Shown here: positions 1 through 64,000 of the stretch, piece by piece
Position numbering within the stretch: the first letter of the stretch is position 1
Layout of the letters: each line of letters starts with the position of its first letter
Origin: Tritonibacter litoralis
Lineage (GTDB): Bacteria > Pseudomonadota > Alphaproteobacteria > Rhodobacterales > Rhodobacteraceae
Direction of reading: 5' to 3'
Assembly: GCF_009496005.1 (NCBI RefSeq)
Contig: NZ_WIBF01000001.1
Span: 1 to 64,000, forward strand
DNA: 64,000 nt
Made by a program: the position numbers and the translations under genes
Notes under the pieces: generated by a model
Seen by the model: only the letters and a program-made list of their open reading frames with translations
The model's database searches: none
What the model was told of the DNA's origin: nothing

Positions 1-230
1 GCCACATTCAGCGTGCCATCGGCAAACCAGTTGATCGACACATTGCCCGGCGCAAAGCTCACATCTTTGACTTGGGTAAACGGTTTGATCCAATCCACCC
101 GCTTCGCCTGCTCCCCCCAGAACCCTTCAGGGTCAGACACAGATGCAGAATAAAGACTGCTGTATTGCGCTGCGTTGACATGGGCCTTGGCCACCATGTC
201 CTGAGGTGGCTCATGTGTGTTTGTGGTCAT
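1..230 (-). CDS. acs: Acetyl-CoA synthetase, N-terminal part (cut by window edge)
   Basis: The first 76 codons read on the minus strand from an ATG at 230, with a GGAGAG ribosome site just upstream; the rest lies outside the window. The visible part matches the N-terminal domain of AMP-forming acetyl-CoA synthetase: an early YxxLYxxSVSDPEGFW motif, then KRVDWIKPF and a INWFADGTLNV segment where the family has WF.DG.LN. The enzyme activates acetate (or propionate) to its CoA ester through an acyl-adenylate. It lies downstream of the thiamine operon on the same strand but is separated by about 150 bases, so it probably has its own promoter. The catalytic part is not visible, so a related acyl-CoA synthetase (for example PrpE) is not fully excluded. 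Confidence 0.85.
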   Translation of the reverse strand, partial: MTTNTHEPPQDMVAKAHVNAAQYSSLYSASVSDPEGFWGEQAKRVDWIKPFTQVKDVSFAPGNVSINWFADGTLNV

Positions 231-384
231 CGATCTCTCCTCGCTGTCAGAAGCACGTTTAATTCTGCCGCCTGCGCGGTGGCTCCGGCAACGTGTTCTC
301 TCCGTCTTTAGTGCACCATAGTTTGTCCCTCTTTGGGAAGGAACTTGACTTAAAGTCGTAGAGTTTTTGGAAGAAAAATTGTCG

Positions 385-1137
385 CTAGCGGTGCTGGTTC
401 AGGATCTTCACACAAAATCGGTCCACGCAAGTGTGGAGAAGCAGTGTAAAGAACGCCAGAACCACAAGGGCGGCGAACATCAGATCGATTTTGGCACGGC
501 CATTGGCCAGGAGCATCAAATAGCCGAGCCCCTTGGAGGCACCAACCCATTCACCGATGATCGCGCCAATCGGAGCATAGACGGCGGCCAGTCGCAGGCC
601 CGAAGCAAAGCCGGGCAGTGCGGCAGGGATGCGGATTTGCCGCATGATTTGCCATTTGCTGGCGCCCATAACTTGGGCAAGGCCGAGCCATCCGCTGGGT
701 GTGCGAACCAATGCATCAAAAAACGCGGATGTAACCGGGAAGAAGATGATCAGCAGCGCCATAGCGATCTTGGACAAAAGCCCATAGCCCAGCCATAGCG
801 TTAATAGCGGCGCGAGGGCAAAGACCGGGATGGTTTGCGAGAACACCAAAAGCGGTCGCACCAGGACTTCGGCGGTTTTCGACGACGCCAGCCAAATCGC
901 GGTAAGCCCGCCTATGGTGGCCCCCAGAACCAGTCCTGCAATGACCTCGAATATTGTGATCACCGCATGTTCCGCCAGCAATGCGCGGCTCTTCCACAGG
1001 GTTTCGGCAACCAGCTGCGGGGCTGGCAGGATGAATTTGGGCAGGTCAAAGACCACAACCACCCCATGCCACAGGGCCAACCCGACGCACAGCGACAGCG
1101 CCACCCTGTGCCAGGTTTTTAGCCCCGATAGGGTCAT
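385..1137 (-). CDS. thiX: ABC transporter permease for a thiamine pyrimidine precursor (ThiX-like)
   Basis: A 250-residue inner-membrane permease of the SsuC/TauC-like family. Hydrophobic segments lie near residues 12-32, 58-83, 96-140, 183-200 and 215-237. The EAA loop that contacts the ATPase is at about 157-171 (MGASKWQIMRQIRIP). It is the last gene of the operon; its ATG overlaps the stop of the TenA gene before it (ATGA at 1134-1137). With the ATPase at 1787-2512 and the binding protein at 3186-4121 it forms a complete importer. Its position in a TPP-riboswitch operon beside tenA genes points to uptake of a formylamino- or hydroxymethyl-pyrimidine. The substrate is inferred from context. 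Confidence 0.85.
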   Translation of the reverse strand: MTLSGLKTWHRVALSLCVGLALWHGVVVVFDLPKFILPAPQLVAETLWKSRALLAEHAVITIFEVIAGLVLGATIGGLTAIWLASSKTAEVLVRPLLVFSQTIPVFALAPLLTLWLGYGLLSKIAMALLIIFFPVTSAFFDALVRTPSGWLGLAQVMGASKWQIMRQIRIPAALPGFASGLRLAAVYAPIGAIIGEWVGASKGLGYLMLLANGRAKIDLMFAALVVLAFFTLLLHTCVDRFCVKILNQHR

Positions 1138-1787
1138 CGCGCGACCTCAAACCCGGCCCAGGCGGCGTCAAAGAAGGCACGCTCCAGCTGCACAGTGTCG
1201 AAGAACCGTTGTGTGGCGGCGGTTTGCGCCGTGTCGCTCAGCGAAGGCCAGATCGCGTCCAATTGACCGCGCAGATATTCAACCACGCCTTCAAAACCAG
1301 GGCCCGCGTGCAGGGTGATCCATTCGCCAAAGTAAAAGGGGAGACCAGCGGCGCGTTTTTCCTGCGGCGCAGCCCAGGACAGATAGGTCCACTCTGCAAC
1401 CACGAGCACCGCCAGCATTTCCTCGTATTTGCCCGTCAAACGCGCGTCGCGCATTTGGATCAGAAAGGCCTGTGTTTGTGGTGCAGCGGCCTCCGCCTCG
1501 GGCGCGTCAAGGGCTGCGAGGCTGCGCTGGAAATAGGTGTTTTCGGGGCCTGTGATGACGGCCAGAAACTGTGCGGCGGGCACCGCGTCTGTTAGGCTGG
1601 GTGCGTTGGAAATTGCAGCCGCCAGAAGGCGCACGAATTCTTCGACAAACAGGTAGTCCTGTTGCAAATATCCGCGCATCTTGTCCAAATCCAATGTGCC
1701 ATCACACAAGGCATCGGTGAAGGCATGGGCGGTTGCGGCGTCCCAGTTGGATTGGCATTGGGATTTCAGGAATTCGGTCGGGCGCAT
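1134..1787 (-). CDS. TenA-like protein lacking the catalytic cysteine (TenA_E type)
   Basis: A 217-residue all-helical TenA/THI-4 family protein. Its N-terminal QDYLFVEEF (43-51) matches the other TenA in this operon (QDYIFLIHF). Where canonical TenA has its nucleophilic Cys in an APC...GYGEIG motif, this protein reads VVAEWTYLSW (129-138), with Glu132 and no Cys; Glu202 near the C-terminus is kept. This is the hallmark of the TenA_E subgroup. Plant members are reported to act on formylamino- and amino-pyrimidine thiamine breakdown products rather than as true thiaminases. It overlaps thiX (ATGA) and is joined to the ATPase gene by a TGATG overlap. It probably completes pyrimidine salvage; the exact reaction is inference. 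Confidence 0.82.
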   Translation of the reverse strand: MRPTEFLKSQCQSNWDAATAHAFTDALCDGTLDLDKMRGYLQQDYLFVEEFVRLLAAAISNAPSLTDAVPAAQFLAVITGPENTYFQRSLAALDAPEAEAAAPQTQAFLIQMRDARLTGKYEEMLAVLVVAEWTYLSWAAPQEKRAAGLPFYFGEWITLHAGPGFEGVVEYLRGQLDAIWPSLSDTAQTAATQRFFDTVQLERAFFDAAWAGFEVAR

Positions 1788-2512
1788 CAGCTGTCCTGTC
1801 TGAGTTGGTTCAAAAGCCGCGCCTGAAGATCCAGCACCTCGGCGCTGTCCACGGGGCGGGGGATGGCGGAGTGTGGCGCGGGGACCTTGATCAACTGGGT
1901 TTCCGTCAACACCAGGATCTGATGGCCAAGGCGCGCGGCTTCGCCGGGATCATGGGTCACATGCAACACGGTGCGGCCCGCGAGTTTGTCGGCCGCCAGA
2001 TCCTGCATATCCGCGCGGGTGCGGGCATCCAATGCCGAAAATGGCTCATCCAGTAGCACAACGGGACGGTCTTCCATCAGGGTGCGCGCCAGCGCCACCC
2101 GTTGCCGTTGCCCACCCGACAGCTCGGCCGGATGTTTGCGGATATGCTCCGTAAGCCCAACCTCAGCCAAGAGGGTTTCGGCCAGATCACTGGGCGGTCG
2201 TTCCCGGCGCAGGCGTGCGCCCAGGCTGACGTTCTGGCGTAAATCCAGCCAAGGCATCAGCAGGTCTTCTTGGGCCATCAAAGCGATGCGCCCGGCCAGG
2301 GGGGCACCATCCGAGCTGCCAAAAGTGCCGTCAAAGGAAACCCCCGTGGCGAGGTCAGCAAAGAGTTTCAGGATTGTGCTTTTCCCCACGCCCGATGGTC
2401 CCAACAAACAGGTCCAGCGCCCAGCAGGCAGGGTTACGTCCACCGGGCCAAACAAAGGCTTGGCGTCGATACGGGCGCTGCCGCGCAGAAAAAGGCCCGG
2501 TGGCGTGGTCAC
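1787..2512 (-). CDS. thiZ: ABC transporter ATPase for pyrimidine precursor uptake (ThiZ-like)
   Basis: A 241-residue nucleotide-binding subunit. Walker A is GPSGVGKS (38-45), the Q-loop Gln is 81, the signature LSGGQ is 131-135, and Walker B VVLLDE (151-156) is followed by FSALD. The length is normal for the NitT/TauT-type ATPases that pair with SsuC-like permeases. It lies between the two tenA genes: its start overlaps the stop of the upstream tenA by 4 bases (ATGA) and its stop overlaps the start of the tenA_E gene. With the permease and ThiY-like binding protein it forms the operon's importer. Pyrimidine transport is inferred from the riboswitch and neighbours, not from the ATPase itself. 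Confidence 0.85.
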   Translation of the reverse strand: MTTPPGLFLRGSARIDAKPLFGPVDVTLPAGRWTCLLGPSGVGKSTILKLFADLATGVSFDGTFGSSDGAPLAGRIALMAQEDLLMPWLDLRQNVSLGARLRRERPPSDLAETLLAEVGLTEHIRKHPAELSGGQRQRVALARTLMEDRPVVLLDEPFSALDARTRADMQDLAADKLAGRTVLHVTHDPGEAARLGHQILVLTETQLIKVPAPHSAIPRPVDSAEVLDLQARLLNQLRQDS

Positions 2513-3183
2513 GGGGTCATGCCCATTTGCCAGAACCCAACCTCCAGCCGGGTTGCGGTTGTAAAACGGTCACAAAGGGATGTCCACCGGGGGCTGTCTT
2601 CGGGATGGTCTCCCAGACGGCGGGCCACCGCGCTGTCGATCAACGCACCGGCCGCTTTGCAGACTTCTTGAAAGTCGTCACTGGCATAGGTGTCGATCCA
2701 CTGTTGATAGGGGGTCTCGCCTGCCGCCTCCTTGAGCCGCGCGCCGATCTCTCCGTAACCGATAACACAAGGGGCAAGGGCTGCCAGCAGATCCAGAAAA
2801 TCGCCGGAATGGCCCGCATCCAGGACAAAGCGCGTGTAGGCGAGGTTTTCGATCCGCTCTTCTGCCTTGGCCAGATCCGCCTCGGAAATGCCCGCCTCGG
2901 CGCAGATGCCAATGTGGAGCTTCATTTCTCCGTCAATCAGCGCGTTTACGGTGGCGGCGCAGTGGCGCATTTCGTCGATTGTGTCGGCTTTGGTCACTGC
3001 CAAGGCCCAAGCACGAGAGAAATGGATCAGGAAGATATAGTCCTGAACCAGATAATGCAGGAAGGACGCCTGCGGCAGGGAGCCGTCTCGCAGACCTTCG
3101 ACAAAGGCATGATGGGTATAGGCAGGCCAGGTCTCCCCGGCCGCCGCCCGCCATTTGCCAAAAATGGAACCGTAATCAGACAT
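2509..3183 (-). CDS. tenA: Aminopyrimidine aminohydrolase / thiaminase II, canonical TenA
   Basis: A 224-residue TenA with the full active site. The nucleophile Cys139 lies in APCVIGYGEIG (137-147), the conserved QDYIFLIHF is at 47-55, and Glu214 with nearby Trp218 is in LEVGFW near the C-terminus. Such enzymes hydrolyse aminomethylpyrimidine to HMP, which ThiD then phosphorylates, so the step fits between import by ThiXYZ and thiamine synthesis. The gene starts one base after the stop of thiY and overlaps the thiZ start by 4 bases. Having both this Cys-type and a Glu-type TenA in one operon is notable. Confidence 0.92.
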   Translation of the reverse strand: MSDYGSIFGKWRAAAGETWPAYTHHAFVEGLRDGSLPQASFLHYLVQDYIFLIHFSRAWALAVTKADTIDEMRHCAATVNALIDGEMKLHIGICAEAGISEADLAKAEERIENLAYTRFVLDAGHSGDFLDLLAALAPCVIGYGEIGARLKEAAGETPYQQWIDTYASDDFQEVCKAAGALIDSAVARRLGDHPEDSPRWTSLCDRFTTATRLEVGFWQMGMTP

Positions 3184-3185
3184 GA

Positions 3186-4121
3186 TTATTCGCCCAGATC
3201 CACCGCAAGATCACCAACCGCCTTGATCTCTTCAATCAGGCCGGCCTCATGCAGGAAGGTTTCAAACCGTGCATAACGCCCTTCGTCCAGCGCTTCGGGG
3301 CGCAGGGCAAAACGGGGCAGGGTGTCGACCCAGGCTTTGGCGTTCAGCTCATCCTGCAGCTCGGTCGAGGTGGCGGCAAAGATCTCCCAGCTGTCTTCGG
3401 GGTGGTTCACAATATACTGCGTGGCCTTTTCGGTCGCAGCCATAAACCGGCGCAGCATGTCCTTGTCCATCAGTTCGGGATTGGCGACATAGATCAGCTC
3501 GTCATAGGACGGCAGGCCTTCTTCTTCGATGTAGAAACAGCGGCCCTCGACGCCTTCGATCTCCATCTGGTTCAGCTCAAAGTTCCGATAGGCCCCAATC
3601 ACCGCATCCACCTGACCCGACATCAGCGAGGGTGACAGCGACCAGTTCACATTGACCAGCTCTACGTCTTCATAAGCCACACCATGGGTGCCCAGAACCG
3701 TGCTCAACAACGCCTCTTCGACACCGGCGACAGAGAAGCCGATTTTCTTACCCTTTAGATCTGCGATTTCCTGAATAGGGCCGTCCTTCAAAACCAGCAG
3801 ACAGTTGAGCGGTGTCGCAACCAGCGTGCCCACACGTTTCAGCGGCAGACCTTCGGCCACCTGCAGGTGCAGCTGCGGCTGATAGGAAATCGCCAATTCG
3901 GCCTTGCCCGCTGCGGCCAGTTTCGGCGGATCCGAGGGATCGGCGGGAGCGATGATTTCGACCTCAAGCCCTTGGTCGGCGAAATAACCGTTTTCCTGCG
4001 CAATAATGATCGGTCCGTGGTCTGGGTTGATGAACCAATCCAGCAGTAGCGTCATCTTATCAGCGGCAAAGGCCGGGCTTGCCACCATCAGGGCAAGGGC
4101 GGCGGTCAGGGTCTTTTTCAT
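3186..4121 (-). CDS. thiY: Periplasmic pyrimidine-binding protein (ThiY, NMT1/THI5-like)
   Basis: A 311-residue substrate-binding protein. The ATG at 4121 was chosen because it gives a typical signal peptide (MKKTLTAALALMVASPAFA, cleavage after AFA) and an ATGA overlap with the upstream gene; the open frame extends further only through non-signal sequence. The mature part begins KMTLLLDWFINPDHGP, typical of the NMT1/THI5 fold that binds pyrimidine thiamine precursors, and ISYQP and GKKIGF segments follow. It should capture a formylamino- or hydroxymethyl-pyrimidine in the periplasm and hand it to the permease at 385-1137. Ligand identity is inferred from family and riboswitch context. Confidence 0.9.
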   Translation of the reverse strand: MKKTLTAALALMVASPAFAADKMTLLLDWFINPDHGPIIIAQENGYFADQGLEVEIIAPADPSDPPKLAAAGKAELAISYQPQLHLQVAEGLPLKRVGTLVATPLNCLLVLKDGPIQEIADLKGKKIGFSVAGVEEALLSTVLGTHGVAYEDVELVNVNWSLSPSLMSGQVDAVIGAYRNFELNQMEIEGVEGRCFYIEEEGLPSYDELIYVANPELMDKDMLRRFMAATEKATQYIVNHPEDSWEIFAATSTELQDELNAKAWVDTLPRFALRPEALDEGRYARFETFLHEAGLIEEIKAVGDLAVDLGE

Positions 4122-5110
4122 GGCGTGTTCTCCAAAGTCTGGCTCTGGTCTCCCAGAGCGATCATGGCAATGTCGCCCGCGTGATGCGGGGCAAGGGTTT
4201 CGGCAGCGGCCCAGGCTCGCAGGCCAGAGCGACAGCACAAAAGAATACGTTGGCCTGCCTGGGCCATCGGCGGGTTGTTTGCGATGTCGTCCACGCTGCG
4301 GCGCAGTGCGGTGGGATGGGCCAACGGCCCCTCGTCAGGCTGGCGCAGATCGATGATCAGATCATTTGTGGTCATGGCCGCAGGTGCGACAAACTTCGGC
4401 GCAAACGCAGGCTCGGGCGCGCGGTCAAAGCGAAATCCGCCAAAGCGAAATCCACGGGCATCAAAAGTCACAAGCTGGCCCAGAGGGCTCGGCGTTTGAC
4501 CAGTCAGAACCGCGACGGCCATCTGGGCCTGAAGGGTGGCAAGAACGCCGACCACAGGCCCCAGAACGCCCAAGGTGGCACAGGTGCCAGCCGCGCGGGG
4601 CAAATCCGGGAACAGCGCCCGCAGCGAAGGCGCGCCACCACAGAACCCGCCGACATAGCCATCCATCCCCACAACCGACGCGCTGATGAGCGGCAGATGC
4701 ATGTTTTGGCACATGTCAGAGGCGATGTAGCTTGCGGCAAAACTGTCGGCGCAATCCAGCACCAGATCCATGTCCTGACAGAGGGTCGCGGCGTTCTCGG
4801 GCCCGAATTGCGCCACATGTGCAATCACCCGGCATTTGGGGTTGAGCGTTGCCAGGTGATCCGCGGCCGCCACGGCCTTTGGACGGGAGACATCCGTTTC
4901 GCGAAACAACGTCTGGCGATGCAGGTTGGACAGTTCAACTGTGTCCGGGTCAACCACGTGGATCTCAGCCAGGCCTGCGCCCACCAGATAGGGCAGCAAA
5001 GGTGCTGCCAAGCCGCCTGCACCAATCACCAGAATACGCGCGCGTTCCAGCGCGGCCTGCCCAAGGGGGCCAAACTCCGGCACGGCGATTTGGCGGGCAT
5101 AACGGCTCAT
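4118..5110 (-). CDS. thiF: ThiF/MoeB-like E1 enzyme fused to a rhodanese-like domain
   Basis: The ATG at 5110 gives 330 residues and an ATGA overlap with thiE; an upstream in-frame start would only add six residues. The N-terminal E1 domain has the nucleotide loop IGAGGLAAP (29-37), a DPDTVELSNLHRQTLF substrate/ATP segment (54-69) and TCATLGVLGPVVG (176-188), so it should adenylate the ThiS C-terminus. The CxxC pair expected just before this loop and the second CxxC near the domain end are absent, so the usual structural zinc site is missing. The C-terminal 80 residues end in a rhodanese loop CCRSGLRA (292-299) that could carry persulfide sulfur. Function in ThiS activation is inferred from operon position between thiE and thiY. 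Confidence 0.85.
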   Translation of the reverse strand: MSRYARQIAVPEFGPLGQAALERARILVIGAGGLAAPLLPYLVGAGLAEIHVVDPDTVELSNLHRQTLFRETDVSRPKAVAAADHLATLNPKCRVIAHVAQFGPENAATLCQDMDLVLDCADSFAASYIASDMCQNMHLPLISASVVGMDGYVGGFCGGAPSLRALFPDLPRAAGTCATLGVLGPVVGVLATLQAQMAVAVLTGQTPSPLGQLVTFDARGFRFGGFRFDRAPEPAFAPKFVAPAAMTTNDLIIDLRQPDEGPLAHPTALRRSVDDIANNPPMAQAGQRILLCCRSGLRAWAAAETLAPHHAGDIAMIALGDQSQTLENTP

Positions 5111-5703
5111 CCGCAGGTCTCCAGCCATTGGCGCACGCGTCCTTCAGGGTCTTCGTTCAGGGTGATGTCCGTCACCGCTGACACCACATCTGCACCCGCC
5201 GCAAAGGCACCCGGCGCGCGCTCGACGTTCATACCGCCGATGGCGATCAAGGGCGTGTCGCCAATGCGGTCTTTCCAGTCTGTTAGCTTTTCAACACCTT
5301 GCTGGTGCCACTTCATCTTTTTCAAAATGGTGGGATAAACCGGTCCCAGGGCCACGTAGTCCGGCTGGCAGGCCATGGCGCGGTCCAGTTCGGCGATGTC
5401 ATGGGTCGACAGCCCCAGTTTCAGGCCTGCGGCTTTGATCGCATCCAGATCGGCGGTGTCCAGATCCTCTTGCCCCAGATGCAGCCAATCACACTCCAGA
5501 TCGATGGCCAGTTGCCAATAGTCATTCACAACCAAAATCGCGCCGTGTTCATGGCACAGATCGCGTCCTGCGATCAGCTGCGCGCGTAGCTCAGCCTCGG
5601 GCTGGTCCTTGATCCGAAGCTGCACCAGTTTGATACCCAAGGGCAGCAGACGTTCCAGCCAGTTCACATGGTCAAAGATCGGGTAAAAACGGGGTAGGCT
5701 CAT
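5107..5703 (-). CDS. thiE: Thiamine-phosphate synthase
   Basis: A 198-residue TIM-barrel enzyme that joins HMP pyrophosphate to carboxythiazole phosphate to give thiamine phosphate. Landmarks are VQLRIKD (27-33), VVNDYWQLA (58-66), WLHLGQEDL (73-81), LGLSTH (96-101), GPVYPT (120-125), and a C-terminal IAIGGMN (about 149-155). The length is near the family norm of about 200. It overlaps thiG upstream and the thiF-like gene downstream by 4 bases each, so translation is probably coupled along the operon. The [13 protein letters not shown] stretch varies slightly from the common GPVFPTxTK form but keeps the pyrophosphate-binding pattern. Confidence 0.93.
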
Positions 5704-6473
5704 TCCAGAAACGCCTTTCCAATCACTGGGGTTGACGGCGCGGCCATGTCGCGGGGCTCCATCGGGTCAGCCTCATAGGCCATACGCCCGGCTTCCACCG
5801 CTTGGGCAAAACCTTGGGCCATCTGCGCGGGGTCTCCGGCCTTGGCCACAGCGGTGTTCAACAGAACCGCGTCAAAGCCCAGTTCCATCGCCGCCGCCGC
5901 CTGACTTGGCAGGCCAAGGCCCGCATCAATCACCATAGGCACGTCTGGAAACTGGGCACGGATGCTGCGCAGGCCATAGATGTTGGACAGGCCCAGGCCG
6001 GACCCAATTGGTGCGCCCCAAGGCATCAGCACCTCGCAACCTGCATGCAGCAGCCGTTCGCCAAGGATCAGATCTTCGGTCGTATAGGGGAAGACCTGAA
6101 AGCCGTCGTCGCACAGGATCTTGGCCGCCTCGACCAAGGCAAAGGGATCGGGCTGCAACGTGTCCATATGGCCGATGACTTCCAGTTTGATCCAATTGGT
6201 ATCAAACAGCTCGCGCGCCATATGAGCGGTGGTGACCGCTTCGCGCACCGAATGGCAGCCCGCCGTATTGGGCAGGACCGCAACCCCCAGATCCTTGATC
6301 AGATCCCAGAATGCGCTGCCTGCCTTGTCGCCGCCGGCTTCGCGCCGCACAGAGACGGTGGCAATGCCTGCGCCCGATTGCTTGAACGCATCTGCCAGAA
6401 TGGCGGGGGATGGGTATTGCGCCGTGCCCAGCATCAGGCGGGAGGACACTTCGGTTCCGTAGAATTTCACCAT
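5700..6473 (-). CDS. thiG: Thiazole synthase
   Basis: A 257-residue enzyme that builds the thiazole phosphate ring from deoxyxylulose phosphate, dehydroglycine and ThiS thiocarboxylate. The Schiff-base lysine is Lys96 in WIKLEVIGH. Other signatures are the NTAGC (69-73), [15 protein letters not shown] (150-164) and [12 protein letters not shown] phosphate-binding segments. The length is typical. The gene lies directly after thiS (11-base gap) and overlaps thiE by 4 bases. With thiO supplying dehydroglycine through glycine oxidation, this is the aerobic thiazole branch rather than the ThiH radical-SAM branch. Confidence 0.95.
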
Positions 6474-6484
6474 TGTTTCGCTCC

Positions 6485-6682
6485 TCAGCCGCCCTGACGG
6501 GGGGCCACAATTTCCAACCGGTCGCCATCCGACAACGGGGTTGCAGCGCGCAGGGCTGCGGGCACAAAATCCTCGTTCACCGCGGTGGCCACTTTGGCAC
6601 CGCCATATCCCAGAGCCTCAAGCGCCTCAGCCAAGGTTGCGGCCTCCAGCGTTTTGGCTTCACCATTCACCGTGATCTTCAT
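6485..6682 (-). CDS. thiS: Sulfur carrier protein ThiS
   Basis: A 65-residue ubiquitin-like protein. It starts [10 protein letters not shown] and ends in Gly-Gly (IVAPRQGG), the C-terminus that is adenylated and converted to a thiocarboxylate. The central region ([14 protein letters not shown]) and [10 protein letters not shown] match the family. The start overlaps the end of thiO by 23 bases, and thiG follows after 11 bases. The protein is the sulfur donor to ThiG and is presumably charged by the ThiF-like/rhodanese protein encoded downstream. Confidence 0.95.
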
Positions 6683-7646
6683 CCATCATCTCCGGTTTGA
6701 TGTCGTCGCACACAAATTCAGCCACCTGGCGCGCCATCGCGGGGGCCAGAAGATATCCGTGCCGGAACATCCCATTTACAAAAATCGTCTGCCCGCGGTG
6801 GCGGATGCGGGGCATGTTGTCGGCAAAGGCGGGGCGGGCGTCGACGCCGATTTCCAGGATCTCAGCCTCGCCAAAGGCCGGGTGCAGGGCAAAGGCTGCG
6901 GTCAACAGCTCAAGGGTGGACCGCACCGTGGGCCGGGTCCGCTCGCCGCTTTCGATCTGGGTGGCCCCCAACATAAAGACGCCATCGCCGCGCGGCACCA
7001 CATACAAGGGAAAACGTGGATGCAAGAGGCGCACCGGACGGTGCAGTTTGACCTCGGTGCTGCGCAGGATCACCATTTCGCCTTTGACACCGCGCAAGTC
7101 CGTCAGTTGGTCCTGGGCTGCAAGCCCGCGACAGTCGATGATCCGCCCGCCGCTGGGTTGGTCATCGCTGATCTCAACATCTCGCGCCTGAAGCCCGTCC
7201 CACAGCTGCGCCAATGCGGCGCGGGGGGTGATATGGGCCTCGCTGTCAAACATTAGCGCCTCGCCGAAACGACCGCCGAGGTCCGGTTCCAGATCCGCAA
7301 TGTCCTGCGCGTTTACGTGGCGGTGCCCCTCTGTGCGGCGCGCAAACCGGGCAAGCTCGCGCCTGTCGCGGCCCAGGGCCACCACCAGCGAGCCATTGCG
7401 GACCACCTTGACGCCGTGACGTTCCCACCAACCGGCGGCCTCCTGACCCAGGCGCACCACCGGTTCCTCGGCGCTTTCGCCTTCGCAGAAGGGGGCAAGC
7501 ATGCCCGCCGCCCACCAGGAACAAGCCTGTGGTCCTGGCGCTTCGCCTTTTTCACAGATCCGAACCGGCACGCCGCGCGCGGTCAGCTCGGTTGCGACGC
7601 AGAGGCCGACAATGCCGCCGCCGTGGATGGTAATGCGCTCTGTCAT
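6660..7646 (-). CDS. thiO: Glycine oxidase ThiO
   Basis: The ATG at 7646 gives 328 residues and an ATGA overlap with thiD; the open frame continues upstream only inside thiD. The N-terminus TIHGGGIVGLCVATEL is the FAD-binding beta-alpha-beta turn, and QACSWWAAGMLAP follows at about residue 40, as in D-amino-acid-oxidase-fold glycine oxidases. Near the C-terminus, NGMFRHGYLLAPAMA is the conserved FAD-contact segment. The enzyme oxidises glycine to dehydroglycine (and peroxide) for ThiG, which makes the pathway oxygen-dependent. It overlaps thiS by 23 bases at its 3' end. Confidence 0.93.
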   Translation of the reverse strand: MTERITIHGGGIVGLCVATELTARGVPVRICEKGEAPGPQACSWWAAGMLAPFCEGESAEEPVVRLGQEAAGWWERHGVKVVRNGSLVVALGRDRRELARFARRTEGHRHVNAQDIADLEPDLGGRFGEALMFDSEAHITPRAALAQLWDGLQARDVEISDDQPSGGRIIDCRGLAAQDQLTDLRGVKGEMVILRSTEVKLHRPVRLLHPRFPLYVVPRGDGVFMLGATQIESGERTRPTVRSTLELLTAAFALHPAFGEAEILEIGVDARPAFADNMPRIRHRGQTIFVNGMFRHGYLLAPAMARQVAEFVCDDIKPEMMDEDHGEW

Positions 7647-8488
7647 GACCAAACCGCGTGGAAATGGTGCACCGGACCGTGGCCCTGGCCGATGTTGATC
7701 TGATCCGCCGCCTTGATCGCGGCATGCAGCCAGCTGTGCGCATGCCCCACGGCCTGGGGCAGGGCACGCCCTTTGGCCAGTTCGGCCGCGATGGCAGAGG
7801 ACAGAGTGCAGCCGGTGCCATGAGTGTTTTGCGTGACAATGCGCGGGGCAGAGAAGTCCACAACGCTGTCCTTTGAGACGAGACGGTCCACACACACATC
7901 ACCTGTGCCATGGCCGCCTTTCATCAGAACCGCTTTGGCCCCTAACTCACAAAGCTTGCGCCCCTGGTCCAATGCTTCGGCCTCATTTGCGGCCTCTTCC
8001 ACCCCAAGGATCCGCGCCGCTTCGGGCAGGTTCGGTGTCAGAACCGTGGCGCGCGGCAACAACAGCGTCGTCAGCGCATCAATGGCATCTGTGGCCAACA
8101 GCGCATCGCCGGATTTTGCCACCATCACCGGGTCCAAGACGATGGGACCTTGATAGCCGTCAAGCGCCGCAGTGACTTCTTCGATGACCGCAACAGTGGC
8201 CAGCATTCCGATTTTGATCGCGCCAATCTCGATGTCATCCAGCACGGCGGCGATCTGCGCGGCAATCATGCCCGGTGCCGCCGCCTCGACCCGTGTGACC
8301 GCACGGGTGTTTTGCGCCGTTAGCGCTGTGATGGCGCTGCAGCCAAAGACACCCAGTGCAGAAAAGGTCTTGAGATCAGCCTGAATGCCTGCACCGCCGC
8401 CACTGTCGGATCCGGCAATGGTCAATGCCGCCACAGCCTGTGGCTTGGTTTGTCCGGCTTCACCGGTCTTTGAGGTCACGCGTTCCAT
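7643..8488 (-). CDS. thiD: HMP / HMP-phosphate kinase
   Basis: First gene of the thiamine operon, 281 residues from the ATG at 8488; a GTG two codons upstream (8494) is an alternative start. GSDSGGGAGIQADLKTF near residue 28 and ALTAQNT are the ribokinase-like substrate motifs. DPVMVAKSGDALL and NTHGTGCTLSSAIAAELAKG (the GTGC anion hole and catalytic region) are also present. It phosphorylates hydroxymethylpyrimidine twice to give the ThiE substrate. The 5' leader carries a TPP riboswitch about 95 bases upstream, so the whole operon should be shut down by thiamine pyrophosphate. Confidence 0.94.
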   Translation of the reverse strand: MERVTSKTGEAGQTKPQAVAALTIAGSDSGGGAGIQADLKTFSALGVFGCSAITALTAQNTRAVTRVEAAAPGMIAAQIAAVLDDIEIGAIKIGMLATVAVIEEVTAALDGYQGPIVLDPVMVAKSGDALLATDAIDALTTLLLPRATVLTPNLPEAARILGVEEAANEAEALDQGRKLCELGAKAVLMKGGHGTGDVCVDRLVSKDSVVDFSAPRIVTQNTHGTGCTLSSAIAAELAKGRALPQAVGHAHSWLHAAIKAADQINIGQGHGPVHHFHAVWS

Positions 8489-8548
8489 GCCCACGCCTTT
8501 CGCTTGGCGATACGGGCGTCAGCGCAGATACATCGGGGGCGTTCCACC

Positions 8549-8577
8549 AAGACACCGCAGATGCTGCGGGACGGGTG
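8549..8577 (-). promoter_or_regulatory. Hairpin between TPP aptamer and thiD start (possible expression platform)
   Basis: On the minus strand, just after the aptamer, CCGCAG-CAT-CTGCGG forms a six-pair stem, and an outer GACACC/GGTGTC pairing competes for the same GG. There is no U-tract after it, so it does not look like a simple terminator. It could switch pairing with the aptamer's 3' strand and control access to the ribosome site about 60 bases on. Mechanism is inference. Confidence 0.4.
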
Positions 8578-8582
8578 TCAGG

Positions 8583-8668
8583 TCTCCGTTTCCTACGCCG
8601 GCATTGCCCGGATCAGGTTCGATGGGTTGACTGCTGCCTCTCAGCCCCAAATAAAAGGGGCACCCCAA
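8583..8668 (-). promoter_or_regulatory. TPP riboswitch (THI element) upstream of thiD
   Basis: The minus strand reads GGGGTGCC, then GGGGCTGAGAGG, then ACCCATCGAACCTGATCC, and finally GGGCAATGCCGGCGTAGGAA. The CUGAGA pyrimidine-sensor loop and the GAACCUGAUC...GCCGGCGUAGG core are the invariant parts of the thiamine pyrophosphate aptamer. It lies 95-180 bases upstream of thiD, in the 5' leader of the 11-gene operon, and should repress it when TPP is plentiful. Confidence 0.95.
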
Positions 8669-8682
8669 CGGATGTCGTAGGG

Positions 8683-8711
8683 ACTGTATTTGGAAACGGC
8701 ATCTGGGGCAA
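8683..8711 (-). promoter_or_regulatory. Candidate sigma70 promoter of the thiamine operon
   Basis: On the minus strand TTGCCC (8711-8706), a 17-base spacer and TACAGT (8688-8683) lie immediately upstream of the riboswitch. Each hexamer matches four of six consensus bases. Transcription would start near 8676, a few bases before the aptamer, which is the expected geometry. Confidence 0.4.
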
Positions 8712-9038
8712 GGGGGGGGACTTTTGCACAATAGGTTCCAAAAAACGAATATCACACTGAACCTGATTGGTCACACATTCGACAAATTGGATAATTTCAA
8801 ACCAACTGCGGATTTAGAGATGGCTTCAGGGATCACGAGCCGTGTTCAACTTTGGCGGTTGTCACGAAATGAGTATTTTCTAACGTACAATCCACTTATT
8901 TACCAATTTTCATGGGGATAAGCAGAAAGTGCACCGTGGATTCAGCTTTGATTTACTCCGTGATTCTACGAGTAGTTTGCATCGCATTTCGTTTTTTGGT
9001 TGTGTGATTCATCAGAAGCAAGATTTCAGGAGAGCCTG
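8712..9038. other. Intergenic region between the thiamine operon and the chemoreceptor gene
   Basis: About 330 bases, clearly richer in A and T than the flanking genes, between two divergently transcribed units. Open frames here are short and show no recognisable protein. The right end holds the AGGAGAG ribosome site (9028-9034) of the chemoreceptor gene. No convincing operator was seen. Confidence 0.6.
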
Positions 9039-11180
9039 ATGCGTTTACGTATTACAATGATTTTGGTTATTGCGCCCTTGCTGGCTTTGGCAGGATATTT
9101 TGCTTTTGTGGATGTTGGCATCCAGCGAGATCGACTGACTCATGCCCACGAAATCGCCTTTAAGACCGTTGAGGAAACGATCGTTCACGACCTGGTCCAC
9201 GAAATACAAAAGGAACGGGGTTATTCCGCGGGTTTCCTGGCGTCGAGCGGTAAAAATTTCTCAACCGAACTCAAAGAGCAGCGCGGTTTTACAGATGACG
9301 CCATCGCAATCATGACGCGTGATGTCTCATTGATCTTCACCGAACAGCCTGCCCTCGCATCGGCCATTGAAACCAATTTTGCGCAACTCAAACAAATGCG
9401 GGAAGACGTTGATCAAAAGGGGCTAAAAGTCCCGCAGATGGCCAAGTTCTACACGCAGACAATTGATATGCTGCTGGAGGTGGCACGCCCTAATTTGACG
9501 GGAGAGGCGTCAGCACATCTGCAACGTTTGATGCAAGCCAGTATCCTGATTGCTGCAGCCAAGGAACGTGCAGGCCTGGAACGGGCGATGGGTGCCACTG
9601 GGCTTGGGGGCGGGTTTTCGGCCGCGGTTTATGAGCGGTTCCTGTCTTTGGGTGGTGGGCAAAAGGCCCTGTTGGCCGAAGCGCAGGGCAGTCTTGGTGA
9701 TGCCGCCTGGATCGAAATGCTTCATACAGCGCCTGAGTTTCAAGCCATTGACCAAGCCCGAAAGACCATCATCGCAGGCTATGAAAGCGGCGATTACGGC
9801 ACTTTAAAAGCTCCGGATTGGTTTGCGATTTCCAGCGCTTGGATCGACTTGTTGCGCGCCCAAGAGCTTGAAGTCAACGATGCGGTTAATGCGCTTTCTG
9901 CGGAAATTGATGGTACAGCTGCCGATGCATATACATGGACCCTTGGGTTGACCGTGGTGGTAAGTGCAATCGCATTTATGATCGCATTGATCATTTTCGA
10001 ACTCATGATCCGTCGGATCAAAAGTCTCACGGCGGTTGTTGATGGGTTCACACGTGGGGATTTTTCCATTTTCGTTAGAGGCATCGAGGGTAAGGATGAA
10101 CTCAGCTTGATGGCGCGCGCGATTTACCGCTTCAAGCAAGATACGCTTGAAATGATGAGAAATGCCAAAAAGCTTGAGGAAGACCAGATTGCAGCCAAGA
10201 AGGGGCAGGACTTCGTGGTGGATGAGTTGCGAAATGGTTTGGGGAAACTGTCCCAGGGTGACCTGTCTGCGAATTTTGATGCGGCCTTTCCTGAAGACTA
10301 TGAAGATGTACGCAAGGATTTCAACCAGACTATCGATCGGCTACGCGACGCGTTGACCGAGGTGGTCGATGCTTCGGCGCTCATCCATAAGGGGGCAGTT
10401 GAAATCACCAATGCCTCAGATGATCTGTCTCTGCGTACCTCGAGTCAGGCGGCGACATTGGAGCAGACGACAGTGGCGCTGGAAGAAATTACAACAAGCG
10501 TGAAATCCGCCGCAGAGGGTGCGCAGAGCGTGAAGCAGACCACCGAAGACGCCCGTCTGGAGGCTGCGAGCAGCGGTGAAATTGTGCAACAAGCCATGAG
10601 CGCGATGGCTGAGATCGAGCAAAGCTCCACTCAGATTGCTCAAATCATCAGCGTGATCGACGACATTGCATTCCAGACCAATCTGTTGGCGCTTAATGCA
10701 GGTGTTGAAGCCGCCCGCGCGGGTGAAGCAGGGCGTGGTTTTGCTGTGGTGGCGTCGGAGGTACGGGCTCTTGCGCAGCGTTCGTCAGATGCGGCAATGG
10801 AAATCAAGACGCTAATCGGCAACAGTTCCCACCACGTGGATCAGGGGGTGCGCCTCGTGAATCAGGCCGGTGTAGCCTTGCAGAGCATTGTACAGCGCGT
10901 GACGAATGTTTCTGGTCTGGTAAAGGACATCTCTGAAGGCGTGCAGGAGCAATCGGAGGGTCTGGAAGAAATCAACATAGGTGTGGTTCAGCTGGATGGT
11001 GTGACCCAGCAAAATGTCGTTATGGTCGAGAGTGCAACGGCCGCAAGCCATCTGTTGAAAACCAATGCGCAGCGTCTCAAAGCCACCGTTGGGATGTTCA
11101 CCTTGTCCACTGTGACTTCCGCCACCAAAGGCGATTTGTCGGATGATTGGGCCCGGGGCAGCCTGAGGCAGGCCGGGTGA
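9039..11180 (+). CDS. Methyl-accepting chemotaxis protein with NIT-type sensor domain
   Basis: The ATG at 9039 follows an AGGAGAG site and gives 713 residues. TM1 is at 5-25; a long helical periplasmic region (about 30-295) carries [19 protein letters not shown], the pattern of the nitrate/nitrite-sensing (NIT) domain. TM2 is at about 297-322. A HAMP domain follows, a second HAMP-like linker ends near 440, and the signalling hairpin tip [20 protein letters not shown] is at about 548-567. It should report an external signal to CheA/CheW, which are not encoded in this window. The C-terminus lacks an NWETF-like CheR tether. Nitrate or nitrite as ligand is only a family-level suggestion. Confidence 0.9.
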
Positions 11181-11209
11181 CGGATGGGTTTCCAAGGAAC
11201 GGGTTTTTG

Positions 11210-11239
11210 AGGCAGGGGGCGGTTGGCGTCACCCTGCCT
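11210..11239 (+). terminator. Stem-loop after the chemoreceptor gene
   Basis: AGGCAGGG (11210-11217) pairs with CCCTGCCT (11232-11239) across a 14-base loop, 30 bases past the stop codon. The U-tract is weak (TGTGCTTT), so intrinsic termination is uncertain. Confidence 0.4.
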
Positions 11240-11350
11240 GTGCTTTGCACCTGACCGGAGATCTGAGTGCGCGTTGATCAAGCAAGTCTCTTGCAACAAA
11301 CGACATCAGTTTGCGTCGTTTATTTCATTCTTCCACACTCATTTTGAGAA

Positions 11351-11425
11351 TGGCTCCGGCGGTAGGGATCGAACCTACGACCAATTGATTAACAGTCAAC
11401 TGCTCTACCGCTGAGCTACGCCGGA
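11351..11425 (-). tRNA. tRNA-Asn (GTT)
   Basis: The minus strand folds as a 75-base tRNA. The acceptor strand TCCGGCG pairs with CGCCGGA, followed by discriminator G and an encoded CCA (11353-11351). The D-arm is GCTCAGCGGTAGAGC, the anticodon loop CTGTTAA gives GTT (Asn), and the T-arm is GTAGGTTCGATCCCTAC. It stands alone between the chemoreceptor and dusA. Confidence 0.97.
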
Positions 11426-11745
11426 ACATGCAGCGTCGTATAGGAGTATCTTTCGGGAGTTTCCAGAGGAAAAATCATCTGTTGCGCATTTTTTTGGACC
11501 ACGGTTTTCGATGTGAATCTGGTTTAAACATTGTGATCGGGCCCCTGCAGCGCCAATTCAGAAATAGAGAACGAGCCCTCAGCTGGGTTGGCACATAAAC
11601 GAGGGAAACGAAGTGACATGGTGTTGTGCGTCTTGAATGTGTTAAACCCTTGCACGCTCGAATCAGGATCGCTGAAGCCCCGTGCGCGCGTATCGTAAAA
11701 CCGGTAATTTTCCACTGGATCAGATTGAAAGACGGATTTAACGCA
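11426..11745. other. Intergenic region between tRNA-Asn and dusA
   Basis: About 320 bases that hold the tRNA promoter (minus strand) and the dusA leader (plus strand). The dusA frame stays open back to 11626 but without a recognisable extension of the protein family. No other gene or strong repeat was seen. Confidence 0.5.
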
Positions 11746-12738
11746 TTGAAAAATAATGCACATACTGCTTCTCGCCTGTCTGTGGCACCGATGATGGATT
11801 GGACTGATCGGTTTTGTCGGTTTTTTCATCGGCTGCTCAGCCAGGAGGCGCTGCTTTACACCGAGATGGTGACGGCGCCCGCATTGGTGCGCGGTGGGGC
11901 ATTGCATCTGTTGGATCACGCGCCCGAGGAACATCCCGTGGCGCTGCAGCTGGGTGGTTCTGATCCGGTTGAGCTGGCGCAGGCCGCGAAACTGGGTGCG
12001 GATGCGGGCTATGATGAGATCAACCTCAATTGCGGCTGTCCCAGTGACCGGGTTCAATCGGGGTCTTTTGGGGCCATCTTGATGCAGACGCCGGAATTGG
12101 TTGCAGATTGTGTGGCCGCAATGCGAGAGGCGGTTGATGTTGAGGTGACCGTCAAGTGCCGCATTGGCGTAGATGAGCAAGAGCCACGTGATGTCCTGCC
12201 TGATTTTCTGGAGAAAATCCAAAAGGCGGGCTGCCAGCGCGTGACGATCCATGCGCGCAAAGCCTGGCTGCAAGGGCTGAGCCCAAAGGAAAACCGGGAT
12301 ATCCCGCCACTGGATTACGATCTGGTGCATCAGATGAAGGCAGAGTTCAGCGCGCTCCATATCTCGATCAACGGCGGCATCGCGACTTTGACCGAAGCCA
12401 AGGCGCATTTGGATGCCGGTCTGGATGGGGTCATGGTGGGGCGTGCGGCCTATCACCAACCGGGCGACGTCCTGGTAGGGGCCGATGCCTTGTTGTTTGG
12501 TCAAGACAGCGGTCGCAGCATGGAGGCGGCGGTTCTGGCCATGCTGCCCTTTATCGAAGCAGAGATGCAGAAGGGCACGCGTCTGCATCAGATCACCCGG
12601 CACATGCTGGGCGCCTTTGCCGGTCGTCCCGGTGCGCGTCAGTGGCGGCGTACCCTGTCCGAAGGGGCGCATAAAGCGGGGGCCGGGCCGGATCTGGTTC
12701 TGGCGGCGCTTGAGCATGTCAAAGCCCGCGCGGCCTGA
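11746..12738 (+). CDS. dusA: tRNA-dihydrouridine synthase A
   Basis: A flavin enzyme that reduces uridines in the tRNA D-loop. Motifs are SVAPMMDWTDR near the N-terminus, EMVTAPAL, LQLGGSDP, NLNCGCPSDRVQSGSFG (catalytic Cys near residue 98), CRIGVDEQE, INGGI and DGVMVGRAAYHQP (phosphate-binding), typical of DusA rather than DusB or DusC. The start is uncertain: no ATG precedes the SVAPMM motif, and TTG at 11746 gives about 330 residues, the family length, with a purine-rich GACGGA upstream. A GTG at 11626 would add 40 unsupported residues. The 3' end overlaps a tiny frame that leads into the next gene. Confidence 0.9.
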   Translation: MKNNAHTASRLSVAPMMDWTDRFCRFFHRLLSQEALLYTEMVTAPALVRGGALHLLDHAPEEHPVALQLGGSDPVELAQAAKLGADAGYDEINLNCGCPSDRVQSGSFGAILMQTPELVADCVAAMREAVDVEVTVKCRIGVDEQEPRDVLPDFLEKIQKAGCQRVTIHARKAWLQGLSPKENRDIPPLDYDLVHQMKAEFSALHISINGGIATLTEAKAHLDAGLDGVMVGRAAYHQPGDVLVGADALLFGQDSGRSMEAAVLAMLPFIEAEMQKGTRLHQITRHMLGAFAGRPGARQWRRTLSEGAHKAGAGPDLVLAALEHVKARAA

Positions 12739-12829
12739 CGTTTCGTTACAAGATCTTTTGGCCGTGACGCGAGGGCTGGACATTCCGGCCGCTGCAACGG
12801 ATGTACGCCTCCGAACAGGGAGGGCATGA
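12716..12829 (+). CDS. Possible 37-residue small protein bridging dusA and the TauE-family gene
   Basis: An ATG at 12716, inside the last codons of dusA, opens a 37-codon frame (MSKPARPDVSLQDLLAVTRG...). Its TGA at 12827-12829 overlaps the ATG of the next gene (ATGATGA). The geometry would allow translational coupling from dusA into the transporter gene. No protein family is recognised, and a chance frame is quite possible. Confidence 0.25.
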   Translation: MSKPARPDVSLQDLLAVTRGLDIPAAATDVRLRTGRA

Positions 12830-13653
12830 TGACTGAAACAGGACTACTTCTTCAAATGTTGGCGCTGCTGATCGCCATTGGCGGCATCGGAGGCGTCTTG
12901 GCTGGCCTTCTGGGAGTCGGCGGCGGCATCGTCCTGGTGCCAGGGTTTTTCTATATGTTCCAGACCCTTGGATATGGAAGCGACCAGCTGATGCAGATCT
13001 GTCTGGCAACCTCTTTGGCGACAATCATTGTCACCTCTGTGCGGTCGGTCTTGAGCCATAACAAAAAAGGCGCGGTGGAGTGGCAGGTCTTGCGCGGCTG
13101 GGCACCTGGCATTGTGGTGGGCGCTGTTCTGGGGGTTCTGGTGGCCGCGAGCCTGCGGTCGACGACGCTTCAATTGTTGTTTGGTGTTTTGGCGTTGATC
13201 ATCGGGCTTTATATGGCGCTTGGTCGCAATCACTGGCGGTTGGCGGACCAGATGCCTGGGCCCCTGGGGCGCTCAGTGATGTCCCCCGTGATGGGCTTCC
13301 TGTCCGTTCTGATGGGGATCGGCGGCGGCAGTTTCGGCGTACCGTTGATGAGCCTGCACAATGTGCCCATTCACCGAGCAGTGGCGACGGCGGCAGGGTT
13401 TGGCGTTTTGATCGCGCTGCCCTCGGCCACCGGATTTCTGTTTGTCGACATTGCGTCGGAACATCGCCCACCAATGACGATTGGTGCAATCAACCTGCCG
13501 GCCTTTGGGATTGTCATTGCCATGACCTTACTGACGGCCCCGTTGGGCGTGCGTCTGGCCCATGCGCTGGATCCCAAGCCGTTGAAACGGGTGTTCGCGG
13601 TCTTCTTGATTTTGGTGGCGATAAATATGCTGCGCAAAGCGCTAGGACTTTAA
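12826..13653 (+). CDS. TauE/SafE (TSUP) family anion permease
   Basis: A 275-residue integral membrane protein with about eight hydrophobic helices in two repeated halves. Each half carries the glycine-rich TSUP signature: GVLAGLLGVGGGIVLVPGF near residues 22-40 and LMGIGGGSFGVPLM near 162-175. The family exports or imports small sulfur- or carbon-containing anions such as sulfite, sulfoacetate or related organosulfonates. The start is one of two adjacent ATGs behind AGGGAGG. It follows dusA after 87 bases and converges with the DUF1289 gene. Nothing in the neighbourhood fixes the substrate. Confidence 0.85.
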   Translation: MMTETGLLLQMLALLIAIGGIGGVLAGLLGVGGGIVLVPGFFYMFQTLGYGSDQLMQICLATSLATIIVTSVRSVLSHNKKGAVEWQVLRGWAPGIVVGAVLGVLVAASLRSTTLQLLFGVLALIIGLYMALGRNHWRLADQMPGPLGRSVMSPVMGFLSVLMGIGGGSFGVPLMSLHNVPIHRAVATAAGFGVLIALPSATGFLFVDIASEHRPPMTIGAINLPAFGIVIAMTLLTAPLGVRLAHALDPKPLKRVFAVFLILVAINMLRKALGL

Positions 13654-13666
13654 TAATTAAGGACGT

Positions 13667-13897
13667 CTAACGCTTTAGCCGCGCCGCGCGTCCGCCCCGG
13701 CGGGTTTTGGGCGCGGCCTCGCGGTTAGGCAGGTCTGACATCACCTGCAGCCGCTCATCATCACTCATCTTGGACCAGGCGGTAATCTCATCAATAGAGC
13801 GCGCGCAGCCAGTGCACAGCCGCGTTTCGGGATGGATCACGCAGATATTGATACAAGGCGACTGAATCTCGTCCCGTTTCCAAACATCCTTGGACAT
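13667..13897 (-). CDS. DUF1289 small cysteine-motif protein
   Basis: A 76-residue protein with SPCINICVIHPETRLCTGCARS, shown here as Cys15, Cys19, Cys29 and Cys32. This is the DUF1289 pattern (CxxxC...CxGC) thought to bind a metal, followed by EITAWSKMSDDER. The C-terminus is basic (GGRAARLKR). It lies nine bases downstream of ruvX on the same strand and probably belongs to the ccmI-ruvX unit. The function is not known. Confidence 0.85.
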   Translation of the reverse strand: MSKDVWKRDEIQSPCINICVIHPETRLCTGCARSIDEITAWSKMSDDERLQVMSDLPNREAAPKTRRGGRAARLKR

Positions 13898-13906
13898 AAA
13901 ACGCTC

Positions 13907-14380
13907 CTACTGCGTGTTCAGGTGACGCATCCGGTCCAGCGCCCCCTGAAGAATATAGGACGCCGCCACGTGGTCGATAACCTCTGCCCGGCGTCTGCGG
14001 CTGGTATCGGCTTCCAAAAGCGCTTTTTCAGCGGCCACTGTGGACAGACGTTCGTCCCAAAAGCCAATCGGCAGCTCGGTAATCCGTGACAGGTTGCGGG
14101 CAAAGGCGCGGGTGGACTGGCAACGTGGTCCCTCGGTTCCGTCCATATTCCGCGGCAGTCCCAACAGAAGGCCGTTCAGATCCCGTTCCTTGACGATCTC
14201 CAACAGGCGGGCGCTGTCGATGCCAAATTTCTTGCGCCGAATGGTTTCAAGTGGGGTGGCCACTGCACCAATCCGGTCGGAGACGGCAACGCCAATGGTC
14301 TTTTCACCCAGATCCAACCCGGCCAGCGCGCTCATCGGGGGAAGGGCGGCTGCAAACTCTTCAAATGTGTTGTGGATCAT
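13907..14380 (-). CDS. ruvX: Holliday junction resolvase-like YqgF/RuvX
   Basis: A 157-residue RNase H-fold protein. AGLDLGEKTIGVAVSD (about 20-35) carries the first catalytic Asp, GLPRNMDGTEGPRC is the central glycine-rich motif, and FWDERLSTVAA with EVIDHVAASYIL supplies the later acidic residues. Members process 16S rRNA precursor ends and/or resolve junctions. The gene overlaps the ccmI stop by 4 bases (ATGA) and is followed closely by the DUF1289 gene. Confidence 0.92.
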   Translation of the reverse strand: MIHNTFEEFAAALPPMSALAGLDLGEKTIGVAVSDRIGAVATPLETIRRKKFGIDSARLLEIVKERDLNGLLLGLPRNMDGTEGPRCQSTRAFARNLSRITELPIGFWDERLSTVAAEKALLEADTSRRRRAEVIDHVAASYILQGALDRMRHLNTQ

Positions 14381-15618
14381 TCGGTGATCAACCCTGCCTG
14401 ACGCGCCGCTGCATCAATGATCGCGGCCTGCTCCGGCGCATCAGCAAATCGCGACTGCGCCTCAGCATAGATGCGATTGGCCCGCTCCACATCCCCCAAA
14501 ACGGTCAGCGCAGAAATCAACCGCGCCCATTCCGGCGCCGTGCCGCCTTCATTGGCCAGCCGGTCTGACAGACCTTCGACCATGCCGCGGATCATCTCTT
14601 GTTGCTCTTCCGGTGACATCTCGCTGGCGGCCTGCATCTGCTCTTGAGTGGGGCCGGGCTGGCCTGATGGTGGTTGAACCGAAAGCAATGCCGGATCAAC
14701 TTCTTGGCCTGCGCGAAAGGCCATATCGGTGATCTGGGCCCGGATCGCCTCGATCCATGGGGCACCTGCGGGACCCGCGACCAATGTGTCGCGCCAGATG
14801 CCAAAGGCGATGTCCGGTCGGCCGTTCTGCCCCATCATAAGGCCCCAGTAATACCGCGCAGTGCCATTGCGGGGATCCAGGGTCAGCGCCTGTTTCAAAA
14901 CCTCTTCGGTTTCGGGTGACACCAACCCACCAGCGGCCAGGACCATCAGCTCGGCCTGTTCGGCATAGTCTTCGGCTGTGGCCACGCCGGGCGACAGGTC
15001 GATGTATTTTGCCTTGGCCTGATAGGCTTTGGTGAAATTCCCCAGCCGGGCCTCATGCAGCGCCAAGAGCCCCTGACCACGGCTGTCGGTCGGACGGCTG
15101 GCGGCGGCCTCACGCAGGCGCTCCACCAGTTCCACATAGGCCGCGTCGGGGGCGGGAAGGTCAAAGGGAACCGCCTCCGCTTCCATCTGGGCCTGATCAG
15201 GACGGTTTGCAGCATGTTCCGCCGCCAGCGCCAGACGATAGTCGAGCCCCAGATCGCCATACCCCGGCGCGCCCAGGGACAGATAAAGCCCAAAAGCACC
15301 GCCCAACATAAGGACGCAGACGCCACCACCAGCGACAATCGACAGTACACGCGGTTGGGCCGATCCTTCGGAATGTTTCTTCAGCGCGGCATCTGCCGCC
15401 AGAATGCGTCGTGACACTTCGGTGCGAATACGCTCAGCGTCGCTTTCCTGAATGACCCCGCGCGCCAGATCGCGGTCCACTTCCTTCAGCTGCTGGCGAT
15501 ACAGCCGCAAATCATAAGCTGCCGCAGGCTCCCCCGTGCTGCGCGCCCGCAGGATGACCAGAAAGAACAGGACGCTGATCGACAGCGTAATAAGGGCGGT
15601 CACAATCCAAAAGGTCAT
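14377..15618 (-). CDS. ccmI: c-type cytochrome biogenesis protein CcmI
   Basis: The ATG at 15618 gives 413 residues. Two N-terminal membrane helices are at about 2-22 and 92-115. Between them lies the leucine-zipper-like cytoplasmic segment with YDLRLYRQQLKEVDRDLARG, and a periplasmic TPR-rich part follows. CcmI holds apocytochrome c for the CcmF/CcmH haem ligation step. It lies more than 30 kb from the ccmABCDG cluster of this window, in an operon with ruvX and DUF1289. Upstream frame extension to 15792 lacks a better start. It is divergent from soxB. Confidence 0.9.
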   Translation of the reverse strand: MTFWIVTALITLSISVLFFLVILRARSTGEPAAAYDLRLYRQQLKEVDRDLARGVIQESDAERIRTEVSRRILAADAALKKHSEGSAQPRVLSIVAGGGVCVLMLGGAFGLYLSLGAPGYGDLGLDYRLALAAEHAANRPDQAQMEAEAVPFDLPAPDAAYVELVERLREAAASRPTDSRGQGLLALHEARLGNFTKAYQAKAKYIDLSPGVATAEDYAEQAELMVLAAGGLVSPETEEVLKQALTLDPRNGTARYYWGLMMGQNGRPDIAFGIWRDTLVAGPAGAPWIEAIRAQITDMAFRAGQEVDPALLSVQPPSGQPGPTQEQMQAASEMSPEEQQEMIRGMVEGLSDRLANEGGTAPEWARLISALTVLGDVERANRIYAEAQSRFADAPEQAAIIDAAARQAGLITE

Positions 15619-15803
15619 AGGCTCTCCGATATTTGGTCCTTGTCTACAGGTCGCAAGGGCCAGACAAAACCCCTCTGACCTGCGGCCTCCTGTCCTTGCG
15701 TCACAAGAATGTCGCAAAGATGCATGGAAAGGACGAATAACGGCACGGTTAGGTGTTCTGTCCTCGGCATATAAGAGACAGACACGACGCATTGGATTCG
15801 CAC

Positions 15804-17048
15804 ATGAAACGCTATTCTGCCTTTGCAGTTGCCCGGGAGGCCCTGCGCTATCACACCGGCTGGGAACGGGCCTGGACCTCTCCGGCCCCCAAACGTCACT
15901 ATGATGTGATCATCGTAGGGGCCGGCGGCCACGGTCTGGCGACCGCCTATTACTTGGGCAAAAACTTCGGGATCACCAATGTTGCGATCCTTGAAAAAGG
16001 GTGGCTGGGCGGTGGCAACACCGGGCGCAATACCACCATTATCCGCTCGAACTATCTTCAGGATCCCTCCGCTGCAATTTATGAAAAAGCGCGCTCCCTC
16101 TATGAGGATATGAGCCAGGATCTGAACTATAACGTGATGTTCAGCCCGCGCGGCGTGATTATGCTGGCGCAGACCGAACATGAGGTGCGCGGCTATAAAC
16201 GCACCGCCCATGCCAATGCGTTGCAGGGCGTCAGCACCGAATGGATCTCGCCCGAGCGGGTCAAGGAATTGGTGCCGATCATCAATTTGGAAGGTCCGCG
16301 TTATCCGGTGCTGGGGGGCTTGTGGCAGGCCCGTGGCGGCACCGCGCGCCATGATGCGGTGGCCTGGGGCTATGCCCGTGCCTGTTCGGCGATGGGAATG
16401 GATGTGATCCAGAAGTGCGAAGTCACCGGCGTGCGCACCGAAGGTGGCCGTGTTGTGGGTGTCGACACCTCCAAAGGCGCAATCGACTGCGACAAAATCG
16501 GCATGGTTGTTGCGGGCAATTGTTCTGATCTCAGCCAGATGGCGGGTTTCCGTCTGCCGGTGGAATCGGTGGCGCTGCAGGCGCTGGTGTCCGAGCCGAT
16601 CAAACCCTGTATGGATGTGGTTGTGATGGCCAACACCGTGCACGGCTATATGTCGCAATCCGACAAGGGTGAAATGGTCATCGGCGGCGGTACGGACGGG
16701 TTTAACAACTATACCCAACGTGGCTCGTTCCATCATATCGAAGAGACGGTGCGCGCGCTGGTCGAAACTTTCCCGATGGTGTCGCGCCTCAAGATGTTGC
16801 GCCAGTGGGGCGGCATCGTGGATGTCACGGGTGACCGCTCGCCCATTATCTCCTCAACACCTGTCAAAAACTGTTTCGTGAACTGCGGATGGGGCACCGG
16901 CGGCTTCAAAGCCATTCCAGGCTCTGGCTGGGCCATGGCGCAGCTGATGGCAACCGGCCACTCACCGTTGGCAGAAGAATTCACCATGACCCGTTTCAAA
17001 GAAGGCAAGTTCATCGACGAAAGCGTTGCCGCCGGGGTGGCGCACTGA
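15804..17048 (+). CDS. soxB: Sarcosine oxidase subunit beta
   Basis: A 414-residue flavoprotein of the heterotetrameric enzyme that demethylates sarcosine to glycine, producing peroxide and a one-carbon unit. The dinucleotide fold is DVIIVGAGGHGLATAYYLG (about 34-52), with GNTGRNTTIIRSNY next. His183 in ARHDAVAWGYA is the position that carries covalent FMN in this family. The C-terminal NCGWGTGGFKAIPGSG contacts FAD. It is the first gene of soxBDAG, so glycine betaine or creatine breakdown products could feed it, but no demethylase for those substrates lies next to it. Confidence 0.95.
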   Translation: MKRYSAFAVAREALRYHTGWERAWTSPAPKRHYDVIIVGAGGHGLATAYYLGKNFGITNVAILEKGWLGGGNTGRNTTIIRSNYLQDPSAAIYEKARSLYEDMSQDLNYNVMFSPRGVIMLAQTEHEVRGYKRTAHANALQGVSTEWISPERVKELVPIINLEGPRYPVLGGLWQARGGTARHDAVAWGYARACSAMGMDVIQKCEVTGVRTEGGRVVGVDTSKGAIDCDKIGMVVAGNCSDLSQMAGFRLPVESVALQALVSEPIKPCMDVVVMANTVHGYMSQSDKGEMVIGGGTDGFNNYTQRGSFHHIEETVRALVETFPMVSRLKMLRQWGGIVDVTGDRSPIISSTPVKNCFVNCGWGTGGFKAIPGSGWAMAQLMATGHSPLAEEFTMTRFKEGKFIDESVAAGVAH

Positions 17049-17088
17049 TGAATTTCTTCTCAATCTCTCTCAAGACGGAGCAGACGCT

Positions 17089-17442
17089 ATGCTGATCCTT
17101 ACCTGCCCTTATTGCGGTGCAACTGCCGAAGAAACCGAACTGCAGGCCGGCGGCGAAGCCCATCTGAAACGGTTTGGCCCGGGATCCTCGGATGAGGAAT
17201 TCCACGACTATCTGTTTGTGCGTGAAAACCCAAAAGGCGTGCATTTCGAACGCTGGCGTCACACAAATGGCTGTGGAAAATGGTTCCATGCGGCCCGCTG
17301 CACCACCTCCCTCGAAGTCTTTGGCACCTATCCGGCCCAGACCACCGAGCCGCCACAGGATATTCAGGACAAGATCAGCAAAAAGCGCCCAGGCTGGAGC
17401 TGGCGTGAATTCTCTTGTGCGTCAGCCAAGGACGCCTCCTGA
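17089..17442 (+). CDS. soxD: Sarcosine oxidase subunit delta
   Basis: The ATG at 17089 after a GACGGAG site gives 117 residues. Cys6 and Cys9 (CPYC) with His58 and Cys62 in the RHTNGCGKWF region are the zinc ligands of the small delta subunit. EEFHDYLFVRENP is another family signature. It follows soxB by 40 bases. The subunit is structural in the alpha-beta-gamma-delta enzyme. Confidence 0.95.
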   Translation: MLILTCPYCGATAEETELQAGGEAHLKRFGPGSSDEEFHDYLFVRENPKGVHFERWRHTNGCGKWFHAARCTTSLEVFGTYPAQTTEPPQDIQDKISKKRPGWSWREFSCASAKDAS

Positions 17443-17512
17443 TGTTTCATCTTTTCAAAAATACTCCCGCCGGAGGCATCCCATGCTCTCCGCTTGCGAA
17501 AGGTCCGCGCAC

Positions 17513-20500
17513 ATGAGCACTCGCCTCGCAAAACAGGGTCGCCTGATCGACCGTTCCAAACAGATCGTCTTTACCTTTAACGGCAAAAGCATGCTGGGCC
17601 ATCCCGGTGATACGCTGGCCTCGGCGCTTCTGGCCAATGACCAGATGCTGGTGGGGCGTTCGTTTAAGTACCACCGCCCCCGCGGCCTCGTCGCCTCTGG
17701 CGCCGAAGAGCCGAACGCGCTGGTGGGGCTCGGGTCCGGCACGCGCTATGAACCGAACCAGCGCGCCACCACCACCGAATTGTTCGAAGGTCTGGCGGCA
17801 CAGTCCCAAAACCATTGGCCCAGCCTCGAGTTCGACATTGGGATTGTGAACAGCAAACTATTCTCGCGCTTCCTGACGGCGGGTTTCTATTACAAGATGT
17901 TCATGCATCCCAAACCGTTTTGGAAACACGTCTACGAACCTTTCATTCGCCAATCTGCAGGTCTCGGCAAAGCCCCGGACAAAGAGCTGGTGGATGCCGA
18001 CACCTATGAACATTTCTATTTCTTTGCAGATGTTGTGATCGTTGGCGGCGGTGTGGCAGGTCTTCAGGCTGCAAAAACCGCGGCCGCCACAGGGGCCAAG
18101 GTTCTGTTGATGGAACAAAACGCCCATTGGGGCGGTCGTGCGCCAGTGGACGGCGGCACCATCGACGGGATGGAGGCTGAGGCCTGGGTCACCAAGACCC
18201 TGGATGAGCTGCGCGCGATGGAGAATGTCACCCTGCGCGACCGGATGATGGGCGCGGGCGTTTATGACCACGGCTATCTTCTGGGGTATGAACGTCTCAG
18301 CGACCATATGCCAGGCAAACCGGGGCCGCGTCATCGTCTGTGGCGGATCCGGACCAAACAGATCATCACGGCCACCGGTGCCATTGAACGCCCCTTGTCC
18401 TTTGCGGGCAATGATGTGCCGGGTGTGATGCTGGCCGCGTCCATGCGTGACTATGTGGTGAATTGGGGTGTGACGCCGGGCAAACGCGTGGTGATTGCCA
18501 CCAACAATGACGACGCCTATCGCACCGCGCTGATCCTCAAAGACGCCGGTGTCGAAGTCGCCTGCGTGGTCGACGCTCGCCGCCTGGGCGGTGGTGCCCT
18601 TGCGAAACAGGTGCGCGATGCGGGCATCCGTGTCGAAGACGGCCGCGCCATTGCGAAGGTCGCCGAAGGCAAACGTGTCACCAAGGTTGCAATCTGCCTG
18701 CAAAACGGCGATGGCCAATCCATCGAAGAGATCGAGGCCGATGCCGTGGCAATGTCCGGCGGCTGGTCGCCGGTGGTCCACCTGTGGTCCCATTGTGGGG
18801 GCAAGCTGACCTGGGATGACACCCAAGCCCATTTCCGCCCGGATCCAAACCGCGCACCGCTTTCGCATGATGGTCTGCCTTTTGTCTCTACCGCCGGTTC
18901 AGCTTCGGGTCCGATGGGCCTTGGCGCTGTTCTGAGCGATGCGGCAGAAGCCGGTGCCAAAGCCGCCGAGGCCGCTGGTCTGCCGGCGCAGGCTCCGGTG
19001 GCTGCCGTCGCCGAAGACGTCGAAGAGACCCAGATGGAGCCGGTCTGGCTGATGCCCGCCAATGCGGACATTCAACACCGGATGAAATCCTGGCTGGATT
19101 ATCAAAACGATGTCAAAGTCTCAGACGTGCAGCTTGCGGCCCGCGAAGGCTTTGAAAGCGTTGAGCACACCAAACGTTATACCACGCTTGGCATGGCCAC
19201 CGACCAGGGTAAGTTGAGCAATATCAACGGTCTGGCGATCCTTGCTGACAGTCTGGGGTCTGAGATCCCACAGGTGGGCACCACCACCTTCCGCCCGCCG
19301 TATCACCCGATTTCCATGGGAGCGATTGGTGGCGAAGCGCGCGGTGAAATCTTCCAGCCCCTGCGCAAGACGCCGATGTACGCGTGGAACGACAAAAACG
19401 GTGCGGATTGGGAGCCGGTGGGCCATTGGCGGCGTCCGTTTGCCTATATCCGGAATGGCGAAACCCAGCATGATGCGGTGAACCGCGAGGTGAAGAACAC
19501 CCGCGAAAACCTTGGACTGTTGGACGCATCCACTTTGGGCAAGCTGATTGTCAAAGGACCCGACGCGGGCAAGTTCCTGGATCTGATGTACACCAACATG
19601 ATGTCCAACCTGAAGGTTGGCAAATGCCGCTATGGTCTGATGTGTTCGGAAAACGGCTTCCTGATGGATGATGGCGTGGTTGCGCGCATCGATGACGACA
19701 CCTGGCTGTGTCATACCACCACCGGTGGCGCGGATCGTATCCACGCCCATATGGAAGAATGGCTGCAGACCGAATGGTGGGACATGAAAGTGTTCGTTGC
19801 CAATGTGACGGAGCAATACGCGCAGATCGCCGTGGTTGGACCCAATGCCCGTAAAGTGCTGGAAAAGCTTGGCGGTATGGATGTCTCCAAAGAGGCGCTG
19901 CCCTTTATGGAGTGGCGTGATGGTGAGATCGGCGGGTTCAAAGCGCGCGCTTATCGGATCTCTTTCTCGGGCGAATTGTCCTATGAGATTGCGGTTTCCG
20001 CGTCCGAAGGTCAGGCCTTCTGGGACGCGCTGATGGCCGCCGGTGCAGAGTTCGGCGTCATGCCCTATGGTACCGAATGTTTGCACATCCTGCGGGCCGA
20101 GAAGGGCTTTATCATGATTGGTGATGAAACCGATGGCACCGTGATCCCGCAGGATCTGGGGCTGCATTGGGCGCTGTCCAAGAAGAAAGAAGACTATATC
20201 GGCAAACGCGCGCATTCGCGGTCCCATATGGCGGATCCCGAACGCTGGCAGCTGGTGGGGCTGGAAACGGTTGACGGATCCGTTCTGCCAGACGGCGCAT
20301 ATGCGGTCGGGCAGGGGATCAATGCCAACGGTCAGAAAAATACCATTGGCCGGGTCACCTCGACCTACTTCTCGGCGAGCTTGAACCGTGGCATTGCCAT
20401 GGGCCTAGTGAAACACGGGCGCAAGCGGATGGGAGAGGTGATCTCGTTCCCGGGCACGGATGGCAAAACCTATGAGGCCAAGATCGTTGATCCGGTCGTC

Positions 20501-20533
20501 TACGACAAAGAAGGGGCAAAGCAGGATGTCTAA
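17513..20533 (+). CDS. soxA: Sarcosine oxidase subunit alpha
   Basis: A 1006-residue subunit starting at MSTRLAKQGRLIDRS; an ATG ten codons upstream (17483) is a weaker alternative. The ferredoxin-like N-terminal part (about 15-105) contains GHPGDTLASALLAND and RSFKYHRPRG. A nucleotide-binding domain begins DVVIVGGGVAGLQAAK near residue 172. The C-terminal 400 residues are a GcvT-like folate-binding domain (GLLDASTLGKL, MYTNMMSNLKVG). This subunit moves formaldehyde onto tetrahydrofolate. It overlaps soxG by 8 bases. Confidence 0.95.
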   Translation: MSTRLAKQGRLIDRSKQIVFTFNGKSMLGHPGDTLASALLANDQMLVGRSFKYHRPRGLVASGAEEPNALVGLGSGTRYEPNQRATTTELFEGLAAQSQNHWPSLEFDIGIVNSKLFSRFLTAGFYYKMFMHPKPFWKHVYEPFIRQSAGLGKAPDKELVDADTYEHFYFFADVVIVGGGVAGLQAAKTAAATGAKVLLMEQNAHWGGRAPVDGGTIDGMEAEAWVTKTLDELRAMENVTLRDRMMGAGVYDHGYLLGYERLSDHMPGKPGPRHRLWRIRTKQIITATGAIERPLSFAGNDVPGVMLAASMRDYVVNWGVTPGKRVVIATNNDDAYRTALILKDAGVEVACVVDARRLGGGALAKQVRDAGIRVEDGRAIAKVAEGKRVTKVAICLQNGDGQSIEEIEADAVAMSGGWSPVVHLWSHCGGKLTWDDTQAHFRPDPNRAPLSHDGLPFVSTAGSASGPMGLGAVLSDAAEAGAKAAEAAGLPAQAPVAAVAEDVEETQMEPVWLMPANADIQHRMKSWLDYQNDVKVSDVQLAAREGFESVEHTKRYTTLGMATDQGKLSNINGLAILADSLGSEIPQVGTTTFRPPYHPISMGAIGGEARGEIFQPLRKTPMYAWNDKNGADWEPVGHWRRPFAYIRNGETQHDAVNREVKNTRENLGLLDASTLGKLIVKGPDAGKFLDLMYTNMMSNLKVGKCRYGLMCSENGFLMDDGVVARIDDDTWLCHTTTGGADRIHAHMEEWLQTEWWDMKVFVANVTEQYAQIAVVGPNARKVLEKLGGMDVSKEALPFMEWRDGEIGGFKARAYRISFSGELSYEIAVSASEGQAFWDALMAAGAEFGVMPYGTECLHILRAEKGFIMIGDETDGTVIPQDLGLHWALSKKKEDYIGKRAHSRSHMADPERWQLVGLETVDGSVLPDGAYAVGQGINANGQKNTIGRVTSTYFSASLNRGIAMGLVKHGRKRMGEVISFPGTDGKTYEAKIVDPVVYDKEGAKQDV

Positions 20534-21095
20534 AGCGGTAAGTGTTTTGAACGGTGCGCGGTTTTCCGGCTTGGCCGAGGTTGCAGATGCAGGGTTGGTC
20601 GGCATGATCACCCTGCGTGGGGATCTCGAGTCGTCGGCCGTTGCTGCGGCGGTGCAATCGACCACCGGTTGCGCCATCCCTGCCGTGCGCAAAACGGTTG
20701 AGGCCTCCGGGAATTCTGTGTCCTGGATGTCGCCGGACGAGCTGTTGATTGTCACAGCCTATGATCAGGTCGCAGACCTCTGTGCCAAACTGCAGGAGGC
20801 GTTGACCCAAGAGCATGCGCTGGTGGTCAATGTCTCCGATGCGCGCTCCTGTTTTACCCTGTCGGGCAATGGCGCGCGTGAAGTGCTGGGCAAGGTGGCA
20901 CCGGTGGATTTTGCCGCCGATCAATTCCAACCCGGTGATTTCCGTCGCAGCCGTCTGGCACAGGTTGCAGGCGCGTTCTGGCTGGATCAGGGCGGTGCCT
21001 TTCACATCGTCTGTTTCCGCTCCGTTGGCGAATATGTCTTTAATCTTCTTAAGACGGCAGCCGATCCAGATGCGGGCGTCGGGGTCTACAGCTAA
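20526..21095 (+). CDS. soxG: Sarcosine oxidase subunit gamma
   Basis: A 189-residue gamma subunit whose ATG overlaps the soxA stop, as usual in this operon. WMSPDELLIVT, VVNVSDARSCFTLSGNGAREVL and FRRSRLAQVAGAFWL match the family, which resembles the C-terminal part of GcvT. It completes soxBDAG. No folate genes (folD, purU) follow, unlike some relatives. Confidence 0.92.
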   Translation: MSKAVSVLNGARFSGLAEVADAGLVGMITLRGDLESSAVAAAVQSTTGCAIPAVRKTVEASGNSVSWMSPDELLIVTAYDQVADLCAKLQEALTQEHALVVNVSDARSCFTLSGNGAREVLGKVAPVDFAADQFQPGDFRRSRLAQVAGAFWLDQGGAFHIVCFRSVGEYVFNLLKTAADPDAGVGVYS

Positions 21096-21201
21096 ACCAA
21101 CAAGAATTGGGTCCAAACGGTTTCGGGTTGCGTCAAGTTTTCACTTTAGGGGTGAGTAAACTTCCTGTTAAATGAGGGGGTTAGAACTTGAAGGAATAGT
21201 A

Positions 21202-21609
21202 ATGAAATCGTTTGGAACCGCCACATTTGGTGCCGTTGCAGCCCTTTTTTTGGCAACATCTCAGGCCGCAGCGCTTGAATATCTGTGTGAATTTAAAAAT
21301 CCCAGCAGTCGCAAGACCATTCCGGAGCAGGTCCTTGTAAAAGTTTCGCCGGATGGGTCATCGGCGGACATTATCGACCCGTTTCTGCTGCACTACGGTC
21401 AAGCTCCGCTGAAAGCTTCTTCTTTCTCAGACAACGACAAGCTGATGAAGGCAAAATGGCTCCTCAAGGCGGACACCGGTGGAGCCTATGTGAAATTCAG
21501 CTATTTCCTTGTGTTCCGCAAAGCCCGTGGCAAAGCGTCGATCTCATTGACACCACATGGGTATGACAACAGCGAAAGCGGCACAGGATCCTGTAAAATC
21601 CGCACTTAG
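21202..21609 (+). CDS. Small secreted protein of unknown function
   Basis: The ATG at 21202 after an AAGGA site gives 135 residues with a clear signal peptide (MKSFGTATFGAVAALFLATSQAAA, shown by its hydrophobic core and AxA end). The mature part has two cysteines, one near the start (LEYLCEF) and one near the end (GSCKIRT), which could form a disulfide. No family is recognised. It stands alone between soxG and sodB and is probably periplasmic. Confidence 0.75.
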   Translation: MKSFGTATFGAVAALFLATSQAAALEYLCEFKNPSSRKTIPEQVLVKVSPDGSSADIIDPFLLHYGQAPLKASSFSDNDKLMKAKWLLKADTGGAYVKFSYFLVFRKARGKASISLTPHGYDNSESGTGSCKIRT

Positions 21610-21823
21610 TCGGCGGCGGCCTGGACGTGACATCTGACCTGCTCAGCGCATGAGCGGGTCTTTTGGGGGCGAGCTGTCCTGAGGGGGCGGTTTTGGGTTT
21701 CATTGAGTTCTGGAAACAAACCAGTCAGGAAATCGACAATTAACCTCACCTCAGGCTTGACCTGCGCGCAGGCTGCGATCATCTATCATCCCGGAAACGC
21801 AACTTTTTTGACAGGGGGCCATC

Positions 21824-22423
21824 ATGGCATTTGAACTTCCCGATCTTCCTTACGCGCATGACGCGCTGGCCGACAAAGGCATGTCCGCAGAGACTCTGGA
21901 ATTCCACCACGATCTGCACCACAAAGCCTATGTCGACAACGGCAACAAGCTGATCGCGGGCACCGAATGGGACGGCAAGACTCTGGAAGAGATCATTGTT
22001 GGCACCTACGACAAAGCCGCTGTTGCGCAAAACGGCATCTTCAACAACATCTCTCAGCTGTGGAACCACAACCAGTTCTGGGAAATGATGGGCCCGGGCG
22101 CATCCGCAATGCCGACCGAGCTGGAAAAAGCAATCATCGACAGCTTTGGCTCGGTTGACGAGTTCAAGTCGCAGTTCTCGGCTGCGGGCGCAGGTCAGTT
22201 CGGCTCTGGTTGGGCCTGGCTGGTTAAGGACACCGACGGTGGCCTGAAAGTGACCAAGACCGAAAACGGCGTGAACCCTCTGTGCTTTGGTCAAACCGCA
22301 TTGTTGGGTTGCGACGTGTGGGAGCACTCCTACTACATCGATTTCCGCAACAAGCGTCCGGCCTATCTGACCAACTTCCTGGACAACCTGGTTAACTGGG
22401 AAAACGTGGCGTCCCGCCTGTAA
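21824..22423 (+). CDS. sodB: Superoxide dismutase, iron type
   Basis: A 199-residue Fe/Mn-family dismutase. The metal ligands are His28 (FHHDLHHKAYV), His82 (WNHNQFW), Asp164 and His168 (LGCDVWEHSYYIDF). Gln78 in NNISQLW and the overall pattern favour iron over manganese, although cambialistic use is possible. There is no signal peptide, so it acts in the cytoplasm. It is a single-gene unit ending in a strong terminator at 22463-22491. Confidence 0.95.
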   Translation: MAFELPDLPYAHDALADKGMSAETLEFHHDLHHKAYVDNGNKLIAGTEWDGKTLEEIIVGTYDKAAVAQNGIFNNISQLWNHNQFWEMMGPGASAMPTELEKAIIDSFGSVDEFKSQFSAAGAGQFGSGWAWLVKDTDGGLKVTKTENGVNPLCFGQTALLGCDVWEHSYYIDFRNKRPAYLTNFLDNLVNWENVASRL

Positions 22424-22462
22424 TCTGGCGGCCTGTAATCTGGCCAACCGCCAAACATTCCG

Positions 22463-22491
22463 AAAACCCCGCCCAGGTGGCGGGGTTTTTT
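22463..22491 (+). terminator. Rho-independent terminator after sodB
   Basis: CCCCGCC (22467-22473) pairs with GGCGGGG (22479-22485) across a five-base loop and is followed by six T. It lies between convergent sodB and the LysR gene. Confidence 0.9.
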
Positions 22492-22496
22492 GTAGG

Positions 22497-23399
22497 TCAC
22501 TGCAAAATCGCCGCTGCGGCTTTGCGCAATGTCTCGGTCACCAGCGACAGCCCATTGATTTCCCCACCTTCGCGGCGCGCCAGCAGGGCAATATCGCGGT
22601 CCGCATTTTCGGCCTGCAAGGGGCGCAGCGTGACCTCACTGCGGTGCATTGCATGCATGCGGGCAAACAGGTCTGGCAAGATGGCAACCCCCGCTCCGGA
22701 AGCCGCCATCAACAGCAATGAGTCCATGCTTGTGCCCTCATACTCATCAGACACCACACCGCCGGTTTCAGCCGCCAGCGCGTAAACGATGCGCGAAATC
22801 CGGTGGCTTTGGTCCAGGGTCAACAAAAGGCGGCGATCCAGATCAATGGCAGAGGCGGGCGCAGCGCTGCACGCCATCGGATCGTCACTGGCCACGGCGA
22901 TCCACAGACGCTCATTAAACAGGCGGTTCTGAATTGTGTTTGGATGATCTTCGGGAGTTGAGATGATCACGTCAAAGCGGCCCGACTTTAATCCGGCCTC
23001 CAAATCCTTGGTGTTTTCTTCCCGCACCAGAACCCGCAACCCTGGCTCCAGCCGGTGCAATTCCCGCACCGCCTGCGGCAAGAGATAAGGGCCAATAGAG
23101 GGCAGAACCCCCAACCGCAGACGTCCGGCAAACGGCAGATCCGAGGCCATTGCGGTGCGCAGATCCTGCACCTCGCGCAGAATTTTCTGTGCACGATCAA
23201 CAAAGTCTGCGCCTTTGGCCGTCAATTGAACCCCGCCACGGTTGCGTTCAAACAACCGCACGTCCAGTTCGTTTTCGACGGCGGCAATCTGGGCCGACAG
23301 GCTGGGTTGACTGACGTTCAGAACCTCAGCCGCTAGGTTAAAGCGCCCAAGCCGATGAACGGTGACGATGTATTCCAACTGACGCAGGGTGGGGCGCAT
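22497..23399 (-). CDS. LysR-family transcriptional regulator (OxyR/CbbR-like)
   Basis: A 300-residue LysR protein. The winged helix-turn-helix is at about 5-62 (RQLEYIVTV...FNLAAEVLNVSQPSLSAQI), and an effector-binding domain follows with GRLRLGVLPSIGPYLLP. The overall sequence resembles OxyR, but only one Cys is present in the sensor domain (ACSAAP), so the redox-active pair of true OxyR is missing. It is divergent from the SbtA-like transporter gene, with 95 bases between them that contain an inverted repeat. The common LysR layout makes the transporter its likely target. Confidence 0.88.
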   Translation of the reverse strand: MRPTLRQLEYIVTVHRLGRFNLAAEVLNVSQPSLSAQIAAVENELDVRLFERNRGGVQLTAKGADFVDRAQKILREVQDLRTAMASDLPFAGRLRLGVLPSIGPYLLPQAVRELHRLEPGLRVLVREENTKDLEAGLKSGRFDVIISTPEDHPNTIQNRLFNERLWIAVASDDPMACSAAPASAIDLDRRLLLTLDQSHRISRIVYALAAETGGVVSDEYEGTSMDSLLLMAASGAGVAILPDLFARMHAMHRSEVTLRPLQAENADRDIALLARREGGEINGLSLVTETLRKAAAAILQ

Positions 23400-23430
23400 T
23401 AAATAGCCTGATCCTATCCAAAGGTTAGAA

Positions 23431-23450
23431 TAATAATATTGGGATTATCA
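23431..23450. promoter_or_regulatory. Candidate LysR-binding inverted repeat
   Basis: TAATAAT (23431-23437) and ATTATCA (23444-23450) form a 6-of-7 inverted repeat around ATTGGG, in the A/T-rich gap between the divergent LysR and SbtA-like genes. The position suits a shared operator; binding is inference. Confidence 0.35.
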
Positions 23451-23494
23451 AATGGGACAAGTCATTTCCGCAGAAACACTTATGCGGAGGCGAT

Positions 23495-24475
23495 ATGCCC
23501 AATTTGATCGAGACCCTCGCTGGCAACCTTTTGGTGCCCACCATCCTGTTCTTTGCGCTAGGGTTGTTGGCGGCGTTTGTTCGCAGCGATCTCTCCATTC
23601 CCGAAGGGGCGGCCAAATTCATGTCGCTCTATCTTTTGCTGGCCATTGGGTTCAAAGGCGGCAGCAACCTGGCCGAGCAGGGGGCAACCACGCATCTGTT
23701 CCTGACAATTTTGACCGGCGTGCTTTTGTCTTTTGCGATCCCATTTGCGGCCTTTGGCCTATTGCGGATCATGACCCGGCTCGATCCTTTGAATGCGGCC
23801 GCTGTGGCGGGGCATTATGGCTCGATCTCTATCGTGACCTTTGTCACCGCAACCAGCCTTCTGGACCTTGTGGGCCTATCCCATGACGGGTTTATGGTGG
23901 CGGTTGCGGCGGCGATGGAGGTCCCTGCGATCATCTCAGCCCTGTGGCTGGCCTCACGCAGGAGCGGGGCTGCGGATGCTGGCAGCGCGCAGTCCGGTGG
24001 AATGCTGTGGCGGGATCTTTTGGCAAATGGGTCGATTGTCTTGTTGACCGGGGCCTTTGCCATTGGCGCTGTCACCGGGGGCAAGGGTATGGATATGATC
24101 GCGCCCTTTATCGTCACGCCGTTTACTGGGATCCTGTGCCTGTTTCTGTTGGACATGGGCCTGAATGCCGGGCGCAGCCTGCTGCGCAATCGCCATATGT
24201 TGTCCTGCGGCTTGTTCGGCTTTGGCATGCTGATGCCCATGGTGGGGGCAGCTATGGCATTTGTCGCTGGCAGCATATTGGGTTTGATGCCGGGCAGCCT
24301 GTTTTTGTTGATGGTTCTGTCGGCGTCGGCGTCCTATATCGCGGTGCCGGCCGCGATGAAGATCGCCCTGCCACGGGCTGAGTCGGGGATCTACCTGACC
24401 CTGTCCTTGGGCGTGTCTTTCCCGTTCAACATCACCGTTGGACTGCCACTTTACCTGTGGCTCGCCACATTGTGA
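23495..24475 (+). CDS. SbtA-like (sodium-dependent bicarbonate transporter family) membrane protein
   Basis: A 326-residue protein with about ten hydrophobic helices. The N-terminal TILFFALGLLAAFVRSDLSIPEGAAKF and SLYLLLAIGFKGG, split across residues 16-56, are typical of the SbtA/PF05982 family. AVAGHYGSISIVTFVTA near 108-124 matches the central signature. In cyanobacteria SbtA imports bicarbonate with sodium. Here there is no carboxysome or RuBisCO gene nearby and no SbtB-like PII gene adjacent, so the substrate may be bicarbonate for anaplerosis or another anion. The ATG follows GCGGAGG. It is divergent from a LysR gene. Confidence 0.85.
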   Translation: MPNLIETLAGNLLVPTILFFALGLLAAFVRSDLSIPEGAAKFMSLYLLLAIGFKGGSNLAEQGATTHLFLTILTGVLLSFAIPFAAFGLLRIMTRLDPLNAAAVAGHYGSISIVTFVTATSLLDLVGLSHDGFMVAVAAAMEVPAIISALWLASRRSGAADAGSAQSGGMLWRDLLANGSIVLLTGAFAIGAVTGGKGMDMIAPFIVTPFTGILCLFLLDMGLNAGRSLLRNRHMLSCGLFGFGMLMPMVGAAMAFVAGSILGLMPGSLFLLMVLSASASYIAVPAAMKIALPRAESGIYLTLSLGVSFPFNITVGLPLYLWLATL

Positions 24476-24487
24476 CGCGGCGTGGGG

Positions 24488-25030
24488 TCATTGGGTGAGG
24501 GTGTCGAGCGCGTCTTCAACCGTGTCCACCCATGTCAGCGCATCGTGAACATCGGTTCCTGCAAACTCCTGATCGATCACATGGTCGATCAGGGCACGCA
24601 AAGGCTCCCAATAGCCATCGGTGTTCAGCAACAGGATGGGTTTGCTGTGCAGCCCCAGTTGACGCCAGGTGATGGCTTCGAACAATTCATCCAGCGACCC
24701 CATGCCGCCGGGCAGCACAACCACCGCGTCGGCATTGTAAAGCATGACTTTTTTGCGTTCATGCATGGTTTCTGTCACAATGTAGGTCGTCAAATCGGAC
24801 TTGCCGATCTCGCGTTTGACAAGATGTTCCGGGATCACGCCAAAGACGTCGCCGCCACTGTCCATGGCCGCACGGGCAACGGTACCCATCAGCCCGACGT
24901 CGCCTGCGCCATACACCAGGCGTAATCCTTGGGCAGCCAGCCCACGGCCGAGCGCCGTTGCGGCTGATTCGAAGCTTTTGCTTGCTCCCAATCGGGAGCC
25001 GCAATACACACAGACGGAATTAATTTTCAT
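24488..25030 (-). CDS. LOG-family Rossmann protein (nucleoside-5'-monophosphate phosphoribohydrolase)
   Basis: A 180-residue protein that begins INSVCVYCGSRLGA and carries VVLPGGMGSLDELFEAITWRQLG, the PGGxGTxxE active-site motif of the LOG/YvdD family (Arg and Glu residues hydrolyse cytokinin riboside monophosphates or AMP). The family is often mislabelled lysine decarboxylase. It converges with the SbtA-like gene, 12 bases apart, and is divergent from the LysM gene. The natural substrate in bacteria is unclear. Confidence 0.88.
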   Translation of the reverse strand: MKINSVCVYCGSRLGASKSFESAATALGRGLAAQGLRLVYGAGDVGLMGTVARAAMDSGGDVFGVIPEHLVKREIGKSDLTTYIVTETMHERKKVMLYNADAVVVLPGGMGSLDELFEAITWRQLGLHSKPILLLNTDGYWEPLRALIDHVIDQEFAGTDVHDALTWVDTVEDALDTLTQ

Positions 25031-25150
25031 TCGGCGGATCTTTGCTGTTGTTTCAAGGTGAAAGACGGCGCGCTTGAACGTCTGATAACGGGTCCTGGTC
25101 TGCGGCTCAACAAGAAGCGGGGAGATACCCCGTGCAAAGGAAGGAATACC

Positions 25151-27013
25151 ATGGCGGGAACATCCAGCACAGGGGGCGTGGGGGCGCTCACGATCGCGGG
25201 GGTTGCGGCGGTTGTTGTTATTGTGGGCGGCGTTGTGCTGACACGGATGGGTGTCTTCGAGGGCGAAGCGCCTGCTGTTGATGCACCAATTGCTGGCGAA
25301 CCTGCTGCCCTGGCTTCGTCATCCGCGCAAAACCCTGCGCCACAGACGGCCAATACGGACACGTCAGAGCCTGATGCGCCGCAAGCTGACGCGCCGCAGG
25401 CGGAAACGGCAGAGCCCGAAGTTGCCGAGGTGGCAGAGGACACATCCACGGCCCAAGTGGACGCGCCCGTAGAACCCGAAGCTGCTGAAGTGGCGGTTCC
25501 CGTTCTGACAGCGCCCACGATTGATGTCATCCGATTTGAACCCGACGGAACCGGTCTGATTGCAGGCAGTGCCGTGCCGGGTGCGCAGGTCTTTGTACGT
25601 TTGGATGCGAAGGTGATTGAGGAATTCACCGCCAACGACACGGGGGAGTTTGTGATCTTCCCGATCCTGGAGCCCGCAGCAAATCCTCGTGTCCTGACGT
25701 TTGAGGCGCGGTTGGGTGATCAATTAGTCATCTCGGATGAGAGTTTTATTCTGGCACCCGCCGTCCCGGTTGCCGTGGCCGAATCCCAGCCTGAACCGGA
25801 AGCGCCCGAGGTTGCTGCGCCCGCAGAGGTGGTTGTGAAAACCCCAACGCCTGAGACCCCAGCGATCCAAGACGTGGCCGTCGCCGCGCCAGCGGAGGCC
25901 CCGGCAGCCACACCTGTGCAAGAACCGGAACCGGCCCAAACGGCAACCGATGTTCCCGCTGAGGTCGCCGAGACTGCGGTGCCTGCTGAGGCTGCGATTG
26001 CTGAGGCCGCGATTGGTGAGCCCGCGACCGAAGAAGCGACGGATCAGGTCATCGCCGATGTGGTCGAACCCGAAGTTGCTGCAACAAGCAACGTAGAAAC
26101 GGCCGAGGAGTCGGTGGCGACAACGGTTGCGGAGCCCGCGCAAACGTCAACAGGCGAGGCGCTGGCCGTGGCCGAAGCTCCAGCAGAGGTCGCCACAGAA
26201 GCGCCGGAACCGGCCCCCGTTGCATCCGAAGCGCTTGCCAGCCCAACCATTGACGCGGTTGTTGGTACAGAACCGGTCAAGCCATCCGTCGACACGCCTG
26301 CAGCGCAGGAGGACCCGGCACAGACCTTGGCTTTGTTGCAGACCCCTGCGCCGGCCGTCGACCCACAGCCCGCGCCAGAACCCGCCCCGCAGCCAGCCCC
26401 GACTGTGGCCCCCTCCGCCGAAGAGACCGTGACGCCTTCGCCCAAGCCGCGCGCTGCTGCAATTGCCGTTTTACGTGCGGGTCCGGACGGGGTGGAGGTG
26501 GTTCAACCCGTTGCACCGCCGACACCGGAATTGGCGGACAAAGTCGCGCTGGATGCCATCAGCTACACGCCCAAGGGAGATGTGGAATTGGCAGGCCGCG
26601 CCCGTCCGGCGGCTTTGGTCCGGGTCTATATCGACAACAGCCCGGTGGTTGATGTGCGCACCAATGTAAACGGCCGCTGGCGGACCCGGTTGGATGATGT
26701 GGCACCGGGGATTTACACCCTGCGTCTGGATGAGCTTGATCCGCTGGAAGGCAAAGTGCTGAGCCGTCTGGAAACCCCGTTCAAACGCGAAGCCCCCGAA
26801 GTCTTGGCAGCACCTGCGCCTGAACCCGGCGAGCCCGAGGTTGAAACCACGGTGCGGGCGGTGACCGTGCAGAAAGGTGACACGCTTTGGGCAATTTCGC
26901 AGGATCGCTATGGCGATGGTTTCCTGTTTGTGCGGGTGTTTGAAGCCAACCGAGAGGCGATCCGCAACCCGGATCTGATTTATCCGGGCCAGATCTTTAC
27001 CTTGCCGGAATAA
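25151..27013 (+). CDS. Membrane-anchored LysM protein with long Ala/Pro/Glu-rich linker
   Basis: The ATG at 25151 behind AAGGAAGGAA gives 620 residues. One membrane helix lies at about 10-31, and most of the rest is periplasmic. Two related beta-rich modules sit at about 117-200 (IDVIRFEPDGTGLIAGSAVPG...) and 460-545 (LDAISYTPKGDVELAGRARP...). Between them is a long low-complexity linker of Ala, Pro, Glu and Val. The C-terminal 50 residues are a LysM domain (VTVQKGDTLWAISQDRYGDG) that binds peptidoglycan. It is probably a cell-envelope organiser. It is a single-gene unit with a terminator at 27034-27059. Confidence 0.85.
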   Translation: MAGTSSTGGVGALTIAGVAAVVVIVGGVVLTRMGVFEGEAPAVDAPIAGEPAALASSSAQNPAPQTANTDTSEPDAPQADAPQAETAEPEVAEVAEDTSTAQVDAPVEPEAAEVAVPVLTAPTIDVIRFEPDGTGLIAGSAVPGAQVFVRLDAKVIEEFTANDTGEFVIFPILEPAANPRVLTFEARLGDQLVISDESFILAPAVPVAVAESQPEPEAPEVAAPAEVVVKTPTPETPAIQDVAVAAPAEAPAATPVQEPEPAQTATDVPAEVAETAVPAEAAIAEAAIGEPATEEATDQVIADVVEPEVAATSNVETAEESVATTVAEPAQTSTGEALAVAEAPAEVATEAPEPAPVASEALASPTIDAVVGTEPVKPSVDTPAAQEDPAQTLALLQTPAPAVDPQPAPEPAPQPAPTVAPSAEETVTPSPKPRAAAIAVLRAGPDGVEVVQPVAPPTPELADKVALDAISYTPKGDVELAGRARPAALVRVYIDNSPVVDVRTNVNGRWRTRLDDVAPGIYTLRLDELDPLEGKVLSRLETPFKREAPEVLAAPAPEPGEPEVETTVRAVTVQKGDTLWAISQDRYGDGFLFVRVFEANREAIRNPDLIYPGQIFTLPE

Positions 27014-27033
27014 GCCAAACCAATCATAAGTTT

Positions 27034-27059
27034 AAAGCGCGCCGCCTCTGGCGCGTTTT
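27034..27059 (+). terminator. Rho-independent terminator after the LysM gene
   Basis: CGCGCC (27038-27043) pairs with GGCGCG (27050-27055) across GCCTCT and is followed by TTTT. A-U pairs extend the stem. Confidence 0.8.
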
Positions 27060-27120
27060 ACAATTCAGCCCCAAGCCACGCCCGCCGTTCCATAGGACCA
27101 CGGGCCAGTCAGGTATGTGA

Positions 27121-28938
27121 ATGCGCAGCAGACGTCCAAGCTCCCCATCGAATTCAACGGAAATGCGGGACTCTGGATGGCGCACCATTCGTCGGGTTGC
27201 GCCTTATATTTGGTCCAAAGACCCCAAATGGGTGCGCATTCGGGTGTGTCTGGCCATGGCGGTCCTGGTCCTGTCCAAAGCGGTCGCGGTCTATACGCCG
27301 GTTCTGTACAAAGGGGCGGTGGACAGCCTGGCCGAGGATGGCGCGTCGCAGTTGGCACTGGGGGCAATTGGCCTGACGGTGGCCTATGGGATGGCGCGGG
27401 TGATGACCATCGGTTTTCAGCAGCTGCGCGACGCGATCTTTGCCCCCGTGGCACAGCGCGCGTTCCGGCAACTGGCGCTGGAGACGTTCAATCACATCCA
27501 CCGCCTGTCGATGCGCTATCACATCACCCGCAAAACAGGGGGACTGTCTCGCATTATTGAACGCGGCGTCAAAGGGGTGGAATTCCTGCTGCGGTTCCTT
27601 GTGTTCTCCATCGGGCCCTTGTTTCTGGAGCTGTTTCTGGTCGCGGTGGTCTTGGCCATCCTGTTTGATGTCTGGTACCTGGGTGTCGTTCTGGCAACCA
27701 TTGCGGTCTATGTCTGGTTCACCTTTGCGGTCACCGAATGGCGCGTCAAACTGCGCCGCCAGATGAACGATCAGGACACTGACGCCAATCAAAAGGCGAT
27801 CGACAGCCTGCTGAACTATGAGACCGTCAAATATTTTGTCGCCGAAGACCGGGAGGCGGCGCGATACGATGTGGCGCTTAAAGGCTATGCCTCTGCCGCG
27901 CTCAAGACGGCCTATTCTCTGGCGTTCCTGAATTTTGGACAAAGCCTGATCATCACCACCGGTCTGGTTGGGGTGATGGTTCTGGCCGCGGTTGGGGTGC
28001 AGAACGGCACCTTGACGGTGGGCGATTTTGTGATGGTCAACGCCTATATGATCCAGATCACCGTGCCACTGAACTTCCTTGGTTCGGTCTACCGCGAAAT
28101 CCGCCAAAGCCTGGTCGACATGGGAGAGATGTTTGACCTGCTTGAACAACCCGCCGATGTCTCAGACAAGCCGGGCGCGGGCGTGTTGAAGGTGACCAAG
28201 GGCGCGATTACCTTGCAGGACCTGCGGTTTTCTTATGAGCCAGAGCGTGAGATCCTCAAAGGTGTCTCTATCGACGTGGCCGGCGGGCAGACCGTGGCCA
28301 TCGTGGGCTCGACCGGGTCCGGGAAATCCACCATCGGACGTCTGTTGTTTCGGTTTTATGATGTGACCGGCGGGGCCTTGTTGATCGACGGGCAGGATGT
28401 GCGGGACGTGACCCAGAAAAGCCTCCATCAGGCCATTGGCGTGGTGCCGCAGGACACGGTGCTGTTTAACGACACAATCCGGTACAACATCGCCTATGGG
28501 CTGGATGGCGCGACACAAGAGCAGGTCGAACAGGCCGCGCGTGATGCGCAGATCCATGACTTTGTGATGGCACTGCCGGATGGCTATGACACGCAGGTGG
28601 GCGAACGGGGGCTGAAGCTGTCGGGTGGCGAAAAACAACGGGTTGGTATCGCCCGCACGCTGCTCAAGAACCCGCCCATTTTGTTGCTGGACGAGGCCAC
28701 ATCGGCTCTGGACACCGACACCGAGCAAGAGATCAAAGAGGCGCTGGCACGCGCCGGGCAGGGCCGCACAGTGATCACCATTGCCCACCGCCTGTCCACG
28801 GTTGCTGAGGCTGACAAGATCGTGGTTCTGGAACAAGGCGAGATCGCCGAGGTCGGCACCCATGATGCCTTGTTGGCAGAAGAGGGTCGGTATTGGCATC
28901 TGTGGCAATTGCAGAAATCTGACGAGATGGTCGCCTAA
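27121..28938 (+). CDS. Atm1-type ABC exporter (heavy-metal / glutathione-compound family)
   Basis: A 605-residue half-transporter: an N-terminal six-helix membrane domain (about 35-330) and a C-terminal ATPase. Walker A is GSTGSGKST (about 395-403), followed by LSGGEKQRVGIAR and ILLLDEATSALD, and AHRLST is the switch His. The GFQQLRDAIFAPVAQRAFRQ region and NYETVKYFVAE are typical of the Atm1/HMT1 branch that exports glutathione-linked sulfur or metal compounds and supports iron-sulfur or metal homeostasis. It follows the LysM gene's terminator, so it probably has its own promoter. An ATG at 27163 is a possible shorter start. Confidence 0.9.
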   Translation: MRSRRPSSPSNSTEMRDSGWRTIRRVAPYIWSKDPKWVRIRVCLAMAVLVLSKAVAVYTPVLYKGAVDSLAEDGASQLALGAIGLTVAYGMARVMTIGFQQLRDAIFAPVAQRAFRQLALETFNHIHRLSMRYHITRKTGGLSRIIERGVKGVEFLLRFLVFSIGPLFLELFLVAVVLAILFDVWYLGVVLATIAVYVWFTFAVTEWRVKLRRQMNDQDTDANQKAIDSLLNYETVKYFVAEDREAARYDVALKGYASAALKTAYSLAFLNFGQSLIITTGLVGVMVLAAVGVQNGTLTVGDFVMVNAYMIQITVPLNFLGSVYREIRQSLVDMGEMFDLLEQPADVSDKPGAGVLKVTKGAITLQDLRFSYEPEREILKGVSIDVAGGQTVAIVGSTGSGKSTIGRLLFRFYDVTGGALLIDGQDVRDVTQKSLHQAIGVVPQDTVLFNDTIRYNIAYGLDGATQEQVEQAARDAQIHDFVMALPDGYDTQVGERGLKLSGGEKQRVGIARTLLKNPPILLLDEATSALDTDTEQEIKEALARAGQGRTVITIAHRLSTVAEADKIVVLEQGEIAEVGTHDALLAEEGRYWHLWQLQKSDEMVA

Positions 28939-29231
28939 ACCCCCCCTTTGCACTTCAGTGCTGAAAAACGCCGACCGGGCAAATTTGGCCATATGCGCCA
29001 AGTTCGGCCGGTTTTTCGCGTTTCCCCAGCGCGCTTTGGCCGGTTGCCTGAAACTGCATTTGCACCCGCGGCTTGCCGCCGACCGGGCCCGGCGTTTCCT
29101 GCATGGGCTCGCCGGAAACAGCGCCATTACCACCATAGCATAGTGCCCGGCGACGCGGGCTGTCATCTTCCTCTCAATCCCGGAGCACAGGCGCCGGGAG
29201 CAACAAACCCTCAATTTTCCTGGAGGATAAT
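28939..29231. other. Intergenic region between the Atm1-type exporter and EF-hand genes
   Basis: About 290 bases with no supported gene. It holds a stem-loop terminator at 28974-29016, an 11-base direct repeat (GCCGACCGGGC at 28970-28980 and 29078-29088) and, at the right end, the TGGAGGA ribosome site of the EF-hand gene. Confidence 0.5.
28974..29016 (+). terminator. Branched stem-loop terminator after the Atm1-type exporter gene
   Basis: ACCGG (28974-28978) pairs with CCGGT (29008-29012), with an inner TTGGC/GCCAA stem (28985-28989/28997-29001) and a run of T (29012-29016) at the end. Confidence 0.65.
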
Positions 29232-29480
29232 ATGACACGTCATTTTTCAATCGCTCTTCTGACCACCGCTATTTTTGCAACCCCCGTTCTGGCGGGCAGC
29301 GTCCCGGCAGAGATGGATCTGGATGGCAACGGAAGCCTTTCGTTGGCTGAAATGCAGGCAACTTTCCCCGAACTGACCAGCGAGACCTTCGCCTTGATTG
29401 ATGTCAACAGCGACGGTGAAGCCGACGACAGCGAGATCGCCGCAGCGATTGAGGCGGGATACCTGGTTGTGAACAGCTGA
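29232..29480 (+). CDS. Small secreted EF-hand protein
   Basis: An 82-residue protein with a signal peptide (hydrophobic core to about residue 21, VLAG end) and two EF-hand loops: DLDGNGSLSLAE near 29-40 and DVNSDGEADDSE near 56-67. The Asp/Asn positions fit calcium ligands at loop positions 1, 3, 5 and 12. A strong ribosome site (TGGAGGA) precedes it and a terminator follows. It is probably a periplasmic or secreted calcium-binding peptide; its partner is not known. Confidence 0.85.
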   Translation: MTRHFSIALLTTAIFATPVLAGSVPAEMDLDGNGSLSLAEMQATFPELTSETFALIDVNSDGEADDSEIAAAIEAGYLVVNS

Positions 29481-29556
29481 CGATCCCCCGGGTCTGCGCT
29501 TGGCTCGCCCCCAACTGACAGGCGCAGACCTGAAACGGTGCACTCCCACGCACCGG

Positions 29557-29585
29557 AAGGCTCCGCAATTATGCGGGGCCTTTTT
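29557..29585 (+). terminator. Terminator after the EF-hand gene
   Basis: AAGGCTCCGCA (29557-29567) pairs with TGCGGGGCC (29572-29580) and a T5 tail follows. It overlaps the last codons of the convergent sulfotransferase gene. Confidence 0.8.
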
Positions 29586-30345
29586 CGCGCTCGGCAGGGT
29601 TTGCATCGTGCATGTACCGCTCGATCCAGTCCCGGTTCGTGGCATCCGCCAAACGGGCCAGAGGCGCGGTGACATGCGCTGCCGCCGCGACATCACATCC
29701 CAGATCTGCCAATACCTCAGCCAGCACTGCGGATGGATCGGCGGCCAGCGCGTCATAGCTGATCCTGTAGGGCGTGATGCCCTGGGCCGTAAACCAGGCC
29801 TGCCAATCCAGCTGGTCGCCTTGGAAACGCTGAACGGCCGCGTGGATGGCTGCAAAATCATACCGCGGCGGGGCAGGTGGCGCGAGGCGCTCCAGCTCGC
29901 TCCCATCGGCGGCGCGGTGCCACAATCCGGTTTGTTCGGCCCGCACATATGACACGGCCTGAGCCACAACATCGGGGCGGTGCAGGTGGATGAACCGCAC
30001 CCGTCCAAAGCTTTGCGTCAGCCGATCCAGATCTGTATCGGCCTGCGGCCAGCGCCGCGCCAGCTGCGCCATGAAGAAATCAAAGCTGTGCCGTTGCAGG
30101 CGCACCCCACACAGATCACCGCCCGCACGCCCAAGGTGATGCGCCCGCACGAGTGCGGCGTCCAGATCACGCAGGCTGTCCCCGGTCGGCGACAGCTTCA
30201 TATAGGACAGCCACGCCCCAAGGTCTGCTTCATGAAAATACGATTTGGGATGTCCCGCGCATCCAGAAGCGCTCAGCAGTTTGCACAATAACGTGCTGCC
30301 GCTGCGTGGGGAGGTGCAGATGAAATAGGCGTTATATTTGGTCAT
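29569..30345 (-). CDS. Stf0-like sulfotransferase
   Basis: The ATG at 30345 gives 258 residues starting MTKYNAYFICTSPRSGSTLLC, shown as a 5'-phosphosulfate loop (SPRSGST near 12-18) that binds PAPS. FHEADLGAW follows, and RFIHLHRPDVVAQAVSYVRA near 120-139 is the 3'-phosphate-binding region. LLCKLLSASGCAGHPKSYF matches the Stf0 trehalose sulfotransferase family. An ATG at 30390 would add 15 residues and is possible. The acceptor sugar or lipid is unknown. It lies downstream of the RND pump gene but behind a terminator. Confidence 0.85.
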   Translation of the reverse strand: MTKYNAYFICTSPRSGSTLLCKLLSASGCAGHPKSYFHEADLGAWLSYMKLSPTGDSLRDLDAALVRAHHLGRAGGDLCGVRLQRHSFDFFMAQLARRWPQADTDLDRLTQSFGRVRFIHLHRPDVVAQAVSYVRAEQTGLWHRAADGSELERLAPPAPPRYDFAAIHAAVQRFQGDQLDWQAWFTAQGITPYRISYDALAADPSAVLAEVLADLGCDVAAAAHVTAPLARLADATNRDWIERYMHDANPAEREKGPA

Positions 30346-30390
30346 AAGCCGCAATAGCAGGCGCGCATTGACAGGTTCATGACAGGACAT

Positions 30391-30423
30391 AAAAACCCCC
30401 GCCGGTGGAACCACAGGCGGGGG
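30391..30423 (-). terminator. Rho-independent terminator after the RND pump operon
   Basis: On the minus strand CCCCCGCC and GGCGGGGG arms, with an inner GTGG/CCAC stem and a tight AA-side loop, are followed by TTTTT. It ends just at an alternative start of the sulfotransferase gene. Confidence 0.88.
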
Positions 30424-30448
30424 GCAGGCGTTAAAGAGGCAAGGAGGT

Positions 30449-33400
30449 TTATTCAGCGGCCCGCAATGGGGGCGTTGCGGCTTTGTCCGCTTTGGCGTCC
30501 TTGCAGTCTTTGTCCACCGCGATCTTGTCGTCCCACAAGATTTCCGTCGCGGGCAGGTGGCTTGCTTCACGCGCCAGACGCATGTCCTGTGCGGCGGCGC
30601 TGGATTTGCCACCGCTCACACGGGCCACCAGACGGCCAAAGGCGGCGACATAGGTGGTGACCCAGACCCGGATCGCCAGCAGGGACGGGGTGACCACCAA
30701 GGTCAGCACGGTTGCAATGCCCAGGCCAAAGACCACGGCCGTCGCCAGCTGTTTCCACCACAGCGCTGTTGGGCTGTCGATGGTATAGCCGCCGTTGATG
30801 AAATCCAGGCTGAGGCCGAACATCATCGGTGCCAGGCCGGCCATCGTTGTGATGGTGGTCAACAGAACCGGGCGGATCCGCTGTTGTGCGGTGCGAATGA
30901 TCGCCTCGATCCGGGGCATCTGCTGGCTGAACTCTTGGTACGTATCGATCAGAACAATGTTGTTGTTCACCACGATCCCAGCCAAAGCCACAATCCCCGT
31001 CCCGGTCATGATGATCGAGAAGGGCTGTTGCATGACCATCATACCAATCAGCACCCCAGTGGTCGAAAGCACCACCGCCAACAAAACTAGAACCGAGTTA
31101 TAGAAGCTGTTGAACTGGGTCAGCAGGATCACAAACATCAAGGCCAGCGCACCGGCAAAGGCTTTGGACAGGAAGGCACCGGATTCCTCTTGTTCTTCCT
31201 GATCCCCGGTCCATTCCCAGGATATGGCGCGATCAAACGGATTGGTTTCCAGCCACTTGGTCAATGCGGCGATACGCTCGTTTGCGTTCACCTGCACCAG
31301 ACGGCCATCCCCGGCCAGCGCGTCCTTGACGTCCGCTTCAGATGCAGCACCGGTCAGCGCATAAAGGTCAAAGCTTTTGCCGTTTGCCGCGGTCAGGGAT
31401 GCGGCCGTGGCATCTTCGACCTGTTTCAGCAGCGCCAGTTCAACCGCGTCGTCACCGTCACCCAGAACCAAGGCGGTCAGACCGGGTTCAAAGTCTGCTT
31501 TGACATCATAATACCGCTGCTGGTCCACACGGTCGATCTGCGCCAATTTGGGCACCGGCTTGCGGGTGACAAAGTTTGACAATGGCACCGAGCCGCCGGG
31601 GGTTGGCACTTTGAGGGTGTCCAGCGTCGACAGCACCCGGTCCTGTTCCGGCAGGCGCACACGGATGTCGCTTTCCTCGTCTGAGTTGTTGATCCGCATT
31701 TCACCCAACAGGATGCCGCGGGTCACCAGTTGGACCATCGCGCCCACGGTGGCCACATCCGCGCCATAGCGGCCGGCACGGGCCACGTCCACGTCGATCT
31801 CCCAGTCGATGCCGGGCAGGGGGAGGCTGTCTTCTTGTTGGATCAGACCGGGGGTCTCATCAAACTTCTGACGGGCCAGGGCGGTTGCTGCGCGCAGCGT
31901 GTCCCAATCATCGCCCTTGATCCGCAGATGCACTGGCTTGCCTGCCGCAGGACCATCGGCCAAGGCACGCAGTTCCACAATAAAGCCCGGGATGTCCGCA
32001 ACCATCTGGTTCAGCTCATCCATCACATAATCGCCGTCAAACTCTGCCGCCGTCACCTCGCGGGTGAACCAACCGTTCAACAGGCTTTGTGATTCCTTGG
32101 GGCGTTCGTCCCAGGGGATGATTTCAAACTGGACCTGGCCCACAGTATCTGGCGGCAAAGATGCGCCAGAGCTGTCGGTGTTCAGGCCACCATCACCCGC
32201 AAAGGAGAAGACGTTGATCACCGCCGGATGCGCGCCGATCACCTCTTCGGCGATGCGGACCATCTCATCCTTTTCGGTCAGGGACAGGTTGCCGCGCGCC
32301 CGCACATAGGCGGAGGCCTGTTCCGGCTCGGTCTCGACAAAGAATTCAACACCATAGTTGTTTTCCGAGAACCGATCAAACACGGTTGCGATGCCAAACC
32401 CCACAACGATCAGCGTAAGAACCGGCATAATCGGGTTGCCAACGATCAGCTTAATGATCCAGCCAAAGCCGTTGAGGCGGAAGCCTGTTTGCGGCTCTTC
32501 CTCTGGTGCTTGGCGTTCCACGGCCGACAAGGTGACCGAGGCCGCAAAGGCCGAGACAGCAAACAGCAACGCGCCGACCAGCATGGGGCCCACGCCGGTG
32601 GATCCTTCTGGCAGAAGATAGCCGGGATTCAGCATCTGCATCGCGCCTGCGAACATGCCAAACAGCGACAGCGGCACCAAAGGCGCACGCAGGATCCACG
32701 GCAGGACGCTGCGCAGCCAATCCGCCATATAGCCAAAGCTGCGGCTCATCCGGCCCGACACACCGCCCATAACGGGCAGATAGATCAGCGCCACAATCAA
32801 TGATGCAGACAGAACAAAGATCAGCGTAACCGGCAGCATGCCCATGAACTCACCCGGAACACCGGGCCAGAACAGCATCGGCAAAAACGCACACAGCGTG
32901 GTCGCGGTTGAGGACACGATCGGCCAGAACATCCGCTGGGCCGCTTCAACATAGGCATGCATCGGGCCCACGCCCTCTCTGATGCGTTTGTCGGCATATT
33001 CCACCACAACAATTGCACCATCCACCAGCATCCCCACAGCGAGGATCAGACCAAACATCACAATGTTTGAGATGCTGATCCCCATCAGCGCCAGGAAGGC
33101 AAAACACAACAAGAAGGAGGTCGGAATGGCAAAGCCCACCAACAGCGCCGCGCGGCTGCCAAGGGCCGACAGAACCACGATCATCACCAGCGCAATCGCG
33201 GTCAGAACGGACCCTTCAAGCTGGCTCACCATTGAGCCCACCTGGAAACTCTGGTCGTTTGAGGTGCCGACAGTGACCGCCATCTGCAGCTCTTCGGGCC
33301 AACGCGATTTGGCGACTTCCAGCGTTTCTTTCACCTTCTGGACGGTGTCGATCAGGTTATAGCCTTTGCGTTTCACAACCTGCAGCGCGATAGTGTTTTC

Positions 33401-34225
33401 GCCGTCAAACCGGGCGGTGCCTTCGCGGTCTTCAAAGGTAAAATTGATCTCTGCCAGCTCACCCAACGTGACCACACGGTCCCCATTGGTTTTGATCGGC
33501 AGCTCATAGATGTCCTGAACCTCATCAAAGGTCGATGGGATCTTGACCGAGAACGCGCCCTGGTCCGTGTCCACTTCGCCCGCGGCAATCAGCTGGTTGT
33601 TGTTTTGGACAACCTCGATCAGCTCCAGCGCGGTGACGTTATAGGCTTCAAGACGCAGCGGGTCGATAATGACTTCAACCATCTCATCCCGCTTACCCGC
33701 AATCCCCGCCTCCAGAACCGCATCCAGCGATTCCAGATCATCCTGCAGATTGTTGGCAATCCGGGTCATCGTCCGTTCCGGCACCGAGCCGGTCAGGTTC
33801 ACGATCACAATCGGGAATTCAGAGAAGTTGATTTCGGTGATCGAGTATTTCTCGGCCCCTTCGGGGAATTCCGCTTCGGCCGTGTCCATAGCATCGCGGA
33901 TATCAGCGATGATTGCTGTCTTGTCCCAGCCAAACTCAAATTCCAGCGCGACACCCGCATAGCCCTCTGCCGCGGTTGAAGACATGGTGTCCAGCCCGTC
34001 AAGGTCTGACAGTTCCGTCTCCATCACCTTGACCAGAAGGGTCTCAGAATCCTCGGCAGAAATGCCCGGGAAGGGAACCGAGATAAAGACCGCCGGGATC
34101 TCAATATCCGGCTCACCTTCCTTGGGCAGTGCCGAATACGCAAACCCGCCCACCAAGAGCGAAATCACGATAAAGGCTATCACCATTCGGGCGCGGCTGG
34201 CGGCCCAATCTACAATACCGGTCAT
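30449..34225 (-). CDS. RND-family efflux transporter, inner-membrane pump
   Basis: A 1258-residue proton-driven pump. TM1 (VIAFIVISLLVGGFAYSALP) is at the N-terminus, two large periplasmic loops follow, and VGMLVDGAIVVVEYAD in TM4 keeps the first of the two AcrB Asp residues, with Gly at the second. In the C-terminal half GIVVNNNIVLIDTY has Asn where AcrB has Lys940. The protein is about 200 residues longer than AcrB, partly from a central insert near 500-575 with two extra hydrophobic segments. It starts one base after the adaptor gene, so the two are an operon. No outer-membrane channel gene is adjacent. Substrate unknown. Confidence 0.9.
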   Translation of the reverse strand: MTGIVDWAASRARMVIAFIVISLLVGGFAYSALPKEGEPDIEIPAVFISVPFPGISAEDSETLLVKVMETELSDLDGLDTMSSTAAEGYAGVALEFEFGWDKTAIIADIRDAMDTAEAEFPEGAEKYSITEINFSEFPIVIVNLTGSVPERTMTRIANNLQDDLESLDAVLEAGIAGKRDEMVEVIIDPLRLEAYNVTALELIEVVQNNNQLIAAGEVDTDQGAFSVKIPSTFDEVQDIYELPIKTNGDRVVTLGELAEINFTFEDREGTARFDGENTIALQVVKRKGYNLIDTVQKVKETLEVAKSRWPEELQMAVTVGTSNDQSFQVGSMVSQLEGSVLTAIALVMIVVLSALGSRAALLVGFAIPTSFLLCFAFLALMGISISNIVMFGLILAVGMLVDGAIVVVEYADKRIREGVGPMHAYVEAAQRMFWPIVSSTATTLCAFLPMLFWPGVPGEFMGMLPVTLIFVLSASLIVALIYLPVMGGVSGRMSRSFGYMADWLRSVLPWILRAPLVPLSLFGMFAGAMQMLNPGYLLPEGSTGVGPMLVGALLFAVSAFAASVTLSAVERQAPEEEPQTGFRLNGFGWIIKLIVGNPIMPVLTLIVVGFGIATVFDRFSENNYGVEFFVETEPEQASAYVRARGNLSLTEKDEMVRIAEEVIGAHPAVINVFSFAGDGGLNTDSSGASLPPDTVGQVQFEIIPWDERPKESQSLLNGWFTREVTAAEFDGDYVMDELNQMVADIPGFIVELRALADGPAAGKPVHLRIKGDDWDTLRAATALARQKFDETPGLIQQEDSLPLPGIDWEIDVDVARAGRYGADVATVGAMVQLVTRGILLGEMRINNSDEESDIRVRLPEQDRVLSTLDTLKVPTPGGSVPLSNFVTRKPVPKLAQIDRVDQQRYYDVKADFEPGLTALVLGDGDDAVELALLKQVEDATAASLTAANGKSFDLYALTGAASEADVKDALAGDGRLVQVNANERIAALTKWLETNPFDRAISWEWTGDQEEQEESGAFLSKAFAGALALMFVILLTQFNSFYNSVLVLLAVVLSTTGVLIGMMVMQQPFSIIMTGTGIVALAGIVVNNNIVLIDTYQEFSQQMPRIEAIIRTAQQRIRPVLLTTITTMAGLAPMMFGLSLDFINGGYTIDSPTALWWKQLATAVVFGLGIATVLTLVVTPSLLAIRVWVTTYVAAFGRLVARVSGGKSSAAAQDMRLAREASHLPATEILWDDKIAVDKDCKDAKADKAATPPLRAAE

Positions 34226-34226
34226 A

Positions 34227-35474
34227 TCAGAACGCCTCTTTGTAGGTGGCGGCTACGGCCACACCATGGGTCACAAAATCCTGGCCCACGATGATCACGT
34301 CCGCCTGTGCGGGCAGACCCGCAAGCCAAACTCCGTCCGCCTCATCCCGCAACAGGGTCACGGGCACAAATTCAACCATGCTGTATGCACCAACGATGCG
34401 CACACCCAGACGACCATCCTTGTTCAGGGTCAGCGCCGATTGCGGCAGCTTATGCGCCTTGGCACCATCGGCAGAGATGACGATGTCCGCAGTTTGACCG
34501 TCCCGGATGCGCAGGTCGTCGTTTGGCACCAAAATATCAATCTCAAAGGTGCGGGTTTCCGGATCGGCAGAGCGGCTGACAAAGGTCACTTTACCCTGAA
34601 CCTCAGCGCCGGAGGCCAATGTGGCAGTCGCAACGGCACCGATGGTCACACGGTCCACTTCGGCTTCGGGGACAAAGCCGATCAATTTAATTTCATCCAG
34701 CTGGATCACGGTGCCACAAGGGTCGCCGGGCTGCAACAGGCTGCCCAGCTCGGCTGTGTCGCTTTCCAAAAGCCCATCAAAGGGAGCGGAGATGGTCAGA
34801 CGCTCCATCTCCTTTTCCGCTTCGCGCACCGTTGCCGTGGCCGCTTCGACATTTGCGGCAGTAGATTGAATGCCCGATTCCGCGGTGGCGATGGCTGCGA
34901 TTGCCGTGCGCTCCGCAGCTTCGGCAGCAGCCAGTCGCGTTTCAGAGGCAAAACCGCCTTTTGACAGTTGTTGCGCGGCGGTCAGGTTGATCTTGGCCTC
35001 TTTCAACAGTGCATGAGCCTCTTCCAGCCGGGCTTCGGCTTCGGGACGGCTTGCATTGGCTTCGGCCAGACGGGCGCGTGCTTGCAACAATTGCGCCGGA
35101 CGCGTGCCGGGATCCAGAACACACAGAGCTTCGCCCGCAGAGACCTTGATCCCTTTGCGCAGTGGTGCGTTGATTACGGTCGCAGTGGTTTCGGCGCGGA
35201 CCTCAACCTGACGCTTTGCCTCTGTGCGCCCCCGCAAGACAACGGCGCTGTCGATGTCACGCGCGGCACTGCGCAGGGCAACAACACGCACGCGCTGCAC
35301 TTCGTCGTCGGGGGTTGCAGCAGCCTCAGTCGTTGTTTCAGCCGTCTCAGGCTCAGAGTCCAGCGACGCAGGTTCATCGCCACGGGCAAACGCCAACAAA
35401 GTCTCGCGTTCGATCACCAGCATGTAAAGGAACGCTGTCACCAGAATGGCGGTCAGAATGGGAATAATACGCAT
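34227..35474 (-). CDS. RND efflux periplasmic adaptor (membrane fusion protein)
   Basis: The ATG at 35474 gives 415 residues. An N-terminal membrane anchor (about 2-22) is followed by an acidic linker, a biotinyl-lipoyl-like half (GRTEAKRQVEVRAETTATV), and a long helical hairpin rich in Ala and Glu (about 120-210). ISAPFDGLLES then returns to the lipoyl fold, and beta-barrel and membrane-proximal domains complete it. It should link the pump at 30449-34225 to an outer-membrane channel. A perfect 9-base inverted repeat lies about 110 bases upstream. Confidence 0.88.
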   Translation of the reverse strand: MRIIPILTAILVTAFLYMLVIERETLLAFARGDEPASLDSEPETAETTTEAAATPDDEVQRVRVVALRSAARDIDSAVVLRGRTEAKRQVEVRAETTATVINAPLRKGIKVSAGEALCVLDPGTRPAQLLQARARLAEANASRPEAEARLEEAHALLKEAKINLTAAQQLSKGGFASETRLAAAEAAERTAIAAIATAESGIQSTAANVEAATATVREAEKEMERLTISAPFDGLLESDTAELGSLLQPGDPCGTVIQLDEIKLIGFVPEAEVDRVTIGAVATATLASGAEVQGKVTFVSRSADPETRTFEIDILVPNDDLRIRDGQTADIVISADGAKAHKLPQSALTLNKDGRLGVRIVGAYSMVEFVPVTLLRDEADGVWLAGLPAQADVIIVGQDFVTHGVAVAATYKEAF

Positions 35475-35583
35475 GATAGTCAGACCTAGGAAAACGGATA
35501 AGGCGACGCTGACACGCCACAATTTGAGGATGGGATGGATCGGCACCCCTGTGGAGGGCGACTCACATATAGGTGAACGCACG

Positions 35584-35603
35584 TCTAAACTAAGTAGTTT
35601 AGA
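35584..35603. promoter_or_regulatory. Perfect inverted repeat, candidate operator of the efflux operon
   Basis: TCTAAACTA, two bases, then TAGTTTAGA: nine perfectly paired bases per arm. It lies between the divergent efflux operon (start 35474) and the YfgM-like gene (start 35744). The size and symmetry suit a TetR-type repressor dimer, but no such gene is next to it. Confidence 0.5.
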
Positions 35604-35743
35604 TCACATTAGAAGCGCAAAGTCGCATTTTTCTTGCACATTGCCCAACAACCACGCTCTTGGCTTGCCCGGCTGGGCAGGGTAAGACGGGCCAAAAGAC
35701 ACAGCTGGGTCGACAGATGTCGGCGCTCAGAAGGGAGTTTCGC

Positions 35744-36415
35744 ATGAGCAACACCGACAGTTTCATCGATGAAGTCACCGAAGAGGTCCGTCGCGACCGG
35801 CTGTTCCTGATGTTGCGCCGCTATGGCTGGATCGGCGCGGTTGCCGTTGCGGCCATCGTCGGTGGCACTGCCGTGCGCGAATACAGCCGTGCCCAACAAG
35901 AGGCTGCGGCGCAAAAACTGGGCGATGCGATGATTGCGGCGCTGGAACCTGCTGAGGCCGCCGACCGCGCCACTGCGCTGGCAGAGGTGACCACCGACGG
36001 TGTGGACGGTCAGATGCTGGTGGATATGGCCCGCGCCGGATCTCTGGTGGATGCCGGAGACACCCAAGCCGCCATTCCATTGTACCAAACCATTGGCTCA
36101 AATGGGGATGTTCCGCTGGTTTATCGCCACATCGCCTCGTTCAAGGCGCTGGTGCTGCAAAGCGACACGCTCAGCGTGGATGAGCGTCGCCTGCAGTTCA
36201 ACGCCCTGGCGGCGCCCGGCGCACCGTTGGAGTATCTGGCGCGTGAGCAACTGGCGCTGCTGGAGGTCGAATCTGGTGACGCTGAGGCTGCGATTGCCCT
36301 GTTGCGGACGTTGGTGGATGACGCCAATGCCTCGGTAGACGTGCGTGATCGGGCAAATCAACTGATTGTCGCCCTTGGCGGTGAACGTTCTGCGCCTTCC
36401 GATCACGGTGGATGA
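35744..36415 (+). CDS. YfgM-like tetratricopeptide membrane protein
   Basis: The ATG at 35744 gives 223 residues: FIDEVTEEVRRDRLFLMLRRYG, then one membrane helix (about 27-47, IGAVAVAAIVGGTAV) and a periplasmic helical TPR part (AQKLGDAMIAAL..., LVDAGDTQAAIPLYQ). This is the layout of YfgM (PF09976), an ancillary SecYEG/PpiD-linked chaperone in Escherichia coli. It is followed by bamB and der, the same gene order as yfgM-bamB-der there, which supports the call. Confidence 0.85.
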   Translation: MSNTDSFIDEVTEEVRRDRLFLMLRRYGWIGAVAVAAIVGGTAVREYSRAQQEAAAQKLGDAMIAALEPAEAADRATALAEVTTDGVDGQMLVDMARAGSLVDAGDTQAAIPLYQTIGSNGDVPLVYRHIASFKALVLQSDTLSVDERRLQFNALAAPGAPLEYLAREQLALLEVESGDAEAAIALLRTLVDDANASVDVRDRANQLIVALGGERSAPSDHGG

Positions 36416-36488
36416 TGAACGGAGGTTGATCAACCGCCTCACTTCGTGTGAGAAAACTGCAGACGATCGAAGACTTAAAGGGCCAGCA

Positions 36489-37811
36489 ATGAAACAGGCG
36501 TTTGTGATTTCCCGGATGGGACGTTTTCTGTGCGGAACCGCATGTGCACTGCTGGTGGCGGCTTGTACCGAGAAAGAGCCGGTGTTGCAGGGCGCGCGTG
36601 AACCGATCCGCCCGGATGAGACGGTGAAGATTGAAAACCAGTCGCGGGCCATCAGCCTGGCCAAGCAGACGGTAAACGCTGCATGGCCGCAATCCCATGG
36701 CACCGCACAATTCCGTACCGCACATCCCGCGCTCAGCGCTGCTCCGACCGAGGCCTGGTCTGTGTCCATCGGCACCGGCGATGAGCGCCGTCAGCGAATT
36801 ACGGCGCAGCCTGTGGTTGGAGATGGCCGGGTCTATACTTTGGACAGCGGTGGCCAGGTATCTGCCGTGTCGCCCAATGGTCAGATCCAATGGCAAAGCG
36901 ACATTATCCCTGTCACGGATGAGGAAGGTCAGGCCACCGGCGGCGGTCTCGCCTTTGCGGATGGGGTGGTTTATATCTCGTCCGGCTTTGGCGTTTTGAC
37001 CGCGCTTGAGGCCGCTTCTGGCGATCAGATCTGGCAACAAGAGCTTGAGGCCACAGGATCCGGTCAGCCATTGGTGCGGGACGGTCTGGTCTATGTTGTG
37101 GCAGGCGATGACACCGGTTGGGCCGTGCGGGCCAAAGACGGGCGGATTGCCTGGCAAGTGAAAGCAAGCCCAAGCCCTGCAAATATTCTGGGTGCTCCGG
37201 CGCCGGTTCTGACGCGGGATCTGGCCGTCTTTGCCTTTGGCTCGGGCGATCTGACCGCGACTTTCCGCAAAGGCGGCTTTCAGCGCTGGAATGCATCCAT
37301 CGCGGGGGAACGGACCGGTAGCACCATTGGCACCATCAATGACGTGACCGGCGGTCCCGTCGTGGTGGGCAGCCGGATTTTTGTGGGCAATCACGGTGGC
37401 CGCACCGCCGCCTTTGACGCCGAAAGCGGTCTGCGGTTGTGGACGGCGCGCCAGGGGGCCTTGGGTCCGGTCTGGCCTGCAGGCGATAGCCTGTTTCAGG
37501 TCAGCGATACCAACCGTCTGTTGCGCCTTGACGCTGACAGTGGCGACGTGATCTGGTCGGTGCGTCTGCCGGGCTTTGTCAAGGACAAGCCGCGCAAACG
37601 GGCAGAGGTGGTCGCGAACTATGGGCCGATTCTGGCCGGCGGTCAGGTGATCGTCGCCTCAAACGATGGCTTCCTGCGGTTTTATGACCCCACCAACGGC
37701 AGCCTGACACGGCAGGTTGAGATCGATGGCGGGGCCACCACAGCGCCGGTTGTTGCGGGTCAAACTCTGTACGTTGTGTCGACCAAAGGCGAACTCCACG
37801 CTTTCCGTTGA
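36489..37811 (+). CDS. bamB: Outer membrane assembly lipoprotein BamB
   Basis: The ATG at 36489 gives 440 residues with a lipoprotein signal ending in LLVAAC (Cys about residue 22). The rest is an eight-bladed PQQ-like propeller; repeated blades read VTALEAASGDQIWQQEL, RAKDGRIAWQVKASPSP, AFDAESGLRLWTARQG and RLDADSGDVIWSVRL. BamB scaffolds substrate delivery to BamA in beta-barrel insertion. It sits between the YfgM-like gene and der, as in gammaproteobacteria. Confidence 0.92.
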   Translation: MKQAFVISRMGRFLCGTACALLVAACTEKEPVLQGAREPIRPDETVKIENQSRAISLAKQTVNAAWPQSHGTAQFRTAHPALSAAPTEAWSVSIGTGDERRQRITAQPVVGDGRVYTLDSGGQVSAVSPNGQIQWQSDIIPVTDEEGQATGGGLAFADGVVYISSGFGVLTALEAASGDQIWQQELEATGSGQPLVRDGLVYVVAGDDTGWAVRAKDGRIAWQVKASPSPANILGAPAPVLTRDLAVFAFGSGDLTATFRKGGFQRWNASIAGERTGSTIGTINDVTGGPVVVGSRIFVGNHGGRTAAFDAESGLRLWTARQGALGPVWPAGDSLFQVSDTNRLLRLDADSGDVIWSVRLPGFVKDKPRKRAEVVANYGPILAGGQVIVASNDGFLRFYDPTNGSLTRQVEIDGGATTAPVVAGQTLYVVSTKGELHAFR

Positions 37812-37861
37812 CGCCAAGATGCGCTATGGGGCGCGTCTGAAAACGCTGAAAGTGTGAGATC

Positions 37862-39331
37862 ATGTCCTTTACCCTGGCCATCGTGGGCCGCCCAAACGTG
37901 GGCAAATCGACTTTGTTCAATCGCCTCGTGGGCAAGAAACTGGCTTTGGTCGATGACCAGCCGGGCGTGACTCGCGACCTGCGCGAAGGGGAGGCCAAGC
38001 TGGGCGATCTGCGGTTCACCGTGATCGACACTGCGGGCCTTGAGGATGCAACCGACAACAGTCTCGAGGGGCGGATGCGCCGCCTGACGGAACGCGCCGT
38101 AGATATGGCCGACATCTGCTTGTTTATGGTAGATGCGCGCGCCGGGATCACGCCGACGGATGAAATCTTTGCCGATATCCTGCGCCGCAAATCTGCGCAT
38201 GTGATTCTGGCCGCGAACAAAGCCGAAGGCAATGCGGCCGAAGCCGGCGTGCTTGAAGCATACGGTCTGGGTCTGGGAGAGCCGCTGCGTCTGTCCGGTG
38301 AACATGGCGAAGGCATGCCGGATCTTTATTCCGTATTGATGCCGCTGGCCGAAAAGTATGAGGCCGAGGCAACGGATACCGGACCAATCGTTGATGTGGA
38401 TGTCGACGAGGATGATGACTGGGACGAGGAAGAAGATTACGAAGTCCCAATGCCCACCGCTGACAAACCGTTGCAGGTTGCGGTGATCGGTCGTCCAAAC
38501 GCCGGAAAATCCACTCTTATCAACAAGATCCTGGGTGAAGATCGCCTGCTGACCGGCCCCGAAGCCGGGATCACCCGCGACGCCATCTCGCTGCGGCTGG
38601 AGTGGAATGATGTGCCGATGCGCATCTTTGACACCGCCGGTATGCGCAAAAAGGCGAAGGTGCAGGAAAAGCTGGAAAAGCTTTCGGTCTCGGATGGCTT
38701 GCGGGCGGTGAAATTTGCCGAGGTTGTCGTGGTCCTTCTGGATGCGGCGATCCCGTTTGAACAGCAGGATCTGCGCATTGCAGATCTGGCTGAACGCGAA
38801 GGCCGTGCGGTTGTTGTGGCGGTTAACAAATGGGACGTGGAAGAGGACAAACAGGACAAGCTGAAAGCGCTGAAAGAGAGCTTTGAACGTCTGTTGCCGC
38901 AATTGCGCGGTGCGCCGTTGATCACTGTTTCGGCCAAAACCGGCCGGGGTCTGGACCGCCTGAATGCTGCGATTATCCGCGCCTATCAGGTTTGGAACCG
39001 CCGGATCCCAACAGCGGCGCTGAACCGCTGGCTGACCGGCATGCTGGAACAGCACCCGCCGCCCGCACCGCAGGGCAAGCGGATCAAAATGCGCTATATG
39101 ACCCAGGCCAAAACCCGCCCGCCGGGGTTTGTTGTGATGTGTTCGCACCCAGACAAAGTGCCCGCAGCCTATTCCCGCTATTTGGTCAACGGGCTGCGTC
39201 AGGACTTTGAAATGCCGGGCACCCCGATTCGCCTGACGTTGCGCGGGCAGGGGGACAAGAACCCCTATAAGGGGCGCAAGAAAGCGCCACCGTCAAAACT
39301 GCGTAAACACCTTGAAGGGCGCAGGGGTTAA
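37862..39331 (+). CDS. der: Ribosome-associated double GTPase Der (EngA)
   Basis: A 489-residue GTPase with two G domains. The first P-loop is GRPNVGKST (about 9-17) with DTAGL, and the second is GRPNAGKST (about 211-219) with DTAGM and NKWD. A highly acidic linker ([18 protein letters not shown]) joins them and is longer than in many homologues. The C-terminal KH-like domain includes [18 protein letters not shown]. Der is needed for 50S subunit maturation. A strong terminator follows. Confidence 0.97.
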
Positions 39332-39356
39332 CTCTTATTCTCACAGTATGACTGAC

Positions 39357-39383
39357 AGCGGGCGTCGTTTCGGCGCCCGCTTT
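39357..39383 (+). terminator. Rho-independent terminator after der
   Basis: AGCGGGCG (39357-39364) pairs with CGCCCGCT (39374-39381) across a nine-base loop, followed by TTT. Confidence 0.8.
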
Positions 39384-39475
39384 AGTACGAGCCAATTGAA
39401 TTTCAACAGAAGATTGTCATTTTAATCACTTGCCAGGATCGCTGGTAGTGCCCAAAATCAGGGCATGTCTCGGAC

Positions 39476-39506
39476 ACAGAACAGTTTTCGACGTTCTGTT
39501 TTTTTT
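39476..39506 (+). terminator. Terminator-like hairpin in the leader of the desaturase gene
   Basis: ACAGAAC (39476-39482) pairs with GTTCTGT (39493-39499) across ten bases, followed by seven further T. It sits only about 30 bases before the desaturase start, so it could end upstream transcripts or act as an attenuator for this gene. Confidence 0.6.
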
Positions 39507-39534
39507 GGTGAATTTATCGATTGTAGGTGCCTCA

Positions 39535-40494
39535 ATGGATTTGCGCGCACATACGCGTGAGTATTGCAGGAAAGACAATTGGCTGGCCTCCGCCAGCTAT
39601 TTTGGAACTTTTGTTGTTTATTTTCTTTCGCTCTGGGTTGCGATTGACCAGATGGACCGCTGGTATGTGATGCTGCCCGCCGGTGTGATCTTTGCCTTTG
39701 CGGCGGTGCGACTTTATGTGCTGCAACATGACACGGGGCATCATTCCCTGTTCGAAACACGGCTGCAAAATGAACTGGCTGGGCATGTCTTGTCGCCTTT
39801 CACATTTGCGCCGTTTGAGGTGATGAAGCAGAACCACAATTTGCATCATTCAAATGTCGGAAATCTGGAACACCGCGAGACAGGAGAGATCCACACCATG
39901 ACGGTTGCGGAATGGCGCACGGCAGATTGGCGTCATCGCCTTGCCTATCGCCTGTATCGCAATCCAATCCTGTTGGTCTCTTTTGGTGCGGCTTTTACCT
40001 ATTTCATCCGCTATCGCTGGCCCAAGAATACGTTGCGGTTTGGCGTCTTGGGGGTGATTTGCCACAATCTGGTAATCGCTGCATTGCTGTATGCGCTATA
40101 TCAAGTTGCGGGGTCAGATGGCGTGTTGATCTGGCTGGCGTTCTCTTTCCTTGGCGGGATGATCGGCGTGTTTCTGGTCTATCTTCAGCATAACTTTGAA
40201 GACACCTATTGGGACCGCCGCCCGGATCTGAACCCGATGGAGGCGGCATTGCATGGCTCGTCCTGCCTGGATTTCGGTTGGTTCTTTGACATGGCGGTGG
40301 CCAATATCACCCTGCACGACATTCACCATTTTAACGCGCGCATCCCGTCCTATCGTCTGCGCCAATGTCATTACAGCCTGCCGGATGAGATCGCGCCGCG
40401 CCGGATAAAATGGGGCGAAGCGCTGCGGGCTTTGCGCCTCAAACTTTGGGATGAAGAAAAAAAGCGGCTTGTCCCCTTTCCAAAAAGCTTATGA
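39535..40494 (+). CDS. Membrane fatty-acid desaturase family protein
   Basis: The ATG at 39535 gives 319 residues. The three histidine boxes of the di-iron desaturase/hydroxylase superfamily are present: HDTGHHS (about 64-70), HNLHHS (about 101-106) and HDIHHFN (about 261-267). They are separated by hydrophobic helices. The enzyme should introduce a double bond into (or hydroxylate) acyl chains in the membrane. A terminator-like hairpin with a T-run precedes the gene. Whether the substrate is a phospholipid acyl group or another lipid cannot be told. Confidence 0.88.
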   Translation: MDLRAHTREYCRKDNWLASASYFGTFVVYFLSLWVAIDQMDRWYVMLPAGVIFAFAAVRLYVLQHDTGHHSLFETRLQNELAGHVLSPFTFAPFEVMKQNHNLHHSNVGNLEHRETGEIHTMTVAEWRTADWRHRLAYRLYRNPILLVSFGAAFTYFIRYRWPKNTLRFGVLGVICHNLVIAALLYALYQVAGSDGVLIWLAFSFLGGMIGVFLVYLQHNFEDTYWDRRPDLNPMEAALHGSSCLDFGWFFDMAVANITLHDIHHFNARIPSYRLRQCHYSLPDEIAPRRIKWGEALRALRLKLWDEEKKRLVPFPKSL

Positions 40495-40505
40495 TAGATG
40501 ATATT

Positions 40506-40523
40506 ATGACGTCATTGCGTCAT
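40506..40523. promoter_or_regulatory. Short inverted repeat upstream of the HhH/H1-like gene
   Basis: ATGACG, TCATTG, CGTCAT: six-base arms in the 60-base gap between the desaturase stop and the next start. It might be an operator or part of a leader hairpin. Confidence 0.3.
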
Positions 40524-40554
40524 CATGAGTAAAACAGTTGAAAGGAGCAGGGAG

Positions 40555-41157
40555 ATGACACCGCTACTAAAGATCGCTGGCGTGGGTCCGGCCTTGGCAA
40601 GGGCGTTGACAGCAGAAAAGCTGACCTCGGCAGAGGCGATTTCAAACCTAAGCATCGGCGAATTGTCCGAGATCCCAGGGATTGGTGCCCGTCGCGCGCC
40701 CAAGTTGAAAGAGGCCGCCGCCGCTGCTGTGGCTGCCGCAAACGGAGCGGCGCCTGTTGCCAAAGCCGCAGCAAAGCCAGCCGCCCGCAAACCGGCGGCC
40801 AAACCCGCCGCGCGCAAACCTGCGGCCCGCAAGGCAGCCGCAAAAACCGCGCCCAAACCCGCAGCAAAGCCGAGTGCACAACCTGCCGCTCCGTCATTGA
40901 GCGAGGCGCTGGCTGTGGCCGAAGCCGCACGTGCTGCTGCCGAAGAACGCGCCGCCAAAGCGGAAACCAAAGCCAAGAAGGCCCAGAAAAAAGCCGCAGC
41001 CCTGGCCGCTGAATTTGCGTTGGCCAAGGAGAAGGCCAAGAAAAAAGCAAATAAAACCAAAGGCAAAGCCACCAAAGCGATTGCCAAGGAAAAGGCAAAG
41101 GGCGATGCGATTATGGCCGCAAAACGGGCCAAGAAGGGCAAGAAGGCAAAAAAATAA
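40555..41157 (+). CDS. Helix-hairpin-helix protein with histone H1-like tail
   Basis: The ATG at 40555 is preceded by AGGAG at ideal spacing and gives 200 residues; an ATG at 40525 has no such site. The N-terminal 55 residues hold a helix-hairpin-helix pair (KIAGVGPALARALTAEKL, LSEIPGIGARRAPKL), a non-specific DNA-binding fold. The rest is lysine/alanine/proline repeats (KPAARKPAAKPAARKPAA-like) and a coiled, very basic end. It is likely a nucleoid-associated protein that wraps or bridges DNA, as for H1-like bacterial proteins. The combination with HhH is notable. Confidence 0.75.
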   Translation: MTPLLKIAGVGPALARALTAEKLTSAEAISNLSIGELSEIPGIGARRAPKLKEAAAAAVAAANGAAPVAKAAAKPAARKPAAKPAARKPAARKAAAKTAPKPAAKPSAQPAAPSLSEALAVAEAARAAAEERAAKAETKAKKAQKKAAALAAEFALAKEKAKKKANKTKGKATKAIAKEKAKGDAIMAAKRAKKGKKAKK

Positions 41158-41184
41158 CCGGCCCCCAATAGGGCCGGTTTCTTA
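41156..41184. terminator. Bidirectional terminator between the HhH/H1-like gene and serS
   Basis: AACCGGCCC (41156-41164) pairs with GGGCCGGTT (41171-41179), with T-rich sequence on both strands. It overlaps the stop codon of the HhH gene. Confidence 0.8.
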
Positions 41185-41204
41185 TCTTTAGCGCTGCGCT
41201 GGAG

Positions 41205-42497
41205 TTAAACCAGAACGCCATCCGCGCTGAGGGTTAGCTTGCCGCCCAAATAAGGGGCCAGCACCTCGGGCAGTTGGACCGAGCCGTCTTCTTGCTGGCC
41301 GTTTTCCAGCACCGCAATCAAGCAGCGCCCAACGGCCAGGCCCGATCCGTTCAATGTATGAACAAACTCGGGCTTGCCGCCCTCGGCCGGTTTGAACCGC
41401 GCATTCATGCGGCGGGCCTGAAAATCACCGGTGGTGGAGACCGAAGAGATCTCACGGTAGGTGTTCTGACCCGGCACCCAGGCTTCGATGTCAAACGTAC
41501 GACGCGCGCCAAAACCCATGTCACCGGTGCACAGGATCACGGTGCGATAGGGCACGCCCAGTTTCTCCAGAATGCCCTCGGCGCAGCGCAACATGCGTTT
41601 CTGTTCTGCGTCAGACTCATCGGGATGCACGATCGAGACCATCTCGACCTTTTCGAACTGGTGCTGGCGCAGCATGCCCGACGTGTCACGCCCGGCGCTG
41701 CCCGCTTCCGAACGGAAACACAGGGTATGGGCCGTGTAGCGTTGCGGCAGGTCGGCTTCTTCCAGCATCTCATCGGCGACGGAATAGGTCAGCGGCACCT
41801 CGGAAGTCGGCACCAGCCACCAGCCGTTTGTGGTCTGATAACTGTCCTCGCCAAATTTCGGCAGCTTATCGGTGCCGTACATGGCCTCATCGCGCACCAG
41901 CACGGGCGAGTTCACCTCGGTCAGGCCGTTTTCATCCACATGGGTGTCGACCATGAACTGGGCCAGTGCGCGGTGAATGCGGGCAACCGCGCCTTTGAGC
42001 ATCACAAAACGCGCGCCCGAAATTTTTGCAGCGGTTTCAAAATCCATCGACGCCGCAACGCCTTTGATCTCAAAGTGTTCTTTGGGGGTGAACGAAAACG
42101 CAGCGGGTTCGCTCCAACGGTTGACCTCGACGTTGTCGTCTTCATCTGCGCCATTTGGCACATCATCCGCAGGCGCGTTTGGGATGCGGGCCAGCATATC
42201 GGTCAGCTTGGCGTCCAGCTCTTTGGCCTCTGCCTGCATGGCGGCGACTTCGGCCTTTTTCTCGGACACGGCGGCGCGCAGGCGTTCAAACTCTTCGGTG
42301 TCTCCTTTGGCTTTGGCGGCACCTATGGCTTTGGCGGCTTTGTTTTGTTCGGCCTGAGCTTCCTCGGCAGCCTGAATTTTGGCGCGGCGTTGTTCGTCCA
42401 GCGCCAGGACATCAGACGAGATCGACGCATCCCCACGCCGCGCCAAAGCGGCGTCAAAGGCGGTTGGATTTTCGCGGATTGCGCGAATGTCGTGCAT
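41205..42497 (-). CDS. serS: Seryl-tRNA synthetase
   Basis: A 430-residue class II synthetase. The N-terminal coiled-coil arm (about 30-105) binds the long variable arm of tRNA-Ser. Motif 2 is [26 protein letters not shown], shown here as FRSEAG near 261 and RQHQFEK near 273, and motif 3 is [16 protein letters not shown] near the C-terminus. The length is normal. It is divergent from yajC, with 220 bases between them, and shares a terminator with the convergent upstream gene. Confidence 0.97.
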
Positions 42498-42717
42498 GGG
42501 TCTTGCTCCTGGCTAATTGAATCAATGACCAACCTATGCCGCAGGTCGCTACAAAGGAAAAGAGGAGAGCGGCGCAATCCTGAAACTTGCGGCATTTCCA
42601 CCCGAGGTGCCGTTTGAACGCGGCGCGGCTATCCTCCTTGCAAACCCCCCGGTCAACGCATAGGTTCCCGGCAAAATATTGGTGCAAATTCCGCACCTCA
42701 GACAGAAGGAACGTCCC

Positions 42718-43002
42718 ATGGAAGGCAATGCGATCGCGCAGTTTGTCCCCCTTATTCTGATCTTTGCGATCATGTATTTCCTGCTGATCCGTCCGCAGCA
42801 GAAAAAGATGAAAGAGCATCAGCAGATGGTTCAGGCCCTGCGCCGCGGCGATCAGGTCGTGACCCAAGGTGGCGTGATCGGCAAGGTCTCCAAAGTCAAA
42901 GAAGATGGCGAACTGGAAGTTGAGATTGCCGAAGGCGTGAAAATCCGCGTTGTGCAATCCACCATCGCGCAAGTTCTGAACAAAACCGAGCCCGCAGCGT
43001 AA
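42718..43002 (+). CDS. yajC: Preprotein translocase subunit YajC
   Basis: The ATG at 42718 after AGAAGGA gives 94 residues: one membrane helix (about 7-23, FVPLILIFAIMYFLLI) followed by RPQQKKMKEHQQMVQALRRGD and GGVIGKVSKV. YajC joins SecD and SecF in the accessory Sec complex. It is followed by secD and secF in the usual order. Confidence 0.95.
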   Translation: MEGNAIAQFVPLILIFAIMYFLLIRPQQKKMKEHQQMVQALRRGDQVVTQGGVIGKVSKVKEDGELEVEIAEGVKIRVVQSTIAQVLNKTEPAA

Positions 43003-43035
43003 CGCGTCTGCCTCCCAAACGGAAAAGGCAGAGCT

Positions 43036-44697
43036 ATGCTGCAAATTGATCTTTGGAAAAGGGTCATGATCGCGCTGGTATGCGCGACGGGCCTTTTGCT
43101 GGCTCTGCCAAATGCGTTTTATACGCAGGTGGAACAGTCAAATGACGCTGAGGCGGCGATTGTCGCTGCTGGCGAGACGCCGGAACGGTTGGAGCAGGCG
43201 GCCCAATGGCCGTCTTTTCTGCCATCTGGTCTGGTGAACCTGGGGCTGGATCTGCGCGGCGGTGCGCATCTTCTGGCGGAGGTTCAGGTCGAAGACGTCT
43301 ATGAGGCGCGTATGACCGCGTTGTGGCCCGAGGTGCGCACAGCGCTGCGGGACCAGCGGGCCGCGGTTGGCACGTTTCGTCGCCAACCAGGTCCCGCGGA
43401 TGAGATCCGTGTGAAAATTTCAAATCCCGAAGGCATGACCACAGCGCTGCGCGAGCTGCGGGAACTGGCCACACCCGTTGTGACCCTGACCGGAGCTGGT
43501 GCCAATGATATCGAGGTGTCAGGGCAGGGCGATATTGTCACAATTACTCTGTCGGATGCTGAAAAAGTTGCCAGCGATGACCGCACCGTGCGTCAAGCGC
43601 TGGAAATTGTCCGTCGCCGGATTGACGAGGTCGGCACCCGCGAACCCACAATCCAACGTCAAGGCGCTGACCGGATCCTGATCCAGGTGCCGGGTATCGG
43701 GTCGGCCTCTGAGCTGAAAGACATCATTGGCACAACCGCGCAGCTAACCTTTAACCCGGTGGTGCGTCAGGGCTCTGATGCCAATGCCGCTCCCGGCGTG
43801 GGCAACAAGGTGATCCCATCCTTGGATGAGGAAGGGATTTTCTACACCGTGGAATCCGCCCCCGTGGTCACCGGTGAGGAACTGGTGGATGCGCAGCCCT
43901 CGTTTGACCAGAACGGCCGCCCGGCGGTGAGCTTCCGGTTCAACCCGGCGGGCGCGCGCAAGTTTGGCGACTATACGGCTGAAAACATCGGCTCTCCCTT
44001 CGCGATTGTGCTGGATGATGAGGTCGTCTCGGCCCCGGTGATCCAATCGCATATTCCGGGCGGCAGTGGCATTATCACTGGCAACTTCTCGATCGAGGAA
44101 AGCACCAATCTGGCGGTTCTGCTGAGGGCTGGTGCCTTGCCGGCTGAGCTGACCTTCCTCGAAGAACGCACCATCGGTCCAGAGCTGGGTCAGGACAGCA
44201 TTGATGCGGGCAAGATCGCCACAATCGTTGCCTTTGTTGCGGTGCTGGTCTTTATGGCGCTGAGCTATGGTCTGTTTGGGATCTTTGCCAATGTGGCGTT
44301 GTTGATCAACGTTGGTCTGATCTTTGGCGCGCTGTCCCTGATTGGCGGCACGCTGACCCTGCCAGGGATTGCAGGCATTGTCCTGACCGTGGGTATGGCG
44401 GTGGACGCAAATGTTCTGATCTTTGAACGGATCCGTGAAGAGCTGAAAGCAGGCCGTGGCCCGGCGCGATCAATCGACGAGGGCTATTCCAAAGCACTCT
44501 CGGCCATTGTCGATGCAAACGTCACGACGTTCATCACTGCTGTGATCCTGTTCGCCATGGGCTCCGGCCCGGTGCGCGGCTTTGCAATTACCTTAGGTCT
44601 TGGCATCTTGACCTCTGTCTTCACCGCGATCTTTGTCACCCGCCTGCTGGTGGTGATTTGGTTCGAACGGCGCCGTCCCAAAACGATTGAGGTGTAA
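43036..44697 (+). CDS. secD: Protein translocase subunit SecD
   Basis: A 553-residue RND-fold subunit. One N-terminal helix is followed by the SecD signature LVNLGLDLRGGAHLL (about 66-80), a large periplasmic P1 domain, and five C-terminal helices with GMAVDANVLIFERIREEL. It helps pull substrates across the membrane using the proton gradient. It lies between yajC and secF. Confidence 0.97.
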   Translation: MLQIDLWKRVMIALVCATGLLLALPNAFYTQVEQSNDAEAAIVAAGETPERLEQAAQWPSFLPSGLVNLGLDLRGGAHLLAEVQVEDVYEARMTALWPEVRTALRDQRAAVGTFRRQPGPADEIRVKISNPEGMTTALRELRELATPVVTLTGAGANDIEVSGQGDIVTITLSDAEKVASDDRTVRQALEIVRRRIDEVGTREPTIQRQGADRILIQVPGIGSASELKDIIGTTAQLTFNPVVRQGSDANAAPGVGNKVIPSLDEEGIFYTVESAPVVTGEELVDAQPSFDQNGRPAVSFRFNPAGARKFGDYTAENIGSPFAIVLDDEVVSAPVIQSHIPGGSGIITGNFSIEESTNLAVLLRAGALPAELTFLEERTIGPELGQDSIDAGKIATIVAFVAVLVFMALSYGLFGIFANVALLINVGLIFGALSLIGGTLTLPGIAGIVLTVGMAVDANVLIFERIREELKAGRGPARSIDEGYSKALSAIVDANVTTFITAVILFAMGSGPVRGFAITLGLGILTSVFTAIFVTRLLVVIWFERRRPKTIEV

Positions 44698-44700
44698 CCC

Positions 44701-45669
44701 ATGCGACTTAGACTTGTTCCTCAGGAAACCTCGTTCAACTTCTTTGGCCGGTCCAAACTGTGGCTTGGGATCTCGGTCCTGTTGATCATTGTGGGCCTTG
44801 CCTCCTTTGGCCTGCAGGGTCTGAACTTTGGCATCGATTTCCGCGGTGGTACTACGGTGCGGACCGAGGCGTCGGAAACCGTGGACGTGGGCGCATATCG
44901 TACTGCCATTGCGCCGCTGGATCTGGGGGATGTCTCCATCACCGAGGTTTTCGATCCGTCCTTTGCCGAAGACCAGCATGTGGCGATGATCCGCATTCAG
45001 GCGCAAGAGGGTGGCGAAGCCATCTCGGGTGCGCAGATCGAAACCTTGCGTTCGGCTCTGGATGCGGTGGCGCCGGGTATCAAATTTGTTTCTGTCGAAA
45101 GCGTTGGCCCCAAGGTCTCGGGTGAGCTGATCTGGACGGCGGCGCTGGCGGTGGGCCTCGCGATTGCGGCGGTTCTGGTCTACATCTGGCTGCGGTTTGA
45201 ATGGCAGTTTGCGCTGGGGGCGGTTGCCGCGTTGGTGCATGACGTTATCTTGACCATCGGCGTGTTTTCGGAACTGCAAATCAAATTTGATCTGGCAATT
45301 ATCGCGGCATTGCTCACGATTGTTGGCTATTCGTTGAACGATACTGTTGTTGTGTTCGACCGGGTGCGTGAAAACCTGCGCCGCTACAAGAGCAAGGATC
45401 TGGCCGAGGTTTTGAACATCTCCATCAACGAGACACTCAGCCGGACGATGATGACCTCGGTCACCACTTTGATTGCGCTGATCTCGCTCTTTGTGCTGGG
45501 CGGGGACGTGATCCGCGGTTTTGTCTTTGCGATGATCTGGGGTGTTGTGGTCGGGACTTATTCCTCGATCTTTGTCGCGTCGATCATTCTGTTGCGTCTG
45601 GGTGTCAAACGCGACTGGAACAAACCTTCGACCCCAAGCGGCAACCAGTTCGCCAATATCGACGCCTAA
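44701..45669 (+). CDS. secF: Protein translocase subunit SecF
   Basis: A 322-residue partner of SecD that starts three bases after the secD stop. LNFGIDFRGGTTVRTEA (about 41-57) is the SecF N-terminal signature and YSLNDTVVVFDRVRENLR the conserved TM4-adjacent motif. Six helices are visible. A terminator follows at 45690-45722. Confidence 0.97.
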   Translation: MRLRLVPQETSFNFFGRSKLWLGISVLLIIVGLASFGLQGLNFGIDFRGGTTVRTEASETVDVGAYRTAIAPLDLGDVSITEVFDPSFAEDQHVAMIRIQAQEGGEAISGAQIETLRSALDAVAPGIKFVSVESVGPKVSGELIWTAALAVGLAIAAVLVYIWLRFEWQFALGAVAALVHDVILTIGVFSELQIKFDLAIIAALLTIVGYSLNDTVVVFDRVRENLRRYKSKDLAEVLNISINETLSRTMMTSVTTLIALISLFVLGGDVIRGFVFAMIWGVVVGTYSSIFVASIILLRLGVKRDWNKPSTPSGNQFANIDA

Positions 45670-45689
45670 AAGCGCCTGTCATAACTTTG

Positions 45690-45722
45690 AAAAAGCCGCG
45701 GAGATCCTCTGCGGCTTTTTTG
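45690..45722 (+). terminator. Rho-independent terminator after secF
   Basis: AAAAGCCGC, GGAGATCCTC and GCGGCTTTTTT form a long stem-loop with an inner GAG/CTC pair and a T6 tail. Confidence 0.9.
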
Positions 45723-45838
45723 CGTCCAACGCAGGCACTCCCTGCGGCGCTCCGACGCCAGAGGCGCAGCTGAGGTTCCGTGACGGCGTGGCATGTGCTA
45801 ACCAGGCTGCACGACGCGAACACAGAAGGATCCATCCG

Positions 45839-46192
45839 ATGCGCCTGAACGAGGTAAGCTATACCGACGCCGAACCCATTGATGGCTATGGACCGGGTTT
45901 TTTCCGGATCGGCGGCCAGGTGCATCAGGGCGCGGTTGTTGCTTCTCCCAAAGGGACGCAGGCCTGGGGCGGCTATGAGGATCACAAAATCTTGTTGGAT
46001 TTGGCGGGTGACATTGACGTGCTGTTTGTCGGCACCGGGGCCGAGATTGCCCATCTGCCGGGGGATCTGCGCCCACAGCTGGAGGCCGCGGGCATCGGGG
46101 TTGAAACCATGAATTCTCCTGCCGCCTGCAGGACTTACAACGTTTTGTTGTCCGAAGGTCGCCGTATCGCGCTGGCCGCCTTGCCGGTATGA
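45839..46192 (+). CDS. Mth938-like domain protein (NDUFAF3/DUF498 family)
   Basis: The ATG at 45839 after AGAAGGA gives 117 residues. IDGYGPGFFRIGGQVHQGAVV is split here as residues 14-34, and VLFVGTGAEIAHLP and NSPAACRTYNVLLSEGRRIA are the Mth938/NDUFAF3 signatures. The mitochondrial relative is a complex I assembly factor; the bacterial role is not settled. It lies between secF and ccmA, linking it by context to membrane-protein and cytochrome biogenesis. Confidence 0.88.
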   Translation: MRLNEVSYTDAEPIDGYGPGFFRIGGQVHQGAVVASPKGTQAWGGYEDHKILLDLAGDIDVLFVGTGAEIAHLPGDLRPQLEAAGIGVETMNSPAACRTYNVLLSEGRRIALAALPV

Positions 46193-46297
46193 TCCCATGG
46201 CAGGGGCCACCATCGCGCCCGTCCAGATTTGATCTGTCGCAAAGCAGGCGCGCACATCCTCTGCTTTGAACAGACCACAAGAATTAAAAGGCAGGGC

Positions 46298-46912
46298 ATG
46301 ACCTTATCCATCACTGATCTGACTGTGGCCCGGGGCGGGCTGCCTGTGCTTGAGGGGGTGTCTTTTGACGTACCACCCGGCGTTGCGCTGATCCTGCGCG
46401 GGCCCAATGGCATCGGCAAGACCACCTTGCTGCGCACCGTTGCGGGGCTCCAACCGCCCATGAAAGGCCATGTGACCGGCGGAGAGGATCAGATCGCCTA
46501 TGCGGCCCATGCGGATGGGATCAAGCCCACGCTGACCGTTGCCGAAAACCTGCGGTTCTGGGCCAGCGTCTTTGGCCAAGACGGGATCGAGCGTGCGATT
46601 GACGGGTTTAATCTGGGCGCGTTACGCGACCGTCCGGCGGGGGCCTTGTCTGCGGGGCAGAAACGTCGCCTGGGCCTTGCGCGGATGTTGGTCACCGGGC
46701 GGCCCATCTGGATTATGGATGAACCCACCGTCAGCCTCGACACAGATCACGTGCGCCAGTTCGCCCAGATCGTACAGGACCATCTGGACCAAGGCGGCAG
46801 CGCGCTGATTGCCACCCACATCGATCTGGGACTGGAAGGTAAGGTTTTAAATGTCGGCCCCTTCAAGGCAGCTCCGCCACCCATTGATGATTTCGACGGA
46901 GGCTTCCTGTGA
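46298..46912 (+). CDS. ccmA: Haem exporter ATPase CcmA
   Basis: A 204-residue ABC ATPase: Walker [10 protein letters not shown] (about 35-43), signature [13 protein letters not shown], and Walker [13 protein letters not shown]. CcmAB uses ATP to release haem-loaded CcmE. It overlaps the ccmB start by 4 bases (GTGA) and begins the ccmABCDG operon. Confidence 0.95.
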
Positions 46913-47565
46913 TTGCACTGTTGCTGCGGGATCTGCGGCTTGCGATGCGAGCCGGCGGCGGGTTTGGCCTTGGCCTTGCGTTTTTTCTGATCGTGACCGT
47001 TATGGTCCCCTTTGCGGTGGGGCCCGAGACCGAGCTTTTGTCGCGGATTGCGCCCGGTGTCTTGTGGATCGGGGCATTGTTGGCGTGCCTACTGTCGCTG
47101 GACCGTATTCTGGCACTGGACTGGGAGGATGGCTCACTGGACCTGCTGGCCACCGCGCCCCTGCCGCTTGAAGCGATTGTGACCATGAAATCCTTGGCTC
47201 ATTGGGTGACTACAGGGCTGCCACTGGTGCTGATCGCGCCGGTTTTGGGTGTGATGTTGCAGCTGCCTGCGGGCGCCTATGGATGGCTGTTCCTGTCACT
47301 GCTGCTGGGGACACCGGGCCTGTCGGTCATTGGCACCTTTGGCGCAGCCTTGACGGTGGGGCTGAAACGCGGTGGGTTGCTGCTGTCGCTGCTGGTCTTG
47401 CCCCTGTATGTGCCAACCCTGATTTTCGGGGCCGAGATGGCCCGGCGCGGTGCCTCGGGTTTAAGCGTCGAGACCCCGATGTTGCTGTTGGCCGGAATTT
47501 CGGCCGCCTCTGTTGCGCTGTTGCCCTTTGCCAGTGCCGCTGTGTTACGTATCAATTTGCGCTAA
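46909..47565 (+). CDS. ccmB: Haem exporter membrane subunit CcmB
   Basis: A 218-residue protein with six helices and a GTG start overlapping the ccmA stop. [17 protein letters not shown] at the N-terminus and [21 protein letters not shown] near 65-85 are CcmB signatures. It partners with CcmA, CcmC and CcmD in haem delivery for c-type cytochromes. Confidence 0.95.
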
Positions 47566-47596
47566 GCTCCAGGACTAGGAAAGGCGAAGAAAACCG

Positions 47597-48352
47597 ATGT
47601 CGATCTGGGAATATGCGAACCCAAAAAAGTTTCTGGCAACCTCGGAAAAGGTGATGCCAGCCCTGTGGGTCCTGTCCATCGCGCTCTGTGTGGGCGGGTT
47701 GATCTGGGGCTTTTTTCTGACGCCCGACGACTATCGCCAGGGATCAACGGTCAAGATCATCTTTATCCACGTACCTGCTGCGCTGATGGCGATAAACGCC
47801 TGGTTCATGATGTTGGTGGCCTCTCTGATCTGGGTGATCCGTCGCCACCATGTCAGTGCTCTGGCGGCCAAGGCGGCCGCCCCGGTGGGTGTAGTCATGA
47901 CGCTGATTGCGCTGATCACCGGCGCGATCTGGGGCCAGCCCATGTGGGGCACCTGGTGGGCCTGGGATCCGCGCCTCACGTCCTTTTTGGTGCTGTTTCT
48001 GTTTTACCTCGGCTATATTGCTCTGTGGGAGGCGATTGAGGATCCGGACACAGCTGCCGACCTGACGTCCATCCTGTGTCTGGTGGGATCTGTCTTTGCG
48101 GTGCTCAGCCGCTATGCAGTACTGTTTTGGAACCAGGGGCTGCATCAGGGGGCGTCTGTGATGCGGGCAGGGGCCGTGGCAGGGGATACCGAGGAACGGG
48201 TGAGCAACGTGTTTGCAACGCCCTTGTTTGTCTGTATGGGCGGCTTTGCCCTCTTGTTTCTGGTGCTGGTCCTGTATCGCACCGGAACCGAAATTCGCGC
48301 ACGCCGGATCAAGGCGTTGTTGGCACGGGAACGTTTGGAGGCAGAAGCCTGA
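47597..48352 (+). CDS. ccmC: Haem-handling protein CcmC
   Basis: A 251-residue six-helix protein carrying the tryptophan-rich periplasmic motif WGQPMWGTWWAWDPRLTS (about 114-131) and conserved histidines in FIHVPAA and NQGLHQGASV. CcmC loads haem onto CcmE. Its stop overlaps the ccmD start (TGATG). Confidence 0.97.
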   Translation: MSIWEYANPKKFLATSEKVMPALWVLSIALCVGGLIWGFFLTPDDYRQGSTVKIIFIHVPAALMAINAWFMMLVASLIWVIRRHHVSALAAKAAAPVGVVMTLIALITGAIWGQPMWGTWWAWDPRLTSFLVLFLFYLGYIALWEAIEDPDTAADLTSILCLVGSVFAVLSRYAVLFWNQGLHQGASVMRAGAVAGDTEERVSNVFATPLFVCMGGFALLFLVLVLYRTGTEIRARRIKALLARERLEAEA

Positions 48353-48507
48353 TGGTTGATCTTGGAAAATATGCGGACACGGTCTTGTCAGCCTATGCGG
48401 TCTCGCTGCTGATGCTGGTGGCACTGGTGGTCTTGTCCATCCGCCGCGGCCGCAAGGTGCGCGCGGAAATGGAAATGATCGAAGAACGAGGGCGCAAACA
48501 TGGTTAA
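48352..48507 (+). CDS. ccmD: Haem exporter small subunit CcmD
   Basis: A 51-residue single-helix protein (YADTVLSAYAVSLLMLVALVV, split at residues 7-27) with a charged cytoplasmic tail. It overlaps ccmC by one base and ccmG by eight. CcmD stabilises the CcmABC-CcmE complex. Confidence 0.92.
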   Translation: MVDLGKYADTVLSAYAVSLLMLVALVVLSIRRGRKVRAEMEMIEERGRKHG

Positions 48508-49030
48508 GGTTTCTCCGCTGATGGCCGTGCCGGTTCTGATCTTTGGCGCCTTTGCTGGGCTGGCCTTCTTTGGGCTGCAACGCGAAGACCCCGAAGGCCT
48601 GCCCTCGGTCCTGGTCGGGCGCAGCGCGCCCGAGGTCACATCGGCTCCGCTGTTGGACCATCCTGAATTTCAGACCAGTGATCTGATGGGAGAGGGCGTC
48701 AAACTGGTCAACTTCTGGGCCAGCTGGTGCGCACCGTGTCGCGCCGAACATCCCAACCTGATGGAACTGGCCAAAGAGTTTCCGATCTATGGCATCAACC
48801 AGGATTACGGTCAGCAAGAGGCGCAGGGTTTTCTGGATGAGCTGGGGAACCCCTATTCCGGGCTTTTGTATGATGTTAAAAAGCGTCAGTCGATTGATTG
48901 GGGCGTTTACGGCCTGCCGGAAACCTTTGTCATCGACGGCAAGGGCAAGATCCTGCTGCGCATCGCGGGTCCATTGACCCAACGCGTGATCGAAAACAGT
49001 TTGAGGCCGGTTCTGGACCCCAACAGTTAG
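48500..49030 (+). CDS. ccmG: Thiol:disulfide interchange protein CcmG (DsbE)
   Basis: A 176-residue membrane-anchored thioredoxin-like protein with an N-terminal helix (about 8-27). The active site is NFWASWCAPCRAEHP (WCAPC near residue 76), and GLPETFVID carries the cis-Pro region. It reduces apocytochrome c cysteines for haem attachment. It is the last gene of the ccmABCDG operon and is followed by a terminator. Confidence 0.96.
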   Translation: MVKVSPLMAVPVLIFGAFAGLAFFGLQREDPEGLPSVLVGRSAPEVTSAPLLDHPEFQTSDLMGEGVKLVNFWASWCAPCRAEHPNLMELAKEFPIYGINQDYGQQEAQGFLDELGNPYSGLLYDVKKRQSIDWGVYGLPETFVIDGKGKILLRIAGPLTQRVIENSLRPVLDPNS

Positions 49031-49036
49031 AACTGC

Positions 49037-49063
49037 AAAACCCGCCGATTCTGGCGGGTTTTT
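49037..49063 (+). terminator. Rho-independent terminator after ccmG
   Basis: AAAACCCGCC (49037-49046) pairs with GGCGGGTTTTT (49053-49063) across GATTCT. Confidence 0.88.
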
Positions 49064-49108
49064 GTTATCCTGTTGTGATCGTCTAGCGATGCGTTGCCTT
49101 CGGCAGGA

Positions 49109-49393
49109 TCACACCACTTGGAAGGATCTGTGGATCTGTTCCTCGGCAATCAGCTCGGCGACCTTGTCAAACACACCGCTCTGAGCGCGCCAGTCCAGGT
49201 AATCGTCATGTGCTTCACTGTCCTGCCACATCTGAACAAGGGCAATCTCATTCAGTGAGCGGTTGTGGTAGACTTCGGCCATTTTGCAGCCTTCAAATGC
49301 ACGCGTTTCAGGCAGAACCGAGCTCAACAAGTTGAGAAGATCGTCAAAACACTCTTCGGAAGGAACCAAGGTCACAATAATCGCTTCTGTCAT
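49109..49393 (-). CDS. Putative ABM-domain (quinol monooxygenase-like) protein
   Basis: A 94-residue dimeric ferredoxin-like fold protein of the antibiotic-biosynthesis monooxygenase type. EGCKMAEVYHNRSLNEIALVQMWQD is split here as residues 34-58, and the C-terminal VFDKVAELIAEEQ fits the same fold. Such proteins oxidise quinols or act on small aromatics, but many are uncharacterised. It stands alone, convergent with ccmG. Confidence 0.75.
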   Translation of the reverse strand: MTEAIIVTLVPSEECFDDLLNLLSSVLPETRAFEGCKMAEVYHNRSLNEIALVQMWQDSEAHDDYLDWRAQSGVFDKVAELIAEEQIHRSFQVV

Positions 49394-49715
49394 AAGCCGC
49401 TCGCAAAGTCGCTGATTTCAAATATTCTTTAAACTTCTTAACTGTTTTTTTGACCCCAGACTTTGGTTTTACGCAAGCGTTACGTTCACCTTTGTGTGAA
49501 AAAGTTGTTAACGTGTTAATCTTGATCGGCTGCAAAATTTGTGGGTACAAATGGATCTGGTTTGCGAGAAGTGTGATCCTCCCGTGTTGTATCAAGTCAC
49601 GGTAAAATGACGTTTTTACGGGTGTTTCGTGCTCTCCTAACCATCAAGAATGATTGATTGGTCAGTTCTTTCGCCAGTCGTTACCTTTGATTTAGGAAAT
49701 CTGGGGGACCTGTTT
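49394..49715. other. Divergent intergenic region before the DUF1223 gene
   Basis: About 320 A/T-rich bases that must hold promoters for both flanking genes. It contains a small inverted repeat TTAAC-GT-GTTAA at 49508-49519. The DUF1223 frame stays open back to 49650, but the start at 49716 fits the signal peptide better. No gene is seen. Confidence 0.45.
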
Positions 49716-50450
49716 ATGCGCATCCTGTCCGCTGCCGCCTTAACAATTGGACTTGTTTGCTCGTCATTTAGCGTTCACGCACAAGACGTGGGTGAAACGC
49801 GATCGGTGCAAAATGCACCCGTTGTTGTTGAGCTTTATACGTCACAAGGCTGTTCATCCTGCCCGCCAGCAGATGAGCTGCTGACCCTTCTTGCCCAACA
49901 GGATGATGTGTTGGCGTTGGCCTTGCATGTGGACTATTGGGACTACATCGGCTGGAAAGATGAGTTCGCATCGCCTGCGCATACCAAACGGCAAAAGGGC
50001 TATGCCCACGCAGGTGCGCGCCGCATGATCTATACGCCGCAGATGGTGATCATGGGTTATGAGGATGTGGTAGGAGCCAATGCACCGGCGGTGGCCGAGG
50101 TGATCCGCAAGTATCGCCAGACCCCGCAGCCGGTTGCGTTACGTGCCGAACAGGTTGGGGCCGAGGTTACACTGAAGGCATTGGCCCAGCAAAATGTGTC
50201 CGGCTCGGAACCTTTGTTGATCCACCTGGCCCGGTATGAGCCGATGCAAACCGTGTCCATCACGCGTGGTGAGCTGCGCGGGCACACGCTAAACTACGCA
50301 AATGTCGTCGAAGAGCTTTCGGTGATCGGCCAATGGGATGGATCCGGCGAGTTTTCGGTCACAATTCCTGTTGAGGGCTCTGAAAAAACGGCGTTTTTTG
50401 TACAGCAAGGGGCCCACGGCCGGATTGTCGGTGCGCTGAAGCTGGATTGA
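49716..50450 (+). CDS. DUF1223 secreted thioredoxin-like protein
   Basis: The ATG at 49716 behind GGGGGA gives 244 residues with a signal peptide (ILSAAALTIGLVCSSFSVHA). VVVELYTSQGCSSCPPADELL (split at residues 36-56) has the CxxC-like pair of DUF1223 in a thioredoxin-like setting, and ALHVDYWDYIGWKD and RRMIYTPQMVIMG are further family motifs. It is likely a periplasmic redox protein; the substrate is unknown. It ends one base before the convergent acyltransferase. Confidence 0.88.
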   Translation: MRILSAAALTIGLVCSSFSVHAQDVGETRSVQNAPVVVELYTSQGCSSCPPADELLTLLAQQDDVLALALHVDYWDYIGWKDEFASPAHTKRQKGYAHAGARRMIYTPQMVIMGYEDVVGANAPAVAEVIRKYRQTPQPVALRAEQVGAEVTLKALAQQNVSGSEPLLIHLARYEPMQTVSITRGELRGHTLNYANVVEELSVIGQWDGSGEFSVTIPVEGSEKTAFFVQQGAHGRIVGALKLD

Positions 50451-50451
50451 T

Positions 50452-51369
50452 TTAGTCAGACACTGCCGTGGGAGAGCTCTGTGCATAGGGCTTCCACCGG
50501 CGGTGGATCCAGAACCATTGCCCCATGTGGTCTTGCACAACTTTTTCCAGATCCTGTGTGACTTCGGTGGTCATGCGCAGGGCGTCGGTGTGTTCGATCG
50601 GCTCTTTCATGATGATCTCGAAATCCAGGCCGTTTTCCTGGCGCACCGCGTATACCGGGATCATGACGGCTTTGAACTTTAGCGCCAGTTCCGCAGTGAC
50701 CAAGGACGTGAGCGCAGGTTTGCCAAAAAAATCGATCGGGCTGCCGCCGATGGCGTGAAGATCGGTCACAATCGCCAGATTGCCACCTTGTTTCAGAAAC
50801 CGCACCATTTCGACCATGCCGCGTTTGCCCTGTTCGAACATCGGCTTGCCGGTGTCATGCATCGCCTTTACGTAATGTTCGTTGAAATAGGGATTGGCCA
50901 TCCGCCGATACAGTGCGCCCATTGGAAACCCAAGGCTCATCAATTTGACCCGTGCCGCGTCATAATTGCCAAAATGGGCCGTCACAAAAATCACCGGCCG
51001 CCCGTCCGCTTTGGCCTGTTCCAAGGCTGCCAGACCAGGCCCGCCGATTTTGGCGGCACGGGCGCGCTCCCAGAAGGGTTGACCCGCATAAAATTCAGCA
51101 ACCGTGCGGCCTGCATTGTCGGCAACCTCATGGCAGATCCGCTGGGCTTCAGGCTCGGGCAAATCCGGCAGCACATAGGATAAATTGCGCCGGATCCGCT
51201 TGCGGATCCCAAGCACGCCGGACAGCCGTCGCACCAACCCACCCATCAAACGCAAGCGCAACGCATATGGAAACAACCCCAACAGCTTGATCGTGCCGCG
51301 CAATATCAGATTGCTCGTGAAATACTGCGCTTTTTGGATACGTGTCAGGTCTTTTCGGGAATTGGACAT
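50452..51369 (-). CDS. LpxL/HtrB-like lipid A acyltransferase
   Basis: The ATG at 51369 gives 305 residues; a TTG at 51405 would add 12. An N-terminal helix (about 20-42) anchors it. TAHFGNYDAARV supplies the HxxxxD catalytic motif (His about 135), and YRRMANPYFNEHY and FFGKPALTS are the other acyltransferase blocks. It should add a secondary acyl chain to lipid A. It is convergent with the DUF1223 gene. A link to ornithine-lipid or other acylation cannot be excluded. Confidence 0.85.
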   Translation of the reverse strand: MSNSRKDLTRIQKAQYFTSNLILRGTIKLLGLFPYALRLRLMGGLVRRLSGVLGIRKRIRRNLSYVLPDLPEPEAQRICHEVADNAGRTVAEFYAGQPFWERARAAKIGGPGLAALEQAKADGRPVIFVTAHFGNYDAARVKLMSLGFPMGALYRRMANPYFNEHYVKAMHDTGKPMFEQGKRGMVEMVRFLKQGGNLAIVTDLHAIGGSPIDFFGKPALTSLVTAELALKFKAVMIPVYAVRQENGLDFEIIMKEPIEHTDALRMTTEVTQDLEKVVQDHMGQWFWIHRRWKPYAQSSPTAVSD

Positions 51370-51481
51370 AGGGCGGCGGGGCCTGCGGGGCTGGATAGGG
51401 TTCAAGAGAGCACCTTATACGCAGCCACCGCAGGGACAAGCAACCCGTAACAAAAGGGGACAAACGGGTGCCTGTTGGGCT

Positions 51482-52636
51482 TTATTCCTCGTCGTCCTCA
51501 TCTGGTTCCGCCGACTTCAACTCGATCTCACCGTTTACGACCATGTCGCGCAACGCACTGACGATATTGGACATTGCGGTTTCACCCGCTTTACGTGGGA
51601 CCTTTCCGCGCTCCGCAACTTCTTCACGAATATTGGTGGCCATACGCGCAGACATATTGCCAAGGAGGAACTCGCTGGCGGCAACATCCTCGTCTGCTTT
51701 GCCATAGGCGATGGCGGTCACCAGATCCTGCTGGGGAACCACTCGGGTGATTTTCGGCACATCGGTGGGGCTGAGGCGTGTGCCGATCAGCGCAAAAGTG
51801 AACAGGGATTTGCGTACATCTGTGGCGAATTCCTGATCTTCCTCGTCCAGCGCGTCCATAACTTCGTCGCGTTTGGCCGAGGGCGATTCTGTCAGAATCG
51901 CACCAACACGTTCGCCCGGCGTCTGGTTGAACGCCATCTCGGGACGCGCATCCACCTGGGCGGCCAGCGACAGGCCAATGCGGTCAACGGTGTCAGGTGT
52001 CACAGATCCGGTTTGACGCACGGCATAGGTGATGCGGCGGGCTAGGGGGCCTGGCAGGCAGGCCAGCATGCTGGCCGCTTTGCCTGTGTCCAGCATCGAC
52101 AGCATAACGGCTGCAACCTCGATACTTTCGGCTTGGGCCAATGTGGCCAGATCTTCGGGCGGCAGCTGTTTCAGACGTTGCCACGGATCTCCGAACTGGC
52201 GCACCCCGGCTTCCTTGCGAAGGCGGCTGTAGGTATGGCGGCTGATCTTGCCCTCCATGGCGGACAGCGCACCGGCCAAACCGTTGGGGAAGGACAGGCC
52301 CACATTGTCCAGCATATCTGCAAATTCAGCAGCAACCGCGTTCAGCGTGTTGCGATCCACCAGACGCATTTTACCCATTTGGCGGGTCAACTCGGTCTGT
52401 AACTCTTCGGGAAGTTCCTCAATCGGGATATCGGCGCCTTCATTCAACAGAAGGCGCACGACGATGGCTGCCTTGGCCTTGCCGCTCAGCTCCACTTTGG
52501 GCGCTGCGGACATTGGCGTTTCCGCCATGGGCATCCGGGCAGGCTCTGCTGCGGGCATCGGCGCAAGGGCGGGAAAGTCGCCAAATTCATTCCCCATACC
52601 AATATCGGGGAGCGCCAAAGCTGTGTCTTGTTCCAT
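51482..52636 (-). CDS. FliG-like flagellar motor switch protein, away from a flagellar cluster
   Basis: A 384-residue protein. After a Pro/Ala/Met-rich N-terminal extension (about 50 residues) it follows FliG: KAAIVVRLLLNEGADIPIEELP, then the middle domain, and a C-terminal domain with EDVAASEFLLGNMSARMATNIREEV (split about 310-334) and SALRDMVVNGEIEL. The torque-helix segment (LSPTDVPKITRVVPQQDL) lacks the Asp-Asp pair found in Escherichia coli FliG. An acidic tail ends it. No other flagellar gene is nearby. It may be an alternative rotor protein or the sole FliG placed apart. Confidence 0.8.
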   Translation of the reverse strand: MEQDTALALPDIGMGNEFGDFPALAPMPAAEPARMPMAETPMSAAPKVELSGKAKAAIVVRLLLNEGADIPIEELPEELQTELTRQMGKMRLVDRNTLNAVAAEFADMLDNVGLSFPNGLAGALSAMEGKISRHTYSRLRKEAGVRQFGDPWQRLKQLPPEDLATLAQAESIEVAAVMLSMLDTGKAASMLACLPGPLARRITYAVRQTGSVTPDTVDRIGLSLAAQVDARPEMAFNQTPGERVGAILTESPSAKRDEVMDALDEEDQEFATDVRKSLFTFALIGTRLSPTDVPKITRVVPQQDLVTAIAYGKADEDVAASEFLLGNMSARMATNIREEVAERGKVPRKAGETAMSNIVSALRDMVVNGEIELKSAEPDEDDEE

Positions 52637-52714
52637 TCTTGAGCCTCAACCAGAAAGATTCTTCTTTGGTGACAGGTTCAAGATAGGCCCGCAGCAGTAA
52701 ATAAAGCCTTAGCC

Positions 52715-53248
52715 TCAATAGCTAAATGTGCGCCCGTCTTCCAAAGCGGTCCGCAACGAGACTTCTGCCCAGCTGTCCGTGCCGCCGCGGGTACGGATCT
52801 CTTTCCACTGTGCAAAGGCTTCGCCCAGACGCCCTTCTTCTACCAGACCCTGACCATAATAAGAGCGGGCCAAAAGGTTATTGGGATCGTTCTCCAGCGC
52901 GGCCTGATAATACTGTTTTGCCAGATCCAGATCGCCTTGTTTGCGGTGGGTAAAGCCCCAATACGTCTGAACACGGCTTTCGGTTTGATCCGTCATGGCG
53001 GCCAATACCGCCTGTGCGGCCTCAATGCGTCCGGCATAGGCCAGCGCGCGGGCGTCATCGAACAACTGATCGTCATTCAACGAGGATTGCTGAGGTTTGA
53101 CGCATTTTCCTTTGTCGGCGTCATACACACGTTTGCCCCAGCATTTCTTGACAGTGTCGGTGGGTTTGGGCGGGGTGAAATCATCATCGCCTGCGGCAAA
53201 GCCAGCGACAGGAAGCATCACGAGAGCGGCAATAATAGGAAGGCGCAT
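52715..53248 (-). CDS. Secreted tetratricopeptide-repeat protein
   Basis: A 177-residue protein with a signal peptide (LPIIAALVMLPVAGFAAG). Two cysteines flank VYDADKGK (KKCWGKRVYDADKGKCVKP). TPR helices follow (RALAYAGRIEAAQAVLAAM; GDLDLAKQYYQAALENDPNNLLARSYYGQGL, cut to its repeat units). It is probably periplasmic. It lies 78 bases upstream of the fliG-like gene reading the other way round on the same strand order, so the two may or may not be co-transcribed. Confidence 0.78.
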   Translation of the reverse strand: MRLPIIAALVMLPVAGFAAGDDDFTPPKPTDTVKKCWGKRVYDADKGKCVKPQQSSLNDDQLFDDARALAYAGRIEAAQAVLAAMTDQTESRVQTYWGFTHRKQGDLDLAKQYYQAALENDPNNLLARSYYGQGLVEEGRLGEAFAQWKEIRTRGGTDSWAEVSLRTALEDGRTFSY

Positions 53249-53440
53249 ATTGGTTTCTCCAAAGAACAGAGCACTATGTGAACGTAGTACATAACCTACA
53301 ATACGGATGCTATTTTTCTAAAGCTCGCAGATATGTGAAGAAGCACCCGCAAGCCAAGAAACCGAAATCAATAAATCGAACGGCTCGGCCAAGGTGTTGA
53401 AATCATGTTGACAAAATTTTCAACACCCAGGGGGAAAAAT

Positions 53441-53470
53441 AAAGAAGCCCCGTCATTTCTGACGAGGCTT
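53441..53470 (-). terminator. Rho-independent terminator after purB
   Basis: On the minus strand AAGCCTCGTCA pairs with TGACGGGGCTT across GAAA, followed by CTTTATTTTT. It is 25 bases past the purB stop. Confidence 0.8.
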
Positions 53471-53495
53471 GTAGATTTTCTGCGGTTTCGCGATT

Positions 53496-54800
53496 TTACG
53501 CGCCAAACACACGCTTGAAAATCGTGTCCACATGTTTGGTGTGGTAGTCCATATTGAACTTCTCGTTGATGCCGTCTTCGCCCAGGGCCGCGACCACATC
53601 TGCGTCTGCCAGCAGCTCTTCACGGAAGTCAGTGCGCAACTCCCAGACTTTGAGCGCATTGCGCTGCACCATGACATAGGCGTCTTCGCGGCTCACACCG
53701 GCTTGGGTCAGCGCCAGCAGTACGCGCTGGGACATCACGAGGCCGGGGAACTTGTTCATATTGTCGAGCATGTTTTCTGGGAACACGAGCATCTTGTCGA
53801 TCACACCGGTCAGACGCGCCAGTGCAAAGTCCAGCGTCACACAGGCATCCGGGCCAATCGCGCGTTCAACGGAGGAATGTGAGATATCGCGCTCGTGCCA
53901 CAGGGCGACGTTTTCCATCGCGGGGATCACGGCGGCGCGCACCAGACGGGCCAGACCGGTCAGGTTTTCGGTCAGAACCGGGTTTTTCTTGTGCGGCATC
54001 GCCGAGGAGCCTTTTTGCCCCATGGAGAAGAATTCCGCCCCTTCCAGCACCTCGGTGCGCTGCATGTGACGGATTTCAATCGCGACGTTCTCAATGGAAG
54101 ACGCAATCACGCCGAGCGTCGCAAAGAACATCGCGTGACGGTCGCGCGGGATCACCTGGGTCGAGATCGGCTCTGCGATCAGGCCCAGTTTTTCGCAGAC
54201 GTGCTGCTCAACCGCCGGGTCGATATTGGCAAAGGTGCCCACGGCACCCGAGATTGCACCGGTTGCGATTTCTTCACGGGCCAGTTTCAGACGCGCCAGG
54301 TTGCGGTCCATCTCGGCGTAGAAACGGGCAAAGGTCAGGCCCATTGTGGTGGGTTCCGCGTGGATGCCGTGGGAGCGGCCCACACGAACAGTGTCCTTAT
54401 GTTCGATGGCGCGTTTCTTCAGGGCGGCCAGCAGGCCTTCCATGTCCTTGATCAGGATATCGGCAGAGCGCACCAGCTGCACGTTCAGGCAGGTGTCCAG
54501 AACGTCCGAGGAGGTCATGCCCTGATGGACAAAACGCGCCTCTTCCGACCCGACGTGTTCCGCTAGATGCGTGAGGAACGCAATGACGTCATGTTTGGTG
54601 ACTGCTTCGATCTCATCGATGCGGGCCACGTCGAATTCAACGTCTTTGGCTTTCCAGACCGCTTCCGCATTTTCCCGCGGGATCACACCCAAATCCGCCT
54701 GTGCGTCACAGGCATGGGCCTCGATCTCATACCAGATGCGGAACTTGGTCTCAGGAGACCAGATGGCAACCATTTCGGGACGGGAATAGCGGGGGATCAT
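53496..54800 (-). CDS. purB: Adenylosuccinate lyase
   Basis: The ATG at 54800 gives 434 residues (MIPRYSRPEM); a GTG four codons upstream is an alternative. The signature GSSAMPHKKNP (about 263-273) carries the catalytic loop serine. RSHGIHAEPTTMG (catalytic His) and HQGMTSSDVLDT are the other two active-site blocks of the fumarase/aspartase superfamily. It acts twice in purine synthesis, releasing fumarate from SAICAR and adenylosuccinate. Confidence 0.96.
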   Translation of the reverse strand: MIPRYSRPEMVAIWSPETKFRIWYEIEAHACDAQADLGVIPRENAEAVWKAKDVEFDVARIDEIEAVTKHDVIAFLTHLAEHVGSEEARFVHQGMTSSDVLDTCLNVQLVRSADILIKDMEGLLAALKKRAIEHKDTVRVGRSHGIHAEPTTMGLTFARFYAEMDRNLARLKLAREEIATGAISGAVGTFANIDPAVEQHVCEKLGLIAEPISTQVIPRDRHAMFFATLGVIASSIENVAIEIRHMQRTEVLEGAEFFSMGQKGSSAMPHKKNPVLTENLTGLARLVRAAVIPAMENVALWHERDISHSSVERAIGPDACVTLDFALARLTGVIDKMLVFPENMLDNMNKFPGLVMSQRVLLALTQAGVSREDAYVMVQRNALKVWELRTDFREELLADADVVAALGEDGINEKFNMDYHTKHVDTIFKRVFGA

Positions 54801-54871
54801 GGGCGTAGGCACCTCTGTATGAATTCGGCAGCAGATGCGCGCGGTTTAGTCGAGGATTGTCAAAACAGCAA

Positions 54872-54902
54872 GGGGCCGCCACCCCGGAAGAGATGGCGGC
54901 CC
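54872..54902 (-). terminator. Stem-loop terminator after the hydrolase-OsmC gene
   Basis: GGGCCGCCA and TGGCGGCCC arms (9 pairs) around a 12-base loop lie about 30 bases downstream of the stop on the minus strand. The U-tract is poor (CTTGCTGTTTTG). Confidence 0.6.
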
Positions 54903-54930
54903 GGTGGAAAATACTAAGAAATGCAGGTGA

Positions 54931-56163
54931 TCAGCGTGGCGCGGGTGTTACCTCGGACAGACGCGTGATGACTTTGGCCCCTTGTTCCAGGGTACGGTGC
55001 ACCGGGCATTTGTCGGCGATCTCTAACAGTTTGGCCTGTTGCGCGGCGTCCAATGGTCCACACAAGCGGATCACGCGGGTAAACTGGTCGATCTTGGCCG
55101 CCGCGCCCGGAAAGGCATCCTGGGCGTGCACCTTGTCGTGGCAGACATCGACGCTGATCCCATCCAGCGGCCATTCCTTGCGGCGGGCATACATGCGGAT
55201 GGTCATCGAGGTGCAGGCGCCAAGCCCGGCGGCAATAAATCCATAAGGCGACATGCCGCGATTGGTGCCACCATAGGCTTTGGGCTCATCTGCCAGCGTA
55301 TGGTGGTAGGGACCGGATTGAATGTCCTGGAGGAACCCGTTTGGGTCGGCCTCACTGACGCGCAGCACACCTTCGGGCGCACCCGGCGGCGGGGCTGGGG
55401 GCGACAGATCCACATAACGACCCGCCCAGGCGGCAATCACCTCGGCGGCGTACTCCGCGTCGCGCGGGCGTGAGATCAGATGGTCCGCATCGTCGAGGGT
55501 GACAAAGCTTTTGGGATGTTTCGCTGTGCCAAAGATCGAGGCGGCATTGTCAATGCTGACGGTGGCGTCCTGCGGCGCGTGCATCACCAGAAGGGCAGCC
55601 CTGAGGTCGGCAATGGCCAGATCTAGCTCAGCGGCGCGGATGTCATCCACGAATCCCTTGCCAATCACAAAGGAGCGCCCCCCCAAAGAGACTTCTGCCG
55701 ATCCCTGAGATTGAATTTCGGGCAGGGCGTCCTCAAAATGATGGGCCACATGGGCCGGGTCAAAAGGCGCACCCAAAGTCACCACGGCCTTGACCGAAGG
55801 GATGCCAGCGCGGGCGCGCAAAACGGCGGCCCCACCCAGAGAGTGACCAATCAAAAGATCCGGTGGCATGTCGCGATGGGTCAGGAATTGCGCCGCTCGG
55901 ATCAGATCCTGAACGTTTGAAGAGAAGTCCGTATTTTCAAACTCGCCCTCGGAATGGCCAAGCCCGGTAAAGTCAAAACGCAGCACAGCAATCCCCATAC
56001 CAGCCAGACGCGCCGAGATCCGACGGGCGGCGGGAATGTCCTTGGAACAGGTGAAGCAATGGGCAAACAGGGCCGTGGCCAGAACCGGCCCGTCAGGCAG
56101 GTCCAGTCGTGCGGCCAAAGGGGTTCCGGCGTGGCCGGCAAAGGTGATCCGTTCAGTGGGCAT
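54931..56163 (-). CDS. Alpha/beta hydrolase fused to an OsmC-like domain
   Basis: The ATG at 56163 gives 410 residues. The N-terminal 250 are an alpha/beta hydrolase with FAHCFTCSKDIPAARRI, FDFTGLGHSEGEF and the nucleophile elbow IGHSLGG (Ser about 105). The C-terminal 150 are an OsmC/Ohr-type domain with CTSMTIRMYARRK and CPVHRTLEQG, holding the two cysteines that reduce organic peroxides. Such fusions occur in several proteobacteria; a role in handling peroxidised or thioester compounds is plausible but unproven. Confidence 0.88.
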   Translation of the reverse strand: MPTERITFAGHAGTPLAARLDLPDGPVLATALFAHCFTCSKDIPAARRISARLAGMGIAVLRFDFTGLGHSEGEFENTDFSSNVQDLIRAAQFLTHRDMPPDLLIGHSLGGAAVLRARAGIPSVKAVVTLGAPFDPAHVAHHFEDALPEIQSQGSAEVSLGGRSFVIGKGFVDDIRAAELDLAIADLRAALLVMHAPQDATVSIDNAASIFGTAKHPKSFVTLDDADHLISRPRDAEYAAEVIAAWAGRYVDLSPPAPPPGAPEGVLRVSEADPNGFLQDIQSGPYHHTLADEPKAYGGTNRGMSPYGFIAAGLGACTSMTIRMYARRKEWPLDGISVDVCHDKVHAQDAFPGAAAKIDQFTRVIRLCGPLDAAQQAKLLEIADKCPVHRTLEQGAKVITRLSEVTPAPR

Positions 56164-56259
56164 GAGGCTTGGCTTTTGTGGCTGTGTCGCCCTAAGGTGC
56201 GGGCTTGCGGCGGGCAGGGCAAGGCACAGCCGCAAGTTGTCACAAAGAGGTGAAAGAAC

Positions 56260-56808
56260 ATGACCCAAACGCGGCTGGATGGCGTGGGATGTTACAATCC
56301 GGCGTCGGAACGTGATCATGCCATGTGGGCCAAGTTACAGGATTTTTGCGCCAGCGAGCCACGTGCCTTTGAACGCGATCCTGAAACAGGTCATGTCACC
56401 GGCTCTGCCTTTGTCTTGTCGCCGGATCTGTCGGCTGTTTTGTTGACACATCACGCGAAACTGAACCGCTGGCTGCAGCTGGGCGGGCATTGTGATGGGA
56501 TTGCCGATGTGCCCTTTGTGGCGTTGAAAGAAGCCTATGAGGAAAGCGGGCTTTCACGGATCACGCCGATCGGCGCAGAGGTGTTTGACGTCGATGTGCA
56601 TGAGATCCCGGCCAATGCAAAAGAGCCTGCGCATCTGCATTATGACGTCCGCTTTCTGTTTCGCGCGGAGGGGCGTGATTTTAAAGTGAGTGATGAGTCC
56701 CATGATCTGGCCTGGGTGCCAATCGCCGAGCTGGAGCAGATGAGTGATGCGCCATCGGTTTTGGTGTTGCGTGACAAGCTTGCGCGGTTTTTAAGCGGAG
56801 GCGCTTGA
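56260..56808 (+). CDS. Nudix hydrolase with divergent Nudix box
   Basis: A 182-residue protein. The region LQLGGHCDGIADVPFVALKE (about 71-90) followed by AYEESGL is a Nudix box in which the usual first Glu and the Arg of REUxEE are replaced, while the EExG core remains. This version is seen in a conserved Nudix subfamily. Substrate unknown. It is divergent from the hydrolase-OsmC gene and is followed by a strong hairpin. Confidence 0.8.
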   Translation: MTQTRLDGVGCYNPASERDHAMWAKLQDFCASEPRAFERDPETGHVTGSAFVLSPDLSAVLLTHHAKLNRWLQLGGHCDGIADVPFVALKEAYEESGLSRITPIGAEVFDVDVHEIPANAKEPAHLHYDVRFLFRAEGRDFKVSDESHDLAWVPIAELEQMSDAPSVLVLRDKLARFLSGGA

Positions 56809-56825
56809 TGGCGCCACAGGTTGTG

Positions 56826-56852
56826 CCGCAATCCCTTTGGGAGGGATTGCGG
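56826..56852 (+). repeat. Perfect 10-bp stem-loop between the Nudix and DUF3445 genes
   Basis: CCGCAATCCC (56826-56835) pairs perfectly with GGGATTGCGG (56843-56852) across seven bases. No T-run follows, so it may act as an RNA stability or processing element rather than a terminator. Confidence 0.6.
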
Positions 56853-56890
56853 CGGGTTGGCGGCACCCGGAATTGAGGTAAGGGATCACT

Positions 56891-57643
56891 ATGATTTTGC
56901 AAAAAACACTTCCCTATGACCCGTTTGCGCCCAAACCCTTGCCCGGGATCATGCCGCTGAAATCAGAGGACTGGTTGAAGCAGGATGACTGTGCAGCGGC
57001 CCAAATTGACTTGCGTCAGCGTTTGATCGAAGAGCGCGCCCAAGATGTTTTGGCCTTGGCCCCTGCGGCCATGGAGGCGGCGCAAGAGTTGTTAGAGCAT
57101 GTGGCCGCGCAGCTTTTTCCGGGACAGGATGATGTGGTCTCTGTGAGCGATGGCACGTCAGTGCAATTAGATTATTGTGATCCGATGCGGAGTTTGGGGC
57201 GGATTGCGCAACAGGACTTTTGCATTTTGCAAAAACCTGAGGGCGCAGACGAGCATGTGTTGACGGGTGCTGTCCTGTGCTTTCCGGCGAGCTGGCGGTT
57301 GGCGGATAAGTTCATGCGCCCGCTCACACAGATCCACGTGCCGGTGCCGGAGTATGATGCGCAGATCGCAAAACGCGTACAGCGCTTGTTTGATGGGGTG
57401 CAGGTGGGGCGGCCGCTGTGGCGGTTCAATGCGCTGTGGTATGACAGCGCGGATCTTTATCATCCCGACCGGGATCCGGTCGCGCCGCATCTGGATCGCA
57501 ATCAGGCGGGGCAGTTTCTGCGCAGCGAGTTGCAGAGCATTTTACGCCTGCCAAAGACACAGGCGGTGGTGTTTTCCATCCACACGCGGGTCCTGTCCCG
57601 CGCGGACGCGCTTGCGATGTCGCGCGTCAGTGCAGAAGGTTGA
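56891..57643 (+). CDS. DUF3445 haem-dependent oxidative N-demethylase family protein
   Basis: A 250-residue protein. QQDFCILQKP, LTGAVLCFPASWRLADKFMR, and PLTQIHVPVPEYD are the hallmarks of PF11927 (DUF3445), which includes the haem-containing alpha subunit of dimethylamine-type oxidative demethylases. No partner subunit genes are adjacent. Given soxBDAG elsewhere in the window, it may belong to methylated-amine use, but this is only suggestive. Its end overlaps the next gene on the other strand by 17 bases. Confidence 0.85.
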   Translation: MILQKTLPYDPFAPKPLPGIMPLKSEDWLKQDDCAAAQIDLRQRLIEERAQDVLALAPAAMEAAQELLEHVAAQLFPGQDDVVSVSDGTSVQLDYCDPMRSLGRIAQQDFCILQKPEGADEHVLTGAVLCFPASWRLADKFMRPLTQIHVPVPEYDAQIAKRVQRLFDGVQVGRPLWRFNALWYDSADLYHPDRDPVAPHLDRNQAGQFLRSELQSILRLPKTQAVVFSIHTRVLSRADALAMSRVSAEG

Positions 57644-58580
57644 TCGCAGCCCGCACCATGCCGGCGCTGTCGAGATAGAGAACCAAAGCCGTCAGCAGAA
57701 GGATTTGAAAACTGTAGCGCAGCTCGGTGGTGCGCAGCAGATGTACGGTTTCTGCGGCTTTGACGAAGGGGCGCACAATGCGCTGCAACACGCCGGGCTT
57801 GGTCTGCGGCGGGTGCTGCAAGCTGGCCACTGCATCCGGGACAAGACCGGGCTCTACGTCATCGGCCAAGATTTCGTCGATATGATTATCCAACGCGCGG
57901 GCTGTGATATCCACCGGGTCAAAGACGGAGCGGCCCCGTGGGCGCGTGTCGGTCTGAGAGATCTGCGCATTGGCGCTGTCTACGGCGTCTAAAAATCGGT
58001 CCAATGGCATTGGATCCGGCTGGAGTGCGGGCTCCAAAAGCGCGACGGATGTACCGCCGTGCCAATAGGCAAAATCATCGGCTTCGGCCAAGGGCATTTC
58101 AAAGGCAGGAACCAGAGCCTCAGGAACTTGGGCGTCGGGGGCTGTTTCCAGATTGTTCAGATCCACCGGCTCAAAGGCGCTCAGAAACTCGTCGCGTGAC
58201 AACAGAACCGGCGTGTTGAGCCATTTGATGCTGATGGGGTTCAGATCATTTGCGAGGTTGAACAAGACCGCCGCCAGCAGCATTTCGGTGATTTCTTGGT
58301 CGCAGAATTCGGGGAACAGGGGCGTTAGCCGCAGTTCCAGCGTGTCACCGGCCCATTGGGGCGCTTTCCATCCCCGTTTCATCTGCGGGCGATGACGCAG
58401 TTCGACGGTGAATTGGTCCAGCTCCATACGTATGGACGCTGAGTTGCGGGCAGCAAAAGCATGTACGTCGTGACCGTGATCTTCAAAGGTATCAATCACA
58501 ATCGGGGTCGCACGGGACAGCGCATCCGAAAAGGCGCCGCCAAAGCCAAGCTTACCTTTAAAAAAGTTCTCTTTATCCAT
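57627..58580 (-). CDS. Unknown protein with C-terminal membrane anchor
   Basis: The ATG at 58580 behind GGGAGAA gives 317 residues. No family is recognised. The N-terminal 120 residues look globular (LGFGGAFSDALS, MELDQFTVELRHRP), the middle is acidic and proline-rich, and a single hydrophobic helix lies near the C-terminus (YSFQILLLTALVLYL). It is probably a tail-anchored membrane protein. It is convergent with, and overlaps, the DUF3445 gene. Confidence 0.7.
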   Translation of the reverse strand: MDKENFFKGKLGFGGAFSDALSRATPIVIDTFEDHGHDVHAFAARNSASIRMELDQFTVELRHRPQMKRGWKAPQWAGDTLELRLTPLFPEFCDQEITEMLLAAVLFNLANDLNPISIKWLNTPVLLSRDEFLSAFEPVDLNNLETAPDAQVPEALVPAFEMPLAEADDFAYWHGGTSVALLEPALQPDPMPLDRFLDAVDSANAQISQTDTRPRGRSVFDPVDITARALDNHIDEILADDVEPGLVPDAVASLQHPPQTKPGVLQRIVRPFVKAAETVHLLRTTELRYSFQILLLTALVLYLDSAGMVRAAINLLH

Positions 58581-58843
58581 CACCAGGGTTCTCCCATTGG
58601 CTGTACCGTTGAGAGAACGATAAAATTTGAAATAGCAAAAAGTAGGGCGGTGGTTCGGGTTTTTGTGCCTCATTTGGTGCGCCGGGTCAGGCAAATGAGG
58701 CAGCGTAAAATGCTACTTAAATCAGTGTATTAAAAGGAATTTTTATATTTTCCTTTTGGAATAAGACAAAAGCAAGGCGGGTCCTTTCCTTATTTCTGCC
58801 TTGCAGCGTTAAGCTTAGATTCGAAACGGGCGATACGAGCCGT

Positions 58844-59647
58844 CTAATTGTCGATCCGCGCGCCCATCAGGGCCAATGACTGCTGATAGACTGTTGCAGC
58901 ATTCCATTCTTTCAGAACTTTAAAATTTGGCTGGCCCTGTTGATAGCCTTTTCCGGGCTTCCAGCCCTTCTTGCGCAGGAAATGCGCGGTCGAGGCCAGC
59001 GCGTCCTGAAAATTATAGAAATCCACGCGTCCGTTGCGATCCCAATCCACGCCGAACTGCAGCGCATTGCCAGGCAGGAATTGTGTATGGCCCAGCTCAC
59101 CGTGTTTGGCCCCTTTGGTTGTGCCGGTGATGGCACCTTGGTCCACCAGTTTCAACGCGCCGATGGCGTGGGGTTCAAAAAAAGCGGACCGGCGGCAGTC
59201 ATAGGTCAATGTCACAATGGCGGAGACAACGTTGCTGTCGCCCATATAGTTGCCAAAAGCGGTTTCCATCCCGTGGATCGCGATCAGAACCCCAGAAGGC
59301 ACGCCGTATTTCTGTTCCAGCGCCGCATAGAAGGCTGCGTTTCGGGCTTTGTGGCGACGTCCCTGTGCGACGATGGTGTTTGCGCCGCGGATCTCCATGA
59401 ATTTTTCAAGCGAATAGCGAAAGCTTTTTTGGTTGCGATCCGCTGCAATGGTCCGGGTGGCATATCGAGCCTGCGCCAAGGCGGTGAGACCTGCGCCTTT
59501 GACGCCTGCGCGTTTCGCTGTGCGGGCAAAGTCGCCTTTCCAGGCGTCAAACCCTGCGGATGTATTGCCACATTGCGCCGCAGCGGCGGGGGATGCCAGA
59601 CCAAGCGCTGCAACTATTAAACCGGCCCAAAGACGTGATTTACCCAA
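58844..59647 (-). CDS. Lytic murein transglycosylase (MltB/SLT family)
   Basis: A 267-residue protein with a signal peptide (LWAGLIVAALGLASPAAAAQ). IAIHGMETAFGNYMG holds the catalytic Glu (about 128) and GELGHTQFLPGNALQFGVDWDRNG (split about 184-207) is the conserved C-terminal motif of the MltB branch. It cleaves peptidoglycan with 1,6-anhydro product. It lies 62 bases downstream of the Hsp70-like gene. Confidence 0.9.
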   Translation of the reverse strand: MGKSRLWAGLIVAALGLASPAAAAQCGNTSAGFDAWKGDFARTAKRAGVKGAGLTALAQARYATRTIAADRNQKSFRYSLEKFMEIRGANTIVAQGRRHKARNAAFYAALEQKYGVPSGVLIAIHGMETAFGNYMGDSNVVSAIVTLTYDCRRSAFFEPHAIGALKLVDQGAITGTTKGAKHGELGHTQFLPGNALQFGVDWDRNGRVDFYNFQDALASTAHFLRKKGWKPGKGYQQGQPNFKVLKEWNAATVYQQSLALMGARIDN

Positions 59648-59709
59648 TACTCAGCCCTCTTTGATGTTTCTGTGGTCGACCTTAGGTCAGATTGGTCGGC
59701 CAAAGCAAT

Positions 59710-60960
59710 TCAGCCCTTGGCAAAAGCCTCAGGCGCGGCCAAAGCCAGCCCATCGGCAACCGCCGTCATCGCGTTATCCGTTTCGGCCACCCCATTGGGG
59801 CACAGATCCGCAAGCGCAGATTGAACCGTTGTCAAAAGCGAAGAGCCGCCCACCAGAACCAGGCGGGTCACATCTGTTGGGGTCACACCAGCCTGGGTCA
59901 GGGTTTCTGCGGCGGCAGATCGGATGGTCTCCATCGAGGGGGTAAGGGAGTGGTGCATTTCAGTCGCGGCAAGCGGCGCGGCGAGCCCGCGTTCCAACAG
60001 ACGCAGATCAATACGGGCCTCGGCCGCGGGTGTATTGGCTGCGATCTTGCCTGCTTCCACCGCAAAGGCCAGATCATGGCCCACTTCCTCTTCCAGGACA
60101 GAGACCAGCCGCGCCAGTTTCTCCGGCTCCTGGGCGTGACGGTGCAGATCTTCGGCCATGCGGCGGGTTTCCCCGTTATACAGGAAGGGGATCATTTGCC
60201 AGGTCGCCAGATCGTTGAACAGCCGGGCAGGGGCCGTCAGGCTGCCGCTGCCCATGGCATTGTTGATCTGTGTCCCACGCCCCAACAAGGGCATCACGTG
60301 GTCGATGCTGATCTGCCGATCGAAATCGGTGCCGCCCAGACGCACACCATGGCTGGCAAGGATCTGCGCCGGTTGACCGTCTTCTTGAACAAAGGCGGTA
60401 AAGTCGGATGTACCCCCGCCGATGTCCACCACCAGCCCCAGACCTGCGTCGGTTTTGGCAGCCCGCAGCGCAGCCTCGGGCTCATACATAAAGGTAACGT
60501 CCTGAAACCCGGCTTCCTTGTAGCACGCTCGCAAGTCTTCTTCGGCTTGCGCATTGCGAGCCTCATCGGCGCTGTGAAATCGCACGGGCCGTCCCGACAG
60601 CGCATGGGTGAACTCTATCCGGGTCTGGGCCTCGGCGCGTTTCTTCACCTCGCCCAGAAACCGCGCGATAATGGTCACAAACGTCAGCCGCTCGCCGCCC
60701 AATCGCCGTTGTTCGTGCAGAAGCGGCGTGCCCAGCAGGCTTTTGAGCGCGCGCAGAAACCGGCCCTCGTCGCCGTTGATCAGCCCCCGCGTGGCACTGC
60801 GGCCGATTTTCATTCGGGTGGGGTTCACCTCAAAGAACACAGCCGTCGGCAGGGTGTTTTCGCCGGGTTCCAATTCCACCAACCATGGCCGCCCATTTAC
60901 CGCAATTCCCGCAGCCGAGTTGGAAGTGCCAAAGTCGATGCCAAGGGTTTGGGGTGTCAT
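59710..60960 (-). CDS. Short Hsp70-family (YegD-like) ATPase
   Basis: A 416-residue protein beginning TLGIDFGTSNSAAGI, the Hsp70/actin phosphate-1 motif. LGLVVDIGGGTSDFTAF is phosphate-2 and TRLVLVGGSSLLTTVQ is the adenosine motif. It has only the nucleotide-binding domain and lacks the substrate-binding part, as in YegD. It might act as a chaperone-like or scaffold ATPase. It precedes the lytic transglycosylase gene on the same strand, so a cell-wall role is possible. Confidence 0.88.
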   Translation of the reverse strand: MTPQTLGIDFGTSNSAAGIAVNGRPWLVELEPGENTLPTAVFFEVNPTRMKIGRSATRGLINGDEGRFLRALKSLLGTPLLHEQRRLGGERLTFVTIIARFLGEVKKRAEAQTRIEFTHALSGRPVRFHSADEARNAQAEEDLRACYKEAGFQDVTFMYEPEAALRAAKTDAGLGLVVDIGGGTSDFTAFVQEDGQPAQILASHGVRLGGTDFDRQISIDHVMPLLGRGTQINNAMGSGSLTAPARLFNDLATWQMIPFLYNGETRRMAEDLHRHAQEPEKLARLVSVLEEEVGHDLAFAVEAGKIAANTPAAEARIDLRLLERGLAAPLAATEMHHSLTPSMETIRSAAAETLTQAGVTPTDVTRLVLVGGSSLLTTVQSALADLCPNGVAETDNAMTAVADGLALAAPEAFAKG

Positions 60961-61340
60961 GAGCGGTCTCCGGGCTGTGGGGAAACTGCTGGCTAATGCG
61001 GCGGGACAGACGATGCAAGACGAAAGGATCCGATGTCATCAAAACATCACCGTTTGACCGGGACGTGCCTTGAACGCTTGCCGCATACAGTCCGAAAATG
61101 TGTCCAGAAACCGCTTTGGGGACCGCTCCGCTTCTGCGGGAAGAGGTTATCATTGGAAAGTTGTCCGCTACGCCGAGTGCGAGGCCTCGCAACCTCGTAA
61201 GAAGTTTCGCAAGACCTTGGTTGCAAAGAGATGCCCCTGTGAACACGGCGGCACAGGCCTATCTGAGTAGAGCTAGGCCATCGAGCGCGCTGAAGCATGA
61301 TCGATATCCTGAAGTCTGCCGGAGAAAAGGCGTTCAGACG
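60961..61340. other. Intergenic region at the left edge of the accessory cluster
   Basis: About 380 bases with no supported gene. Open frames on either strand are unlike known proteins and overlap flanking genes. This marks a boundary between the housekeeping stretch and the catabolic cluster; no terminal repeat or transposase fragment was identified with confidence. Confidence 0.4.
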
Positions 61341-61742
61341 TCACCGAGCGCCGGAATCAGAGGCTTCATCGCTCAGCACTTTCTTTGCCGTACGGAAGCA
61401 TTCCAACCCCTGTGGGACGCCACAGTAAATGGCAACGGCATGAATGATGGCCCGTATTTCTTCCTTGGTGACACCGTTGTTGATGGCGCCTCGGCAATGC
61501 AGTTCCCATTCGGTCATCTTGCCCAGGGCCCCGATCATTGCCAAGTTCATCATCGAGCGGGTCTTGGCGTCGATCGTCTCATCTCCCCAACCAAAGCCCC
61601 AGCACCAAGCCGTCATGGCCTCCTGAAAGGGGCGGGTGAACTCGTCTGCCGCGGCGAGGTTCTTCTCTACATATTCTGCGCCCAGAGTCGCCTTGCGTTG
61701 CTCAAGGCCTTTCAAAAAAAGCTCTTCATCAAAAGTCGCCAT
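61341..61742 (-). CDS. Carboxymuconolactone decarboxylase family protein
   Basis: The ATG at 61742 (GGGAGAA upstream) gives 133 residues. WCWGFGWGDETIDAKTRSMMNLAMIGAL (split about 46-73), ELHCRGAINNGVTKEEIRAIIHAVAIYCG (cut to the CxxH-less core) and GLECF match the PcaC/CMD family. His in ELHCRGA and ALIHxxxYCG-like IIHAVAIYCG are the key region. It may decarboxylate a lactone or act as a peroxidase. It is co-oriented with DUF1330 and the GntR gene. Confidence 0.85.
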   Translation of the reverse strand: MATFDEELFLKGLEQRKATLGAEYVEKNLAAADEFTRPFQEAMTAWCWGFGWGDETIDAKTRSMMNLAMIGALGKMTEWELHCRGAINNGVTKEEIRAIIHAVAIYCGVPQGLECFRTAKKVLSDEASDSGAR

Positions 61743-61753
61743 CGTGTTCTCCC

Positions 61754-62047
61754 TCAAGTGGTAATGCCTTCGGTTATGACGATGTTTGCCGTGCAGGCCG
61801 CATCGCGATGTGCGCGCGCCGACTGGTACTCGGGCGAGCGGTAGCAGGCGAGCGCCTGAGCTTTGCTCTCAAATTCAATAACCACATGCCGTTGAAAAGC
61901 CGGACCTTCCAGCGTTTCGCCAGCGTCGCCTCGCACCAAGAACTGGGCCCCGTATTTAGCAAAAGCTGCAGGTGCATGTTGCTGATAGCCTGCATATCGG
62001 GCCGGGTCAGTAACGGTGACAAAAGCAATCCAGTATCCTTTAGCCAT
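61754..62047 (-). CDS. DUF1330 protein
   Basis: The ATG at 62047 gives 97 residues: GYWIAFVTVTDPARYAGYQQ and GPAFQRHVVIEFESKAQALA followed by CYRSPEYQSARAHR are typical of DUF1330, a ferredoxin-like fold of unknown role. It overlaps the GntR stop by 8 bases and lies 11 bases before the CMD gene, so the three form an operon. Confidence 0.85.
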   Translation of the reverse strand: MAKGYWIAFVTVTDPARYAGYQQHAPAAFAKYGAQFLVRGDAGETLEGPAFQRHVVIEFESKAQALACYRSPEYQSARAHRDAACTANIVITEGITT

Positions 62048-62735
62048 TGTCTCGCTCCGTATCGACATTCTTCAAAAAGCCCTGCGCCGTTTTGGCGGCA
62101 TCGGTGATATGCTCTTCCACTGCAGCGCGCGCGGCGGCAGCGTCGCGACTGAGGATCGCGTCGTGGATCGACCTCATATGGCTCATGCCTGATGTTTCTC
62201 GATCGCGTGCAGCTATTGTCAGAGCGCGCAGACGGCTGATACGTCCGTTTAGGCGCTGAACGATTTCCCAAGCGACGGTGTGCCCCGCCTCTAAGAAGAT
62301 CAGCTCGTAAAAGCGCGTGGTCGCATGTAAAAGCTGTGCCCATTCCGTGTCATCCATCGTGGCTTCAACAGCCCTGAGAGCACTCGTCAGTTTTCGGCCA
62401 AACCCTTTGCCTTGAGCCAAGGTGCAGGCCGATGCGGCGGAACCTTCCAGCAGCAAGCGCACGTCATAAATCTGCTTTGCCTGCTCCCAGTTTAGCGTTG
62501 CAACAATGGGCCCGTGATTGGGCACGATCTCAACCAGACCTTCGGCTTCGAGGTAGCGGATAGTCTCTCGGACGACCGTGCGGCTGACGCCGAGTTGGTC
62601 ACACAATGGGCGCTCAACCAGGCGTTCGCCCGGCGCAAAATGGCCTGCGATGATTGCCTCTCGCATCCGGTCTTGCACGATATCGCGCAGGGTTTGGGGA
62701 GCTTTGGTGATCTTTTGCAATTGGGTTTCTGTCAT
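62040..62735 (-). CDS. GntR-family (FCD) regulator
   Basis: A 231-residue regulator: winged helix at about 15-75 (RMREAIIAGHFAPGERLVER, DQLGVSRTVVRETIRYLEAEG) and an all-helical FCD sensor with RLLLEGSAASACTLAQ and SHMRSIHDAIL (metal/ligand His). It heads the minus-strand operon with DUF1330 and CMD, and is divergent from DUF1185. A perfect palindrome in the shared 102-base gap is its likely operator. Confidence 0.9.
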   Translation of the reverse strand: MTETQLQKITKAPQTLRDIVQDRMREAIIAGHFAPGERLVERPLCDQLGVSRTVVRETIRYLEAEGLVEIVPNHGPIVATLNWEQAKQIYDVRLLLEGSAASACTLAQGKGFGRKLTSALRAVEATMDDTEWAQLLHATTRFYELIFLEAGHTVAWEIVQRLNGRISRLRALTIAARDRETSGMSHMRSIHDAILSRDAAAARAAVEEHITDAAKTAQGFLKNVDTERDNG

Positions 62736-62776
62736 GCCCTGTGCTTATCAGGGCGACGGAGAGGCTTCAAGTATTC

Positions 62777-62806
62777 TTGACATGTCGTCTGATGGTATAC
62801 CATAAT
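62777..62806 (+). promoter_or_regulatory. Promoter with overlapping GntR operator
   Basis: TTGACA (62777-62782), an 18-base spacer and CATAAT (62801-62806) match 11 of 12 consensus bases. ATGGTATACCAT (62792-62803) is a perfect 12-base palindrome of the TGGTATACCA type bound by FCD GntR proteins. It covers the spacer and part of the -10 box. Binding by the adjacent regulator would block RNA polymerase on the DUF1185 operon. Confidence 0.65.
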
Positions 62807-62837
62807 CCTGAATGACTCGCTAAACCAAGGAAATGTA

Positions 62838-63440
62838 ATGCCCGCTGAAATTCGTAAGACGCTGCTACATGTCGAAAACACGCTAATTGAAGGCGGCAAG
62901 GTTGCTCAAAAGCCTCTCAAGATGATTGCCGCAGTCGCCGTGATCCAAAACCCATGGGCTGGCCGAGGGTTTGTCGATGACCTGCGCCCCGAGATCCATG
63001 ACTGCGCGCCCGGTCTTGGCGAGTTGCTTACAGAAATGGTGCTGGACGCCGCTGGTGGCGGTGACAAGGTGGAAGGATACGGCAAATCCGCGATTGTCGG
63101 TATGGATGGCGAGGTTGAACATGCTTCTGCTCTGATCCACACTCTGCGGTTTGGTAATCACTTCCGCGAAGCTGTTGGCGCTAAGTCGTATTTGGCTTTC
63201 ACCAACACGCGTGGCCCAGCGAATGCGCCTTTGCAAATTCCATTGATGGACAAAAACGACGGTGGTCGGCGCAGCCATTACCTGACCATTCAGCTATCTG
63301 TCGCAGATGCGCCAGCTGCTGGCGAAATCGTTGTCGCGTTAGGAGCCTCAATTGGAGGGCGCCCGCATCATCGCATCGGTGACAGGTATCAGGACTTAAA
63401 GGAACTTGGCCATGACGTTGACAACCCTGCAGCTGTCTGA
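62838..63440 (+). CDS. DUF1185 (amino acid synthesis family) protein
   Basis: A 200-residue protein after an AAGGAA site. RKTLLHVENTLIEGGKVAQKP, VIQNPWAGRGFVDDL, VEGYGKSAIVGMDGEVEHA and IVVALGASIGGRPHHRIGD are the PF06684 signatures. The family name (amino acid synthesis) is historical; its members sit in catabolic clusters and their reaction is not known. It is divergent from the GntR gene and overlaps the next gene by 29 bases. Confidence 0.88.
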   Translation: MPAEIRKTLLHVENTLIEGGKVAQKPLKMIAAVAVIQNPWAGRGFVDDLRPEIHDCAPGLGELLTEMVLDAAGGGDKVEGYGKSAIVGMDGEVEHASALIHTLRFGNHFREAVGAKSYLAFTNTRGPANAPLQIPLMDKNDGGRRSHYLTIQLSVADAPAAGEIVVALGASIGGRPHHRIGDRYQDLKELGHDVDNPAAV

Positions 63441-64000
63441 GCCCTACGGTAAGCTGGCGTTTCGCGAAGCTGGGTCTGGGAGGGCGGTTGTTCTGATCCA
63501 TGGTGTCGGCATGCAGTCCGCTGCGTGGATGCCACAGATTGAAGCGCTGTCCAGAACACATCGCGTAATCGCTTTCGACATGCCGGGCCATGGCGGATCT
63601 GCACCGCTTCGATGTGATGCACAGCTTCCTGACTTTGTTGGCTGGCTGCAGGCGGCGCTTGGTGCTCTCGGTCTGGAACGGGTCAGCCTTGCCGGACACT
63701 CCATGGGTGCGCTGATCGCGTTGGGGTTTGCGGCGACCCACCAAGCGAAGTTGGATCGTGTGGCTCTGCTGAACGCGGTGTATTGCCGTTCACCAGAAGC
63801 CCGTACTGCGGTGGAGAAACGCGCAATTCAAATCCGTGATGGTGTGCTTGATCTAGAAACACCGCTGGCACGGTGGTTTGGTGACACACCAGTCGAACTG
63901 AACGCCCGTGCGCAAGTGTCAGGTTGGCTTTCTGAGGTGAACCCCCATGGCTATGGGACAGCCTATGATGCCTTCGCACGCGGCGACACGACCTACGCTG
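63412..64000 (+). CDS. Alpha/beta hydrolase, partial at window end
   Basis: Starts at ATG 63412 (AAAGGAAC upstream), inside the end of the DUF1185 gene; 196 residues are visible. VVLIHGVGMQSAAWMPQI holds the oxyanion HG, FDMPGHGGS follows, and SLAGHSMGALIALGFAA is the nucleophile elbow (Ser about 96). It probably hydrolyses an ester, enol-lactone or C-C bond in the pathway of this cluster. The acid and His parts of the triad lie beyond the window. Confidence 0.85.
   Translation, partial: MTLTTLQLSEPYGKLAFREAGSGRAVVLIHGVGMQSAAWMPQIEALSRTHRVIAFDMPGHGGSAPLRCDAQLPDFVGWLQAALGALGLERVSLAGHSMGALIALGFAATHQAKLDRVALLNAVYCRSPEARTAVEKRAIQIRDGVLDLETPLARWFGDTPVELNARAQVSGWLSEVNPHGYGTAYDAFARGDTTYA

Follow-up and report, generated by a model that had tools for sequence, protein, structure and literature searches.

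The DNA analysed here, referred to as the window, comprises positions 1–64,000 of a Tritonibacter litoralis contig (NZ_WIBF01000001.1, C1). Close to its start lies an operon, all on the minus strand, that combines thiazole synthesis with a pyrimidine salvage module. The first-pass annotation had recognized it as a thiamine operon, an assignment borne out by its thi genes and by a TPP riboswitch (RF00059; 8573–8677; 70.9 bits, gathering threshold 54.3) at its head. The riboswitch is followed by thiD, which encodes the hydroxymethylpyrimidine (HMP) or HMP-P kinase (7643–8494; PF08543, 311.8 bits; TIGR00097, 316.7 bits, cut-off 204.95), and by the glycine oxidase gene thiO (6660–7646; PF01266; TIGR02352, 231.4 bits, below the cut-off of 250.8), for which an ATG start was chosen inside a longer open reading frame (6660–7895) on which the profiles were run. 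The sulfur carrier gene thiS (6485–6670), with a GTG start and a Gly-Gly end, was assigned by reading its sequence, without a profile. Next come the thiazole synthase gene thiG (5700–6473; PF05690, 334.2 bits), the thiamin phosphate synthase gene thiE (5107–5703; NF000734, 340 bits, cut-off 252), and a gene for a thiF-like adenylyltransferase (4118–5128; PF00899, 207.8 bits; TIGR02356, 219.2 bits, below the cut-off of 275.25).

The downstream half of the operon holds an importer and two tenA genes. The substrate-binding protein gene thiY (3186–4121; PF09084 NMT1/THI5, 257.9 bits for the longer open reading frame) overlaps thiF by 4 bases at its start and precedes tenA_C (2509–3183), which encodes a Cys-type TenA. 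The ABC ATPase gene thiZ (1787–2512; GTG start; PF00005, 88.1 bits), whose position is kept in operon relatives, overlaps tenA_C by 4 bases. The start of tenA_E (1134–1787), which encodes a Cys-less TenA, shares 1 base with the thiZ stop, and the ABC permease gene thiX (385–1137; PF00528, 111.2 bits) overlaps tenA_E by 4 bases. Only 384 bases of readable contig lie beyond thiX. The coordinates and strand given earlier for the two tenA reading frames are correct, and the genes do flank that of the importer ATPase. Scans of positions 1–9000 for promoters and terminators yielded no excess over shuffled sequences (2 versus 2.6 and 11 versus 9.3, respectively).

The binding protein, permease, and ATPase (PF09084, PF00528, and PF00005) make up an importer. 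The best solved match of ThiY is 3ix1 (E 3.5e-43), which binds N-formyl-4-amino-5-aminomethyl-2-methylpyrimidine (FAMP), a recently recognized breakdown product of vitamin B1 in seawater (PMC10470507, in excerpt). ThiXYZ is a predicted FAMP-type importer, as had been proposed.

Two TenA proteins of different active-site class

The protein encoded at 2509–3183 matches Pfam TENA_THI-4 at 145.8 bits (cut-off 22) and exceeds the thiaminase II cut-off (TIGR04306, 134.7 bits versus 130). It contains Cys139 and Glu214, both noted in the first pass, together with Asp48, Tyr116, Tyr143, and Tyr166. Cys occupies the first (Cys135-type) column in 26/26 TenA_C rows of a 90-sequence alignment, and the protein matches PDB entry 3mvu (E 1.7e-92). 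The active-site Cys and Glu and the TIGR04306 score assign this protein to the TenA_C or thiaminase II class, the same Cys-type class as Bacillus subtilis TenA.

The protein encoded at 1134–1787 matches the same Pfam family (PF03070, 68.3 bits, cut-off 22), scores below the thiaminase II cut-off (70.3 bits versus 130), and is without the catalytic Cys. Both a profile alignment and the 90-sequence alignment place Ala131 in the column of Cys139 and B. subtilis Cys135, with the invariant Glu132 one residue on. The first-pass annotation had placed Glu at the Cys position itself, which proved incorrect; its recognition of a TenA_E pattern stands, with Glu132 aligned to Arabidopsis Glu140. The second Glu that it described as retained is Glu202, at the site of B. 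subtilis Glu205. Two conserved Glu define the TenA_E class, in which Arabidopsis Glu140 is the named residue (PMC5635689, in excerpt). The Ala-Glu pair is found in 55/55 aligned TenA_E rows; Asp44, Glu132, Tyr135, His160, and Glu202 are invariant in the same 55, and the Phe108 column is Phe in 54. Cys135, Tyr112, and Tyr163 of B. subtilis TenA correspond to Ala, Phe, and His in bacterial TenA_E. In B. subtilis TenA, C135A abolishes activity and Y112F lowers it (PMC5623701, in excerpt). The Ala and Phe at these two sites therefore make it unlikely that TenA_E acts on aminomethylpyrimidine (AmMP) by the TenA_C mechanism.

The predicted structure of this protein (pLDDT 97.9) agrees with its residues in identifying it as TenA_E. 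Its first 19 PDB matches are all TenA-family proteins by title or family match, and the nearest folds include 1z72 (Z 30.1, rmsd 1.3) and Arabidopsis At3g16990 (2f2g; Z 28.2, rmsd 1.6 over 205 residues). The Streptococcus pneumoniae TenA homologue (1z72, 2a6b) is the closest solved relative by both sequence (E 9.5e-27) and fold; it shares the Ala-Glu, Phe, and His set at 31% identity and falls inside the TenA_E side of the tree, from which 20 of the 90 aligned rows (near-duplicates, partial or odd rows) were omitted. The plant protein resembles that of the window in having Glu next to a Cys-less Cys135 site and in conserving Asp44, Tyr135, and Glu202. However, identity is 22%, and the plant enzyme has Ile139, Tyr115, and Trp168 where the window's protein has Ala131, Phe108, and His160. 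The plant row joins the TenA_E side (92), yet does so through a very long branch (7.2) and was flagged as unsure.

TenA_E could be a non-catalytic partner of TenA_C, for example a regulator or a subunit of a mixed oligomer: the two proteins are similar in size, are encoded in one operon, and occur together, and the S. pneumoniae-type homologue group, described as without the residues of the Cys135 and Glu205 sites, is suspected to be non-enzymatic (PMC5623701, in excerpt). We regard such a role as very improbable. The active-site columns are invariant in 55/55 rows, tenA_E is separated from tenA_C in many genomes, and all TenA_E rows, like 1z72, carry Glu at the Glu205 site, which sets them apart from the group as described in that excerpt.

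Genomic distribution of TenA_E

TenA_E tracks TenA_C strongly. In the family sample, close TenA_E matches (E 1e-60 or better, a cut set after the list was seen) occur in 10 genomes, all of which belong to the 37 of 150 with TenA_C (hypergeometric P = 3e-7). The same 10 are among the 41 of 150 with ThiY (P = 1e-6). Co-occurrence of TenA_E with the importer in the family, a check suggested earlier, is observed through ThiY at the level of genomes; tenA_E lies apart from the thi operon in 6/10. The next match below the cut, in G020 (1.3e-31, 38%), has the same Ala-Glu pair (L171) and a genome with TenA_C and ThiY, which brings the count to 11/11; below it are matches of 3e-19 and weaker, many at TenA_C places. 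In the phylum sample, which serves for TenA_E/TenA_C counts only and whose residue check omits the TenA_E of G185, G259, G454, and G514, all 13 TenA_E genomes have TenA_C, found in 81/397 (P = 5e-10, or ~3e-6 when each of 8 families is counted once). One of them, G259, has a weak TenA_C match (E 1.4e-22) and two stop codons in its TenA_E match. Among genomes reached through TenA_E loci, TenA_C was read in the sequence of 18/20; G161 (1.9 Mb) is without a second TenA, and the second match of G162 was left unread. These samples partly overlap, with G058 and G159, for example, recurring across them, and are not phylogenetically independent.

Thiamin genes adjoin tenA_E in 35 of 58 TenA_E-type loci. 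The full module, thiY-tenA_C-thiZ-tenA_E-thiX, accounts for 30 of these and Rhizobiaceae for 4; the remaining one is a partial version in Pseudosulfitobacter (L046), in which tenA_E directly follows thiF with neither importer nor tenA_C between. One alignment of these loci took in 44 of the 58 and the window; 14 were omitted for brevity, and the protein of L076 on that list is of the Cys type. TenA_E seems to have become associated with ThiX/ThiY genes on three separate occasions. The first association forms one roseobacter clade (17 rows, SH-aLRT 97). Cultured, non-pathogenic roseobacters with the operon include Ruegeria sp. SCSIO 43209 and Tritonibacter aquimaris (L020). The second is the Rhizobiaceae arrangement, which reads thiX-thiY-tenA_E in three loci (L058, L067, L071), where no TPP riboswitch was detected at the Rfam threshold, and thiY-tenA_E at a contig end in the fourth. 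The third comes from a distant phylum member (L161), whose operon carries a TPP riboswitch and reads thiD-thiZ-thiX-thiY-tenA_E-tenA_C.

The link to the importer is not universal, because in 22/58 loci, several of them short, no thi gene was seen next to the TenA_E-type match. By eye, no thi genes adjoin tenA_E in the gammaproteobacterial loci L049, L050, L055, L070, L073, and L075; in Psychromonas (L055), tenA_E follows an ABC importer of a different look. Such loci, together with an active-site set (Phe108, Ala131, Glu132, and His160) unlike that of either characterized type, could mean that the main substrate of TenA_E is not FAMP but a different product of thiamin breakdown or an analogue, such as a pyrimidine with a different N-acyl group or an oxidized one. 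This explanation appears distinctly unlikely, as TenA_E clusters repeatedly with ThiY and the closest solved relative of ThiY is a FAMP-binding protein.

M20 genes and formyl removal

In Bacillus, the formyl group of FAMP is removed by YlmB, an M20 enzyme. No M20 gene is present in the window, in agreement with the first-pass annotation; the nearest of 10 in the genome is at C1:560948. Nor was an M20 match found around TenA_E relatives (58/58 loci, flanks ≤10 kb). A search for ylmB under the same riboswitch elsewhere, which had been proposed as a check, found none: of the two TPP riboswitches detected in the genome, the second is followed by thiC alone, and no M20 gene is near either.

These results bear on the idea that an unlinked M20 enzyme is the true deformylase and TenA_E an extra. 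The candidates would include three of the ten M20 genes that score above the acetylornithine deacetylase cut-off (TIGR01892), and the comparisons that classified the ten did not include an authentic YlmB. Each of the ten, however, passes the cut-off of another M20 family, and the neighbours of the three ArgE-like genes do not, by eye, look like thiamin genes. Low-scoring YlmB hits in the genomes of a roseobacter study were likewise judged ArgE/DapE-like (PMC10470507, in excerpt). That an unlinked M20 enzyme is the true deformylase, with TenA_E as an extra, is, in our assessment, quite improbable.

Whether tenA_E occupies the place of ylmB was tested on operons that do without it. Of 27 family genomes with TenA_C and no close TenA_E, 24 keep thiY-tenA_C-thiX without tenA_E (G020 is included in both counts), and no M20 match lies inside any of the 24 operons. 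One of the tenA_E-less operons (L086) has an M20 gene just past thiX, 41% identical to the L007 group and not ArgE-like. A formyl-removing enzyme is therefore not generally needed by the operon, and the earlier proposal that TenA_E replaces YlmB is weakened and does not hold as stated. The 24 relatives probably use deformylated pyrimidines only. We also compared ThiY and TenA_C columns between operons with (34 rows) and without (25 rows) TenA_E, excluding 6 rows with TenA_E elsewhere in the genome. No column split the two groups sharply (best difference 0.67 for ThiY and 0.73 for TenA_C), and this comparison lends no support to the reading developed below.

A possible division of labour in pyrimidine salvage

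From gene content, the riboswitch, residue classes, co-occurrence, and repeated clustering, we infer a route in which ThiXYZ would import FAMP, TenA_E would hydrolyse its formamide to yield AmMP, TenA_C would then hydrolyse AmMP to HMP, and ThiD and ThiE would channel HMP into thiamin. TenA_E would have entered a pre-existing ThiXYZ-TenA_C operon, its presence being the younger state and broadening the operon's substrates from AmMP and HMP to FAMP as well. We assign this joint reading of import, deformylation, HMP formation, and later addition a probability of about 0.6. The B. subtilis YlmB-TenA pathway likewise imports FAMP, takes off the formyl group, and makes HMP (PMC5635689, in excerpt), but there the formyl group is removed by the M20 enzyme rather than by a TenA paralogue. 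Judged from its sequence, TenA_E probably performs the job of this unrelated Bacillus enzyme in thiamin recycling.

Work by Zallot in 2014 reportedly found that the TenA_E enzymes of Arabidopsis and maize are strongly active in hydrolysing FAMP, weakly so with AmMP, and hence carry out both steps. Division of labour hence does not follow from class alone, and TenA_E might not need TenA_C. Bacterial TenA_E could be similarly bifunctional, as the alignment of Glu132 with plant Glu140 would allow, with TenA_C serving mainly imported AmMP or thiamin and the two enzymes overlapping rather than acting in sequence. We find this rather unlikely: plant Tyr115 and Trp168 are Phe108 and His160 in the bacterial proteins, and TenA_E, which in the window is paired with TenA_C, is seldom found without it, a pairing needless for a self-sufficient enzyme. 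It is tempting to speculate, at somewhat less than even odds, that TenA_E of bacteria has become specialized as a pyrimidine formamide hydrolase on the TenA fold, with a new catalytic set of Glu132 next to the lost Cys, His160 for Tyr163, and Phe108 for Tyr112. On this view it would have lost the second step, which the plant enzyme retains, and hence depend on TenA_C, the two paralogues sharing out successive steps on a single scaffold, and it would substitute for YlmB, without an M20 metal site, across many Pseudomonadota.

A YlmB-like amidohydrolase role of plant TenA_E has already been published (PMC5635689, in excerpt), as have roseobacter and haptophyte gene sets with both TenA types, no clear YlmB, and possible use of FAMP (PMC10470507, PMC5635689, in excerpts). 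In the literature searched, partly seen in excerpt and with Zallot 2014 and Jenkins 2008 outside its scope, we met no description of the ThiXYZ-TenA_C-TenA_E operon or of its having been assembled repeatedly, nor of the strong tie to TenA_C or the Phe/His signature, which is not proof of absence.

Growth data are available for two strains. No growth on FAMP was seen for Sagittula stellata E-37, to which TenA_C and TenA_E are both attributed, although the authors propose that a transporter is missing (PMC10470507, in excerpt); this result counts against the two-step reading. Ruegeria pomeroyi DSS-3, to which ThiY and TenA_C but not TenA_E are attributed, grew on AmMP and HMP and not on FAMP (PMC10470507, in excerpt), the pattern that the two-step reading predicts. 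The same source describes the benefit of having TenA_C together with TenA_E as unknown. The operon offers a concrete, testable answer, namely two steps, two paralogues, and one importer, and singles out marine strains expected to grow on FAMP. Four active-site positions may decide whether a TenA removes a formyl or an amino group. The strongest PF03070 match in the genome (L001) was considered as a third salvage TenA; its neighbours and sequence identify it instead as pqqC in a pqq cluster.

Class and active sites of the two TenA proteins

The protein encoded at 2509–3183 contains the Cys139 and Glu214 ascribed to it in the first-pass annotation, exceeds the thiaminase II cut-off (134.7 versus 130 bits), and closely resembles 3mvu, a solved protein from TM1040 (E 1.7e-92). 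By sequence, it is a standard Cys-type TenA (TenA_C). The protein encoded at 1134–1787 falls under the same cut-off (70.3 bits), yet it is a TenA family member. It had been assigned to the Cys-less TenA_E class on the grounds that Glu occupies the Cys position. However, profile alignment to solved TenA and a 90-sequence alignment place Ala131 in the Cys column and the invariant Glu132 one residue later. With a profile that reaches the plant protein, Glu132 aligns with Arabidopsis Glu140, named as the conserved TenA_E glutamate in the portion of the source consulted (PMC5635689). Thus, the class assignment is right and its register is off by one.

The predicted structure of TenA_E is confident (mean pLDDT 97.9) and best matches 1z72, the S. 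pneumoniae TenA homologue (Z 30.1, rmsd 1.3). Comparison with Arabidopsis At3g16990 (2f2g) gives an rmsd of 1.6 and a Z of 28.2, while Cys-type structures superpose at rmsd 2.1 or worse. Because 2f2g and the Bacillus subtilis structures are tied in Z value, the modeled fold supports the TenA_E class without deciding it.

Residues at the active-site positions of B. subtilis TenA were compared among 55 TenA_E sequences (including one archaeal, from a Haloferax plasmid, L155), 26 TenA_C sequences, the plant enzyme, and 1z72. All 55 TenA_E sequences have Ala at the Cys135 site, Glu at the site that follows, and His at the Tyr163 site; the Tyr112 site is Phe in 54 and Leu in one. The Asp44, Tyr139, and Glu205 sites are conserved in all 55. 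The TenA_C sequences uniformly contain Cys135, Tyr112, and Tyr163, with a small or aliphatic residue after the Cys (Val in 15, Met in 5, Ala in 3, otherwise Thr, Ser, or Leu). At the four variable sites (Cys135, the next, Tyr112, and Tyr163) 1z72 shares the bacterial TenA_E set of Ala, Glu, Phe, and His, whereas plant TenA_E has Ile, Glu, Tyr, and Trp. Bacterial TenA_E is uniform at the examined sites and distinct from both the TenA_C and plant types. In B. subtilis TenA, C135A is reported to abolish activity and Y112F to lower it (PMC5623701, as far as consulted), so TenA_E naturally carries two substitutions that are detrimental to amino-group removal. Y47F also impairs the B. subtilis enzyme according to the same text (PMC5623701); Phe occupies this site in all 55 TenA_E and 22 of 26 TenA_C sequences and thus does not discriminate between them. 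The Y112F structure was solved with a formylated pyrimidine bound (2qcx, by its PDB title). We infer that bacterial TenA_E may be specialized for the formyl step.

Operon layout and genomic associations

Both genes lie in a single apparent operon that extends on the minus strand from 8677 down to 385, in which a TPP riboswitch is followed by thiD, thiO, thiS, thiG, thiE, thiF, thiY, tenA_C, thiZ, tenA_E, and thiX. Neighbors from thiF to thiX either overlap by 1–4 bases or have 2 bases between them, the spacing that a coupled operon should show. The one other TPP riboswitch found in the genome precedes thiC (the next likely gene is on the opposite strand). The organism is therefore probably a thiamin producer, with the salvage genes as an addition. 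The contig starts 384 bases past thiX and could have cut off a further operon gene. Contigs break ~350–560 bases past thiX in the window (1–384) and at the ends of four relatives' loci (L019, L020, L044, and L053), possibly because a repeat or the edge of a replicon lies there. The window's genome carries a pqqBCDE-like cluster (G000:C45, L001:593-3574).

A thiY-tenA_C-thiZ-tenA_E-thiX module is found at 30 of 58 relatives (species genomes), mostly preceded by biosynthesis genes; 29 share this order, and in L023 tenA_E precedes thiZ. At a contig end in Pseudosulfitobacter (L046), tenA_E comes directly after thiF. Rhizobiaceae contribute four loci: three contain thiX-thiY-tenA_E with tenA_C not adjoining, the fourth contains thiY-tenA_E where its contig ends, and all four genomes carry a Cys-type TenA elsewhere. 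The first three, read for RNA families, yielded no TPP riboswitch at threshold, unlike the roseobacter-type locus L020. In a distant phylum member (locus L161), thiD-thiZ-thiX-thiY-tenA_E-tenA_C lies under a TPP riboswitch; its thiY (L161:4995-5951) is interrupted in the available sequence (a 211-residue open frame, then stops), which may reflect a sequencing error or gene decay. A 70-row tree groups its operon-type roseobacter proteins in one clade of 17 (SH-aLRT 97), and the Rhizobiaceae and L161 associations fall outside it. These separate places point to TenA_E having met ThiX/ThiY three separate times, the alternative to which is an ancient linkage with later losses. In one Psychromonas locus (L055:7240-10648), tenA_E follows three genes that by eye resemble an ABC importer of a different kind (binding protein, permease, and ATPase), possibly a second type of pyrimidine importer.

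Co-occurrence of TenA_E with the importer, a check proposed in the first-pass annotation, was borne out within the family for its ThiY component. Among 150 family genomes, all 10 whose TenA_E match is close (E 1e-60 or better) contain TenA_C (37/150 overall) and ThiY (41/150 overall), including the six in which tenA_E lies outside the operon. Among 397 phylum genomes (TenA_E, E 1e-28 or better; TenA_C, E 1e-18 or better), all 13 with TenA_E have a TenA_C match (81/397 overall), that of G259 being weak. Hypergeometric values, which are inflated by shared ancestry and come from partly overlapping samples, are 3e-7 (family TenA_C), 1e-6 (family ThiY), and 5e-10 (phylum TenA_C), the last becoming ~3e-6 when each of 8 families is counted once. 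TenA_C was read in 18 of the 20 genomes reached through TenA_E loci.

The formyl step and growth on pyrimidines

TenA_E had been proposed to replace YlmB, the Bacillus M20-family enzyme that removes the formyl group. The genome encodes 10 M20 proteins, which NCBIfam places among amidohydrolases (3), succinyl-diaminopimelate desuccinylase (1), acetylornithine deacetylase (3), allantoate amidohydrolase (1), and unnamed or dipeptidase-type M20 families (2); none of the genes is near a TPP riboswitch. Judged by these families rather than against authentic YlmB, YlmB is likely absent, and PMC10470507 reports no clear YlmB among its roseobacters. Queries with the 10 proteins (tblastn, E 1e-5) found no M20 match at the 58 relatives' loci; more than 3 kb past thiX is readable in 25 of the 30 with the same module. 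The replacement proposal is weakened by operons without tenA_E: 27 of the 37 family genomes with TenA_C have no close TenA_E, and 24 of these retain an intact thiY-tenA_C-thiX operon with no M20 match inside it (L109 has no thiZ match, and G020 has a distant TenA_E elsewhere). Either such operons import aminomethylpyrimidine (AmMP) or HMP, the product of the TenA_C step, rather than formylaminopyrimidine (FAMP), or the formyl group is removed elsewhere. The first reading fits R. pomeroyi DSS-3, which is described as having ThiY and TenA_C and lacking TenA_E and grows on AmMP and HMP but not FAMP (PMC10470507, in the text consulted). The operon lacks tenA_E in its relative Ruegeria TM1040 but includes it in Ruegeria sp. 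SCSIO 43209.

TenA_C, TenA_E, ThiXYZ, the formyl activity of plant TenA_E, and co-possession in roseobacters are already published. The literature searched yielded no account of the combined operon or its repeated assembly, of the tie to TenA_C, or of the Phe/His signature, although some of this may appear in Zallot 2014. In the window genome and its relatives, the importer occurs together with TenA_E and TenA_C. Neither of the two bacteria whose growth on FAMP was tested in the part of PMC10470507 consulted has all three; the window genome and its relatives are predicted to grow on FAMP. The published counter-example is S. stellata E-37, credited there with both TenA types and no growth on FAMP (PMC10470507). 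A TenA on an E-37 plasmid adjoins BtpA/SgcQ-type genes and a sugar-type kinase; if this is the authors' TenA_E, E-37 does not put the operon type to the test. At three Roseobacteraceae plasmid loci (L150:4151-5639, L151:4111-5606, and L157:4151-5642), a member of a third TenA group directly follows a BtpA/SgcQ-family gene near PfkB/ribokinase-type kinases. Genes for a phosphotriesterase, a glutamine amidotransferase, and an ABC importer also lie at L150 and L157. At L150, a gene for an M20 metallopeptidase on the opposite strand runs towards TenA. This BtpA-linked group, to which the E-37 plasmid protein belongs, branches apart in the tree (99) and keeps the Ala-Glu pair, but Glu replaces Asp44 in all three sequences, which suggests a different substrate.
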